Source: Craspedostauros australis (taxonomy: Eukaryota; Bacillariophyta; Bacillariophyceae; Mastogloiales; Achnanthaceae). From it: 64,000 nucleotides of DNA. Positions 1 to 64,000 of the stretch are shown one piece after another. The notes below the pieces were generated by a model. It searched no databases, was not told where the DNA came from, and was given only the letters and a program-made list of their open reading frames with translations. Location: contig JAMXDE010000005.1 of assembly GCA_026770025.1 (NCBI GenBank), forward strand, positions 496,001 to 560,000, given 5' to 3'. A program made the position numbers and the translations under genes. Position 1 is the stretch's first letter. The number at the start of each line of letters is the position of its first letter.

Positions 1-18
1 TCAAATAGATCTATACTA

Positions 19-792
19 ATGACATCGCGTTCCAGGCATGCGGTGCAACGAGCACTCACGATGGTGATGGGAAGACGAGCTCTCTCAATTCCAAATGCAA
101 GCATGAACATGGGTATGGTGAGTGGATCGTGGGAATCCAGGGTATCGATCCATTCGAGCGAAGGCAATGGACCCGGCAGGACAAGCCATCATATCCATGC
201 GAAAAGATGGACGTCGGACTCGACGCAAGCATCATCGCAATCGCTCTCGTGGCAAGATGCCACTGCGGATCAGGACCGCCCTGCGTGGTCGAAGGAATGG
301 AAGGAACAGGGCCTGGGCGCGACGCTGATGGATGCACCGAAGTTCCCCCAAAAGCTCTTCTTCGTCCAGCTGGGTTTCGGCGTGGATCAGCACGGCGACA
401 GGTCCGATGCCACGAAGGCGGCCACGCGCGCCGTGCGCAACGCGATTGAATTCAACAGCATCCCTGGCGTCATCGAGCACATCCCCGGCGGGCGCAAGGA
501 GATGCTGATCCATGTCAAGCTGGGGTTGCCGCAGGGTTCCAACGTGGATGCGTTGCAGGTCGCGAAGGTGTTTCCCTACGGGCGGTTGCTGCCGATCGAA
601 ACCACAGTTGGAGGATTGGATTTCGCAACAGGCAGGGTCGTGGAGGAGCTTGGCGATGCAGACGATGTTGGGATCTGCGTCGTTGCTTGCATATCCATTG
701 GTTACAATGATGCCGAGCACGAGACATCGCAGCCGCCCTCACAATCGAGCCCCGATCAGCACAAGACATACAGCACGAAGGATGGATACTAG
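19..792 (+). CDS. Lin0512-family (CHP02058) conserved protein with N-terminal extension
   Basis: An uninterrupted 257-aa frame opens with an ATG at 19. Residues about 108-232 match the small Lin0512/CHP02058 family as I know it from bacteria: a core beginning KLFFVQLGFGVDQHG, then DATKAATRAVRNAI, IPGG, and a Gly-rich end with GDADDVGICVVACISIGY. The family is normally about 115 aa and its biochemical function is not established. The first ~105 residues are extra. They start with an Arg-rich, acid-free stretch (MTSRSRHAVQRALTMVMGRR) that could be a mitochondrial targeting peptide, followed by a disordered Ser/His-rich linker. The C-terminal ~25 residues are also disordered. It converges on the next gene with 133 bp between them. 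The family assignment is fairly sure; localisation is inference. The window begins only 18 bp upstream, so a further upstream exon cannot be excluded. Confidence 0.8.
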   Translation: MTSRSRHAVQRALTMVMGRRALSIPNASMNMGMVSGSWESRVSIHSSEGNGPGRTSHHIHAKRWTSDSTQASSQSLSWQDATADQDRPAWSKEWKEQGLGATLMDAPKFPQKLFFVQLGFGVDQHGDRSDATKAATRAVRNAIEFNSIPGVIEHIPGGRKEMLIHVKLGLPQGSNVDALQVAKVFPYGRLLPIETTVGGLDFATGRVVEELGDADDVGICVVACISIGYNDAEHETSQPPSQSSPDQHKTYSTKDGY

Positions 793-925
793 AGCATGCG
801 CATGAGCAAGGCGAGGCAAGCAAGAACAGTATTGAGAGAATGATAGTGCAAGTCGTTGGATTTCGTGATTGTGCGCCCCACAATTGTTGTTTTTTTCGAT
901 TTCGCATCACCTGCAGATGTCCTCA

Positions 926-1339
926 TCACGACTTCGTTGTCGCCGTGGCATGCTTGACATCATCCATCTCGGTGGCGAGCCTGCTGATTTGCGCATCCTT
1001 GCGTTGGATCTCAGCCTTCGCCGTTCGGAACAGAGTGCCGATGTTGCGTCTGAGATGCTTGTTTTCTGCCTCCAGATGCTCCACCTGCGCCTCGAGCTCT
1101 TCCACGCGTTCCACGAACGACTTCGGATAGTTGGTGCTGGTGTTCGAATGCTGCCGCGGTCTCTTGGCAGGTCTCTGCGTTGATTGGTCTTGGGGTGTCG
1201 CGGCAGCAGTGCGAGCATCCGAATCGGAGGATCCATCTTGCTTCGTCGTGCGACCAGCGACGTTGGAGAGATCGAGATCACCGTACAGATCTTCGTCGCC
1301 CGTTGCCTTTGCGTTTGCCTTTGCGTTTGGATTGCTCAT
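926..1339 (-). CDS. Small nuclear-looking coiled-coil protein with FLASH-like motif
   Basis: A 137-aa frame with an ATG at 1339. The N-terminus has an acidic aromatic motif DEDLYGDLDLSNV, then a low-complexity part with a basic patch (RPAKRPRQ) that could be a nuclear localisation signal. The last ~65 residues form a coiled coil rich in E, L and K. Inside it, ENKHLRRNIGTLFRTAK followed by EIQRKDAQI resembles, from memory, the N-terminal coiled coil of FLASH/CASP8AP2, a histone pre-mRNA processing factor, which also has an acidic DIYxxLD motif. The match is short and the protein is far smaller than FLASH, so a function in histone mRNA processing is only a suggestion. It is divergent from the RING gene downstream on the plus strand, with a 472-bp shared upstream region. 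Confidence 0.6.
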   Translation of the reverse strand: MSNPNAKANAKATGDEDLYGDLDLSNVAGRTTKQDGSSDSDARTAAATPQDQSTQRPAKRPRQHSNTSTNYPKSFVERVEELEAQVEHLEAENKHLRRNIGTLFRTAKAEIQRKDAQISRLATEMDDVKHATATTKS

Positions 1340-1811
1340 GACGAAGACTGTGCGAGAGGCAGAAAAGGAACCGATCTATTGTGCTCTACCATTGGAGGTA
1401 CCATACGATGCGGATCCTACGGATGGTGTGATGGGTTGCTGTGGGTTGCCGTGGAGTGCTGTGGCATGCGCATGGAAGTGATGGTGCCGTACCAACACGG
1501 AGAGCCCCTGCATCCGTGTTGTATCATAGCCAGTTGGCTGATCGATTTGGAGGGCAACGAGAAAGGCAGAGCAGGCTCTTCGTTCGTGGCGGTGATTGTG
1601 ATTGGGGGTGTGATCATGTTCGTGTTGGTTGGTGTGGATGATTGGCTGGGTCCACAAAAAGATGCAGAAATGTTAATCGAACTAGTCGCACAGTACTGTT
1701 CGCAACGCGGTTGGCCATGAAAATCACCTCCTTTTCGACGTTTTGAATTTCATCACAACGAACAGCAACCGCGACTCCGCAAAATCAGCTGCAGTTCGCG
1801 TGGGTGCGTTG
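1340..1811. promoter_or_regulatory. Shared upstream region of divergent genes
   Basis: This stretch separates the minus-strand coiled-coil gene (ATG at 1339) from the plus-strand RING gene (ATG at 1812). Frames crossing it are short or lack an ATG and show no family resemblance. It probably contains both promoters and 5' UTRs. I see no clear TATA box or repeat. Confidence 0.4.
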
Positions 1812-4800
1812 ATGGGTCGTCCAGTCTTGTCCGCAGCGGCCTCCAACTTGTGCTGTCGATCGTCTGTTGTCGTGACACACTCCAAAGCGACCGACAGAGA
1901 CCACGACGCCAAACGCATCCACAATTCAAGAATGGGAAACGTAGCTATGAACCAGGAAGACTCAGGAGCAGATGGCGATGACGACGGTCGAACTACTTGG
2001 ACGGAAATGGACGAACGACAACCAACAGCAGGGCCACAGAACGGGGAGCTGCCTGTTGGCGCCAATGTTCGTCCAAGCAATTCACCGAACACCAACGCGG
2101 CAACGGATGAGACGGCCAATGGAAGCGAGGATCTCGGCGATGTCGACCAATCGACATCGCCCTCCCCCTCGTCACCACAGGCTCCATCGTCGAAGTCGGC
2201 AGCAGCATCGCCTGCAGCATCAGCACCGATAATACCACCCCCGCCTTCAAACTCAACCTCACAACAGAAGTCACAGACGCAGGCACAATCACAGACGCAG
2301 AATACACCTGATCGACAGTCGCCTGTTGCGACGTCTCCAAAGGCCCTGCCATGTGGTGTGGAGAAGCAGAAAGGCGGTGGCAATGACAAAGACAAAGACA
2401 AAGAGAAAGGCGCATCATCGTCATCCGCGCCCTCATCCAACTCTGAGCCGGGAGCACACAGCGGTGCCGCTGATGTACCCCGACCCGCCGCATCATCCAA
2501 GCAGCAGCCGGCAGTGGCGTCAGAGATTGCGGCCGCGGAATCGTCGGCAATTCAAGATCCAACGTCACCGCTACCGCAAACGCCAACGCTACCGCAATCC
2601 CAGACATCTTCAAATATTTCATCAGAGTCTGTGACAGCCGCGCAGAGTCATGGTGTGGACGACAAGCAAGATCAATGCGAAGATGTAGGGAAAGAAACAA
2701 TACCAGCAAGGCAGGCAGCCAGTCCTCCTCGTCCTGCGAAGGCATCGGATACGGGCAAACGAGACACCGTTCGGGTTTTTGAAAAGACATCAGCACAGGA
2801 ATCAAAGCTCGAGACACGGCAGAAGCCACGCGAGATGGGGAGGAATTCTGCTCTGTGGGCAGTGCCTCGTCAAATCAAGCGATCCGCGCAAGACGCTGAG
2901 GCAAGTTCAAGCCAAGTTTCGGGTGCAAAAGCGGCAAGATTGACAACGCAAGTGTTAGCAACAGCGCAAGTGGCAGCAACAGCGCAAGTATCCACCAAGA
3001 CGACTCCAGGCGCTTCACATGGTGAAGCCAAGCAGAAGATTGAAGACCCCGCCAAACCAGACCTGCAACCGGAATCGGAGTCAACAACACAACCGCTGCA
3101 TCCCCCGCCTCTCTCTCATACTGGCGCCGCAAACACTGTTGATGCCAAACACGACCCGGGCGATGCGAACAAAGCTGAAGAAGTTGTCGGGCCCAACTCA
3201 CGAGTAACACAATCTGAACAATCGCAATTGAGTCCGGTATCGGCACCTCCAAGTGAAACGCTACCTGCAGCAACAATCGGGTTGGCAGTGTCAGACATCT
3301 CACCAACGTCCAAGGTGTCAACGACAACAACGACGACAGCCAATGAGTCCACCTCGACGCTCACGCCCAAACCAGACATCGAGGCAACAGAACAGCCTGG
3401 AAAGGATGGTGAAGATCATGTTCAGCCGCCGCCGAAACAACAGCCGTACGCATTGGCAGTGCTGGACAATCCACAACCGGCAACGCCAACGAAAGGGTCC
3501 CAATTCTCCTTTTGCTCAACGCATGATCAATCGAGTTCTAACCTACAAACACAGACCCCGCCAAAGTCATTGGTATCTATCGAACAGCCGCAACTTGACA
3601 GTTGTGATGAGCAGTCACAGCAACAGTCGCCGCCACTCCAGCGAAGGTCAGCGAATGGACCGCGACCGTTGCCAAAGATTCAGATTCAGATCCAGATGCA
3701 ACAACCACCAAGGCAACTGCCGCTGTTACAGCATCAGGCGTCAAAAGATGAAGTGTCAGCCCGGGCGCAGAAACGGCCTCGACCGCTGCTGAAACGGAAG
3801 GCAACAGCCAAGCAACCGCAGCAAAGGTCAGCAGCACATGACAAGGAGGTTCTGGTGCAGAAAAAGGTAAATCCACATGCCGATGCTAGCACCCACAAAC
3901 AGTGGCAAGCAAGGTGGCAACCAAAAGAAAAGTTGAAGGATGATGAACAGCAGGAACTGCCAAAGGATGCAGCTCAGCCTCAGGCGGAAAGTCAATGGCA
4001 ATCGCGGTGGCAACCACAGCAACAGCCAAAACAACAACGAAAGCCCCCACAGCAGCACAAAGATACAAAGTCCACGGATGAGAATCCACCTCAGCCACAG
4101 AGGCAACCGCAGCAGCAGCAACAGGCAACAGATGCACCGCCGCAGGCCTCATCGCAGAAACCGATCCCGTCAACAAACGATGCGCAACCTGAAGTGCAGC
4201 AACACCCACAGCCACAGCCGCAGCCGCAGAGACAGCGGAAACGACGATGGCATCCAAGGGTAGAAACGCTACGGGATGAATCACCACAGGATGAATCACC
4301 TCACCAGGCACGAGACGAGCCTCAATCGCAGTTGCAGCTGGAACAATCGCAGGAAGATCCAAGGAAAGAGCTGCGATCGCGAACACAAGAGCAACCAGAC
4401 CCAATGCAGGATGAAGCCAAGCCTCAAGAGCAGCAGGAAGAGGAGACAATATGGCAGCACGAATCGAAGGATGGAACACGGTCGCAGGCAGAAGGACAGC
4501 CGCAGCAGCATCCAATGCATAAACCGCAGCCCCATTTACCACAGAAGCAGCAGCCAAAGCAACACTCCACGGAGATCTCGCATCCTGAGGCACACGCACG
4601 AGTGCCGGAGGATGGGCCACGTGACCAAGCGAGGCAACCGCAACAAGTACGGGACGGAGATCAATCTCAGGCAGGCAAAGAGGCGCAAGCACAACCTCAG
4701 CAGCAACAGCAACAGCAACAACAAGAAGCGTCGAAGAAGGCAAAGGACGAACCGCAGAAGCAACCAGCCCAGCAGCAACTGAAGCAAATGCCAAATCCCG

Positions 4801-7785
4801 GACCACAAACGCAGAGGCAAACGCCGATGCCAATAACAACGCCAACACAAACGGTAACAGATAAGGGGCAAAGGGCGGAGCCTCCAACTGCGAAGCCAAA
4901 GCTTGAGAATTCTTCGGAATCGAGCGCTGCTGTACGAACGCAAACAAAGCAGACGATAGCCGAAGAGCAACAAGCACACACACACGCGAATACACCACAA
5001 GAGACTCGAACAGAACAGCAGCAGAACCAAAAACAGCGGCAAACCGAGCACGAACAACAATCATCGACAACAGCGACCGCAATCGAAGCAAACGCGAAAG
5101 TTCCTGTGGAGTCTCTGCAACGCACGAAAACAGAAGACACTCGGATGTCTATATCTGGGGGATCTGGCGCTGCGTCTCAGATCCCAACGAGAAAACGACC
5201 ACGAGAACAGACGGAGCCCCCAGGGCAACCCATAGGTGGTCACTCAAGAGTGGATGCGGATGCGCCATCTTCCATTTCAACAGAGACGAACACAAGTACG
5301 CCCATGATTCACGCCGCGATGGCAACATCGCCGGAATCGGTAACAATCTCGCCGGCGGTTCGACAGACAGCGCTTTTTGAGATGCAATCCTCGCTAGGAG
5401 AACGAGATGAAGCGAGCAAGATGACAAGCAAGAGGCAGAGAGACGACCAGGATGCAACGGCCGTCATGCAGAAAAGAGTGAAGGCCAAATATGATCTTGA
5501 CGGAGCACCATCCATTGTCACACAACGGAGATGGCGAGCTGAAGGTACCAGACTTGAAGTACAAAAGATGCCCACAGTCACAAATCTCGCACCTTCTGTT
5601 GTGGTCTGCGCCTCTTGTCTGAATGAAGATGTGATCCCGGTCTACTTCCCAAGCGTGGACGAGGCATCCGCAAGCCAGAAGCTTCCCAGGTCATTGATCG
5701 AGGCAGTATGCAATGAAGGAGGCGGATACCTGAATGGTTGCTGGTACGGCTACGAAGACCATGTCACCAAGCTGGCTGAGCTGTTCTCCACGGAGAAGTT
5801 CTCGATTTCTCAACTTCGGATTCTGAAGACGTTGCAGTTCAGCGAAAGCAAGTGCCGCGAGATGAGTTCGTTGATTGAGCTCGAATGCAAGCTCACAGGA
5901 CGGGCGGTTGTTTCATTTCCCTCCACAGAAATTGCTGCAGTTGCGCTTGGCATTACCGCGACGCAAGTTGCCCGGAGCTGTATCTCGAACGGCACAAGAG
6001 AGCATTACGACTTTCGATCGTTCCGATTGAAGTCAACGGGTGTATCGGCCACGTATTTGTACGGATCTTCCAAAGAAGACTACAATGTTGCCTTCTCCGA
6101 AGAATCTGAGAGCGAGCGGCATGATCGTTGGTTGGCTAAGCTGAACATGATGTCTGAAGAATCTGGTGACGAGGCGACCAAGGGTATGCAGATCGATGTC
6201 ACTTCAACTCTCAGAGACAAAGGCAATTCACCCACGCAACCGCATTCGCGAGGGAGCCCGGCGATTTTCACCGCAGCGACGGTGGACTCACGACAGAGCA
6301 AGTCCGATCTCAGAAAAGCTTCCCCAGAGCAAAATGGAGCGAAGGCGGCGAGGCCAAAGGCTGCGAAAACGAAACCTGTTTCAGGCGAGCCGAAGCCTCC
6401 GACCGCGTCTCTCCCAACAAAAGCACTACCAACAACAACTGCAGCAAACCTTCCGAAAACAGTGCCAAACGCTGTCCTGGCAAAAATAGCAGTCGCAAGC
6501 TCGCCGGCACCACCATTGGCACAATCATCTCCACAAATGCTTGCAACACCTGCAGTAGCAGAGACAACGAAAGCGAAAGTGCAAGCGAAGGTGACACCGA
6601 CAGTGGTACAACATTTAGCGACGGCATTGCCATCAAAGGAGGCCCAGGCAAGCAAAGCAGAACTGGCCGCAATAGCACCGCCAACAGAATCAACAACCGC
6701 AACCAGTAGGCCAAAGGAAGGCTCAGCAAATGTGAAAGCATCGGCATCACCATCAGCACCGATCCCGCCAGTACTGTCACCGCCGCAACCAGCACCGGCG
6801 GTAGCAGTACCAGTGGCAAAAGTAGTGGCAGTGGCGGTAGCAGTAGCAAGAGCACCAACGACATCAAACGGACAGTTAGGGACAGGCCCGGCAAAGACAA
6901 AGGCAGGTTTCGCGAAAGCAATATCTACAGCACTGACACTGACACCCAAATTCTCCATAGCATCGGCAAGCGCACAGTCTGAGACAGGCGTAGCGAAAGC
7001 GGTTGCATCAAATGGAGCAGCGAAAGCACCAACAATATCCAAGCCAACAGCAAGCGCACTACCAGAAGCGAGTTTGACAAAGGCAAAGGCAAAAGCAAAA
7101 GCAAAAGGAACATCACCGTCACCGTCACCAAAACAAGCAATAACATCAACAGGCGTACAAGGAGAGGCAAACGTCACAAAACCAACAGCGAAAGCAGCAA
7201 CAATCCCTCCATCGAGCCTCTCCACAGCAACCACAGCAAACGCATCAAACGCACAGCCAGAGAGACGCCCAGCGAAAGCGAAAGCGAGAGTGACAGCTAA
7301 ATCATCGAAGACAGCAGTGGCACAGGCGCCAAAGTCACCAGCAAGACAGACATCAAGCATTGACGTGCAGCCAGAGGTGGACTTAGCGAAGGCAGCAAAA
7401 GCAACGAAACCGCCACCGAAAGCAGTACTGGCAACTGTAGCACCAAACCCACCAGCACGTGCACGCTCAAAGGCGGGCTTGGTAATAGCGGCCGCCAGAG
7501 CCAAAACCAAAGCAGCGGCGTCATCATCGACAGCCACAAAAGCACCCGCAAGCACACGATCAGGAGTAGGCAAAACGAAAGCCGCAAGAAAAGCAAAAAC
7601 AACGGCATCCCCAAAGCCATCTACGTCTAAAACGAGCGGAAAGCCAAAAGCGGGTCCGACAAAGGCAAAATCCAAAACAAAGGCATCAGCAGCACGAACA
7701 TCGCCATCACCAACAGTGGCGATTGCAGACGCAACAGTAGCAAGATCACGATCAGAGGCAGGTTCAGCGCAAACAAGAGCAACGT

Positions 7786-7828
<43 letters not shown>

Positions 7829-8591
7829 CAAACCAGCAACGAAAGGTCGACACCCTGAGAAACGCTCAGCAAAATCTGCAGCACCACAACTGATAACTGC
7901 AACAACAGCAAGATCACAGCCACAGCCAGACTCGTTGAAACCAGCAGCAAAACCAAAACCGACATCAAAATCAACAAAGCGGACAGAGTCAGACGGAGCA
8001 GCGCGCGTCCAGCCAGTGGTCGGAGGTGATGGTATTGACGACAGTAGCGATGGCGGTAACGCCATTGGTATTGAAGATGAAAGTGACGATGAGAGCAATA
8101 GTACTACTGGCACTGCAGAGCACACGAACGCCGCTGGCGCTGGCGCTGATGTTGATGCTGATACTTCCGCCAATGATCCCGTCCGCATCATGAGCAGCTT
8201 GGAGGCGCTGGAAGAGAAGCTGCGCCATACCAGCATGAAGGATTTGCTCACAATACCTCTTGCACGGCCTGCTGGGACGAAACTGCCGAAGATTTTGCAA
8301 GAGATGGTAGAACCGTCTTTCCGACGCACGAACTGCAGCATGCATCATCCAACCGATCCGCCGGACTTCTGTATCCTTTGCCAAACGCGTCCTCCGAATG
8401 TCGTGCTGTATCCTTGCGGCCATGCGGTGCTGTGCGGAGTTTGCAACGCCACAAAGTGCCGCCTGTTCTGCCCCATCTGCAAGACCCAAATCCTGGTGAA
8501 GCAACCAATCAACGAATCCTCAAGCAGCAGCGTGCGGGCACACTCTGTGTACGAGTACAACATGGGCCCATCCCCTTGGTCACCGAGATAG
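1812..8591 (+). CDS. Giant disordered protein with C-terminal C3HC4 RING finger (putative E3 ubiquitin ligase)
   Basis: A single 6.8-kb exon; the frame is open from 1743, but the first ATG is 1812 (another good candidate is 1932), giving about 2259 aa. Most of it is low complexity: Ser/Pro/Thr-rich (2.0-3.6 kb), strongly Gln-rich (3.6-5.1 kb), then Ala/Lys/Pro/Thr-rich with many KA and AKAK motifs and an Ala run from a GCA repeat at about 7788-7826. Two ordered parts stand out. At nt 5600-6150 there is a Cys-containing globular segment (VVVCASCLNEDVIPVYFPS) followed by a SFPSTEIAAVALGITATQV stretch resembling a NUMOD1-type helix-turn-helix. At nt 8368-8482 a RING finger shows CILC, CGHAVLCGVCN and CPIC, the spacing of MUL1/IAP-type C3HC4 RINGs. 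RING proteins of this type recruit E2 enzymes; the substrate is unknown. The RING is secure, the helix-turn-helix is tentative. Confidence 0.85.
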
Positions 8592-8996
8592 AATGAATAC
8601 CACCGCATGCGAGAGGGTATCCCATGCGGCAGGGTTGCTCTCTCTCTCTCTCTCTCTCTTCAGACTAATTTGAGGGCACCCTTTGTCTATTGTAGCGTGG
8701 CAGGGTCATGTTTTAAGTTGCATCACACACTGAGGCGTGTTTTGATGTGGGTGATCCATACAACCACGCGTTGTCTTACTCGTATGTATCACATTTTCAG
8801 GCATGAATACAAGCATATAGTTCCTAACCTGATATGTGTAGACTGCTTTGGCTCTTGCGTGACAATACAACTATCTGTATTTGGCGGTCGTGCTTCCACT
8901 TGTTTCTCCACGATTTCGATCCAAAACGTGGCGCCAACACAGAATCGATGAATCCGGGAAGCGAAAAGAAGAATCATCGCTGCGATGACAACAACA
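8592..8996. other. Intergenic, 3' flank of RING gene
   Basis: 405 bp without a supportable gene. It contains a (CT)n microsatellite at about 8639-8659 and one copy of the octamer TACTCGTA (8777-8784) that recurs in intergenic DNA of this window. The 3' UTR of the RING gene presumably lies here. Confidence 0.6.
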
Positions 8997-9024
8997 GCAA
9001 GGCACGGGAATTCCGCTGAAACTG
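8997..9024 (+). repeat. Left 28-bp terminal inverted repeat
   Basis: Exact reverse complement of 13556-13583. It begins GCAAGGCACGGGAATTCCGC. Beyond 28 bp the similarity fades, with only scattered matches such as the CGGAT motif. Confidence 0.85.
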
Positions 9025-9170
9025 TCACACGTTCGGATTCGACCACTCTGACTATTCAAGAACTTCGCGTGTGACTCGATTGGAACGACTCAATACTCGG
9101 AGTATATCCACAACAGTAACGTATATAACCGTTACATGTTTGAAATCCGAACACCAGCTATCGCGACAAG

Positions 9171-9380
9171 AAACGTTGAAAGTACTGAACAAACGTTGAA
9201 AGTACTGAACAAACGTTGAAAGTACTCAACAAACGTTGAAAGTACTCAACAAACGTTGAAAGTACTCAACAAACGTTGAAAGTACTCAACAAACGTTGAA
9301 AGTACTCAACAAACGTTGAAAGTACTCAACAAACGTTGAAAGTACTCAACAAACGTTGAAAGTACTTGACAAACGCTGAG
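9171..9380 (+). repeat. 20-bp tandem repeat array, left copy
   Basis: About ten units of a 20-bp repeat, consensus AAACGTTGAAAGTACTCAAC, the first units with GAAC at the end. Each unit holds two palindromic hexamers, AACGTT and AGTACT, and the core GTTGAAAGTACTCAAC is itself a near-palindrome. The last unit decays into AAACGCTGAG. Confidence 0.97.
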
Positions 9381-9518
9381 AACAATTCTCTTCAATGAAG
9401 CGATTCGTGCCGTTACAAACATGATTCAAATTTCTTCATCACAACACACTCGTGGCGAGGGCGGCTGTCTTCCTGCGTGTTCTGCTCCATCAGAATTACA
9501 ACCGTCCTTCGTACTTCA

Positions 9519-9691
9519 TCAAATAGGGATACGTGTGAAACGGTTAACACGGGGTTTCTGTACGAACACGGGTATCGCCTAACCATACGAGTATAGAGCA
9601 TTGCATGACAGGTCCACACGACCTGTTAACCCTTATAATTTTAATCATTGGATGTTGCCACCCTCAACATTGTTTTATGTGTGTGCCAACT
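9519..9691 (+). repeat. 5' LTR of degenerate copia element
   Basis: 173 bp, aligned without net length change to the other three LTRs in the window. It begins TCAAATAGGGATACGTGTGA (CCAAACC... in the intact copy) and ends CCAACT. The block TACGAGTATAGAGCATT is shared with the 3' LTR. Confidence 0.8.
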
Positions 9692-10148
9692 TAGATCACC
9701 ATACTCGTACGCTCATGCGAGCCCAAGCAAGCACATAGGGACCGCCTGAAGGGGCGATGATAATACTGGGACCCCATCCGAAGGTGGACCGCCACGAAGC
9801 CAGCACGGCTTGAATCATGCTGCATCCCCTCTACCCATGGTGTGCTGGTACATTGTGATTGGTACCAGGGAGATGAGATCCCACTGTTTGCTGTTGCGTG
9901 GTGCGGATGGCAAACTAACGTGGACGCACCGACCGCAGATCAGGCGGAACCCCTACTGAGACACAAGCTCAAGCTGAGTGCTAGATTGTGTGCCTTGTTG
10001 CCACATCTATGCTTCTCAAGACACCGACACATGTACATGCTGAAACCTCACACACAACGGGACAGGTTTTGTCCTAGCGTGGTTTCTGTCACTGTTGTGT
10101 ATCCTGTCCTTCTCATTTCCTCTTCTCACACTCCCATACACATACACA
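9692..10148 (+). other. 5' leader of degenerate copia element
   Basis: Non-coding leader between the 5' LTR and gag. The first bases (TAGATCACCATACTCGTACG) align with the primer-binding region of the intact element. Immediately upstream of gag is CCCATACACATACACA. Confidence 0.6.
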
Positions 10149-11540
10149 ATGATTGAAACAAACACCACCATGTTGACTAATGCCAACAAGATTTGTAACT
10201 ACCTCACCAACACCATGGGCTTTGCCAAGGCCGACATTGGCACTGCGCTCAACGAACAGGGACTGACGACATTCGACGACCTGCTCATGTTCACCAACAA
10301 CAACCTGCAGAAGCTATGTCATTGCATCCATAAGGGAAGTGGTTTGATCGACAACCCTGCACACATGTCAGGAACCCGTTTGACCACACCCACTCACATC
10401 AAGGACCCAGGTGTCACCATTGGCTGGGTACATGAGTTGAAACTCCGCAAGCTGTGAAATGTGCGCTTCCACTTCCATCATATCCAACGCCCCTTCTCCG
10501 CCGCCAAAGAGTCCATGGAACACCTCAACAGCTTGTGGTCCCTCTTCAAGGAAGAAGTCCGTACCAAGGACTCACCACCCGTGGACCTTCCTGAACCTCT
10601 CACCCATGTGGATATCGTCTGCGAGACCCTCAAGGACATCACCAACTAAAATGAAAACACACTTGGGGCTACCAACATCCTGGTTTCCTACATCATTCGC
10701 GCAAACCCCTACAAGCAAGAAGACAGAACACCAGCGGTGCACACTCTGGTTGGTGTGCCATTGATGAAGGGCAAGATCATTGACAGGGCCATGTTGACAG
10801 GTCTCAAGTACAGGGTGGACAATGCCACCATGTGACAAGTCATCCATCATGTCAAACATAGCAGACTCACATGGAACTGGGTACAGGGTAGCGAGCGATC
10901 CAGAGATGGATGCGCCACATTCCTCACCCTCCAAGAGCACTATCGCGGTGATTCGTACAAGGTCAGAACGAAGGCAGCAGCGTCCAGCACCATCAACAAC
11001 CCCTACTATGACGGCAAGTCACGCAACTCCATGTTCAAGACATACATGCAGCGTCTGAACTCTGCATTCGAAGACATGGCCAACTGTGGTGAACCGCTTG
11101 TGGACAACGCCAAGGTCCGTCACCTCATGTGCAGCATCCGCGTGCCGCATTTGCACAACGCATGTGATGCCATCATGCTGAATGAAAGCATCCGTTCCAG
11201 CTTCGCATCCACCGTGAATGCTCTCAGCGAAGTGATCGACCGCAAACAGGCAGCAACACCAATGTGTCAGGCATTGTCCATGGGACGGAACAACGCCAGC
11301 CGCGGTAGATACAACAATTGCAACAACAACGCCAGCCGCGGTAGATACAACAATTGCAACAACAACGCCAGCCGCGGTAGATACAACAATTGCAACAACA
11401 AAGGAGGACGCGGAGGTCAAGGATGGGCCAAACAACATGACCCAAATATGATCATCACCGATTGCCATTACCTACCAGAAGAATAGGCCATCATGTCATC
11501 CATCCAATAGGCACGCGCCTTGAAATTGCGCAATACACGT
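10149..11540 (+). pseudogene. copia gag pseudogene
   Basis: Starts with ATG at 10149 and is colinear with the gag of the intact element: the NxxGLTTFDDLL, GSGLIDNPA, DPGVTIGW, HHIQRPFSA and SAFEDMANCGEPLV blocks correspond to its GLMSFDGLL, GSGLIDNPA, DPGTTIGW, HRIQRPFSA and SAFEDMSKCGEPLV. Frame-breaking stops occur near 10456, 10648, 10833, 11485 and 11508. Comparing with the intact copy, at least two replace Trp (TGG to TGA and TAG), consistent with C-to-T/G-to-A decay. An RGR/Asn-rich C-terminal part is expanded by a 36-bp tandem repeat. It cannot make a full Gag. Confidence 0.9.
11292..11399 (+). repeat. 36-bp tandem repeat, three copies, in gag pseudogene
   Basis: Three near-identical 36-bp units starting AACGCCAGCCGCGGTAGATA encode the peptide NASRGRYNNCNN three times. 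The intact element has a shorter RGRGGRGNRNN segment here, so the expansion is specific to this copy. Confidence 0.95.
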
Positions 11541-11639
11541 GACAAGCATCGTGGTGTGATGTCGATGGGCAGAGGCAGTCCCTCCAAACGCGCACATGAG
11601 GACACGGACGGCCATTTTGGGCCACGCTCCCTGCCTGAT

Positions 11640-12561
11640 CAGAACAGCAGCGCCGATACAAGAATACATCAGAGCTGCCCTGAAGATTGTGACGAAATGG
11701 CATACCAACCATGATGGGCGCCTCAAGATGAAGGCACCCACCATGCTACCGAGTAGATACAGACCCAAGCTGGATGCATCGCCACTGTTTGACAATGAGG
11801 AGATGTTGTTCTACCAACAGCTCATTGGCATCCTGCGATGGACTGTTGAACTGGGTTGCATTGATATATGCTGTGAAACCTCAATGATGCCATTGTACTG
11901 TGCTGCATCCCGAACTGGCCACCTGAATGCTCTCTTTCATGTAATTGCATACCTCAACACTCATGATCGCTCCCGTCTTGTCTTTGATGATGCATATGTT
12001 GACAAGCCTACTGTGGCACAACCGGATTGGGGCAATTTCTACGCCAATGCCCACAAACAGATACCGAATGACATGCCGCCACCACGAGGTAAGGAAGTCC
12101 AGATGACTTGCTTTGTTGATGCGGATCATGCTGGTGACCACATGACGCGACGATCGCGCACTGGGGTTCTACTGTACTTGAACTTGTCACTCATCCTATG
12201 GCTCAACAAGAAACAAAACAGCATTGAAACGTCTACGTTCCGCAGTAAATTCATCGTGCTCAAGGCAGTGATGGAGATTGTCATCAGCATGCGCTATAAG
12301 CTGCGCATGATGGGCGTCCCTATGGACGGCCCGGCAGACATGCGAGTTGACAATCAAAGCGTCATGAACAACACCTCACTCCCAGAGTCACAGCTATGAA
12401 AGAAAGCAAGAGCCATCGCATACCACTTCGTACAAAAATGCAGTGCAACAGGTGTGATGGTGGTCTCGTATGAGCCTACAGAATCGAACCTCGCCAACAT
12501 GCTCACAAAGCCACAATCAGGGCCAAGATGGAAGTCCAAGCACAACAAGTCTTGTTCTTAA
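11640..12561 (+). pseudogene. copia pol remnant (end of reverse transcriptase plus RNase H)
   Basis: Joins the gag tail in another frame at about 11640-11660 after an internal deletion of about 3 kb. It matches the intact pol from ALKIVTKWxT onward: YQQLIGILRWTVELG, CCETSMM, HDRSRLVFDDAY, then the RNase H segment CFVDADHAGD, TRRSRTGVLLYLN, SIETSTF and RVDNQSV. A stop interrupts it at about 12397. No YTDD catalytic motif is present, so it is inactive. Confidence 0.9.
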
Positions 12562-12731
12562 CGAACAGACTGCACGACAGTACCTGTGGATGGTCGACCA
12601 TGGGTCCAAGCAATGGTGGATGGGATGAGCGCCCTGTGGTGCCCATGCATGGGGCATGCAGCAGGTACATACCAAAAGAAGCGAAATTGTGACAATCCGA
12701 CAGTCAGCAAAGCCACAGCGAATCGAGGGGA

Positions 12732-12904
12732 CCAAGCAGCAATATGTATGAAACGGTTTAAACGGGATTACGGTGCAAACTTGGGTATCACCTGAGCGTA
12801 CGAGTATAGAGCATTGAATGACAAGCCCACATTACACGATAACCCTTATAATTTGAATCATTGGATGTTGTCACCCTCAACATCGTTTCACGCGTGTGCT
12901 AACT
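12732..12904 (+). repeat. 3' LTR of degenerate copia element
   Basis: 173 bp, starts CCAAGCAGCAATATG right after the polypurine tract and ends GTGCTAACT. Many substitutions relative to the 5' LTR at 9519-9691. Confidence 0.8.
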
Positions 12905-13224
12905 TGTCATCATCCATCCTCCATCACTGATCATCAATCACTGATCGCCCATGACTGATCATCTATCACTGATTATCTATCGCTGATCATCCATCATACA
13001 ATCAAGACGCAGGGAACGTCAAGAAGAAGGAAGTCAGTGAGGAGGAAGTGCGAGAAGCAGCACAACAACCATTACTCTACTTTCCACCACTCGCTCTGCA
13101 AACCGATTGTACTCGTTGTGGAGTTTTTGTGTTTTTTTTTTTTCTGGCCAGATTGACTCGTGTTTGGATGCTCTCCGCAACAGCGTGGTCTCTGCGAGTC
13201 GGGGTTGTTGCAGTGCCTGGTGGG

Positions 13225-13420
13225 AAACTTTGAAAGTACTCAACAAACGTTGAAAGTACTGAACAAACGTTGAAAGTACTGTACAAACGTTGAAAGTACT
13301 GAACAAACGTTGAAAGTACTCAACAAACGTTGAAAGTACTGAACAAACGTTGAAAGTACTCAACAAACGTTGAAAGTACTCAACAAACGTTGAAAGTACT
13401 CAACAAACGTTGAAAGTACT
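13225..13420 (+). repeat. 20-bp tandem repeat array, right copy
   Basis: About ten units with the same consensus and orientation as the array at 9171-9380. The first unit has AAACTTTG in place of AAACGTTG; several units end in GAAC or GTAC. Confidence 0.97.
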
Positions 13421-13555
13421 TCGTTGATGAATAACGCTTATAACGGTAATTAAACGGTGACAAAAAATTCAGCGATGTGGGATTGACAAGATCGACCAAA
13501 GATTATTTGTCCTAAACACGATTGAATCGGGGACTGATCACGAACATCCGGACAC

Positions 13556-13583
13556 CAGTTTCAGCGGAATTCCCGTGCCTTGC
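13556..13583 (-). repeat. Right 28-bp terminal inverted repeat
   Basis: Exact reverse complement of 8997-9024. It ends GGAATTCCCGTGCCTTGC, 246 bp before the fibrillin start codon. Confidence 0.85.
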
Positions 13584-13829
13584 AGGGAGAAGCGAATCCT
13601 TTCCCCAAACTTGCGTCTCTCTCCGTGTTGTTGGCAATGTCACGTACCGCCCGCCGACCAAGACCAACGCTCATCGTGTCTCGACAGCCACCTCCAGATT
13701 CGACGCACAACTCAATCCACCAACCCAACAACGATTGTATCGGTAGAGCGGAAGCAGTATCCATCCCATACTCGTACTCATACTCATACTAGTACGCACC
13801 GTGCCATTGCGAACTCACAGTCACCAACA
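13584..13829 (+). promoter_or_regulatory. Upstream region of plastid fibrillin gene
   Basis: 246 bp between the inverted-repeat element and the ATG. It contains a (TACTCA)-like run at 13768-13795, CATACTCGTACTCATACTCA, including the octamer TACTCGTA. The minimal promoter and 5' UTR must be here or inside the transposon end. Confidence 0.45.
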
Positions 13830-15208
13830 ATGTGCTCAAAGTCATCCCTCCTTGCCGGCGCTGCCGCCATCGCCAGCATCGTGGGAACGGCCCACGCCTT
13901 CGCGGTCGCGCCTTCCAGCGGCCGGCTGCCGCTGTCCCGTGTTGTGCTCCACAGCGAGCCTTCCGACACCTCCAGCGACTCGCTCTACGGCGATGACATC
14001 CTGGAGGTCGAATCGGAGGACTTTGAGCCAACCAAGTCGGAGGCCACCGTGACCAACGTCCTGGACATGGTCCCTGACGCGCTCGGTGAGGTCTCCGCGG
14101 AGACGCGCTCCAAGATCAACGAGGTCCTCTACAAGCTGGAGGCTCTCAACCCCACCGACAAGGCGGCCTTGTCCCCTCTCGTCAACGGAGTTTGGGAGCT
14201 TCGTTACGCTGCTGGATACGCCTCGGAAGGCGCCTTGCCTTCTCCCACAAGGTATGTACCACAAGACAAACTCCGTGTTGGCATTTACAGGAGAACACGA
14301 AAGAACAGAGGCAATCGCTTGGCTATTTGACGAACGAACAGTGCAAGATTCCCACTATCTCATCCACATCCTCGTCGACACTCCTTTCGTCCTTTTTCAT
14401 TGACCCATAACTACGGCTGCTTTGTGCGGCCATATGATCACTCTCGGTCTTCGTCTCCCTTGCGACGACGAACTGAATCCCATTCGAATGATCCAACTGG
14501 CATGCATTCACATGGATATCCGTGTCCGCCGCTCCGATGGCACGGCCTCACGGTGATTCGTATGGGGGGATGAACCGCTGTGTCTTTTTCGATGCTGCTC
14601 GGACATCACATTCCCAACCTGGTGAATCGCATTGATGATCGCCTGCGCGAACTGGTGCAATGCGGTCGCCCATGCCGAAACCTTCTGCCGCATGCCACAT
14701 GCAATACCATTGGACTCGATTCGCCTCTATCCCATTCCATATTCCATCCTGCAGACAACTCGCGCTCTTCTTGTATTCAGGCGGATACAGCCCTGGCCTT
14801 TTTGCATTGTCGCTTGCGCAGAAGCTGCCCAAGCAGCTCGTCAACCTCGGCGATTTGTCTATCTCGATCAGCAGAGAGCAACCGCGCATTGAGGCCAAGA
14901 TCGAGGTTGAGCTCTTCGGAGGCAGCAAGTCGTCCATCGTCGTCAAGGCCAAGCTCGACGCGGAGAGCGATGTGCGGCTGAGAGAGACGTACGAGAGCGC
15001 AACCGTCATGGGTCAAGTCGTGGACATCCCTGAGGCGTTGCAGTATTCCAGGGAGATGTACGTCACCTACGTCGATGAGGACATTCTGGTCATCCGTGAT
15101 GCATCCGGCGTTCCGGAGTTGCTGGTGCGAAAGGAGAAGACATTCTCTCGCAACTGGGGCACGGAGCCAAGCGATGTGGATGACATGACTGCACCAGGTG
15201 AGGCGTAA
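13830..15208 (+). CDS. Plastid lipid-associated protein (PAP/fibrillin), plastid-targeted, two exons
   Basis: Exons 13830-14251 and 14755-15208, with a GTATGT...CTGCAG intron of 503 bp; the spliced product is 291 aa. The N-terminus is a bipartite plastid pre-sequence: a hydrophobic signal peptide (LLAGAAAIASIVGTAHA) followed by FAVAPSSGRLPLSR, with Phe at the predicted cleavage site and a basic, hydroxylated transit segment. This is the ASAF-type signal for plastids of red secondary origin. The mature part matches the PAP/fibrillin family: LEALNPTDKAALSPLVNGVW and RYAAGYASEGALPSP; after the intron QLALFLYSGGYSPG, then an Asp/Glu-rich beta region ending with YVDEDILVIRD and a conserved-looking LLVRKEKTF. 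Fibrillins bind lipids in plastoglobules and thylakoids. The splice junction keeps the frame (SPTR/QLAL). Which fibrillin subgroup is unclear. Confidence 0.88.
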
Positions 15209-15749
15209 CATCTCAGTACTCCCTGGAGATACGTTGCGCGTCACATGTAAAGTGCATGGTATTATGGTATATTCTCTCCACCAGTACGAGTATGGTAAAA
15301 GTGCTACTCTATTCTTCTTTTACTTGGAACATGCAAGTGCGATGTTTCTGTAACTATTGGTACCTATGATGGCATCATTTGACAACAGCAGGGAAGGAAC
15401 GATCCAGGCCATCCAAACACCATCAAGCATCTCCCGCTACTCGCACGATGATTGCTCTCCTGTGAAAACCATAGCACGCACAGTCAATGATGCAACATAA
15501 TACAGCTGCCTGCCAAATTGGAGTGCTCTGCGCTCTTCTGGTACAATGGGATGAGCGTGAATTCTACTCTGATAGTCTTCCGAATGCTGCTGATCAGCAA
15601 CAGCTGCACTGACACTCGAGAGAGCCAGCCTGCTTCATGTGATGGTGTAATTGCACACTCTACTCTATTATTCTGCAAACTAGAGTACTCTCTCTCTCTC
15701 TGGAGTATGCGGTTCTACCCCATCGCAACACTTCGCGAATGGTCTGTGC
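15209..15749. other. Intergenic between convergent genes
   Basis: 541 bp between the ends of two convergent genes. It has the octamer TACGAGTA (15285-15292), an AT-rich patch at 15255-15285 and a (CT)n run at 15687-15704. No coding signal; presumably two 3' UTRs. Confidence 0.6.
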
Positions 15750-18700
15750 TCATTCGACAGTCGCCGCAATCTGTAGGACACCGCTCGGACGGCCTGACGA
15801 CATGTCGGACAACGACGATGCATCGGTTGCCTCTGTGGTGGATGCTGAGCCATCTCTTCCATTTAGCTTGAACTGGCCTTGATTGTTGTTGCCTCGCGTG
15901 ACTGCAGGCGACCTGTCCGCAGCGCCATCCTTCGACAGCTTTGACAAAATCACGAACTGGTCCCTCGACATGCCGTACATGGCCTCGAATTGCACGTCGT
16001 TGATCGACTTGCTGTGGTAAGCGTTGAATGCCATCGGGTGATGATCCTCCTCGTCGTTCGTGCCGCGTTCAGATTCGGAGGAGGATGCCAGGTTGCGCGA
16101 GGTGTCGCATTTGTGCCAATTGCACGTCTTCCGCAGACCCGGAGGCTGGAACATTGCGCCATTGTTGACGTTGCTGCCTGGGCCCTTGTCGGGGGAATCG
16201 CTCAGCAGCACGGCGAGGTTACGGAAACTCTTGCTCGCAGCCGCAGATAGCTGTATGCCGTGCAGCCATCCGCTGTCGGAGTTCTTTGGTGCTTCGTCAC
16301 GTCCCACTGATACTGTCGTTTCTTTTATAGGCGTCAAGGGTTGCTTCGTGACGCCAATCTGATTCTTAAAAAAGGTCGTGACGCCGTTGCAAATGTCATC
16401 CATGCCATCGCGGCAGTACGCGTCATGGACGCACGATTCCACCCAGAAATTCTGATGGATAGGCTCCGCAGCCTCCGGCTCCACTTCCTCCACCTTTGGC
16501 TTCGGTTTCACATCCTTGCTGACATAGAAATAGTTGTCGAGGAATTCACGGTTGTATGTTTCGGAAAAGTAGAGATTCTGTCGATCGATTGTGCGTGCTT
16601 GAATCGCACCGGTTTGTGATCCTTGATTCGGTGCATCTTTTGCACTGGAAGAGGCGACAGTGTCGGACTTACATGCGGTGCTCTTTCCTGCACCGCACAC
16701 ATTCACGGATTCGTTGTGAAGCGAGGCAAGGACCATGTCATCAGGATTCAAATGAGATTCTTCAGTATTTGATGGCGTTGCATTCGATGCGGTGACCATG
16801 TGCCACGACATGACACGATGGAATCCGACCGTTTCTTCCGCGAACTTGCCGCTCCATGTCGCCGCCTGGTTCAACGTCTCCCAATCGCAACGCATGTTGG
16901 AGGGCTCCACCAGCGATGATGCCGACGAGAGGTTGGTGACGCTGGCATCTTTGTCGTCTACCATGCTGGTTGCTTTATTTCTCGAGCCTGTCAGGTCTTG
17001 CGCCATGTCATTCATGATGAAGGCTCCTGAAACATTGCTGATGCGATGTTCATGTCCATGACCATCATCATTGCTATCTTCGTTGACGACTTGCAGCCCA
17101 TTTTCTCTCTTCGGGCTATGGTTGTTGTTGTTGTTGTTGTTGTCGTTGGTGGTGGTGGTGGTACTGGCGTTGTAGTTGTCATTTCTTGCAGCTGTAGCCA
17201 TGACTTTGGGTGTCCACGTTGCAGTTTTCTTTGCTGCGCCGACCGTACCCGGCTGCATCGGCATGGTCCTGCTGTCTTGACGAGCATTGCCGCTTTGTTC
17301 GTCATGTCCAAGTATGGATGAACCGTTGAGGCTGTTCTGATGCATGCGAAAGAGACAGTTCTTCTGCATTTTGGGGTCTGGCAATTGCGTCTTGGAAACG
17401 TCCCAGCTTGTGGAACTCCGCAGCCATGAGTGCTTGTCGTTGGCCGCCGTCTCGTCGTCGTTCAATGCAAAAGTGGGATGGTCGTAGGAGTACGATTTTG
17501 TTATTTTGTCGTCCCTGTAGATGTTGCTGCCGTTCGCTTCGCTCATGGTCGAGGCGGGTGTTCTGCTGGGACGATCGAACTGCAAGCGTCGGGTCAATCG
17601 ATTTGCCATTGGTTGCATTCGCGTGTCCCGTTGATAGTTCTGTTGGGTGCCCTCCTTGTCATCATTGCCATGATTATTCCCATCATCAGCGCCGCCCGCA
17701 CCACGACTGCCGGCCGGTGCAATAAGTTGTACCGCATTGACTTTGGGCGATTTCATGCTCGGCAGCGCAAGCAGCTTTGCTTGCTCTTGCGGGATGGATG
17801 CCATCGATGGTGGTGCATCACTGGTGCTAGCAACGTCCGAATCGATGATGGAGGACGGTTCGAACAGGGCGATTCGTCTGATTTCGGGTGTGTGTATGTC
17901 CGCACCGTTCGATGCGGCGTATGCAGCTGCCATGGGTTGCTCCTGTTGCTTCGGCTTTGGTCCACGGATGACCCGCAGCTTGGAGGGCGTTTTGAAATCA
18001 TGGAACTCGTGTGAGCTCCTTTGGTGCAGCAGCTTGGGTGTGAGCGTGAGGGTGTTGTTGACGTTGATGATGTTGCCGTTGCTGCTCTCCATGGTGTGAT
18101 CATGCAAGAGTTCGTAATGCTCATCAGCTGATATGCTGGTTGGCGACTCGGGTTCGTCGAGCGGGTCGAACGATATGTGCTGTGGACTCATGTGGACTTT
18201 GCCAAATGAGATCATGCCGTTGCCGTTGCCATTGTCGTTGATACTGCTGCGGGGGTGCGTGATGATAGGAGAAGAAGGCGAACGATTGGATCGATCAAGA
18301 CTAAAGTCATCATCCTTCTTCTCTTCATCGTCATGCGTGTCCGACGAGGAATTGGAAAGATGCGGATGCAACTTGTCAAGGTTGGAATCATCCGTGCTGA
18401 TGATGTCCAGCAATCGCTGGCTGCTGCTTCTGCGTGTGATGCGGAAGGCTGGCGCTTCAGTGGCATGGGCCGGGACGGAGATGTCACGATCCGTCTCTAA
18501 CTCTGTCAGATCCGGCATGATGAGGGTGGTTTCGGTTCGCGGCGTTGTGATGGATACTGGATGATGGAAATGATCATGGTGATGAGGATCATTTTCGTCT
18601 CCCAAACGCGATTGCTCCACGGGATCGCACGTGTCTCCGTCAAGTTGCAGTCCGTGACCAAACAAACCTGTCGCTGAATTTGCCGATCTGCGCACGGTCG

Positions 18701-20378
18701 GTGTTTCAATCTCCATTGTCGCGTCGTCTTTGTCGTCACCGACATCATCGGCATTCTCGTCGTCGGCGTCGTCATTGGTGACATTGAACTTGGATAGGTT
18801 TGGGAGCAGAAAGGATGGAGGCGCAGCTGCGTTAATCTGCGGCTCCGCGACAATTTCCTGAAGACACGCTGTGGGAAGAAGCTCCACGCATTGATGATCA
18901 GTGTGTTGATGAGCGAAGGACAGAGCTGCATCGTCCACGTGCCTGCGGGCGAGATGCGTGCGCACGTGCACATGCAGCTCCCTCCATCGCGGGACGACTT
19001 CTCCGATGTCACGCAAGGATGTGACGCGGATCTTTCTGCGTTCATACATGGTGGGCGTGACGGGCGTTCTCATTCCTTCCGAGTAGGTGTGGAACCTCCG
19101 CACTCTGCCTGGTTTGGACAGGCGGTCCGGGGTGCTTGGTGATGGATGTGTCTGCGTTTGTTCGTTTGGTTGCTGTTTGTGCTGCTGCTGCTGCTGCTGC
19201 TGCTGTTTCTCTTCCTGTTCACCATCATCATCATCTTCCTCCTTTCTCAGTTGGTCATGATGCTGGGATGATCGCTGATGTTCGCTATGATGTAGGTGTT
19301 GTCGTTGCTGCTGCTTTTGACGCGTGGTTCTCGCCGTGGTAGTTCGAACAGGCCGCTGAGGCGTGCATGGAGCACCTCCATGATTTCCCGCATAGTCGTC
19401 GTCGTCGTTGTCATCATCATCATCATCATCATCAATCCGAAAGTCCATATCGACTCCGAAGGTGGATGCCTTGGCGGAGAACGTCTCCTGGCCGCTCTCC
19501 GCCGCACGCTCGGCCTCGAGAGACAGCTCGATGAGCTCGGCGTGCCAGAGCTCGGAACGTATCCTCTTGGCGGCCAGCTCGAGCTGTTCCGTCGAATTCA
19601 AAATGGCCTTGGCCTGGCTGTGGCGTTCGGGTGTGGGTCGTGCGTACATGCGACGCAATGAGAAATGGCCACCGCCGGACGCGGCGTTGATGTTGCTGCG
19701 GATGCGGCCGTAGTCAAAGCGGTAGCCGTGGCGGTAGACATCGTTGCGTCCATGCGAGGATTCATCAAAGAGGTTGTTGGTCGTTGGGACCTGGCATATC
19801 TGATCGCTGACATTCTGCGTGGAACATCCCTCGGGCAACTGCTGGGTGCACATCCCATCGTTTGCGACCCCGTCCAATGCGTTGGTGTCGCAAGTGTTTG
19901 CGGCGCACATCATGGATGGGAGGTTGCGAAAGCGCTCGTTGTCCAGAAATCCCATGCCGAAGTCGCCATCCAAATCATCCAAGTCATCTTCCACGTAGAA
20001 CACTCGTTGCTGCTGCTTCTGTTGTTGCTGTTGCTGTTGTTTCGTAGGGTGGTGCTGTTGATTGGGATGATTCCGTTTGTGCGGCTGCGGCCTGCTTCGT
20101 TCGTGGGCGGAGTTGGACTTGTGCTCCCTCCTTCGTCTTGCTCGTCGCTCCTGCCTTCGCAGTTCGTGCATCTCCCTGCTACGCGATTTGCTGCGAGGCT
20201 TGCTCTGTGGTTCGTTGTGATCTTGGCTGCGCTTCTGGCTGCGAGGAGTAGCGTGAGGGTGGCCGTGCGAATGAGTCTGCTGGTGGTGCAAGGGAGCGGA
20301 CTCCCTCTTGGATGGAGAGGACATGGATGAGGCGGTGGGGGGTGATGCCCGTTGCCTTCTTTCCTTTTGTTGCTGCAT
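15750..20378 (-). CDS. Large disordered protein of unknown function (1542 aa)
   Basis: One uninterrupted minus-strand frame with an ATG at 20378. The first ~130 residues are His/Gln/Arg/Ser-rich with basic clusters (RRQERRARRRREHK) that could be a nuclear signal, ending in a Q run. A Glu/Ala-rich predicted helix (ELWHAELIELSLEAERAAES) is followed by a run of Asp, then a second Q run. Other runs are acidic (DDADDENADDVGDDKDD) and an Asn run near nt 17140. Two stretches look globular: RRFHTYSEGMRTPVTPT followed by IRVTSLRDIGEVVPRWRELH (nt ~18975-19110), and a C-terminal part with Cys and Trp (FWVESCVHDAYCRDGMDDIC). I recognise no family. It is too long to be a chance frame, and its reading is supported by codon-level structure (runs and charged blocks) rather than homology. 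Confidence 0.65.
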   Translation of the reverse strand: MQQQKERRQRASPPTASSMSSPSKRESAPLHHQQTHSHGHPHATPRSQKRSQDHNEPQSKPRSKSRSREMHELRRQERRARRRREHKSNSAHERSRPQPHKRNHPNQQHHPTKQQQQQQQKQQQRVFYVEDDLDDLDGDFGMGFLDNERFRNLPSMMCAANTCDTNALDGVANDGMCTQQLPEGCSTQNVSDQICQVPTTNNLFDESSHGRNDVYRHGYRFDYGRIRSNINAASGGGHFSLRRMYARPTPERHSQAKAILNSTEQLELAAKRIRSELWHAELIELSLEAERAAESGQETFSAKASTFGVDMDFRIDDDDDDDDNDDDDYAGNHGGAPCTPQRPVRTTTARTTRQKQQQRQHLHHSEHQRSSQHHDQLRKEEDDDDGEQEEKQQQQQQQQHKQQPNEQTQTHPSPSTPDRLSKPGRVRRFHTYSEGMRTPVTPTMYERRKIRVTSLRDIGEVVPRWRELHVHVRTHLARRHVDDAALSFAHQHTDHQCVELLPTACLQEIVAEPQINAAAPPSFLLPNLSKFNVTNDDADDENADDVGDDKDDATMEIETPTVRRSANSATGLFGHGLQLDGDTCDPVEQSRLGDENDPHHHDHFHHPVSITTPRTETTLIMPDLTELETDRDISVPAHATEAPAFRITRRSSSQRLLDIISTDDSNLDKLHPHLSNSSSDTHDDEEKKDDDFSLDRSNRSPSSPIITHPRSSINDNGNGNGMISFGKVHMSPQHISFDPLDEPESPTSISADEHYELLHDHTMESSNGNIINVNNTLTLTPKLLHQRSSHEFHDFKTPSKLRVIRGPKPKQQEQPMAAAYAASNGADIHTPEIRRIALFEPSSIIDSDVASTSDAPPSMASIPQEQAKLLALPSMKSPKVNAVQLIAPAGSRGAGGADDGNNHGNDDKEGTQQNYQRDTRMQPMANRLTRRLQFDRPSRTPASTMSEANGSNIYRDDKITKSYSYDHPTFALNDDETAANDKHSWLRSSTSWDVSKTQLPDPKMQKNCLFRMHQNSLNGSSILGHDEQSGNARQDSRTMPMQPGTVGAAKKTATWTPKVMATAARNDNYNASTTTTTNDNNNNNNNHSPKRENGLQVVNEDSNDDGHGHEHRISNVSGAFIMNDMAQDLTGSRNKATSMVDDKDASVTNLSSASSLVEPSNMRCDWETLNQAATWSGKFAEETVGFHRVMSWHMVTASNATPSNTEESHLNPDDMVLASLHNESVNVCGAGKSTACKSDTVASSSAKDAPNQGSQTGAIQARTIDRQNLYFSETYNREFLDNYFYVSKDVKPKPKVEEVEPEAAEPIHQNFWVESCVHDAYCRDGMDDICNGVTTFFKNQIGVTKQPLTPIKETTVSVGRDEAPKNSDSGWLHGIQLSAAASKSFRNLAVLLSDSPDKGPGSNVNNGAMFQPPGLRKTCNWHKCDTSRNLASSSESERGTNDEEDHHPMAFNAYHSKSINDVQFEAMYGMSRDQFVILSKLSKDGAADRSPAVTRGNNNQGQFKLNGRDGSASTTEATDASSLSDMSSGRPSGVLQIAATVE

Positions 20379-22013
20379 TGCTCAGGAGAATTCCTTTCCT
20401 TGTTGCCGTTCTTTCCTTTCCTGCTTTGTTTGACCCTCCTGCTCACGATTGGAATTGTGTTCTTCGAAGCCTTGCGGTCCTGTTCCGACTCCTTCCGTGG
20501 GTGTAGATGAAGGATGAGAAAAGTAGAGAGCAGAGTAGCCGTTCTACCCCCTCCCTCGCTTGGCCACTCCTTTCCTCTGCGTCTCCGTCCTTCGCAATGC
20601 AAACACAAGCCAAGACAAGACAAGGACACCTGTGTCCTTGTGGAGTGTCTGTCGAGTTCTGCTCCTGTCTCACTCGACGTACCAGCCCAACGCAGTCAGC
20701 GAGGACAAAGCCAATGAAGCGCAGCGGTCACCTGCCGCTCCTTCTCCAGCCTCAGAGACCCGTCGTCACCCTCGTCACCCTCGTCGTTGCACTCGTTACA
20801 GTTGTTACAGTTGTTGGCGCGCTTTCGTCACCTTGCGCTTCCACAAACACGTCCAATCCTGCTCCCTCCTTGTAACCGGAACCGCCTCAAATCGTTTGAA
20901 CTCACTCCGCTTGACTCTGGTTCGTCCCCTTGTCTTCTCCTCCCCACTCTGTGCTGCGCTCCTCCAATTCCGTTCACTCTTTCCCTCTCAATTTGACACC
21001 ACCCTATCCTTTTCTTACTCGAAAGTCCAGGAACCTGGCTGTCCGCAGATAACCGACCAAAGGGGGTTGCCGCCAACTGGTCTCGTGCTCATCCATGCAA
21101 CACCGTCGCAGACTTTTTGGCCATGGTCGTGGCGCGTTCCTGATCGTTTCTCTGCGCTTCTGCTTTCATGTGGAGACGCTGCCAGTTTCACGCTTGTTTA
21201 ACCGTTTTACGTTCGATCCGACATCACGCACACGCAGGACTGAATCTATCAAATATTCGTGAACTAGTATAGTATATAATTTCGACGAAGGCCAAACGTG
21301 CGAATGGAACCGTTGAATCAGGGGGCGGTATGGCACACACGGAGCCTGGAGCACACACAAAGAAATTTGGCGCGTGTCGGCTGTTGAACCGCAACAAACT
21401 TAGCCCTCATCATTTCAAGGTCACAAATGGTATCAGGATGTAACAGGAACGGGATGTGTAGCAACACCGAGTTGCGATAACGTTGCTATGCTATGCTCTT
21501 GCTGCTATACCCTCTGTATTTGCGCAGCTCGCTGTTGACCATCATCATATGGCATGGTACCATCCCCACCATCGCGCTTGCTCCCTGGGTCGACATGATC
21601 ATGGGAGTGTGCAGATGCTGGAGAATAGTAAGCGATGCGATCTTTGCCAAAGTGCGAGTTCTGATTGATTGCGGAAGAACCTCGGAGTCGGACGTCCATC
21701 TCACAAGAACGGAAACCGCTTTGGACAGCGACTCTTGTTTCTCTTGGTGGTCTTTCCCCCGATCGATTCCAATCATCCCGAACCTAGGGCGCAGCAGGAG
21801 GCGCAGAGCCCGCTTGGTAGTTCGCGCAGATGAGCTGACACGTTTCAAATCGAATCGAATCAAACCAACTCGACTCACACCCGAATGTGCTAGCTGTGCC
21901 GAAACGCACGGCCCAGACAACACAGAACACTCAGCAGTTGTTTGAAGGCTTGCAATATGAAAAGTAACTCTTCTATCACAATCAATACCTGTGGAGCATT
22001 CCTACTGTGCCTG
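20379..22013. other. Intergenic, upstream of the 1542-aa gene
   Basis: 1.6 kb. Frames crossing it (for example around 20560-21200) are Ser/Pro/Leu-rich and without family resemblance, and I do not accept them as genes. The part next to 20378 should be the promoter and 5' UTR of the minus-strand gene. No repeat array or mobile element seen. Confidence 0.5.
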
Positions 22014-23804
22014 CTATAGTTCTTCCGAAACATCATCGGCTTCCACACCCACACCTACGTCCACGTCCACATCCATATTCATATTCATATCTGCATGATC
22101 ATTGCTGCCAAGCAAAGTTTCCCAATGCTGCCAGAAATAGAACAAAGCGAACAGCCAACCTGCAAGTGCCGCCGTCGCCGCGATCATGTCCATGAGACCG
22201 GGATCGGCGTTACCCGTCCTGCGTGACCGCCTGCGTGTCTTGCCGGGCGTGGCGGGTGGATTGTGAATGCCGTGCGCCTCACGCCATTGCATGTGCACGT
22301 TGCTTGCGAACGTCTGCAGGGGACCTCTGCCGCGCCATTCCGCACAGAATCGGCACTGCTTCACGCCTTGCACGGCGTCCGTGACGCCCTGGTCCTGTAC
22401 GCCCATCAGGTCGCTGCGCTTTGGCACCACGAGCCCGATGGGGCTGCGTTTGTCCGAATCGCTGGTGCCGTGCCGTCGTCTGTCGCTGCTGCCGAGCATC
22501 ACGGCGTCCATGCAGGCCTCGAGGCCAGGGGCGGCGCGGTGATGGTTGGACAGGCCGACCGTGATGCCTTGGCAAAGCCGTCGCATCTTCGAATGAGACG
22601 CCGCCATGCGTGCAAGCGCCTGCGCTATTTCGGACTGGTCACGGAATTGCTCCTGGTCGTCGTCGCGTGCCTGCTGATCTGCTTCAGCTTCTGCCTCTTC
22701 GGTCCCGGCTGATTCCGATGCCGGGTGGCATACTTTGTCCACGACGACGTAGAGCTTGGCGCGGTTGGCGTTGTCAGATTCAGTCGAATCTGACGATTCG
22801 GACGCCGATGCTGATCGGTGGACTGACGAAGATTTGGGAGCGGTTGGGAATGATGTTTTGTGCTCGCTTTGATGAGGGGCATCCTCCTGAGAATTGCCCT
22901 TCCATTCGTCTTGCGTGTCCTTGTCTGCGTCGTCGTTGCCGTTGTCACGGGACATGTCTGCTTGCTCTTGCTCTTCCTGCTGCTCCTCCCGTCGCTGCTG
23001 AGCGAGAAACTCGGCGACGTTGATATGCGGTACGGATTGACAGCGGCGTTTGGTCTCCGAAGGACGATCCAAATCGACCAGGCCGTCGAGCTGTTGGAGC
23101 AGCCTGTAGAGGACGCTCTCGGCAAAGACGCGAGCGCTCATGTCGGGATCCGCCCACAGGACGTAGAGGATGAGATGCTGCGGGATGTTCCTTGCGTCCG
23201 TGAGGGAGGAGTCCGTCGTCTCGATGGTCTCATCGCAGTCATAGTCATCGAGAAAGACCATGGCCTGGCTGTGCACCTCCAGCTCAGACAGCATGTAAAA
23301 CCGTTCGCACGAATAGTTGGGCATCTGCTCCGTGTTCAGGATGGTCACCGAGAGCGGCCCACCGCGGCTCTCTCCCTTCGCCTTCAGCATGCATGATGAT
23401 GATCCCGATCGTCTCATTCTGATGATGCACGAGTGACCGTTCCCGTTGCTGATGTCGCTATTGCTGATGTCGCTGCTGCTGATGCCGCTACTGCTGTTTT
23501 TGTTGCTCCTTGGACGGCCGCTTCCGCTATTCTGGATTCGACGATGCGACGATGTGACGATGGCGTAGCTGTTCCTGTTGCTGTTGCCAGCCTCTCCAAT
23601 AATGATCACAGTATATGCTCCTGCTTCAAGTTCTCTGCTGCGTGATCCTTCGTGACGTGTTTGTGCTCGACAATCAAAGGTGATGTGGCTGTACTGGTGT
23701 TCAATTTGTGCGCCTTCCCTTTCCTGTTCCTTCTGTCTGCGCTCCAGGTACAGGTTGCACAGGTACACGACCTGCAGCCACCAAACTTCTGCAGATACTC
23801 GCAT
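22014..23804 (-). CDS. Putative C-terminally membrane-anchored protein with C2H2-like segment
   Basis: A minus-strand frame of up to 596 aa (ATG at 23804). The first ~125 residues are Ser/Asn/Arg-rich with a microsatellite-like SDISNSDISNGNG repeat, so the true start may be the ATG at 23417 or 23390. After this comes a part that looks folded (PLSVTILNTEQMPNYSCERF, LILYVLWADPDMSARVFAES, LYRLLQQLDGLVDLD), a Glu/Gln-rich helix, a disordered acidic Ser-rich linker, and a Cys/His cluster CRFCAEW...HMQWREAHG with C2H2-like spacing. Near the C-terminus a single hydrophobic segment (MIAATAALAGWLFALFYFW) is followed by a short acidic tail, the layout of a tail-anchored protein. I do not recognise the family. 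It is divergent from the TEX10-like gene, sharing a 451-bp upstream region. Confidence 0.6.
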   Translation of the reverse strand: MRVSAEVWWLQVVYLCNLYLERRQKEQEREGAQIEHQYSHITFDCRAQTRHEGSRSRELEAGAYTVIIIGEAGNSNRNSYAIVTSSHRRIQNSGSGRPRSNKNSSSGISSSDISNSDISNGNGHSCIIRMRRSGSSSCMLKAKGESRGGPLSVTILNTEQMPNYSCERFYMLSELEVHSQAMVFLDDYDCDETIETTDSSLTDARNIPQHLILYVLWADPDMSARVFAESVLYRLLQQLDGLVDLDRPSETKRRCQSVPHINVAEFLAQQRREEQQEEQEQADMSRDNGNDDADKDTQDEWKGNSQEDAPHQSEHKTSFPTAPKSSSVHRSASASESSDSTESDNANRAKLYVVVDKVCHPASESAGTEEAEAEADQQARDDDQEQFRDQSEIAQALARMAASHSKMRRLCQGITVGLSNHHRAAPGLEACMDAVMLGSSDRRRHGTSDSDKRSPIGLVVPKRSDLMGVQDQGVTDAVQGVKQCRFCAEWRGRGPLQTFASNVHMQWREAHGIHNPPATPGKTRRRSRRTGNADPGLMDMIAATAALAGWLFALFYFWQHWETLLGSNDHADMNMNMDVDVDVGVGVEADDVSEEL

Positions 23805-24255
23805 TCTGCTGATGTGGACGTGGTTGTGTGTTGTGGTGTCGATTTTGTTGAAGATGTGTTGTCCGCAGGATCAACAGTGTCTGGCACAGCGCTCGAGCGG
23901 TGCATGCACAGACAGTGTAAGTGACAATTTGTGAAAACACGAACCACGATTGAACCTTGACTGTTTGTCGAGAATCGTATTCATTGTCAGTTCGTATCTG
24001 TCTGTCTGTCATTTTGCGCAGTGTGTCCTCCACAACAAAGGCTCATAACCAGTTTCAAACTCACAAGAACAAACCATTTTTGTTTTCCACCCAAGACAGA
24101 AAGAGAACACCGTTCCAACAACAAGGACTGCAACACTCCACACAAAACGAATGACGCTTGTGATGGCCACAAAATCCACGAGGACGAAACTCACGCACAA
24201 GCAGAGACACGATTACTGGCACGGGTACGGGCACCGGCACGAGTAGAGGACGATC
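23805..24255. promoter_or_regulatory. Shared upstream region of divergent genes
   Basis: 451 bp between the putative tail-anchored protein gene (minus) and the TEX10/IPI1 gene (plus). Just before the plus-strand ATG there is a purine-rich stretch and a repeated ACGGGT/GGCACG pattern. No TATA box is clear. Confidence 0.4.
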
Positions 24256-27200
24256 ATGGCAGGAGGCAAAGGAAAAGGCAGCAGCAGCAACAAACGAAGC
24301 GGTCCGTCCAGCAAGGGCCAGCAGGACTTCAAGCGCATCAAGGCGAAGGTGGGAAAGAAGGCGCCGAAGAAGGCAAATGAGACGGACACGGAATTCCGAG
24401 CAGCCAGGCTGCACGTGGCCGATCAGGTGGTGTCGCGTGATGACAGCGCAGCAATAGCGACCACAGATGCATCCAGCCTCGTATCCTCGAGGGGCAGAAC
24501 CCTCACGGAGCTCAGCATGCAGCTCGGTCATCCGGCCGCGGCGGCAAGGGCGTCAGCCGTCAGGGGAATCGGCAGCATCGCGACGGGGCTCAACGATGCC
24601 ACCTTGCGCGCGCACATCTCCACCATCCTCTCCGCCGCATGCAAGTGCTGCGTCGATGAAGACGATCAGGTCCGCACGGAGGGTTTGGCGTTGCTGCAGA
24701 AGATGCTGCACAAGCTGGACAACGCCTCCATCAAGCCATTCTGCTCGTTGCTCGTGGCCTACGCGACGTCCGCTCTCAACAGCCTCGATCGGTTGACCCG
24801 CGTCGACGGGGCCAAGATGGTGCACCTTCTGTGCTCGGCGGCGCGTGGGCTGATGCGATCGCATGTGCACAAGCTATTTCCGCCGTACCCCGGCATCCTG
24901 TCCGATCGACGCGCCACGAAGCATCTCGAGACGACGATGGAGTCGCTGTGCTCCCTGCTCAAGGCGTCCGAAAAGGCATTTGGCGACAGCACGGCATCGA
25001 GCGGCAGGCACCAGGATGCGATGCAGCTGAATTCGGAACCGGACCTCGTCTTCACGAGAGGCGGGAGGAATGCGCTCATCGTCAGCCGTCCGCAGAGGTC
25101 GAGGCTGGCCTTTCATGCGAGTCGCGGTTCCAACTGGATCGACCTGCAGTCGGTGATCAACGATGCCGAGAAGCGTGATCATCGTCAAGGTGACAAGCAC
25201 TCCGCAACGGACGTTGCGCAGAATGTATCCATGAAGATCGTTCACGAGCTCCTCACCACCCTTCGCAATGTGCTGGTGGAGATGACCGAACAGGAGGACG
25301 GCAATGGGGCGGTCGTACCAGGAGCAGTAGCAACAGCAAAGGCGGCAGGTTCGGCATCGTCATCCTCTTCGTCGGCGACCTCAGGTGCAGCTGGGGCGTC
25401 CACTCTATCCAACCGAAAGCCGGACGTGAATCGTTTGCTGATCGTGACGAGGTGCATCCGACTGTGCTGGCAGTTGTGTCCGGAGACGGAAGCTGCGGCT
25501 TTTTCTGATGATGCACCCGACGGGACGGACGGAGCCTCGGCTTCTCCCAAGGCACACCATCACAACGCGGTGCGTGCCGGACATCACATCGCCACGATCT
25601 TGCTGGGCATGTTCCCGCTGTCGGTCGACGATGTGACGATCGGAAATGACTTGGCGCAGCTGTCCAGCCTCAATGCATTGATTGGGAACACCATCATGGG
25701 CTTCGCCATCCACGAAGCAGTGCGGAGCAACAGGTCGTATGAGCTCGGCTGGGTCGATCCGCTCTTCACCTTCGTGCTACCCAAATTGGACATGCTGACA
25801 GTGACCAACGATTCCTCTGCTGTCCTCTCCGTCGTCAACGGAATCCTCCTTCAGGATGTTGGCGACGACAAGGTCATGATGGGCACGCGGATCATGCTGA
25901 TCGAGACGATCTACAAATCGATATTCCTGGCAGGGCCGAACCGCGATGCCGACAACATGAGGCATTCATCCTCGCGGAAGCTCGTCATGACTCTGTATGA
26001 GATGGTGAAACGGAACGGGTACTTGGTGCATGCCGGCGAAGGTAGGACCGACAAGCTGGTATCCCTGTTGCGTCGGATGGTACTGGAGCTTCCTGCATTT
26101 CTCGAGGCATGGGGAGATCAATTCCAATTCGAGACAATGGCCGTCGTCTCATTGTTGCACCAAGTTGCGCGACGGATCGAGGATCGAAACAGCCCCGTGC
26201 TGGCCTCTCTGCGAGAGCAGCTGTGCTGCTTCGTGACGTGTGGGACAAAGTCCAACGCCGTCGCCATCACTGTAAGCAGCACGAGCAGCAGCTTGAAGGT
26301 GAATCGGTCGATCTTCGAACTCGTATCCGAGAGGATCCAGAGAGCCTTCATTGGCTTGGTGGTGATGATCGAATCACCGAAGCAGCAGATGATAACGGCA
26401 TTGGCCAACATTTGCTCCCGGTCACATGCTGGCGCCCCGTCTCCCACGGCTGGCAGTGCAGTGGTGGCGTACATATACGACGGATTGCACAGCATTTGCA
26501 GAACGATGACGATGCAATCCTACCTCCAATTTCTCATCGATGGCACTGGCATGACGAGGCTGCTAAAACGAAAAACTGCGACTGCGTCCTCAGGCGACAA
26601 CAGCAACAGCAGCAGCAACACAAAGGATGACATCCAAGCAACGAAAGTTGATGCAGATGTTGTCACCAGTTTGGACAGGGCATTGCAGCTCACAGCAAAC
26701 GCCTGCATGCGCTGTGGATCGGAAAAGATCCTTTCAATGCTGGCCCCGTTGCTCTCGCAGTGGATGTGGAGCAAGAAGGGGTCAGCCCAGGATTGCTGCC
26801 TGAGGTCGAGGTGCGCTCTCGCCCTCATCGCGGTCCTGGCAACGGACCTTGGTTCCATGCATGCGGACACTCGTGGTGCACTGCCAACACCTGTGTCATC
26901 GGAATTACCAACAACCGCATCGCTGGCATCTCCAGCACCATCAGCAGCGGGCCCGACAACGATGCTGGCAAAGGTCAAGCTCCATCAACCAGTCATCGCA
27001 TCCATCCACAGGCTATTCGCACATCTCTCCCGCACACCGATCAATTCGTCAGCATGGTGTTCACCCGTGGTGGTTCTCTTCATTCTGGAACCATCGTTGA
27101 TTGGGGAGGTGGTGGATCTGATCGCCGTGGACGAGAATGACCAAGGTGGAAGCGACAAGTCTGGCGCGGGGACAGCCACGAGCAGCACTTTGGATGAATC

Positions 27201-27393
27201 CGTTCTGCAGGTTTTGCAGAGCCTTATCCTGGACAGACGGATGCAACGATTGGTCGAAGACCATGGGCAGCTCTTGCTCGCAGCGATTACTCGGTTGCGG
27301 AAGCGCATGGTCGAGACGGACAAATCAATACCTACGGTGGACAAGGTGGAGCAACTGATCCATGTCAAGGTGGTTGCAGTCGACGGCAAATGA
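24256..27393 (+). CDS. TEX10: TEX10/IPI1-type pre-rRNA processing protein (Rix1 complex)
   Basis: A 1045-aa single-exon frame with an ATG at 24256. The N-terminus is diagnostic of the IPI1/TEX10 family: a Lys-rich leader, then QDFKRIKAKVGKKAPKKANE followed by TDTEFRAARLHV. It continues with LTELSMQLGHPAAAARASAV and an alpha-helical HEAT-like repeat region (LRAHISTILSAACKCCVDED, VRTEGLALLQKMLHKL), as in TEX10. The length fits the animal/plant TEX10 form (~900-1000 aa) better than short yeast Ipi1 (~330 aa). The family works in the nucleolus and nucleoplasm with Rix1/PELP1 and Rea1/MDN1 to mature the 60S subunit and process ITS2. Low-complexity inserts occur at nt 25300-25410 and 26570-26640. 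The C-terminus ends in a helical region. Family assignment is firm; the middle is divergent. Confidence 0.87.
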   Translation: MAGGKGKGSSSNKRSGPSSKGQQDFKRIKAKVGKKAPKKANETDTEFRAARLHVADQVVSRDDSAAIATTDASSLVSSRGRTLTELSMQLGHPAAAARASAVRGIGSIATGLNDATLRAHISTILSAACKCCVDEDDQVRTEGLALLQKMLHKLDNASIKPFCSLLVAYATSALNSLDRLTRVDGAKMVHLLCSAARGLMRSHVHKLFPPYPGILSDRRATKHLETTMESLCSLLKASEKAFGDSTASSGRHQDAMQLNSEPDLVFTRGGRNALIVSRPQRSRLAFHASRGSNWIDLQSVINDAEKRDHRQGDKHSATDVAQNVSMKIVHELLTTLRNVLVEMTEQEDGNGAVVPGAVATAKAAGSASSSSSSATSGAAGASTLSNRKPDVNRLLIVTRCIRLCWQLCPETEAAAFSDDAPDGTDGASASPKAHHHNAVRAGHHIATILLGMFPLSVDDVTIGNDLAQLSSLNALIGNTIMGFAIHEAVRSNRSYELGWVDPLFTFVLPKLDMLTVTNDSSAVLSVVNGILLQDVGDDKVMMGTRIMLIETIYKSIFLAGPNRDADNMRHSSSRKLVMTLYEMVKRNGYLVHAGEGRTDKLVSLLRRMVLELPAFLEAWGDQFQFETMAVVSLLHQVARRIEDRNSPVLASLREQLCCFVTCGTKSNAVAITVSSTSSSLKVNRSIFELVSERIQRAFIGLVVMIESPKQQMITALANICSRSHAGAPSPTAGSAVVAYIYDGLHSICRTMTMQSYLQFLIDGTGMTRLLKRKTATASSGDNSNSSSNTKDDIQATKVDADVVTSLDRALQLTANACMRCGSEKILSMLAPLLSQWMWSKKGSAQDCCLRSRCALALIAVLATDLGSMHADTRGALPTPVSSELPTTASLASPAPSAAGPTTMLAKVKLHQPVIASIHRLFAHLSRTPINSSAWCSPVVVLFILEPSLIGEVVDLIAVDENDQGGSDKSGAGTATSSTLDESVLQVLQSLILDRRMQRLVEDHGQLLLAAITRLRKRMVETDKSIPTVDKVEQLIHVKVVAVDGK

Positions 27394-27748
27394 ATCACTC
27401 CAGGTCACAGCATACGTGTATAGTATGGTACGAGTACAGCACAGCGCATCCATCATGAGCAGATCATCATACTCTACGCTGCTATACTTTAAGTAGGAGA
27501 CGAGCTCCTATCATACGCTTGAGACGCTCTTGGGCCATAGGCATCAACCGTTTGCTCTACTTGCTTCGTGGATTCATTGTTGCTGTGGTGATGATGCGCT
27601 CTGCATGCGGGGCTCCCCCATGCCAAGATGCGTGAAACTCAAGCTGCGCCATGTCCTGGCACCATCCTACACACACACTCGTGCTGCACACAACTATGGG
27701 GACGACGGAAGAGTGTTATTCATACTCATGCTTACACAGTTGGGATGT
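27394..27748. other. Intergenic between convergent genes
   Basis: 355 bp between the stops of the TEX10-like and EF2 genes. It includes GGTACGAGTACAG (octamer TACGAGTA at 27429-27436). Probably overlapping 3' UTRs; no gene seen. Confidence 0.6.
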
Positions 27749-30700
27749 TTAGAGCTTGTCAAGGTACTTGCTGAGCTCCGGCACGCCCTCGGAGAGACCC
27801 TTGCGCTTTCGGACGGCGAGGATGGTCTCCTTGACCTTGCTGGTCTCAGCGAATGGAGACCCAGACATTGGCTCCCAATGATCGAAGGAGCACTGTGGGA
27901 AGGCCTTTCCTCCGGTGTTGGATCGGAGATCGGCAGTGAAACCGAACGAATCCATGATTGGGAGGTAGGCGAGGAGGGTCATCATTGGGGTTCCTGGTCG
28001 CTGTTCCTCGCTGAAGACGTGTCCACGACGGCGGGTCAGCACACCGTACACGTTACCCATGGCGTCCTGCGGCACAGCGATGTTACACAGGTAGACTGGC
28101 TCGAGGATGCCTGGCTCGCCTGCCAAGATTGAGGCGAAGCACACGCGGCGGGCGGTTGGCATGATCTGTCCCATACCACGGTGGATGGCATCGGCGTGAA
28201 GCACGACATCCATGAGGTTGAATCTGTTTCCACGCATCTGCTCCTCGCACATTGGTCCGCTCTGGGTGGCCCAGGCGAATCCTCCGACGACGGACTCCTT
28301 GATCTCAAGGAGGTAGTTGACTCCCTTGGTGGTGTCAACCATGAGGTTTGGTCCGGTTCCGTCTGGACCGAAGGCCCAGATCTTACGGGCCTCGGAGACA
28401 TCCCAGCCGAAGTTGTCGGCGAGGTGTCGTCCCATGGCCTTGGACTCTGTGCCAGCCTTGACATCACCATCGTCGATGGCCTTGCAGAGCTCCTCGCCGA
28501 GTGGCTCGGCCTCCACGAAGAGACGGTTGTGCTTGTTGGCGGACTTGGCCAGACAGGTCTGGTTGGACTTGCTGGTACAAGTCTCACGGAAAGAGACGAC
28601 TGGGTCGGAGACCTTGACCTCGGTACCCATGAAGTCCTGCTGCAGATCCTGGAGGCAGATCTCCAAGTGGAGCTCGCCGGAAGCGGCGATGATATGCTCA
28701 CCGGACTCTTCGGTGTAGCACAGAACCATAGGATCGGACTTGGCGAGACGCTTCATGCCCTCGACGAGCTTTGGGAGGTCGGCGGAGTTCTTTGGCTCGA
28801 CGGCGCAACGCACGACCGGGGACACGGAGAACTTCATGGTCACGATGGTGCAGGCATCTGGCTCAGTGGCGATGGTTCCACTCTTGAGGAGGTACTGGTC
28901 GACACCGACGAGGGCGCAGGTGTTTCCGGCTGGGACATCGGCGACCTGCTCGGTGTAGCGTCCCATCATGATCAGGGTACGCTGGATGTTCTTCACCCAG
29001 AGCTCGGACTTCTTTCCTGGGACGTAGTTTGGTCCCATGATGCGGACCTTCTGTCCAGTGGCGATCTTTCCGGAGAAGACACGTCCGAAGGCGTAGAAAC
29101 GTCCCTTATCGGAGGTTGGGACCATCTTAGAGATGTACATGCACAGTGGGGCACCTTCGGAGGTGTCGCAGGTACGGATGGCCTCGGCGGTCTTGTCGTC
29201 GAGTGGACCGTCGTAGAGGGTATCGACACGGTACTTCTGGGCCTTGAATGGGGATGGCAAGTGGAGCACAATCATCTCAAGGACGGTGTCTCCAGCTGGG
29301 AGCCACTTCTGCATGACACGCTTCAGGAGCTGCTTTCCGGTGAGTTCCTTCTCCTCTCCCTTGAGCTCGACGCCGATGGCCTTCAACATCTTCTTGACCT
29401 TTCCGTGCTTCTCAGCCATGATGGCTTCGAAGAGGGTGGTGACTGGGGTCATGATGAACTGACAGAAGGCACGCTCGAGGGTACCGTTCTTGTCGGAGGT
29501 GGTCCACACCTTGCGGCCGGCATCGAAGTACCAGTCGCCCCAGAGCTTGGCCATCATCTTGCTCTCCTCGACGCCGAATTTGGCACCGTACGTCTTGGCG
29601 AAACGCTTGAGGGTGAATGCCCACTGGTGAAGACCGGATCCGAAGGCGACGGTTCCGATGGTTGGGTGGACCTGGATGTCACCGAGGGTCTCGTCGTTGT
29701 AAGTCGCGATGATCACGTTGACGGACTCGATGGCACGGCAGAAGGCCTGGTAGAGCTCCTCAGCTGGGAGCTGGAGCTCGAGGAGCGCACGGTCGACCTT
29801 GTTGACCATGAGAACCGGCTTAACACGCTCGTTGATGGCCTGACGGAGGACGGTCTCGGTCTGCACGCAGACTCCATCGATGGTGTCGACGACGACGAGG
29901 GCTCCGTCAGTGACACGGAGGGCGGCAGTGACTTCGGAGGAGAAGTCAACGTGACCTGGGGAGTCGATCAGGTTGATGAGGTAGGACTTCTCGGTGATCT
30001 GGACGTTCTGCTCGTTGTCGAGCTTGTCGGCGACCTCCTTGGCGAGGTCCTCCTGCTCCTCCTCGGTGAGGACACCCTTTTCCATGTCGTACTCGAAGAA
30101 CATGGAGATACCGGTGGACTTGATGGTGATACCGCGCTCGGCCTCATCGGCACGGGTGTCGGTGTAACGGGCACCTCCGGCAGCCTTGGCGGAGATAATT
30201 CCGGCCTTCTGGACGAGGGAATCGGTGAGGGTGGTCTTTCCGTGGTCAACGTGGGCAATCACGGACATGGAACGGATGTTGTGCTTGAGGTCCATGATGG
30301 ACCTCATTTGGTCGACTGTGAAGTTCACCTGTCATGGAAGCAGGTGCGTAAGGGGGAGGTGGGGGCAAGTGCCATTGTCGAAAGTATCGATAGTGTTGGA
30401 TTGATGGCATCGTGACATCGTGGCGTCATCAGTCAATCAATTCAATCGAGTGGGAATCAGGGAGAGCAGCAGGTTTGTGTCAGTTTGGTTCTGTTGTGTT
30501 TGTCACGGAGCACAATAGTCTTCGCAACTCAAATCAGCGTTGTGCACACGAGGGGGAGCATCTGCAATGGATGCTTGAGGGTGGCAGCGAGGTGCATGAG
30601 GGCGGAGGGAGGCATCATGGTCATGAAAGCGCTGCCCATGCGCGTGCTGCGGATTGACACGATTGCAGTTGGCAGACGTCGCATCCATCCTGCCGGTCGT

Positions 30701-31109
30701 TCCCTGCCTGCTGTGATGGTCTTCATGCTGCGTCATGGACCTCTGCCTATGGTGGAAGCCGTCCTCCAGCCAACCCTCTTGACCGACCATGCCTTCACAT
30801 CATCCATTGACATGCCATCCGTTTGGAATGGGTTGATTGGTGGTGGTGGTGGTACGTTGATGGTTTCGGCAGAAAAGATTCACTGGTTTTCTCGTACAGA
30901 ATCCACGTGGATCTCTACGCAGGCAAACTCAGGAGATCATTTCTTGGCATCCAGGACCACCACCGCTGCCATTCATGTTCCAATCGTCATTTCGCTGCAC
31001 AGAAAATCACATGCAGTTCAGACAATCGCAAGCACTTTGATTCGGGGCTTTCAGCCTTGCTCTACCATCGACATGGTCAAAATCGCCTGCCGTTGCATGT
31101 CCTCACCAT
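27749..31109 (-). CDS. EEF2: Translation elongation factor 2, intron after the start codon
   Basis: The main exon 30328-27749 is open and begins with GTG encoding V-N-F-T-V-D-Q-M-R, which is residue 2 onward of eEF2. An AG acceptor (ACAG/GTG) precedes it. Upstream on the same strand AAGATG is followed by a GTGAGG donor at 31106, so the ATG at 31109-31107 can be spliced on, giving M-V-N-F and an 860-aa protein, the usual eEF2 length. Motifs in order: G1 AHVDHGKT (residues 26-33), the [15 protein letters not shown] switch with the Thr phosphorylated by eEF2 kinase in animals, [22 protein letters not shown], and [10 protein letters not shown] near the C-terminus with the diphthamide His at about residue 717. 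eEF2 drives ribosomal translocation with GTP. The product is certain; the first exon is inferred from the splice sites. Confidence 0.97.
30329..31106 (-). other. Intron 1 of EF2
   Basis: Inferred 778-bp intron between the ATG codon and codon 2 (GTGAGG donor, ACAG acceptor). It is longer than the other introns here (324-503 bp). Its sequence has no convincing frame on either strand. An intron in the same place is known in mammalian EEF2 genes. Confidence 0.75.
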
Positions 31110-31622
31110 CTTGCTAGTTGTTTGGGCAGAGAGAAATCTTTGGGATAGTTGTCTGTGCCGTGTTGTCGGATTTTGTGTGTGATGCAACGAAAAGCCAGAT
31201 TCTGTCGTTCCTGGTGGACTTCGTGCTGTGCCGTCGTTGTTTCTGTTGTTGGTGTGCTTGGTCGTGGTGTGTGGTGGTGTGTGGTGGTAAGCTGTCGTGT
31301 GGTGTGGTCTGCCGCGATGCCTCACTGACAGAAACGAGCTGATGGCCCGACTGGAAGTACGAGAACGCCCAAAAGAACACCACGCATAACCACGCACCAC
31401 CACACACAAGCGCTGGATGTGCTTGTGGGCGTGACTGTCGATCTGAAGAATCCGAAACCCCGACGAGAACAGACGCCCAAACGTTGTTGTGGTGGTTGGG
31501 GTTGCCTTTCGAGAGATGATTGATTGGACGGTCACGATTGAATCACGTATCATCATCGAGTCCCATATAATAAACCTAAATAAGTACCTTAGACTTAGTT
31601 GCGTTGGTGTCTCCCTAGAACC

Positions 31623-31672
31623 AGAGAGACAGAGACAGCGAGAGACAGTGAGAGACAGTGAGAGACAGCGAG
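31623..31672 (+). repeat. 10-bp tandem repeat (GAGAGACAGT)
   Basis: About five units of GAGAGACAGY, with Y alternating between C and T, in the region upstream of EF2. Confidence 0.9.
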
Positions 31673-34390
31673 GGTGCGTGGAAAGTGCCATTGTTCTTTT
31701 ACTCCAATCGTATTGTTCAAGTGAACAGCAGCAGCCTACTCTCTCTCTCTCTGGTACAATTGAAGTGTGTGTGGAAAATGTCGGGCTCGATTATAGTTGC
31801 TGCGGAGAGAGCAGAGTTGTATGCATGCGCGGGGATGTTGCTCTCAATGCTCACCCTTGTGTCATCTACTCCGATTCCTCAACTGGCGATACCACTCATT
31901 GGAGCTTGCAACTGCTGCAATGAAGAAAGTGTGCACTTTCCACTACATGGGCGGCTCCGCCTCCACAGGACGGATTGATCACCTCCATGCTCATATCGAA
32001 GTCGTCTATCAGCGATGACCCCGAGTTCCTCTTGCAGATGCGCTTCATTGGCCAACTGCATGCATGTGGCGTGGTCAAACTGTGATGGACATCGGTGGTG
32101 AGCGCGTGAGCAAATGCGGCGCTTTGCTGCCATTGGAACAGGTGGACAAGGCGAGAACATTTTTTCTGGTTGTGATGGCAGGAGTAGCAGGTAAGGCGTT
32201 TCTTACCGATGCTGTTAGTCACCGCAATTTGCAGGTGCCGTGGTCCATTGTTGCTGATGTCAATCTGTTCGTGCCCAAATGTCACACCATCAATAGTGAA
32301 TGGAAGATGTCAAGATGTACATGCATATGTGCATCGTTCACCCGCTATTCTCTCATACGCACTTGGACGGTACAACTACATTAGTGTAGATAGTATGCTG
32401 TGATTCGTCAAAATTACAGTGGAAATGGAGCACACGAAAATGAGCAGAATATCTGGAGGAAATTTGCAATCGACGATTTCTGAGAGAATTAGAATATATC
32501 GTCCGTCCATCGATCAATGGTACCAAGAGAATCTTGAGGTACTTCCCAACTAAACCTCAGATGACGATATCATCTGACAGACCACTGCATCACCAATGGA
32601 ACATGACATCTGGAGTGCAGAAGGACGCCCACTGACGTCGACAGGATGTCAACATGTCACCATGTCAGAGGAAGAGGTGAAGATCCGATGACCGAAGGAC
32701 ATCAAGATCATGGATACAGGAGGTGAAGTTCAAATGGTAAGTACTCATGGAGTAGGAACCAGTAGTGAACAAACAGAGTATTGAATGTGTAGCACACATT
32801 GAACATGAAGTATCATGTAGCACGAGTACATGATATTGAGAGAGAGAGAGAGAATACAAAGAGTAGCAAGAGAGCATCTCGCGTACCAACTCATAGTCAG
32901 AGACTCAATCTACAAAACAGATTGAAGCGCCGAGAGCATCAGGCAAGAGAACGAGCGTACACCAAGAGGATCGGAGTGCCAACGCAATGAAATAGCAAAC
33001 GAACAACTATCAACCAACACCATCTTCCACGATTGTAGGCTTCCAATCACGGAACTTGCCAACAAGTAGAGTCAGTGTTGATTGCTGTTATTGTAGGGAT
33101 GGAGAGAGTATTTGTGTACGGAGAGAATGGAGGAGGTGCATCTTGGTGCAAAATTGTTGTGTCCACAAGTTTACACACAACAACATGTTTTGGAAATCTG
33201 GGGTGGCGATGATAGTAGAAAGCTAATCGTTTGTTAGAATCTACTTCTCTGAACTGTGAGCTCTTCATTGCTCTCAACTTCCCAAGTTCAATCTCCTCCT
33301 GGGATCTCGATAGTTGCATCTGCTATAGCAGCATGCATTCATCTTGCATTCATCTTGCATCCACCATGATCATGCATGCATAGCAAGGTTGCATATCCCC
33401 ATGAACTCATCTTGTTGTCTTGCCTCCAATAGTTTTGTTAGCATAGACAGTGGTGATTCACAAGCATTACCAATTCGTTCCATTCGATTGGATCTCCATC
33501 TCCAGGTTGCACAAAAATAGCTTGGATGATTGCTCCTGACGTTTCTCATCTTGGGACAATCTCTGATCCTCTCCAACCTTTTGCTGGTTTGTCATCAGAG
33601 ATTTGTTCACAGGCCATCTTGTACTTCGTCACGCCAGCCATCTCGAATCCTCTTTTCTTGTTTGTTGTGACATAGGGGCAGTGGTCAAGGGTATCGTAAT
33701 GCTGGGCACGAATCCAACATCGACATCCCTGCAACATACACGTGTGACTCCCATTCCTGCATTGAGGTCACGAACGTCACAATCCGGTTCGCATTCGGCA
33801 CGTGGCGTTCTTTGCCTCAATCACACAGGTGTCATTTTTGGTGTCACAAAGATCCAAAAAGGGAGGTGCGGTAATATTGAGTTTCATGGCGCTCGACTTC
33901 ACATACATGGGAGGTGGGGCAATTGGATGTTTCAGAACACCCGATTCCTGACAAACACGAAGAATCCAAGAAATGTGACAGGGTGGGGTGGTCGAAGTAG
34001 TCTTTTCTCAGATGAGCGAAATTCGACTACTTTTTTGTTGTTGCAAGTGGACTCCCCAGTCCACTTACGATAATTGGATTGAGGAGTCCACATACGAAAA
34101 CGCCCACACAAAATTATCCTTCCGGTTATGTGTTGTGATCGTTCGTTTTATTGTTTGGTTGCGCCATTCGCTGGCTGCAATGCGGAGGAGCGGATTCGGC
34201 TGTGGTCCCGGGGTTACGCAGCACACGCGCGGCACTTTGCGGGGCGGATCTATTTTTCATGTTCTGTTCCGATCTGTAACCACATCATGTTAGTTAGTTC
34301 GCAACTGCTCGTGGCAACCAGTTACGCTCGTTTATATCTGAAGGAAGCGCTGATGACACAACTAGTGGCTATTGGCTAATTTCCGGTTTT

Positions 34391-36150
34391 TTGGTAATTA
34401 TTGGTAATTATTGGTAACCATTGGCATATCGCCGACGGCACAAGCTGCCATTTGATGAGTTGATGCCCGTTGCCTGACATCTTTACATTATTAGAAAGAG
34501 GAGAGTGAGAGCTCTCTGTTGATGTGTTCATTGTTGGCAAACGGTCTCCGCTTCATGTTCATCTCGATGCCTCTTTTTACCCTTTATCGGCCTTTTTCAT
34601 ACGGACGACGTACGGACATGATTTCGGAATTTTTTCGTTGGTAACCATTGGTAACCACGTAGAGTCTACGACGTTCTGGTACAGAAATTTGTTGCTTCTT
34701 CGTCCAATCTCGACCGACTGCCTCCCAAAGACCCGCATCCAATTCTGTTTCGTCTATTGGTCAAGTGAATGACATGGCTGTATTCGTCACTTCATTCTGC
34801 TTCGGGTGATGTGCTGGTCAGCGGTCCGGAATGCGTTTGTGTGTTGCTTTGGGTGTTTGAAGTTAGTCACTAATGCTCGTGACAGCCATGATCATCAATC
34901 CGTGAACGCACAAAAGTTCGCGCCAAAAAATATCGCGCGTTTTTACGTGTTGTTGATTCGAACTGTTTTGTTCGCATGAGTCTATCTACTTTATGCAAGG
35001 TTGTGCATCGCCCTGACGTCGGATCATCGTTCCGTTGCTTTCAGGTGACGCAGAATCCTCTCTTGCACCTGACCATGTAGTCTTGGTCTTCGTCCTTCAC
35101 TTGCTCCAAAGATATACCAATTGCAAGTTTTTCGTCACTTTATCGTGTACTATCCTCGCAAGGAAACATCGCTTCCTGATCAGGCGCCAAAACTGTCTTC
35201 ATTGACACCGGTTGCTACACTCATGCGATGGGCAGGGTCGTTGACGCGGTCGCTGTTCGTGCTCTATCAAACCGCGTTCGAACCGTTCTGTGCAGGTAGC
35301 CTGATGTTCTATACTGATCTCCAGCACAACTATGGCCAATCGAACACCGGCCTCTACATTGCGCAGGTGACACATGCTAAAATGCGCGCACATGGCGTGG
35401 AAAATTTGCGCGGCGCAGTTGCACATGCTCAGCGATGCGGAAGATCCAAAGAAGAGCGGTGAGAGCATGGCGAGGTGGAACTCCTCAGTGTGAAACAGTC
35501 GACTCTGGTCTATTTTGGACTGCTATTGTGTGCTGCTGCTAACCAAGGGATCATTGCTCTCCCAAGCAGGATTGATGCAACAATACACATGCATCCAAGT
35601 TGTTGTTGCCAAGACTGTTGCTGGTGTACAGTATTCTGGAGTATAACTGAAACGATATTGTAGAAAGTATCAACCATATCATCAACTACAATGCAATACG
35701 ATGAACGAAGCCACAATGGATGATATCAGGATGTAAGGAACTGATCATGGCATGTGAGGAACACATCGGTTGGTATCACATTGTTTTGTGATCATTTCCA
35801 CCGCATGTTAACACGCGGTGGGGTACACAAAATTCGCCACGATACATCGCGGTGATTGGCATTCGTGAATGACAATATGGAGTGGTGGCCCCAGAGAAAC
35901 AAGCATATCTCGACAACTACCTATCCAATCGCCGCCAAACTTGAAGAGGGGGATTAAAAGCCACACATTATAGTGTTCACCAAAGGAGAGCTCAAACAAA
36001 CGGAGCGGCATGGACTTGCCGAGGAGGTTTGTGTCAAAAATGGTAGTTTTGGGGCCACTTCGTGTGGGACTGACGTACAAAATGTACCAGCGTCTACGGC
36101 GAAATTGACTCATACGACTAGTTACCAATTGTTACCAATGGTTACCAAAA
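34391..36150. repeat. Inverted GGTAACCATTGGTAAC motifs, possible remnant transposon ends
   Basis: At 34391-34423 there are three TTGGTAAT/C units ending GGTAACCATTGG, and at 34639-34657 TTGGTAACCATTGGTAACC. At 36121-36150 the reverse complement appears (GTTACCAATTGTTACCAATG then GTTACC), followed by AAAAAAATTGGCC, matching the left-side GGCTAATTTCCGGTTTTTTGG in reverse. The motif is itself partly palindromic. No transposase or target duplication was found. Confidence 0.4.
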
Positions 36151-36434
36151 AAATTGGCCTCCACCCAAGCCAAAAGACACTAGTACGTAGACGTACCATT
36201 TCCGTTCACGAATATCGCAACAGTGGGAACAGCTGCTCAGTCCACCGAGACAACAATTAGACATTCGCACATTCACCATAACGAAACTTCAACACCTCTT
36301 GATGACGTTGTGCTGTTACTCTGTGCTCTTCTGCCCGGATCAGCCCAGGAAGTTTACAAGTCACATCCGCATTGTGGTGATGTTGGTTGTGGCTCACGGC
36401 ATCCCCGTTACGAGTATGTACGTGCCGCCGATTG

Positions 36435-36439
36435 CATCA
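36435..36439 (+). repeat. Target site duplication, left
   Basis: CATCA, repeated at 42856-42860 at the other side of the copia element. The neighbouring G allows a one-base shift (GCATC), so the exact edge is uncertain by one base. Confidence 0.75.
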
Positions 36440-36612
36440 AGTTATTACACGCATGAAACCCAAAAGAGTTGTGAAAGCGTAAGAACGCAGATTATGAGTG
36501 TTATGGAGACCTTCTTGCACGCTGAGTTACGTGGCTGTTGCTACCTGATTGGTTGACACCTGTGTCCACGTTGTAACGCCGATTTAACCGTTTCACATGC
36601 ATCCTGGTTTGG
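36440..36612 (-). repeat. 3' LTR of intact copia element
   Basis: 173 bp, identical to 42683-42855. In element sense it starts CCAAACCAGGATGCATGTGA and ends GCGTGTAATAACT. The canonical TG...CA ends are absent. Confidence 0.92.
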
Positions 36613-36626
36613 TCCCCTCGATTCGC
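36613..36626 (-). other. Polypurine tract of intact copia element
   Basis: In element sense GCGAATCGAGGGGA, directly followed by the 3' LTR start CCAAACC. The same GCGAATCGAGGGGA-CCAA junction is kept in the degenerate element (ending 12731), which supports the assigned LTR boundary. Confidence 0.75.
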
Positions 36627-36783
36627 GGTGGCTATGCTGGCCGTCGTATCGTCTTAGTTCGGTTTGTATTGGGATGTACCTGCTGTATGCCCCACGTTTG
36701 GACACCACAGGACGCTCAATCCATCGACCATGACACGTATTCACAGTCGACCACCCGCTGGATGTTGTTGCGCAAAGGAACGA

Positions 36784-39700
36784 TCAGAAAAGGACCGCTT
36801 GAGCCTGTTGTTTCCGTTTTGGCCCTGATTGTGATTTGGTGAGCATATCCGCCAAATTGGATTCTGATGGTTCGAACGATATCACAAGTATGCCCGCAGC
36901 GATGCTTTCTCGTACGAAATGGTAGGCAATGGCGTTTGCTTTCTTTCTGAGCTGTGATGCAGGAAGGGATGTGTTGTACACCACACTTTGGTTGTCCACA
37001 CGGACATCAGCAGGACCATCGAGTGGAACACCCATCATACGCAACTTGTATCGCATTCCGATGACAATTTCGGTGGCTACCTTGAGGGCAGTGAATTCAC
37101 TACCGAATGTGGATGTTTCGATGCTGTTTTGCTTCTTGCTGTACCAAAGGATTGGGGATCGATTCAAGTACAATAGAACGCCAGTGCGAGAGCGTCTCGT
37201 GACGCGGTCACCTGCATGGTCAGCGTCGACGAAGCATGTCATTTGCACCTCCTTTCCACGTGGCTTTGGCATGTCGCCCGGTATTTGCTCGCGGGCGTCA
37301 GGGTAGAATTCCGCCCAACTCGGTTGTGTTGTCATCGGTTTGTTGATATATGCGTCATCAAAAACAAGGCGAGAACGATCGTGAGTTTTGAGGTACGCAA
37401 ACATATGAAAGAGGGCATGGAGGTGACCGATGCGAGGCGCGACACAGTATGATGCCATCATGGACGTTTCACAGCATATGTCAATGCGCCCGAGTTCGAC
37501 CGTCCATCGTAGAATACCGATCAGTTGTTGATAGAACGTTGTGTCGTCGGAATCACACAACTGTGATCCGTCAAGTTCAGGCCGGTACGCGTTTGGCAAG
37601 ACACTTGGTGCTTTGGTCTTGAGTCGCCCCTTTCTGTCTGTGAGCCACTTTGTGACTATCTTCAGGGCCGACTTGATGTATGCGTGTGACCCCATACTCC
37701 ATTTCGGACGTGTGGGATCAGCAGTAAGGTGAAAAGGTGCGATTGTAGAACCGAGGTAAGTAGAAGGAGGACCGATGGAGCTGGGTTTGAGGAAAAAGTG
37801 AGAGTCAATCGCATCGAGGATGCGTTGTGGGCGTTTTGATACAGCGAGGATGTCGTCTGTGTAGACAAGCACGTATTCGTAATATTCTGACCCATCGCTC
37901 GCCACAGCAGGCTTCATCCAGACGTCGCTGTCTGCACGGCAGGATGTGAAACCCAACGAATCGCGCAATGTGTCCGCCAGATGTGACCTCCACGCTGCCC
38001 CACTGGATTTCAGACCGTACAAGGCTTTGCAGATGATCGCCAGCTTGCCCTGATCCGACCCAAACTCTGGTCCACAACGTGTGTAGATGCGCTCTCGGCA
38101 TGGTGCGTTGAGATACGCGTTCTGCGCATCTGCGGCGAGTATGTCCAGGTCGTTGAGAGCAGCCAGCATGAATGCGATCCGCACGCTCTCGCGAGATACC
38201 ACACTCGCGTATGTGATGGAGGCTGGAGGCTCCGTCATGTGTCCCCCAGCGACCAACCGTGCCTTTCTGGTGAGGTCCACTTTGACGGCAAAGATCATAT
38301 GACACTCCATGTACTGATAGCCGATTGGATCTGGTGTGTCGGTCTGTTTGATATCAAAGGCAGGTCGTACAGCTTTCATTTCCTTCTCGATGGCTTTGCG
38401 CCATAGATCGGTTCCTGTTGCTGCATCGATGGCAAGAGCATGTCGTACGGAGTTGGGTAGTTCGACACCGAACATTTCGTTCTTTCGGACGCGCCGTCGT
38501 TTGATGGATTGGATGATACGTTGTCGTTTTCGTAGTGTGTAGGGTACCCACCACTTGAAGGCAGGTTCATTGGTGAGTCGGTTGGCTTCTGCGTATTCTG
38601 CGACACGGACAGGATCTGCTTCCTTGGCATCACGGAGATGGATCCATGATGTTGACCCGTCCTTCCAACGGATACACAGCTTCCAGCCTTTCGTGGATTT
38701 AGAGTGAGCAGAAGGAGAAGCAACAGAAGGCAAACGTTGATGATCAACAATCTCATCCATCAACATGGTTGAATATCCATCGTCATCCACACGAGCATAT
38801 ACGTTCTCAGCGATTTGGTTCGCGCTGAACACTTCATGGTGTCCGTCGAGGAACTCGACTTCGTACTGAGCAGTATCAAGCATTGGGTTGGTGTGAGAAT
38901 GTCCAAGGAGCTGACCGTCAGCATCGCGTTTGCGTTTCTTGACGGTGCCGTACTGCATTTCGTCCCCTGTTGGCAGCAGGACTTTCGTTGTGATGTATTT
39001 GTCAAACGCTTCGCTGGATACGTTGTCTGGCTCCATGATGGATTCCAGTGGCGCGGTATGTTGCAGGAATGCGATGTTCTCGGCCGTGTCATCGACATCG
39101 TCACCGTCATCTTCGATCACGACGCCTTCCATGCGTTTGTTCCATTTGGACCGTAACGTGTTCATGAATTCGGTGCGTTTGTGTTCGAGGACTTCGTTGT
39201 TGGTGTCATCATGTGAGAGAGGTAGTACAGAGGATTTAGAAACAACAATGCCATTGGCGGTGAGGATATACGAGCACATGGCCTCGCCAACAGAATGGCT
39301 TGGCCCCAAGTATCGACCGAGTTGCTTGACGTTCATCGCCATGTCTTGTGGGTTGATATACCACACGAAATCGAACCATCCAAACTCAGCGATGTGTGAG
39401 ATGTCGGCTGTGTCACCGGATAGGATTGTTGCCGGTGTCTCGCCGTGTAGCTCATGGATGGAGAGTGCGGTGTGGCTACGAATCTCTGCACAGTACTCGA
39501 GACAATAGTCCCAGAGGTATTCAGGTGTATTGGTGGACGTCATCAGGCGACGGTAATGGCGACGTAGTTCGCGGATTGTGGCCTCAGCCTTGTTCTGATT
39601 GTGAATGTACGCTTCGATGGGGCGTATGGATACCTGTGCTCTTTGTAGTTTGCGTCGGAACTCTCCTGCAACGAGCTCCTTTGCGTTGTCCGGAATGAGT

Positions 39701-40710
39701 GTGTGCGGAATGCCATGGTTGCGAAACAATTCGTCAAGTGTTAGATGCGCTTGCTTGCGCTCCGCCACAGGGTATACTCGGACCCAGTGAAACGGAGTAC
39801 AGTAGATCAATGCAAACTTGTTGCCACGGATGGATTTGGTTTTGGCATGCATGGTGTCAGCGTATAGCTGCGTATTGAGACGACGATATCGCAGCTGGGC
39901 AGTGTACGGATTGAGCCGTCGTGTGCCTGATGTATGCTGAAAATCACGTGTTGCCAATTGTGTGGTCGCTTGTAGTGTGCGTGTCGCAGCGTCGACACCA
40001 ATACGCCATCGTTTTGCGAGGACGTCTGGTTGAATCGTCGGTCTTCGGTTGGATGTGTTGGTACCACGAATGGAACGGATACCCTTCACGTTGATGTTGG
40101 ATGACATATATGATATGGGTTGCATGGATGCTCGTAGCGCATCCTCATCGTCCCCTGAGGACCACTGTTCTGGGTCCCATACAGCATCCTGTGTCATGAA
40201 CACATGGATACAGTCTCGATCCGACTGGACTTCTTGTTGTGTCGGTTTCCTGGTATGGAAATAGGAGATGGTACCCTGTAACCGTAATGGGATGTGCAGG
40301 TCGTTGTCGGACACGACCACAGAGTGGTTTTCCGGTTTCCGTTCATTCTCATGTAACATGAGTAATGGAACATCATTAACAACTATGCCTGCAGCTCGCA
40401 TTTGGTTCGGGCACAATAACGGATTCACAAGACAAGGAAAGTAGATCGATTGTGGAAAGAAAAGAATGAATGTTTGATATGTAATGGGGTCGTCATATGC
40501 TATCGCGGCGGTGACGATGGGCACGTTGTTGACTTTCCCTAGTGAGTCGATGAAAGGGGTCGCGGTGACTGTCTGATTGGTTGTATGCACGATGTAGGCC
40601 GTATCACCAAAGCAACATGTGTCGGCGTGTGAGTCAAGTTCGGCGCGTGGAGTATCGGACAATAACGATTGACCAACAGATGTCACTTGTCGCTGTTGAT
40701 CGCGGATTGG
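36784..40710 (-). CDS. pol: copia pol (protease, integrase, reverse transcriptase, RNase H)
   Basis: About 1308 residues, open from the codon just after the gag TGA to 36784, without an ATG near its beginning, so it is probably made as a Gag-Pol fusion. Domains in order: aspartic protease LDSHADTCCFG (nt ~40640-40610); integrase core with catalytic D in YADTM (~39860), D in PDNAKEL (~39680) and E in NKAEATIRE (~39585); reverse transcriptase with AADAQNAYLNAP, ALYGLKSSG and the catalytic YTDD (~37860); RNase H with CFVDADHAGD (~37230), SIETSTFGSEF and RVDNQSV. All catalytic residues I can check are present, so it may be active. The order integrase before reverse transcriptase is that of Ty1/copia. 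The C-terminal third is shared with the pseudogene at 11640-12561. Confidence 0.95.
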   Translation of the reverse strand, partial: PIRDQQRQVTSVGQSLLSDTPRAELDSHADTCCFGDTAYIVHTTNQTVTATPFIDSLGKVNNVPIVTAAIAYDDPITYQTFILFFPQSIYFPCLVNPLLCPNQMRAAGIVVNDVPLLMLHENERKPENHSVVVSDNDLHIPLRLQGTISYFHTRKPTQQEVQSDRDCIHVFMTQDAVWDPEQWSSGDDEDALRASMQPISYMSSNINVKGIRSIRGTNTSNRRPTIQPDVLAKRWRIGVDAATRTLQATTQLATRDFQHTSGTRRLNPYTAQLRYRRLNTQLYADTMHAKTKSIRGNKFALIYCTPFHWVRVYPVAERKQAHLTLDELFRNHGIPHTLIPDNAKELVAGEFRRKLQRAQVSIRPIEAYIHNQNKAEATIRELRRHYRRLMTSTNTPEYLWDYCLEYCAEIRSHTALSIHELHGETPATILSGDTADISHIAEFGWFDFVWYINPQDMAMNVKQLGRYLGPSHSVGEAMCSYILTANGIVVSKSSVLPLSHDDTNNEVLEHKRTEFMNTLRSKWNKRMEGVVIEDDGDDVDDTAENIAFLQHTAPLESIMEPDNVSSEAFDKYITTKVLLPTGDEMQYGTVKKRKRDADGQLLGHSHTNPMLDTAQYEVEFLDGHHEVFSANQIAENVYARVDDDGYSTMLMDEIVDHQRLPSVASPSAHSKSTKGWKLCIRWKDGSTSWIHLRDAKEADPVRVAEYAEANRLTNEPAFKWWVPYTLRKRQRIIQSIKRRRVRKNEMFGVELPNSVRHALAIDAATGTDLWRKAIEKEMKAVRPAFDIKQTDTPDPIGYQYMECHMIFAVKVDLTRKARLVAGGHMTEPPASITYASVVSRESVRIAFMLAALNDLDILAADAQNAYLNAPCRERIYTRCGPEFGSDQGKLAIICKALYGLKSSGAAWRSHLADTLRDSLGFTSCRADSDVWMKPAVASDGSEYYEYVLVYTDDILAVSKRPQRILDAIDSHFFLKPSSIGPPSTYLGSTIAPFHLTADPTRPKWSMGSHAYIKSALKIVTKWLTDRKGRLKTKAPSVLPNAYRPELDGSQLCDSDDTTFYQQLIGILRWTVELGRIDICCETSMMASYCVAPRIGHLHALFHMFAYLKTHDRSRLVFDDAYINKPMTTQPSWAEFYPDAREQIPGDMPKPRGKEVQMTCFVDADHAGDRVTRRSRTGVLLYLNRSPILWYSKKQNSIETSTFGSEFTALKVATEIVIGMRYKLRMMGVPLDGPADVRVDNQSVVYNTSLPASQLRKKANAIAYHFVRESIAAGILVISFEPSESNLADMLTKSQSGPKRKQQAQAVLF

Positions 40711-42198
40711 TCAGGATTGGCCTTGTTGGTTGCGACGCGACATCATGCTGCCGATACCAGCTTGGCGACTGTTGTTGGTCTGGTCATTGGCTGTGCCGGA
40801 TGTCGCTGGTGGTTGGTAAGAATCGTCCTTGTCCTCTTTGGGACGTTTGGACGACGTATTCCTACCCACAACCATGACTCCACGACGCTTATCTCGCTCT
40901 TGGCGCATCTCGATTGCCTTGGACCTCTGAGCGGCCGACATGACAGACCACTCTTCTGGTGTGTAGTGGCGGTCTGTGATGACCATATTGGGGTCATACT
41001 TCTTTGCCTTGCCTTGACCTCCGCGACCACCTTTGTTCGATGTGTTGTTGCGGTTGCCGCGACCGCCCCTGCCTCTTCCCATTGATCCGATGTTGCGTGC
41101 GGATGTGGTGGATTGTTTGCGATCGAGAACTTCGCTGAGAGTGTTGACTGTTGTTTGGAAATTGAGGGCAATGGATTTGTTCATCATGATGGAGTCACAA
41201 GCATTGGCAAGACGCTGGTCACGAATCCCGGTAATGAGGTGGCGGACCTTGGCGGCTTCCACCAAAGGCTCGCCGCACTTGGACATATCCTCAAAAGCAG
41301 AGTTCATCGTTTGTGCGTATTTCTTGAATGGGAAGTGACGTGCTTTGCCGTCATAGAAGAGTGTGGCAATGGTGCGTGAGGCCGCTGCCTTTGTCCGCGC
41401 TTGGAACGAGTCCCCGTGGTAATGCTCTTTCAGAGCAATGTATGCGGAGCGACCGTTCCTGGTACGTTCGTATCCTTGGACCCAAGCCCATGCTGGGCCC
41501 CCGTGAGTGACATGTCGAATGACTTGCCATACAGCCGCATTGTCTGCATGGTATTTCACCCCTTCATGGAGTGCTCTGTCAACAAGTTCTTCTTGCATGG
41601 ATGGCACACCAAACCCGGTATGGATGGGTGGTGTTCGATCTTCTGGTTTGCGGATGTCCTCTCGAATGATGTATGCCAATGGTGCATCGATAGCGCCAAG
41701 TGTACTATCCAAGTAATTCTGGATGTCCTCCAGACTGTCTCGTACGTTCTCAACCCTGGTGAGCTGATCGGGCATGTCCATTGCCGGTGCGTCCTTGATG
41801 CGTTTCTCTTCGAGGAACAGTTCCCACAGAGCCAAAAGGCGATCCATGGGTGCTTCCATGGCAGAGAATGGACGTTGAATGCGATGAAAATGAAACCGAG
41901 CATAACGGAGTTGACGCAGTCTGAGCTCGTGGAGCCACCCGATGGTGGTTCCTGGATCCTTGATCTGGGATGGTACAGATGTTTTGCCTCCCTTGTAGGC
42001 AGGGTTATCGATCAGCCCACTGCCTACGCAAATGCGTTTGCACAGTTTGCAAAGGTCATTGTCTGTGAGTGAGAGGAGACCATCGAAGCTCATCAAGCCT
42101 TGCTCGAACAAAGCACCAGCAATCTCTTCACTGGTGATGTTCAGAACACCTTGAATGTAGAACTTGATCTTGTTGTTGTTGATAGTTGGAACAGCCAT
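40711..42198 (-). CDS. gag: copia gag
   Basis: 495 aa from the ATG at 42198 (MAVPTINNNKIKFY) to a TGA at 40713-40711. The frame is open further upstream but without an ATG; the chosen start aligns with the pseudogene copy. It contains the UBN2-like Gag segment of copia elements (GLMSFDGLLSLTDNDLCKLC, HRIQRPFSA, YERTRNGRSAYIALKEHYHG) and, near the C-terminus, an RGRGGRGNRNN...GGRGGQG region that probably binds RNA; I see no CCHC zinc knuckle. The stop is in the same frame as pol, with context CAATCC-TGA-CCA. Confidence 0.9.
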   Translation of the reverse strand: MAVPTINNNKIKFYIQGVLNITSEEIAGALFEQGLMSFDGLLSLTDNDLCKLCKRICVGSGLIDNPAYKGGKTSVPSQIKDPGTTIGWLHELRLRQLRYARFHFHRIQRPFSAMEAPMDRLLALWELFLEEKRIKDAPAMDMPDQLTRVENVRDSLEDIQNYLDSTLGAIDAPLAYIIREDIRKPEDRTPPIHTGFGVPSMQEELVDRALHEGVKYHADNAAVWQVIRHVTHGGPAWAWVQGYERTRNGRSAYIALKEHYHGDSFQARTKAAASRTIATLFYDGKARHFPFKKYAQTMNSAFEDMSKCGEPLVEAAKVRHLITGIRDQRLANACDSIMMNKSIALNFQTTVNTLSEVLDRKQSTTSARNIGSMGRGRGGRGNRNNTSNKGGRGGQGKAKKYDPNMVITDRHYTPEEWSVMSAAQRSKAIEMRQERDKRRGVMVVGRNTSSKRPKEDKDDSYQPPATSGTANDQTNNSRQAGIGSMMSRRNQQGQS

Positions 42199-42659
42199 GT
42201 TGTTGTTGCTGTGTGTGAGAGTGAGTATGACAATGATGATGTGAAAAGAAAAACGAGAAAAAGAGAACGAGTTTTGTTGTTGACAGACACACACTGGGAC
42301 GACGTGTGTTTCGTCCAAAAGGGGATTCTGCGTGTTAAGTCATGGTGTTGATCCACGGTGAGGAGCACAGGGTCGGTGAATTTCACACGATCCCATGCTG
42401 AGAGAAACAGCAAGTGCCCTCGTAGGAATCCCCGTATGGCCTACGGTAGGTGCGTCCACCATTGTCACCCCAACCGCGCGAAAGCGAACGGTAGGATTGT
42501 ACCCCTCTGACACCGGCCATCATGTGTCAGAACATCATGGTCAAAGGAGGTACAGCACAATACAAGCCGTGCCAGCTGATGACGGTTCAGCCTCAGAGCG
42601 GTGCCCCAGTATGTTCGATGCCTCTTCAGGCAGTCCCTCGTGTTAACGCGTGCTCTATT
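42199..42659 (-). other. 5' leader of intact copia element
   Basis: Untranslated leader between the primer-binding region and gag; no conserved frame. It includes a purine-rich stretch on the plus strand at 42240-42275. Confidence 0.6.
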
Positions 42660-42682
42660 GAGCGGATGAGAATGATAAACCA
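42660..42682 (-). other. Putative primer-binding region
   Basis: In element sense the sequence after the 5' LTR is TGGTTTATCATTCTCATCCG. The initial TGG fits a tRNA CCA end, but I cannot match the rest to a common tRNA. The degenerate copy has TAGATCACCATACTCGTACG here, conserving the CAT.CTC.T.CG pattern. Confidence 0.5.
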
Positions 42683-42855
42683 AGTTATTACACGCATGAA
42701 ACCCAAAAGAGTTGTGAAAGCGTAAGAACGCAGATTATGAGTGTTATGGAGACCTTCTTGCACGCTGAGTTACGTGGCTGTTGCTACCTGATTGGTTGAC
42801 ACCTGTGTCCACGTTGTAACGCCGATTTAACCGTTTCACATGCATCCTGGTTTGG
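42683..42855 (-). repeat. 5' LTR of intact copia element
   Basis: 173 bp, identical to 36440-36612. It is the element's promoter-bearing LTR and lies head to head with the ATPase gene. Confidence 0.92.
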
Positions 42856-42860
42856 CATCA
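42856..42860 (+). repeat. Target site duplication, right
   Basis: CATCA, matching 36435-36439. Confidence 0.75.
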
Positions 42861-42997
42861 TCACTCTCGCGGGTGGCCGTCATGACATCGCTCCTTCACT
42901 GGGGTCGGTGGTTCATCACACGCCGCCAAATGCATCACGTCTCCAGCATCAGCACCCACAGCGCCACCAACAAAGGCACGATTATGCATGTCATAAA

Positions 42998-45900
42998 ATG
43001 AACACTGATAAAGCCAAGAGCACCGCCAACACTGAGTTCAATACTAGTACCACCATGAAGGCCAACATGGGCAACACCTATGATAGCTCTGCATGTGCGG
43101 AGTCGTCTTCAGCCGACACTCCACACCAGACAACGACAACGGAGGCCAGCTCCACTATCACCCTATCGATTCCCCAACTCCCGGCTCCCAAGTCGAACGA
43201 GACTGAGGAAACAGATTCCGTGTCTTCGTCCACTTCCGCGGCGATGCTTCCGCACGTCCCGGATCAGCCTACCAACGACTTCTTCTTCTTCGGAAGAGAT
43301 GAAGAGCTGCGCCATCTGCGCAACATCCGACAGCGCATCCACGACGACCAACCCATCTTCCCAGCTGCCTTGGTTTGGGGAACAAGCGGAACAGGCAAGT
43401 CCCTGCTCATTGAGCACTTTCTCAATCAAACGTGCTGCTCCTGCGGGGTCAGAGACCAGTCAAACAAGCACTCAGATGAGAACCAAGATCCGCAGCAGGC
43501 ACAACAACGATGCTCCTGCTGCTACGTGATGCGTGGAAAGTACGACGAGTACACAGGCAGCAAGGATCCATTCTCCGCCATCATCCAAGCACTCGATGAC
43601 TTCGCGACTCAGCTCAAGCAAGGATCTGCTGATGAGCTCGAGCGAGTGCGACGATGCGTACAAAATGCATTCGCCGCAGACACCGACGTCGCCGACCAAG
43701 ACCAAGACAACATTACTCACAACGACTCGGTCAGCCAGACGCACATCGGCACTCCGGCTCAGACCCACTCGGCCATGGCAGCTTTGATCGCGGTCGTCCC
43801 ATCTCTATCTGTGCTGGTCTCCGACACTGTGGGATCATCCTCGAGTGTCATGACCGGCAGATCAACTCCATCAAAGAGAAGCGTGCAGCGTGCCACATCC
43901 AACAATGACCTGAGCAATGGATCCGTATCCACCAACAGCGTGCTTGGCCACGCCACGTCGGAGGTAGCTAGCGTTGGCGTTGACGTTGGCGGAGATACCA
44001 GTGACAACGCAGCCACAGCTAACTCCCAGAGTGCATGGAACCGCCTCTGCTACATCTTCATCCAATTCATGAAGGCCATCTCCACTCCACAACGACCCGT
44101 CTATGTCTTCATTGACGATCTGCAATGGTCATCCGCAGCCGGACTCGAGCTTCTGGCATCTCTTCTCACCGACACTGGTCTCAACGACTTCATGTTGCTC
44201 GGTGTGATCCGACAGGAGACAGATCCTCACAACCATCAAGCGATGGAGCTCTCGCCATATGCACCCTTGCAAACATCGTTCCTCGACCGGCTGCTGTCCC
44301 AGGATGACGTCAACATCGATGGCAACATCGATGTCAACCAGAGCACCAAACAACTCGAGCAGATCACCCTGGGTGATTTATCCGTGACAGACTGCACCCA
44401 GTGGCTGTCTCACCTCCTTCATCGATCCCGCGATGACGACGACCTCAAGGTGCTGGTATCCAAGATCCACAACAAGACACACGGCAACGTCTACTTCACG
44501 CTCCAGGCCATCGAAGAGCTCAAGAGACGGGGCATCATCCTCCACAATCGCACCTCCAAGAGATGGGAATGGGATCTGAGCCACTCCACCGGCGACGGTG
44601 ATGATCTTCCCATCGGTGACAACATCGTGGCCATCATCGAGATGCAGCTCAAGGATCAACCACATGATCTCCAATATGCTCTTTCAGTCGCGGCCTACAT
44701 TCGATCGACCTTCGATATCCATGTGCTGCAGGTGGTGTTGCAGCATGTGAATGATCAAGGCGGGTTGGATATGATGTTCCAAAGAGGACGAGAAGGAGTG
44801 ACAGCAGAAGGAGTCGCGCAGATGACCATACCGGAAGCTTCCGCATGGACGATCGATCGGCTGCACTCTGTTCTGGAGAAGGCTCTTCTGGAGGGCCTTG
44901 GCACGAACTCCATCGGTGAGAGTCGGTATCACTTCGCACATGATCGCGTCCAGCAGGCAGCTCATGGGTTGATTCCTTTTGGTGAGGCCCGCAACAAGCT
45001 CCGGTTGCAGATCGGTCACTGTCTCCTGGACATATACCGAAAGTCCAAAACGACAGCAGCGGCAGCAGCAGCCGCGACATTGATCGCTGATCAAGACGAA
45101 GATCAAGAGGAAGATCAAAAGGGACACGATGATGCCGAAGGACCTACAGGCACCAATCATGCAGGCCACCATCATCACCAGCAGCAACAGCAGCAGCATC
45201 TCATCAGAGACGTTGACAGTCTGCTCTTCATTGCGGCCAATCATCTCAACAGCATGTCAACCAAGGATCGTCTGTTCCTCGTCACCTTCAACCTCGAAGT
45301 CGGCCAGAAGGCACTCCAGATGGCCGCGCTGTCGTCAGCGGCCGCCTACCTGCAGAAGGCATCCGTGGCGCTGCAACGCGTGCGCAATCCGTGGGAGGAT
45401 CATTATGATCTGTGTCTGGAGCTGTTCCGATGCCGGTCGGAGGTGGAGCTATCGTTGGGAAACTTCGAGACCGGCCACAACATTGGCAATGCCATCATCA
45501 AGAAGGCGCGGACGCTGGATGAGAAGCTCCCGACCTACTTCGTCATGGCCCAAGCGTTGGGACGAGAGGACAAGGTGACAGAGTCTCTTTCCGTCAGCTT
45601 ATCGGTAGCACGGAATTTAGGCGTGTTCCCAAGACGCTTTTACCTTTTCCATGTGGCGAATGATTTCCTGTGGATGAAGGCCCTCCTCAAGAACAACACG
45701 GACGAGGACATTCTGAATCTGCCCATCCTCCAGGACCCAAAGATACTGATGGCAGTACGATTCGTCCGTGAGATTGGCGTCCGATCTTTTCTCACCGGTG
45801 ATTCAATACAATGGCTTGTGCAAGCGCTGAAACAGACCCGCACGACCATGCGATACGGGATCAGTCCCGAGTCTGCACCGGTGTTCGCATCACTGGGAAT

Positions 45901-47308
45901 GATCTTCGACATCTGCGGCGAAGATCGAAGTTTGGTGATGCGGTGTGCTGGTATTTCGCACAAGCTCTTGCAAATCGTAGGCGGGCCGGAACAGGCTGGC
46001 TGGGTTCATGTGGTCACATCTGGAGCGATCTACGTAAGCAGCGAGCCCCATAGCAAATGCATCAAGGGCCTGGAGAAAGGCTATTCCCTTGGGATGGAAT
46101 CTGGAAACTTCGAGTTGGGGCTGGTGAACCTTCAATGCAGCAAGGTGTTGGCGTTTTACTTTGGATGCAAGCTTCAGCCTTTGGTGGGAAGTCTGGAGAA
46201 TGTCCTCAAGCAATACCAAGTCTACAACATCAAAATGAACGATGACGCATCTGTGGCATTATTGATGGTGTCGCAATACTTGACGGGTGGCCAACCAATC
46301 GATTGGGATGACATCAAGGGACACACACAGCAGGACCTGAAGAAACGTGGCAGCGACGCAAATCGGTTGCTAGCGAGATACCCTGCTTTGCTGGTGCCGA
46401 CCATCCTCTTGCGCAAATACGAACTCGCACAGCAAATGACGAAGCTGTACTATGGTTTACCAGATCACTCCAAGAACTATTGCTACGACACGACCGTCAT
46501 GCTCGCCCAAGGACTGTCCTCGTCTGCCTTGTATCTCGCCACAGGCAAGGCCAAACACAAGAAGGAGCTGAAGCGGCAAATCGGCCTTGCCAGAGCCTTC
46601 GTCGCCAACAAGGGAAGCAATGCAACGAGCCTCTTGCAGTTGCTCAAGGCCGAGAGGCTCTCTCTGAAGGCCACAGGATCTGACCTCTGGACTATCCGCC
46701 GCGCAGAAGACGCCTACGCTATGGCCATCGTTGTGGCCCAGCAGGCATCGTTGACTCATTATTGCGCCATTGCATGCGAGCAGGCTGCCGAACACTTCAT
46801 TCGAGCGCTCGGGAGAGTCGCTCGCACCAAGCCCAGCCCGGATATGTACGCTTTGCAGACCTCTCTCCGCGACTCAATCCGTAAGTACATGACACGAGCT
46901 GTGCAATACTACAGAGAGTGGGGATGTTCTGTCAAGGTCAAAGATATCCAAGAGCGCAGATCCAAGTACTTGGACATTGGAGATGGGCGTGGCGAAGCGC
47001 AGCATCAAGGTGGTGACCACAAGAATGCTCATCAACGGGTTGTCGGTATTGACATCCACAACACAACGGGGTCCATGGCTGATGCATCATCGTCACGTAA
47101 TGGACGATCAGAGTGGCGGGCTGGAGTGGATGTGAACGATCACAAGACCAAATGGATGCAGGGTTCAGCGAAGGGCAGCGTTTCCGGGAGAGGGGGCGGC
47201 ATGTCGTATATGTCCAACGATCATAGCGGCACGATGCAGCAAAGCCATAGTCTTGAAGAAGACCACGAAGACGACGATGTTTCTGTGTTGACGGATGCGT
47301 CAGGTTGA
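42998..47308 (+). CDS. STAND/AAA_16-type signalling ATPase with TPR-like C-terminal region
   Basis: The frame is open from 42908, but the first ATG is 42998, giving 1436 aa. After a Ser/Thr-rich leader comes the NTPase: FFFGRDEELRHL entry motif, Walker A GTSGTGKS (residues ~128-135), a long Cys/Gln-rich and Ser/Asn-rich insertion, VYVFIDDLQWSSAAGLELL as Walker B (~369), then LGVIRQE and a winged-helix part. This order is that of the predicted-ATPase family COG3899/AAA_16 found with kinase or sensor domains in stramenopiles and bacteria. Residues from about 760 on (ALSSAAAYLQKASVALQ, EVELSLGNFETGHNIGNAII) form a helical TPR-like array. I see no kinase, PAS or receiver domain, so this is either a stand-alone regulator or one lacking its output domain. 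The C-terminal ~120 residues are disordered. The copia insertion ends 137 bp upstream. Confidence 0.8.
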   Translation: MNTDKAKSTANTEFNTSTTMKANMGNTYDSSACAESSSADTPHQTTTTEASSTITLSIPQLPAPKSNETEETDSVSSSTSAAMLPHVPDQPTNDFFFFGRDEELRHLRNIRQRIHDDQPIFPAALVWGTSGTGKSLLIEHFLNQTCCSCGVRDQSNKHSDENQDPQQAQQRCSCCYVMRGKYDEYTGSKDPFSAIIQALDDFATQLKQGSADELERVRRCVQNAFAADTDVADQDQDNITHNDSVSQTHIGTPAQTHSAMAALIAVVPSLSVLVSDTVGSSSSVMTGRSTPSKRSVQRATSNNDLSNGSVSTNSVLGHATSEVASVGVDVGGDTSDNAATANSQSAWNRLCYIFIQFMKAISTPQRPVYVFIDDLQWSSAAGLELLASLLTDTGLNDFMLLGVIRQETDPHNHQAMELSPYAPLQTSFLDRLLSQDDVNIDGNIDVNQSTKQLEQITLGDLSVTDCTQWLSHLLHRSRDDDDLKVLVSKIHNKTHGNVYFTLQAIEELKRRGIILHNRTSKRWEWDLSHSTGDGDDLPIGDNIVAIIEMQLKDQPHDLQYALSVAAYIRSTFDIHVLQVVLQHVNDQGGLDMMFQRGREGVTAEGVAQMTIPEASAWTIDRLHSVLEKALLEGLGTNSIGESRYHFAHDRVQQAAHGLIPFGEARNKLRLQIGHCLLDIYRKSKTTAAAAAAATLIADQDEDQEEDQKGHDDAEGPTGTNHAGHHHHQQQQQQHLIRDVDSLLFIAANHLNSMSTKDRLFLVTFNLEVGQKALQMAALSSAAAYLQKASVALQRVRNPWEDHYDLCLELFRCRSEVELSLGNFETGHNIGNAIIKKARTLDEKLPTYFVMAQALGREDKVTESLSVSLSVARNLGVFPRRFYLFHVANDFLWMKALLKNNTDEDILNLPILQDPKILMAVRFVREIGVRSFLTGDSIQWLVQALKQTRTTMRYGISPESAPVFASLGMIFDICGEDRSLVMRCAGISHKLLQIVGGPEQAGWVHVVTSGAIYVSSEPHSKCIKGLEKGYSLGMESGNFELGLVNLQCSKVLAFYFGCKLQPLVGSLENVLKQYQVYNIKMNDDASVALLMVSQYLTGGQPIDWDDIKGHTQQDLKKRGSDANRLLARYPALLVPTILLRKYELAQQMTKLYYGLPDHSKNYCYDTTVMLAQGLSSSALYLATGKAKHKKELKRQIGLARAFVANKGSNATSLLQLLKAERLSLKATGSDLWTIRRAEDAYAMAIVVAQQASLTHYCAIACEQAAEHFIRALGRVARTKPSPDMYALQTSLRDSIRKYMTRAVQYYREWGCSVKVKDIQERRSKYLDIGDGRGEAQHQGGDHKNAHQRVVGIDIHNTTGSMADASSSRNGRSEWRAGVDVNDHKTKWMQGSAKGSVSGRGGGMSYMSNDHSGTMQQSHSLEEDHEDDDVSVLTDASG

Positions 47309-47978
47309 TCCCACAACGTGAGTGCAAAATTGGCATGGTGTCCATACTGCCTGCACATCACGCAGCGTTGTTGTTTTCCAGCAGTGAACTCGCCCGTATT
47401 TGGACGAGGATACTGCCTGGCTCTGTTGACAACTAGTAACTCAGAGATGTGTTTGTAACTAAGAGACTAGAATACATTGAGAGTATGATTATGCATGGAT
47501 TTTGCTTCATTGCTTTGGTCTGTGTTCGTTTTGCAACCCGGAGTTTCTCCTCTTGATTTGAAATGTAATCGCACATCTGTGTATGACCCGGTTGTGTGAC
47601 GGGACCTGCCGTCGGTCCTGGAGAGGTGGCAACTTACGGGGCTTTCAACCAAACCACGCACATATTCATAAACTAGAAACAATATAAGAATCCCAGTGGA
47701 CGCCGATTTTGCTTCAATGTCTTCTTTTAAATTTTATCCAAGTGCTGGCATACGGTTGAAGGCCAGACGGAGCAGCAAATGAACCCCTTTTCACAGCCTC
47801 AGCAGAGACAACAGAGACGAGTCATGATAACCTCACATCACACACACACACACACGCTACCCGCGTCGTCTCCAGGACTGATCTGCCCAAGAAAAAGTCT
47901 GGATCCACAAATGCACCAAAGAACACTCCAAACGGCAATCCAAAGAGCGCGTCATCGACGTCAACGACGTCTCAGAAG
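47309..47978. other. Intergenic
   Basis: 670 bp between two plus-strand genes, holding the ATPase 3' UTR and the TDP2-like gene promoter. There is a (CA)n run at 47841-47856 and a TTTTAAATTTTAT patch at about 47725. No gene seen. Confidence 0.55.
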
Positions 47979-49091
47979 ATGAGAATGAGCACAGCACGCA
48001 TGCCAACAGACGGCATGTACACAGCAGGACGACTTTCGGTGGCGTCCTACAACGTTTGGTTCGGTCCGCCGGACCCAGCAGCACGAGGTGTGCACCCAGA
48101 AGAACGCATGGATGCCATCGTGGATCTTCTCCATGACAGGAGCATCAACTTCAACAACAGTCCATCATCAAAGGATGGCAAAAGAATGCATGACTTCATT
48201 GGCTTTCAAGAGGTCACGATGGAGCTGGCCGGCATTCTGGTGCCCAAGCTCAAGTGCCTTGGGTACCATGTTGTGCTGCAGCCCGAGGTCGCCAACGCCT
48301 ACGGCTGTGCATTGGCAGTTCCAAGATCAGCATTCAATGCGATGGACCGATCCAATGCGGAAACCAAGTCCTCCTTGCCATTCTCGACATTCACGCCTTA
48401 CTGCAACTCCGTGATGGCCAGAGGCATTCTCCATTTCCGAACCGCGACGCACCTGTACTGCACCACGCATCTGGAGTCCTACCTCTCGAAGGAGTCCGAC
48501 GGATCAAAGCAGCGCGAAAGACAGATGCTGGAGATCGAGAACTTTTGCAAGCGCCAGTTCCAGCTATTTCCCTTGTTGGAAGCTGCGATCGTGCTGGGAG
48601 ATCTGAACTGGGACGACGAACGGGCGAGGTCGACGGGGGCCAACCGGATGCTGCTGGATACTCTGCACGACAGCTCTCAATGGAAGGACACGTGGTTGGA
48701 ATGGCATGGCACCACTGCCTCCACCCCCGTCGCCGCCGGTGCAAAACGAAAGTCCGCAAAGCCGAAGAAAATCCCTATCGGGGGATTCACGTATGATGGC
48801 AAGCTAAACCCCATGCTCAGCGGCAGCCTGCGGCGGCGCTTCGATCGGTGCCTGGTGTTCGCCAACGAAAGCAAGGTTGATGTCTCCTCGTACAACGTCG
48901 ATGACTTTCGACTGGTTGGCCAGTCGGCATTGGTCGACAAACGAACCAAGCAGCCGCTGCAGTACAGAAAGTTCAACCCGTGGCAAGAAACCCACAGGTC
49001 GGTACCCGTTGCCGCCTCCGACCACTTCGGACTGGTGATATCGCTCTCCACCGATGCTCAGAGCGCGGGAGGCGATCCTGCTGCGTCATGA
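47979..49091 (+). CDS. TDP2: TDP2-like tyrosyl-DNA phosphodiesterase (EEP family)
   Basis: 370 aa, single exon, ATG at 47979. It has the endonuclease/exonuclease/phosphatase motifs in order: SVASYNVWFGP, DFIGFQEVT (metal-binding Glu), CTTHLES, LGDLNWDDE (catalytic Asp/Asn), FTYDGKLNPMLSG, RRFDRCLVF and the C-terminal SDHFGL with its catalytic His. The SYNVWF, HLES, NWDD, TYD..NPML and SDHFGL combination is that of the TDP2 branch as found in plants. TDP2 removes topoisomerase II peptides linked to DNA 5' ends by a phosphotyrosyl bond. A Lys-rich loop (AKRKSAKPKKIP) may be a nuclear signal. The vertebrate UBA domain is absent, as in plants. EEP membership is certain, TDP2 function likely. Confidence 0.82.
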   Translation: MRMSTARMPTDGMYTAGRLSVASYNVWFGPPDPAARGVHPEERMDAIVDLLHDRSINFNNSPSSKDGKRMHDFIGFQEVTMELAGILVPKLKCLGYHVVLQPEVANAYGCALAVPRSAFNAMDRSNAETKSSLPFSTFTPYCNSVMARGILHFRTATHLYCTTHLESYLSKESDGSKQRERQMLEIENFCKRQFQLFPLLEAAIVLGDLNWDDERARSTGANRMLLDTLHDSSQWKDTWLEWHGTTASTPVAAGAKRKSAKPKKIPIGGFTYDGKLNPMLSGSLRRRFDRCLVFANESKVDVSSYNVDDFRLVGQSALVDKRTKQPLQYRKFNPWQETHRSVPVAASDHFGLVISLSTDAQSAGGDPAAS

Positions 49092-49834
49092 CCGCACGAG
49101 TAACCAAAGAGGACATGCAAGGTGGGATTGGGTCCTGGCAGAGGAACATGGCAACTGAAGACTCCTTCTATTCGCGTTCTGGACTATTCCAGGCACCAAC
49201 CATTACTATAGCTCGTTCTATTGCATTGACTGCAGATACAAACACTCTCAAGGTGCTCTTTCTCAATAGTATAATAGTTGTATGGTATGGTATAATAGTA
49301 TGGTAGTCGTATGGTATGCTGATGCAGCTTGGGACGATCGGCACAAATCGCCTTTGCGCGGACCGGAACGGATGACACAAGCAATTCTTGTGGCGTGAAG
49401 TTTTTGATCTTTTTCTCGTTTTGAACGATCGCCATTGCCGTTATTGAAGCGTTAATCCAAGAAATTCTCTCCAAAGAGCGAAGTCGCCACAACGTTTCCA
49501 TCGTTTCTTGGTCGTTTCCAAACATCCGCTGTTTCGTGAGATCAAGTGGACACGTTCTGTGCGCGGAGATGGAACGATCACGATGACGTGCGTCCAGGTA
49601 CTGGTTTGGCGATTCCATGGCACGACTGTGGGGAACACAAAAATGGATTCCGCCGAGAACACTTGCATCCATAACATCGTTGTTGAGAGCACCTCGTTGA
49701 GGTCTTCAGTGGACAACATCAAACAAGAACAGACCAGCGAACGGGCAGACCAGCGATCACCTGAAGGAAACACTTGCAGGGAGCAGGCGCAAGAACATCG
49801 CCCGAACGCGGGTTGAGAGCGACCAAGAAGAAGG
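49092..49834. promoter_or_regulatory. Intergenic region upstream of ORC1
   Basis: 743 bp between the TDP2-like gene and ORC1. It contains an AT-rich patch of TATGGTATAATAG-type repeats at 49265-49318. No coding region recognised. The ORC1 promoter and 5' UTR should be here. Confidence 0.45.
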
Positions 49835-52800
49835 ATGTCGTCGAGGGTGCTGGTGTTCCCCATCGACGCGCCGATCCATTCCATCAAGACGGATGATCAG
49901 CGCAAGAACTACCATGCGAGCTTGAACATTCGCTGGGGCAAGCACATGTCGTGGGATGTGCAGATCGGAGACGTCGTGGCGGTCGCCATCGCGGCGAACG
50001 GGGATGCTGCAGACAGCGAGGATATCGTGGTGACGAGACGCACCATCATGGACTGGCATCCCGAGCAGAACAAGAAAGAATGGCAACCTGCGCTGGTGCT
50101 GGGTCTGCAGGAGATGCTGTCGCGAAACGGGGAAGCGCGCTTCGTGGCCCACGTGCAGTGGCTTGTGATGGCGGCGCAGAACCCAGCCATAGCGAAGCAG
50201 CTCAAGAAAGAGTCCGTCTTCCATCCGCAGCTCCAGCTCCCCTACATCATCTTGTCGACGCCGCAGCAGGGGGAGGTGGATCTCAGGCGCATCTATCCGA
50301 CCAAGATCACCATGATCGACAAGGTGCTCCTCAAGGACAAGACATTTCACAAGGAGGCACGGCACGAGGAATGGTGGTTTCAGATGTACTTTCACTGTGC
50401 CAAGGCTGTCCACGGTTTGAAGACGACTGCGACGAAGCCAAAAGCGAAGATCACGCTGTCATCGCAGCGCCATGATGACTGGCAGTTCCTCAGCTACATC
50501 GACGGCCACAGATACCAGACCGACAGAACGAAGCTGCCGAAGGGGTTGCAGGTCGGGTGGAACGAGTGGACCGACATCAAGGATCTCACCGCCATCGGTG
50601 ACATGCAGCTGCTGCTCGCGTGCGTAGAGGGATTCCGCAAGGTCCGCTGGGAACGGCTTCGAAAGGAGTTCTCACAGATAGAACAGGAGCAGGAACACCA
50701 CCAGCAGGAACAGCAGCAGCAGCAACAGCAGCAGCCGTTCCGAGAAAATTGCCATATCTCTCCCAAGGCGGTGTCCAGCGCCATGCAATTGATTCCTGCA
50801 ACGCTGAAGCCCAGCACCCGGAAACGGCGAGATTCGTCGTCGAAACCAGCATCCACCAATAAACGCGTTCGAATCTCAACAGCACCACAAGTTGCAAGTT
50901 CGGCATCAGCATCAGCAGCGAAAACGTCAAAGAACGCACAGCCATCCACCAAGTCACGACGTGCATCGTCAAAGCCACCATCTAAGTCGACAGGAAAACC
51001 GAGCAGCACCAAGCGATCGAAACGAAGGAGCGATGTCGTGGGGAGCACAGTTGGGTCGACACCAACCCGACGTATGGCAAAGCAGAAAACTGCTTCCTCT
51101 GCACATGCTCAGCAGCGGCAGCACGATCCAAGCAGCCTCAGTCTACCCCAACACGAGGAACTGGATGACCACGGCATCCAGCGAATAGAAGGCCCCGATC
51201 CAATCAAGGCTACTCCCATCCGGCACTCCGAACGCATCAGAGAAATCAGCGGGCGGCAGTACTTCTTGCAGATTATCCTGCCCGTTGACACTTCTCAACT
51301 GTCCTACGATGCCAACATGATGTCACAAGGTGGGCATGAATGGGACGTGAAAGTCGGGCAAGTTGTGGCCGTTGCCTGCATCGATTCAATTCTGCCTACC
51401 ACCATGCTGCCAGCTCACAATGGGAATCCGTGGCATCCCTTCAAACAGCCATGGAGTCCAGCGCAGATCGTGGGGGTGTTCTGCGACGTCCATACCAAGG
51501 AATGGAACCTTCAAGTGCGGTGGCTGAACCGCTTCGCAGACTATACCTCCAGCCGGCAGCAGGGGGTGATCCACAAAACCTTCGGCTCCAATGCCAGCGC
51601 CTGCCACGTGTTCTTCGATTGCAAGAGAGTCGACATGGTGCCCATCCTCTCTGTGCTCCCTGCCCACGTCCGGGTCAAGACCGACGACGGGTCTGATTGG
51701 TCTCCCGTCATCTCCAGCCAATCGTTGATCCCCACGCTACACATCAAGTGCACTCACAGAACGTCCGGGGCGAAGAAATTCACATGCAAGAAGATAGACG
51801 ACTGGGAGAATTATCACGACGAAGCGAACACATTCCCCAAGGCGCTCCAGTACGGGCTCAAGGGCGTCTACAAGGACGTCTACTCCCCAATCTTCAAGGC
51901 GGCCAAGTACAACGCGATGGTAGCCGCAGCGCCAGTGGAACTGAAAACGCGAGTTTGGGCAAGCCAAGGCATCACTTTCTTTGATGCTGCCGAGATTCCG
52001 ATAGCGCACGTGGCCCTGCTGAAGAAGCCATTCGGTCCAAACCAACTCAGCCAGACGATCGCCGTGGGTGACGTCGTCCCCACCATGCTGGAATCCTCGG
52101 ATGATTCGTTCATCTCGCGGCCTGGCGCAGCGATCAATCCATTCCGATGCGACTTTGACATGGCGCAGATCGTGGCCATCCTTCAAGGGCCGGGAGATGC
52201 CATTCGCCTCCAAGTACGTTGGATCATCCGGTTCCAAAATCTGGATTTGCAGCAGGTCATGCAACTGCAAGACTTCCAAAAGCCGTTCAATGTCTTCGAG
52301 ACCGAGCATTACGACACCATACCGATCGATCGCGTTCTCCCTGGCAGGGTCATCCTCACGTCGTGCCCGAAGGAAGGCATGGATGAAGCCAAGCATTGGA
52401 AGCCCGTCAAGGGTCCTGAGAGTGGATTGCCGATCATACCGATGCTCTGCAAGCACATGCTGTGGGATGACGAAGTTGAGGATGTGCAAGATTGGAACTT
52501 GTTCGATGTCAGCATGAAAGCATTCCCCGCCCCCTTGGTTCGTGGCCTCACGAGCAAACCACCGAACCGGACGAACAAGGAATGGGTTGACATGCTGTTC
52601 CGTGCGTACAGAATGTCAATGGCGAAGCGGCATGTTCCCATCGATGCAAGCGTCTTCGGCATTTGGGCAGGCGAAGCGAGCGCCGAGAATGACAAATTTG
52701 CCACGCTGCATGCCGAACTCGTCACTGTCAGCTGCGGACCATGTCTGGGTTCCTGCAAAACAACGCACGGTGCCGAGGAGCTGCTGGAGAGCGCATCCGC

Positions 52801-55800
52801 TTCCATCGTCGTCAAGCGGTACGCATCCCTGCCGAAGGGTCCCAAGGCAGCGCACGGCAAAGCATGGACCTTCAAGCTCGGAGACCTGGTTTGCTACGCG
52901 AATGGTGATGCCGCTATCACCAAACCGTTCGGCAATGCAGCAAACTCGGTGAACCCATGGCATCCATTCTACACCAAGTGGTCGTACGCACAAGTCGTTG
53001 CCATTCGCAAACAAGGCGAGGCCGGCATCACGGTTGATCTCCGCTGTTTCTTTCGACCATCCGAACTGCCAGACTCGGTCGCCACCTGCGCGCCACCAAC
53101 GCTGCACGATGGCAAGAGAACAGTGTTCGAGTCCAACGAGTTGCGCCTGGGTCTTCCGGCAGCTTTCATTCTTGGTCCTGCGCTTCTCTTTCTGGGTTGT
53201 CACAAGGTCTCTCGGAGCCTATTGCGTCAAAATTCGTCGCTCCTTCCCGCAATGACTTGCAGATCCCAATACTTCTTCCATCTGGCAACGAACCAATTCC
53301 AGCCGATCCAACACCTTGAGATATCGCCAGCCAGCTGGCATCAATACTGCCAGCAGCGTGGACTGTTCGCTTGGGCGTCTCAAGAAGGCCTGTTCAGTTC
53401 TGCCAAGGCGATCATCGCAACGTACCTCCAACACCAAACCACGACCGAAAGCAAAAACCCGACGATATTTTCGCAATCAGACGCTCCGATTCGAGCAAGC
53501 ATCAGCCTCGAAGATGACGCATCGGGATCGCAGGGGAAACGGCTCCGTATGCTTACACCTGAAGCCAAACTCGCCCTGTTGGCGTCAAGTGCCCACGACG
53601 AACAATTGGCCGTCAACAACATCCCTTGGGATGCCCATGTCGGAGACTACGTGGCATTCGAAAACGGCGAAACTGGGTTCGACGCGGAGTTTCCCTTCAC
53701 AGTCAAATGGAAGTGCGGTCGCATCGTGGATATGTCCGCGCGCAACCAAAATTCCAGCAAAACAGAAGCATTGAATAGCAGCCCGATTGTCGTGGCCGTA
53801 AGACCATTGGTCGCAACGCCGTACAACCGAGGCGATGGGTTCATCTTGGAGCTCGAGGAAGATCCGAAAGCTTCGATTGTGGAGCTCTCCCCGCAAGATA
53901 TTCTGGCACCACTCTCCATGATATCTCCCGGGGTACGCATGCGCTCAATGTGGCAACAAGGCATCCCGCGCCTGCCAGTCATCCTGTGCACTCGTCCGCC
54001 ACAGGCCGCTGCGGACGATTCGCAACTGCCTGCTGCGACGCAACGCACTTCGCCCAGTTCTGACGATGTCAAAGACACGAAGGCTAGGAGCACGGACAAG
54101 CATCACGCCTTGCTCGCTTCTGCACCAACGCACGAAGACGCGTCGTCTCGACAAGTGTTTCACGACTCGTTTCTGATCACTCCACCCTACGACAGCTACT
54201 CGGATGACGTGCATCCGCAGCAACCACCCACAAATCGATGGGAAGTCCGCCGAGGCGACATCGTAAGCGTCATGCTTGGTCCGCAGCACAAGAAGCGCTA
54301 CCCAATGCAAGTTGGATGGGGCGTTGTGCAAATCCTCGCCATCTGGATGTTACACGACGACTTCCACAGCGCCGAGCCATCAATACAAGGGGATCACAAG
54401 TCTGCCATAGATTGTGTTGCACTGCCCAAATCCAAGGTTCACGTGGAGATACGGTGGTTCTGGGACTCGTCGGATATCGCTGGCTCTAGTTCCAGACGGA
54501 ACACCGTTGACCCCAGCAATGAGCTCTTCGAAACTGACCATGTGGATGTGATAACGGCCGAGAGCATCCTGTCACCCGCGAAGCTCTATGCAGATTCCAA
54601 CAGCATTGTGCACATGGATTCCCAGCAAGGGATGCCCGTTCCTCAATTCCAGTGCCAACGATTTTGGTCTGTGACGAAGCAATCTCTTGTTCCCACGGGA
54701 GGCTTGGAGGGACTGGTCCAACGTGGCAACCTTCATTCGAAGTTCTCTCACGTCAACGCCTCACGCCATCAACAGCAACAGAGACAGCTGCCGGGTGCTG
54801 ACGGGAGGTCGGCATCAACCTGGCAGCAGTCGTTTGCTAGCGTCATACGCAAGCTGACCTTGAAGGATGCGTCGACAGCAGCGTACGAGAAGAGCGAGAC
54901 GTTGGTGGGTCGCGAAAGCGAACTTCATCGATTGCACACGTTCCTGACAGCTGCAATCCGAGGCGATCGAGCCAACGGCGATGTGAAGAGCTCCATCCTT
55001 TTGGCTGGTCCTCCTGGAGTAGGTAAGTGACGACATTGGCCAGCATCCCAATTTTGCTGCTGCGGACAGTGAGCCACAGCGATTGGTGCAATCTCGTACT
55101 CTTCTCTTATTCGTACTTGGAGTACCGTGCCTACATTCTCTCGGCACGACACGCGAATCCTGTATGACAGCGTCAAGAAACGACAATGCATGGGCACAGA
55201 ACGATCGGCCACTACAAGTAGTGCCGCGGTTGGTTGCATCGTTCTCTCCGTTCGCCCCTCCCAGGACAGCAACGCCATCCACCAATGCTTCCTTTCTCAT
55301 TCCATTTCGATTTTTGCGTTTACTGCCGCACTCGCGCTTGCACTCTATCACTCTGTGTCGGCCAGGCAAAACTGCGTGTGTGCGATCTGTGATGGAAAGC
55401 CTCAACACCGAGCAACGCCAAGGACGACTTCCAGCGTTTCGATTCATCAAGCTGAACGGCATGGAAATGAACGACCCTCGCGAGGCATACGTGCGGTTGT
55501 GGAATGCCCTAGAGGGAAATGGAGCATTGCAATCGCCCGATGTGGCCTGCAGAAACCTGGAAGCGTACTTCACTCGCAAAGGCAAACCGGCGCCGAATGA
55601 ATTGGTCTCTGTCGTCCTGTTGGATGAGATTGATTATCTCGTGACTGATCAACAAACGGTGCTCTACAACTTCTTCGACTGGCCACAGCGTGTGGCGGAA
55701 CAGGAGAGTGGACGGCGGTTGGTCGTAATTGGTATCTCAAATACCCTCAACCTCGCTGAGCGCCTCATGGGCAGAGTGCGATCTCGCGTGGGCAAGGAGA

Positions 55801-57232
55801 AGCTGAGCTTCCTTGCGTACGATGTTGCCGAGATCGTGAAGATCTTGAATTCGAAGGTTGAGCAGGCGAATCCAGTAAGTCTTCTTCGTTCTCTTCTTTG
55901 GGCTGCATGCGGCATACCACCGTGATGCGAAGAGCGCGCTCCACTTGTTTGGACTGCGGTGCCTCGCCGCAAACGCCTGTGATGGTGATTGGTGCTGGTA
56001 CTGCTGATGTTTCTACTCTCTTTACATTGCTCCGCTCTCTTCGTGTACCCCGCTCGCAGATGTACACATCATAGGACGACTAATGGGGAGGATGCTGGTG
56101 GCAAGAGCTTTGCACAGGAGCTCTTTCTGTTGGCTCTCGTCACAAACAGTATTGTGGGTTGTCTTCGCAACCGACAATTACCATAGTCACACACGCACGA
56201 GGTTTTGCATCACATGATCCAATATTCGTCTCAACCATTGCCTTGCTTTCATCTTCGCACGACGCAATCAACAACCGGCTCGACAACTGTCTCCTGAAGA
56301 CGCACCCCGTGTTGCACAAAGACGCCATCACGTTCGCGGCGAAGAAGACGGCTGCCCTGTGCGGAGATATCCGGAAGGCATTCCTCCTTTGTCGTTCGGC
56401 GGCTGAAGCAGTGAAGGCTGATTTCATCCAAAACGCCAAAGATGACCCAAATGCATCACCGATTGTGCGTGTCCCGGACATCCAAAAGGCCAGCACCCGA
56501 TCCTTCTTCAACGCATCTCAGATCGAACCAATCTCTACATCTTCAGCCTATGAAGCGCTCCTGCTTGTTTCAATCGCAGCGTTGCGGAAGCACACGGGAC
56601 GCGAAGTGGGGAACTTTGATATCCAAGAGGTCATGGCAAAGATGAGTGCCGTCGCATCTTCCAGCGGATATCCGCTCTTCGCACAAATCCCGACTTTCGA
56701 TCAGACGTTGCGCTTGCTGGAGCAGCTGCACCAAGTAAGTGGGACCGATGATTGGATGGATACCTGTGTGCATGTGTGTGTAGTCGTTATTCATGTGTGG
56801 TTGCGTGGTTATTGCGATATTTTGCACGCCATGTGCAAGGCGGGCTGATTCCTTTCACACCACCTACCATGTGAGATGTATCCGCCACTTGACGGTGGCT
56901 GCATAGCTTCGCGCCCGTATAAATCCGGTTCACCCAGCGCGCACGACGATGAGAGATGTTCGACCGACGCCACGCTAAACTTCTCATCACATTTCTATGT
57001 CCTTTTCCATAACTACCCGCACACCCGCACATGTGGCGTTGATCCCATGACACCGTAGCGAACTCTCGTTCAACTTGCCACAGCGCGGAGCACAAGCTCC
57101 AGTTTCAGAGCCTCTCGCGGCGGCAGCGGAGGTGCGTGGCCATTGATCACTTTGCCTGTCGAATCCAGCACGCTGCTCCGAGGCTTGCGGGACACACCAT
57201 ACGCAGCATTCGCACGCAAATTCTTGTCGTAA
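49835..57232 (+). CDS. ORC1: Origin recognition complex subunit 1 with about six BAH-like modules
   Basis: Four exons: 49835-55022, 55366-55874, 56300-56734 and 57059-57232; together 6306 nt, about 2101 aa. Donors are GTAAGT; the third exon's acceptor is the least sure. The C-terminal ~410 residues are ORC1: GRESELHRL, Walker A AGPPGVGKT split by intron 1, Walker B VVLLDEID, the ORC1 signature VLYNFFDWP, sensor 1 VIGISNTLNLAERL followed by RVRSRVGKEKLSF, AAKKTAALCGDIRKAF, and a C-terminal winged-helix end. The N-terminal ~1690 residues hold BAH-like modules beginning near residues 39, 502, 739, 1010, 1264 and 1468. Each starts with a W-x(4)-GD/GQ-x-V motif, then xxAQIVxI, a QVRW-type strand, and an end like FETDHVDVITAESIL. 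ORC1 normally has one BAH and 600-900 residues. A Gln run and a basic linker separate modules 1 and 2. ORC1 loads MCM helicase at origins. Confidence 0.93.
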
Positions 57233-57696
57233 GCGTCTGTCATATTCTACCGTCATCGGCATGATACTAGATAACACTGGGCCGTTCTACTCTAGGACAA
57301 GGTCGTGCTGGTGGGCAGCAGGTCTGTAAATGACTAGAGCGTTCTAATCTGCAAAACTCATGGTCTCTAACTCCAGTTCGGGGTTGGGGGTGTGCACCGT
57401 CGACTTCAAATCTCGATGGCCAATGGTTGTACGCATCCGTATCAAGGGTGGGCCTTTCACCGTACGCGTATGTTGTGGAGGTCAGACGCCCTTCAATTCC
57501 CCTCGTAGAGCCCATGATGAAGTACGCGCAAAAGGGTTTGGGGAGTCCTGCAGTACTCTGCGAGCTCATCGTACTATCCAAGTGCTCGTATTCTGCTCGA
57601 GAGCATAGTATTCCATAGCCATACTCATGCAATAGTTGACTACCATTCCAGAGTATCGATACTGCTTGTATGATGTTATACTCGTACCAAACATCC
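57233..57696. other. Intergenic between convergent genes
   Basis: 464 bp between the ORC1 stop and the stop of the DUF6824 gene, with ATACTCGTACC (octamer TACTCGTA at 57679-57686). No gene recognised. Confidence 0.55.
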
Positions 57697-58512
57697 TTAC
57701 TTGCGCCCTTCAGATGGCGATTTGTTGGATTGTTTGCGTCGCGACAAGTTTCGGAACCCCATCGAAACTTTCTCTCTTGCAACCTCGTCCGTGACGCATT
57801 CCCAGCAATCATCGTCTCCTCGTTTCAAAAACCTCCCTCCCACTTCCTGAATCTCGCGAACAATCAGGGAACTGATCGTGGTCTTCCGAATCTTGTCCCT
57901 CGTCTGAGTGTAGACATCTTGGGTCGTCTTGATGCGATTGTTAAGCGCGATGTTGCCAGGAAAGTTCTGATAGGGATTCCCACGCCCCAAAAGCACGTCC
58001 CTGTGCGATGGACACAATATCTTGTCACCGAGCAGTGTTGCCTGGAGCTCGGCTTTGGCACTCTCCTGCTCCACCAACAAGCTGTGCGATCTTACGAAAT
58101 CCTCCTTGCTCACCTCGCCCGACGGCGTCACTGGAGCGCCGCGGATGCCGTACGATGCCAGAGTGCGCTGGCAATCTGCGTGAGAACCTGCAGGTGTTTG
58201 GGATGGTTCATCATTGAGTATGCATGGTATGGTTGGTATGGCATGGTGCGGACGTGGGAGGGTGTGGTGGAGTGTAGCGGAATGCCGTGGAATGGCAAAG
58301 AGTGTCGCGGGGCGTGTTGTGGCGTGTCGAAAATATATGGTGAGTTTTGCCATTGTCGTTGAAAAAATGAGACGGTGGCGTTTGCAAGCACACTCTCTGA
58401 AAGTACTCGTGTCGCGTACCCGTACGGCACGAGTATACGAATGGTACCATGCGAACATGGGAGCGGAGAATTGCGGTCTTGTCTTGATGGATGCACGATC
58501 AAATGGACACAT
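57697..58512 (-). CDS. DUF6824-domain protein
   Basis: An open frame of 271 aa with an ATG at 58512; the domain lies in the last ~110 residues. It has the DUF6824 pattern DVLLGRGNPYQNFPGN, a helical middle, GGRFLKRGDDDCWECV and DEVAREKVSMGFRNLSRRKQ. The family is abundant in diatoms; its function is unknown, though it looks like a compact nucleic-acid-binding-size domain with a basic tail. The first ~110 residues (58512-58180) are His/Pro/Thr-rich and come from DNA with GGTATGG-type repeats, so they may be UTR or intron; the real 5' end is uncertain. A GTGAGC at about 58109 could be a donor site. Domain secure, gene model not. Confidence 0.7.
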   Translation of the reverse strand: MCPFDRASIKTRPQFSAPMFAWYHSYTRAVRVRDTSTFRECACKRHRLIFSTTMAKLTIYFRHATTRPATLFAIPRHSATLHHTLPRPHHAIPTIPCILNDEPSQTPAGSHADCQRTLASYGIRGAPVTPSGEVSKEDFVRSHSLLVEQESAKAELQATLLGDKILCPSHRDVLLGRGNPYQNFPGNIALNNRIKTTQDVYTQTRDKIRKTTISSLIVREIQEVGGRFLKRGDDDCWECVTDEVAREKVSMGFRNLSRRKQSNKSPSEGRK

Positions 58513-58739
58513 TTGTGTCGGTATTGGTAGTCATGAAATCTTGGAGCGCATTCTCCGAATGTATCATCTCATGCAATTGACACCCACAGGACCGGATACC
58601 AAAGCGGCAGGAAGGACAGGTACATACGCAGCTCGGATGTGCACAAGCCGATCAATAAAACAGGCGCGGTGAGGTGCAGGGCGGTCCGACCAACTGACAT
58701 GATCAGTGTGACGAGTCCCCGAATGAACTCGCATCATGA

Positions 58740-61124
58740 CTACGTACCAATGTGCGAACGAAGCCGCAGCAGGAAGGTTTGATCCATCACGCTATCCAGC
58801 ACCGTCGTCAATGTGCGGAGCAAGTCTGCGTCGGGGAAGCAGCAATGGAATGCTCCAAGCCGCATCGGCAGGACGTCGACGAAGCTTGATTGGGCCTGCT
58901 GGACTGCTACATCGTACACGTCCTTTGCGTTGCTCTTTGTTGCATAGGTGACAAACACCATGCCCTTTTGCTGCGTCTGCACACAGTTCTTCATAGCATT
59001 CATGTAGATGTACCATGTGGCACGCAAACGGTTACCCCTTGGCGCTGCTGTGCGATGCGGAGAGAAGATATTGAAGGCGACCTTTCGGCCGATCGTGTCC
59101 GCGTTGCAGATCTGCAAGGTGCCATCCCAGTAGGCCTGCCGATCCATCTCCGTCAAGTCTTCCCATGCAATGTCCTTTCCCAGAATTGGCAGCGTTTCGC
59201 CGGTTGCCGCGAACAATTTTTGCTTCGCTTCGAAATGAGCGATGATGCGTTTGGCTGCCTTCGCTACGTGAAAGCCTTCGGCCCGCAGGAACATGAGCTG
59301 GAAGTCCCTGTCCCTGACATAGCGGGGAGAGAGGAACAGAGCTTTGTCGTATGCGGGCTTGCGCTTGATCGATTGAATGCTCTGCTTCAGAAATCGCAGC
59401 GAGGTGTCCACGAACTCTTCTGTCTCTTTGAGAACTGGTGCGTCGCCTCGCACGTCGCGTTCGGCTTCTTCCTCTAGTGCGGTACCTTGCGCGGTAGGGG
59501 ATAATGCCTGACCTGGGGAACGATGGCTGTCGGCCGCCGATGCAGCACTGCGATCGCAGGTCACGCATTCATTTATTTCGTTGCTTTCTTCGTTGCCAGT
59601 CGTGATGCGATTTCGATTGCTGTTGACGGTGGCGGCGGTGGCGGCGGCGGTGACGTTATTGCGACTGATGGTGTTTGGGCTGCTGCTGGCATCGTCCCTA
59701 TCTTTCCTTTTCTTGCGACGGGAACTCTCCTTTCTATTAGCCGTGGCCTGGTCCCTGCCATCGTGACCAGGATTGCTGCTAGCGCTCATTCTCGCGCGCC
59801 TTTTCTTCCCGCCAGCTTCCTTCCATCGTTTGGCAGAACGCATGGTGCCGTCTGCCTTGGCATCAAACTGTATGTCACGAACAGGGACCGAGTCAACACT
59901 GGCACCAAGACCAGTATGAGCGTCAACGTGGATGCCTGCGCTTGATCTCTTGCCATGCATCGCAGTTCGCACGGCTCTGGCGGCTGGTTTGGTGTCCACG
60001 AATTGCAATCGTGCATCAGCGTTTCCTTCGGCCTGCTGCTGCCTCCTCACCCTGTTGCGTGTATTGATTTCAGGATTGGCTGGCCTGAGTATGGCAGGTT
60101 CTGTCATGCAAGATAGTAGGTGACTGCGAGGATCGACATCAGGGGGTGATGCGAGATCGGCAAAAAACGATCGGCTTCCCACAACGTCCAAACTCGCTGC
60201 TCCTTGTGATCTGTGCGGTGTGATTGTCAGTGCTTGCTGTGCGACCGCGCTTGGTTGATTCGACGTGTTCGCTCGTTGCATCGCATTGAGGACACCCATG
60301 TACGGCCAGGCCTGTTGTGCCTGTGGTTGCAGCGGAAGTGTAGATTGGAGTATTTGGAGGTAATAGTTTCTGTGCTCCTGTTCTTGCTCTTCCTCCTGCT
60401 GCTGCTGCTGCTGTTGTTGTTGTTGTTGTTGCTGGTGCTGCTGTTGTTGCTGCTGTTGTTGTTGCTGGTGGTGGTGCGCCAGAATCGCCTGCTGAGTGGT
60501 CATGCCGGGGTTGAACCTGCCTAGCCTGGCGCTCGTCAGCAGATCTTCGAGGTAGGTGTTTTCGTTGTTGCCACCAGCTACTGTTGGGTTCTGAGTGTTG
60601 GGGTAGAAAGTTGGGACCATTCCGATGCTTGTAGGTGCTCGAGCGGCGTAAGACGTAGGGGTGATATTGAGTGTGGGCACCAGCGCCATCGTCGCGTTCG
60701 TGATTGGGTTGTCAGGTGTCCTCGTACCCACCCCTACCCCTACGCCAATGCCAGCGCCTGCATGTGTGCTAGGCTGTGGCCTGCCATGACTTGGAATCCT
60801 ATTCAGGGTTGCAGCAAGCTGTGCTTGGTGTGTCAGTAGCTCTGCTGCTGCTGCTGCTGCCGCCGCTGGTGTTGATGCTGATCCTGAAGTTGACACTGAA
60901 GTCGATGGCGGTGGCATGAAAACCAGTCCAGGAGCTGATGCGGGCGCATAGCTTGAGCCTGGCATAAGCGATGTCACTTGGTTTGGAACGTACGAGTACG
61001 GAAACGGCAAACCAACGCCAAGGTTGCGGCTCTCGGCAATTTGACGATCGTTGCCATCCCCGTTGCCATCCTCATCGTCACTGTCATCTTTTTGCCGGAC
61101 GCGACCGATCAGATGTCGCTTCAT
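58740..61124 (-). CDS. PolyQ protein with divergent C-terminal CRAL-TRIO-like domain
   Basis: 794 aa from the ATG at 61124 (the frame stays open a little upstream without ATG). The N-terminal ~600 residues are disordered: an acidic patch (DDSDDEDGNGDGND), an Ala run, a long Gln/His tract at about nt 60385-60475, and two Lys/Arg-rich clusters (KRWKEAGGKKRRARM, RRKKRKDRDD) that may be nuclear signals. Residues ~600-790 fold: TEEFVDTSLRFLKQSIQSIK, RDRDFQLMFLRAEGFHVAKA followed by AKRIIAHFEAKQKLF, ILGKDIAWEDLTEMDRQAYW, then NADTIGRKV. This follows the order of the divergent CRAL-TRIO (Sec14-like) proteins common in diatoms, which bind small hydrophobic ligands. Ligand and partner are unknown; a CRAL-TRIO domain behind a nuclear-looking polyQ region is unusual. 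Confidence 0.72.
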   Translation of the reverse strand: MKRHLIGRVRQKDDSDDEDGNGDGNDRQIAESRNLGVGLPFPYSYVPNQVTSLMPGSSYAPASAPGLVFMPPPSTSVSTSGSASTPAAAAAAAAELLTHQAQLAATLNRIPSHGRPQPSTHAGAGIGVGVGVGTRTPDNPITNATMALVPTLNITPTSYAARAPTSIGMVPTFYPNTQNPTVAGGNNENTYLEDLLTSARLGRFNPGMTTQQAILAHHHQQQQQQQQQQHQQQQQQQQQQQQQEEEQEQEHRNYYLQILQSTLPLQPQAQQAWPYMGVLNAMQRANTSNQPSAVAQQALTITPHRSQGAASLDVVGSRSFFADLASPPDVDPRSHLLSCMTEPAILRPANPEINTRNRVRRQQQAEGNADARLQFVDTKPAARAVRTAMHGKRSSAGIHVDAHTGLGASVDSVPVRDIQFDAKADGTMRSAKRWKEAGGKKRRARMSASSNPGHDGRDQATANRKESSRRKKRKDRDDASSSPNTISRNNVTAAATAATVNSNRNRITTGNEESNEINECVTCDRSAASAADSHRSPGQALSPTAQGTALEEEAERDVRGDAPVLKETEEFVDTSLRFLKQSIQSIKRKPAYDKALFLSPRYVRDRDFQLMFLRAEGFHVAKAAKRIIAHFEAKQKLFAATGETLPILGKDIAWEDLTEMDRQAYWDGTLQICNADTIGRKVAFNIFSPHRTAAPRGNRLRATWYIYMNAMKNCVQTQQKGMVFVTYATKSNAKDVYDVAVQQAQSSFVDVLPMRLGAFHCCFPDADLLRTLTTVLDSVMDQTFLLRLRSHIGT

Positions 61125-64000
61125 CGAGGAACGCTTGGATGGTTCAACACTTTTGGAAAGTCTCGGCGCCAAATACTGTCCGAGAGGCAGGCCAATCGAT
61201 CGACCGATCGATCGATCAGCTGGCAGATTCTAGCGCACTCTAGGGAGAATGCCTGTGCTTTCTGGGGGACTTCGACTCTACAACTACGAGCGTCTGAGTA
61301 TGAGTCTGAGTAGGTGCGTGGGCACTTGGGCACTTGGTCTCTTGTCTTGGTCCTTTGGTCACGTATGTTTCTTTGCTTGTTCTGCCTACTCTCTATTGAT
61401 ACTCAGCAGAGTACTCTGAGTGCAACAGGAGCCAACGAGGCAGGGGCAGGGGGTGGCACTTGTGCTCGTATGTGCTTGTAGAATGCCTCGACTTGTGTGG
61501 AAGGTATGGTCCCGTGGAAGATCACATGTGACCTTTGATCCTGTCTTCGCTGGTTCGCTTGCCCTCCTGCCTTGGTCTTTCACGGATCACCCCCTTCGAA
61601 TGCGAGATGCGTCGAACGATGTTTGCAGCTAATCGACTCTTCGTGCGTGTATGTTGCAGCGGTAGTGTTGGCACTCTTCTTTTGCAATCAACGGTGCTAA
61701 CGTTGCTTTCGATGCTACTTCTGATGCTGTGTGTTGATGTTGTTGTTGCTGCTGCTGCTTGATGGCTATGCCGTTTTGGCCACAGAAAGCGGCGATGATC
61801 TTGGGCTCTGCTGTCGAAATGGCCTGGGCACTGGGCGCTGTGATGTTTTCTTTCCAAGTTCCTCGTTTGTTTGGATTACGACCGCGAGTGCGAGTATCTG
61901 GTGCTGTTGCAGGCTCCGCAGAATAACACGAGACAGAGGATGGACTGCTCGCAGTATGCGTCGGTGCAGAGTAGCTCGTAGAGCATGTAGGGTTGAGTAC
62001 CGATACTCTGTTCTCGCGCCCCTCTTGGAAATACAAATTGTGCTGTCGTGGTTATTTTCCACAAGCAAACGATCACTTTTTCGCGACGGTCCAAAGGAAG
62101 GGATAAAAAACAAGGGATGGTCAGTCGCCGGCTCCCCGTTCTCCAGACCGGCTTGTGAAGCATTAGGATAGCAGATCTGTTGTCCTCCTTGCTGTGATGC
62201 CGTTTCACCCCCTCGGTTGCTTGGTCAGAGACTGATGTGATGCAACAAATAAGAGGCGCGTTCGACAGCTGATGTGCGTGCCTTCCCTGCGCTGGCGCTT
62301 CGCGAACTGCCTCTTCCATCGAGGTTGCATCTGGAACCTCTCCGAGCAGCTCGTCTGCGCGCCCGCGAACGAGAGGGCACAAACAGAGACATCGTTGGTT
62401 TTCTTGTTCTGCCAACCGCGATAGACCCATCTTTCCAATAAATATTTGCTGGGGTTTGTCTACTCGTCGAACTGTTCGCTTATTAACCTTCAACGCCAGG
62501 ACGTGACCAGGGCACCCCGGCTTTGTGCCTCTCAGGTTGAACTGTGGTGAGTTGTATTGACTTAGAACCAGTTCGAGGACCTCCACGTATGAGTGGAACC
62601 AGCAAGGTTCTTGTATTCTACGTTAGGTTTGCAAACAAACAATACAGCGATGCGGTATTTATGCTCACCCAATGTACCAAACACACTTCACTTACTCTGC
62701 GAAAGTCACTCGAGTACCTCGAGTACGTAAGCGTTCGGTGATTTGTTTGTGCGTGGTGCCTTTGTGCCTGCTGGGACATACGAAGGTACCGTCAAAAGAC
62801 CCAGTATGGTCGCCTGGACCTGTTGCCTTGTGCGTTCACACCAGTTATTCGCAAACCTCTTGCTCTAGTAGCTCGTATTCTACTCCACCCAACTTCGTTC
62901 CGTGTTTCCTCTTGGCGCTTGGCGCATTTTTCACGGACTACCTGGTCTGTGCGCTACACACGCCGTTCGCCATGCATAAACTAGCCGGCATATACGGTAA
63001 ATATTCTAATTAAATGTGATGGAAATGTTCCAAACACAATTGTGAACAACGAACCAAGTTAAAACATGTATGTGATCATACCGTATATCCCATATCACCG
63101 AAGCCAAGAAGAGTACTTTTCGCCTAAGTTGCGTCTGGTATTGGGGAATAAGGAGAACAAGTATACGCCAGCAACTTATTATCATTGATACCAGTCAACC
63201 ACATGAAAAAGTACAACAAACATTTTGTGGTCCACACTTCATTCGCGGGACCGTATATCTTGCGTACCACAACCGCGCGCTGAACCGGAAGAACTGAAAG
63301 GATGACGTCAAAAAGGATACTCCAATCACGTCCGTGTGATCCAGCTACTGAAGACTTGGTTGTGTCATGACGGTACCAGTCCGATCGCGTGACGTTTGTG
63401 GCTTTGGTCCAAGGTGTTTCCGCGCTAAACAGAGTATTTGGAGCGCAGCAGAACAGGCCAGAATGAGGTAACGAATCCACCGTCCTCACAAGGTTAGAGC
63501 ACGAACGCAGCTGCCTTGTACCTTGTCCGCTCTCATCGCTCAATTCTCATGTTTTACTTCCACAAGAGACTTGACAATTTTCCTTCTCCGCGTATTCCTC
63601 ATGCACTTGTCTGGGTTGGGTTGGGTTGGGTTGGGTTGGGTTGGGTTAGATTGATTTGGACGCTGCTCCTTCCGAACAACGCTTTGCAGATCTCCTTCGT
63701 TGTTGCATGCAATCGCATCCGTACGTTCGCTGCGCTCGGTGTGGGACTCGTGTCGCTTGTTCTTCTTCAATGTACTCGACTTCGGTACCACACGACCCAA
63801 AACTTCATACGCCTTGGTCTTGGTGCAATTCCAATGTAGCCACAAACTCCACACTTCTGCTTCACCTTTTACTTTGACTGCAACAATCCGTGCTTCTACT
63901 CGTATTCTGCTCTTATTCGTAACTGCGCGATTGGTCTGGGGTGCTTCTCGTGTGTACAACAATTGCGTCAGCATCTGATGCAGTATGCACCATAACACTC
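61125..64000. other. Intergenic to window end
   Basis: 2.9 kb in which frames are short or lack ATG starts and none resembles a family. The first few hundred bases should be the 5' region of the polyQ gene. There is a CGATCGATCGATC run near 61203, several intergenic-type TACTCGTA-like motifs (exact copy at 63897-63904), and the TTGGG repeat below. A gene continuing beyond the window cannot be excluded. Confidence 0.45.
63612..63647 (+). repeat. Short TTGGG tandem repeat
   Basis: About seven GGGTT units followed by AGATTGATTTGG. It is G-rich and telomere-like but is not TTAGGG, and is only ~36 bp. Confidence 0.9.

Follow-up and report, generated by a model that had tools for sequence, protein, structure and literature searches.

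An array of about six BAH-type modules in the ORC1 gene of the diatom Craspedostauros australis

The diatom Craspedostauros australis is confirmed to have a single ORC1 gene that encodes about six BAH-type modules, located within a stretch of 64,000 nucleotides of contig JAMXDE010000005.1 (“the window”, to whose numbering all positions refer). Few replication proteins are as conserved as ORC1, which, to our knowledge, is known with at most one BAH domain; the row of six modules points to an unusual attachment of the replication machinery to chromatin. On the basis of sequence comparison and with moderate confidence, we regard the array as derived from duplication of ORC1's own BAH domain and as most likely working as a multivalent nucleosome tether.

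The gene starts on the + strand within an open frame of 1731 codons (49835-55030). Exon 1 (49835..55022) comprises the start codon, the six BAH-like modules, a basic linker and the beginning of the AAA+ domain; the final ~40 codons of the frame constitute the start of an ORC1-type AAA+, ending in GPPGVG (Walker A), upon which GTAAGT follows. Intron 1 (GTAAGT...CAG; 55023..55365) interrupts a glycine codon of Walker A, and the frame picks up at 55366 with KTACV, completing the motif. Exon 2 (55366..55874) contributes the KT of Walker A, Walker B LLDEID and the sensor region, and is followed by intron 2 (55875..56299), exon 3 (56300..56734) with the AAA+ lid and the start of the winged helix, intron 3 (56735..57058), and exon 4 (57059..57232) with the end of the winged helix and the stop codon (stop at 57232), all on the + strand. 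All three introns are of the GTAAGT...AG form and, keeping the reading frame, connect exon 1 to the exons for AAA+, lid and winged helix. Because Walker A is split by the intron 1 splice, exon 1 and the AAA+ exons belong to one gene; the predicted exon structure shows the six-module exon and the AAA+ exons to form a single ORC1 gene, and a first exon separate from the AAA+ exons, an eventuality raised in the first-pass annotation, is contradicted. The acceptor of intron 2 was picked by comparison with relatives. An alternative acceptor ending at 56149, with exon 3 starting at 56150 and a product of 2151 aa, was rejected in favour of 56300 because it adds a 50-residue insert that is absent from all 12 aligned relatives. 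The spliced product has 2101 aa, matching the approximately 2100 aa estimated previously.

In the 74.8-Mb genome, an exon 2 query recovered one locus (single copy), and a six-frame genome search with modules 2-3 (E up to 1) matched only the ORC1 gene, giving no second locus. A genome search with PF01426 yielded no match, and equally none in 14 control genomes, and is therefore uninformative on this genome. The gene is flanked upstream by a 370-codon frame (47979-49091, + strand), whose product presumably resembles an endonuclease/exonuclease/phosphatase-type protein, and downstream by an open frame on the - strand (57697-58512) with a DVLLGRG motif, which we take to characterise a family of proteins that has expanded in diatoms.

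Against the PDB, the best match of the ATPase half is ORC1 (E 3.3e-39); of the 26 distinct sequences matched, the best-scoring 11 are ORC1s (3.3e-39 to 7.3e-35), and CDC6 comes next (8.2e-23). In the tree this half is placed among ORC1s, so that the earlier assignment of this half to ORC1 holds. Walker A (GPPGVGKT) and Walker B (LLDEID) are intact, and the AAA+ lid is matched by Pfam at 34.5 bits. The winged helix is supported by C-terminal alignment with relatives; the matches to the scanned C-terminal segment, which left out exon 4, did not include Cdc6_C, the Pfam winged-helix family.

Within exon 1, the modules are located at residues 36-185 (module 1; 49940..50389), 501-640 (module 2; 51335..51754), 738-875 (module 3; 52046..52459), 1009-1145 (module 4; 52859..53269), 1263-1383 (module 5; 53621..53983) and 1467-1612 (module 6; 54233..54670), all on the + strand. 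Modules 2, 3 and 6 are classed as BAH, module 4 as BAH by profile (hhalign to outgroup ORC1 BAH 96.2), module 5 as BAH-like, and module 1 as the most diverged BAH-like unit. Modules 1 and 2 are separated by a linker of mostly low predicted confidence (residues 286-462; 50690..51220, + strand), which is basic (31 K+R vs 12 D+E in 177 residues) and consists to a large part of Ser/Thr/Ala/Pro/Gln (97/177). Using detection profiles built from other modules (the module under test being left out and module 1 never used; module 1 itself was scored with the profile of modules 2-6), modules 1-6 of the window protein were found with 14.8, 74.0, 46.9, 33.3, 9.3 and 45.4 bits, compared with best scores of 0.8-3.6 bits per profile in 200 shuffles of residues 1-1690. 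All six modules proposed in the first-pass annotation were thereby recovered at about the residue ranges it had named, modules 1 and 5 being weak when scored alone and the module 5 match spanning only residues 1265-1307.

Generic searches respond poorly to these modules. Pfam BAH (PF01426), which had been suggested as a check, recognises the whole exon 1 product (33.6 bits vs cut-off 30.8), but no segment reaches the cut-off when the six are scanned apart: module 6 scores 21.5 bits, module 3 12.3 bits, and the remaining four of six give no BAH match. Searched against PDB sequences, exon 1 gave 0 matches, and in BLAST among stretches cut around the six modules 5 of 15 pairs reached E < 1e-4. 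Profile-profile comparison was based on 11 colinear proteins, i.e., the window's and ten relatives selected for colinearity. With these, modules 2-6 are mutually related (hhalign 97.6-99.9, some across only 40-55 columns), and module 1 aligns with module 5 at 90.3, module 2 at 82.7, module 3 at 64.3, module 6 at 28.5 and module 4 at 0.5. Against outgroup ORC1 BAHs, modules 2-6 reach probabilities of 62.5-97.9 and scores of 31.5-77.7, the shuffled-column maxima being 16.0-26.0 (60 shuffles each). Module 1 does no better than shuffled columns in this comparison (15.9 vs a maximum of 15.5); with added relatives it reaches 88.6, a value that is not independent, since these relatives were picked by module profile.

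Structure comparison of predicted models likewise distinguishes the modules. The BAH fold anticipated in the first-pass annotation is borne out for modules 2, 3 and 6, and modules 1, 4 and 5 had no fold match of their own. The models of modules 3 and 6 match metazoan ORC1 BAH, and that of module 2 matches yeast Orc1 BAH at 7% identity. The model of residues 1-940 has a mean pLDDT of 50.3, and the pTM values of the predicted models are 0.32 and 0.55. Paired-module alignments gave rmsd values of about 12 and 20 A; therefore, the mutual arrangement of paired modules is not shared.

Relatives were gathered by protein searches that each scored ~8000 candidates sharing most words with the query. With residues 1-1731 as the query, none of 8000 candidates was retrieved as a relative at E 0.001, and searches with the AAA+ part yielded at least 49 and at least 109 proteins in partly overlapping sets. 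Profile-based module counts covered 134 sequences, the window's among them: a diatom-clade set of 74 proteins (the window's and P0002-P0074), 59 other ORC1s (P0075-P0133), and P0134, which was not tallied. In the diatom-clade set, one module was counted in 13 proteins, two in 10, three in 16, four in 10, five in 12 and six in 13; the profiles come from eleven six-module proteins, and the counts in the others depend on gene models that may be cut N-terminally, resulting in undercounts. Among the 59 other ORC1s, 40 had no module, 19 had one and 0 more than one, the module profile being less sensitive outside diatoms (23 of the 40 without a match have a precomputed Pfam BAH label). A Pfam check outside diatoms found one BAH stretch in each of 10 ORC1s scanned. 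In a tree of 122 rows, made by a quick method and with long branches, 65 of the 74 diatom-clade proteins form one clade with support 100; the remaining 9 are absent from the tree, from which 12 of the 134 sequences were left out (3 by choice, 9 without a usable Walker A match or length). The window ORC1 groups with a Bacillariaceae set (9 rows, support 99).

Six modules are present in Cylindrotheca fusiformis P0002, Nitzschia inconspicua P0010 and P0011, Psemu1 P0045 (presumably Pseudo-nitzschia multiseries) and the Bacillariaceae MAG protein P0033; five in Mayamaea and Epithemia; four in both Fistulifera solaris proteins, Ditylum and one Pseudo-nitzschia australis protein; three in Thalassiosira sp.; and two in Skeletonema potamos. 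P0002, P0010 and P0011 hold six modules and AAA+ within one protein model, and P0026 and P0032 (MMETSP, labelled complete) three modules and AAA+ in one frame. On the Cylindrotheca protein P0002, Pfam BAH itself scores 47.4 bits over three stretches. Low counts in otherwise multi-module clades (P0062, P0064, P0072) probably represent truncated proteins, and P0009 (Pseudo-nitzschia australis) begins inside module 3. Seven diatom-clade ORC1s of 743-791 aa (P0052-P0058) have one detected module; as P0056 is labelled a complete ORF, a genuine one-module diatom ORC1 may exist, or these may be short gene models. The comparison with other diatoms, which had been proposed beforehand, thus confirms the array and shows it not to be peculiar to one protein but part of a trend across the diatom clade, with 1 to 6 modules per protein. 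Four ORC1 proteins that form a group of their own (P0075-P0078) are labelled PWWP as well as BAH (in P0075, PWWP with 63.1 bits at 32-120 and BAH with 61.6 bits at 254-381), i.e., another lineage with a chromatin reader added to ORC1.

The module counts of the relatives suggest that the array was built up within diatoms, where a single ancestral BAH would have been duplicated repeatedly inside the ORC1 gene until six modules were reached. In 23 of 23 diatom-clade proteins compared, the last module before the AAA+ domain matches the module 6 profile best (the 23 were chosen from 74, and 4 of them contributed to the profiles). For outgroup ORC1 BAHs, the best profile is module 6 in 5/10 and module 2 in 5/10, one of the latter matches being tied with module 4 and one reaching just 1 bit. 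Of seven five-module proteins compared, P0003, P0005, P0014, P0018 and P0021 end in 4-5-6, and P0006 and P0017 deviate from this ending at the fourth module. The closest pair of modules is 2 and 3 (E 5e-34), and in several five-module proteins the second module scores nearly equally with profiles 2 and 3 (P0003: 68 and 65 bits); therefore, these two look like the latest duplication. A relaxed PFxxPWxxxQI motif (PF..PW...Q) is found in 206 of 259 diatom-clade modules, including 12 of 13 single modules, in 0 of 10 outgroup ORC1 BAHs and in 3 of 259 shuffles, and is absent from the window's module 1; the count is descriptive, because the motif was read off the same modules. Its distribution favours duplication of ORC1's own BAH over capture of foreign BAHs.

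The modules differ by position. In four six-module proteins, all six modules score best with the profile of their own position, which is so by construction; in P0009, P0011 and P0028, all outside the profile set, the modules likewise match the position-specific profiles in order. Among six-module relatives, each module is closer to its same-position counterpart than to its siblings, which shows that the modules are not interchangeable copies.

Which ligands the modules may have was addressed via the aromatic cage positions, named after BAHD1 Y645, W667 and Y669 (PMC4791424; here and below, published sources are cited from excerpts) and compared in the 66 modules of eleven aligned sequences. 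All three positions are aromatic in 0/6 window modules and in 1/66 overall, namely P0033 module 3 (about residues 751-879; Tyr, Trp, Tyr), a candidate methyl-lysine reader. Module 6 has the cage Trp in 11/11 and an aromatic residue two places on in 11/11 (Trp in the window), its first position being occupied by a small residue. In module 2, the Trp is present in 11/11 and an aromatic two places on in 9/11, with Asn in the window where most relatives have Tyr. The Trp is also kept in module 3 (11/11) and module 1 (10/11, Tyr in one), the other cage positions of both being mostly not aromatic. At the same position, module 4 carries Arg in 10/11 and Cys in the window, and in module 5 nothing is conserved there, the first position being aromatic in 7/11. 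Given a full cage in 1/66, few modules resemble lysine readers; for the others, different contacts are likely. In mammalian ORC1, the third cage residue is supplied by another loop; hence, absence at the aligned positions is not final.

The first-pass annotation had pointed to H4K20me2 reading by the animal domain. In the excerpted part of PMC4504042, H4K20me was not detected in Phaeodactylum tricornutum by MS or western blot, K20 being acetylated; consequently, H4K20me2 reading is not carried over to the diatom. Together with a complete cage in none of the six window modules, this weakens the link, and the ligand of the array is probably not H4K20me2, as judged from the aligned residues.

A multivalent reading of nucleosomes by the ORC1 array is plausible. 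Several modules would make weak contacts with nucleosomes or histone tails, DNA contact may be added by the basic linker, and modules and linker together could hold ORC on chromatin and bias the sites of origin licensing. Two of three cage positions are retained in module 6, and in module 2 of relatives, and these would be the likeliest histone-lysine readers; modules 4 and 5, without the cage Trp, would more likely bind nucleosome surfaces or partners, or brace the array. Yeast Orc1 BAH binds the nucleosome via the H4 tail, the LRS region and the acidic patch, and no methyl mark is needed for such binding to the nucleosome face (PMC6602975). Metazoan Orc1 disordered regions are basic, like the window linker, and in the fly an Orc1 disordered region without the BAH resembled the full-length protein in chromatin dynamics (PMC11077064); therefore, the main tether may be something other than BAH domains. 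In Phaeodactylum, episome maintenance relies on low-GC stretches, and no motif was identified in them by the authors in the excerpted text (PMC4976089), leaving room for chromatin-based origin choice, though not showing it. The farther-reaching proposal is that up to six differentiated modules simultaneously read different histone states or adjacent nucleosomes, diatom origins then being set by the pattern of chromatin and not by DNA sequence or H4K20me2; it is a tentative one that we think rather unlikely.

Yeast Orc1 BAH binds Sir1, and the extra modules could similarly be a protein-protein scaffold or brace that binds partners or packs on ORC instead of reading histones. BAH domains can serve as scaffolds (PMC4791424), modules 4 and 5 have lost the cage Trp, the full aromatic set occurs just once, and modules 2 and 3 are followed by conserved LP...C.H...DW stretches outside the BAH core. 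Yet modules 1, 2, 3 and 6 keep a cage Trp or Tyr in all eleven sequences, module 6 adds its invariant aromatic two places on, and the closest folds are histone-binding BAH domains, though function is not shown by fold; a pure scaffold is a possible, if doubtful, explanation. In DNMT1, tandem BAHs are built into one folded enzyme. A comparable design, in which the modules pack against one another or against the ATPase and control ATPase activity or DNA entry, is improbable in view of the paired alignments and the pTM values given above.

Fixation of tandem copies by drift, without functional gain, fits the variable module number from 1 to 6 among relatives, but each position keeps its own conserved residues though the proteins are 22-27% identical to the window's, and we judge a neutral ratchet to be very improbable. 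That a separate upstream BAH gene has been wrongly fused to an ordinary downstream ORC1 is hardly credible: the 5.2-kb exon is long, but it contains the AAA+ start through GPPGVG, KT follows after a canonical splice, and the ten relatives, chosen for colinearity, align from module 1 to Walker A or further, with P0002, P0010 and P0011 aligning through AAA+. The array makes diatom origin choice testable, as lineages differ in module number and modules can be removed singly. Having grown to six modules within diatoms, which are major primary producers, it represents nature's own experiment on how a licensing factor may be recruited to chromatin multivalently.

No description of a diatom ORC1 or a multi-BAH ORC1 was found in titles and abstract openings of mostly open-access literature, supplements excluded. 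In PMC7058166, the section covering ORC1 BAH and PHD does not mention BAH arrays and describes BAH as patchy in ORC1, perhaps from limited Pfam sensitivity; the low sensitivity of Pfam to the diatom modules may explain why the array went unseen. Compared with known systems, the diatom protein shares with metazoan ORC1 (PDB 4dov, 4dow) the AAA+ ORC1 core, the winged helix and a BAH fold N-terminal to AAA+, but metazoan ORC1 has one BAH, which binds H4K20me2 (PMC4791424, PMC11077064), as opposed to six. Plant and green-algal ORC1, with a PHD inserted in its BAH, resembles it in added chromatin-reading capacity; however, this was gained as a PHD finger by domain rearrangement, without extra BAH copies (PMC7058166). 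DNMT1 and PBRM1 (PBRM1: PMC10425938) also combine several BAH domains in one chromatin protein, yet they have two and are not replication licensing factors, and yeast Orc1/Sir3 exemplify the BAH of an ORC1-family protein in single form. The non-diatom ORC1s examined have at most one BAH.
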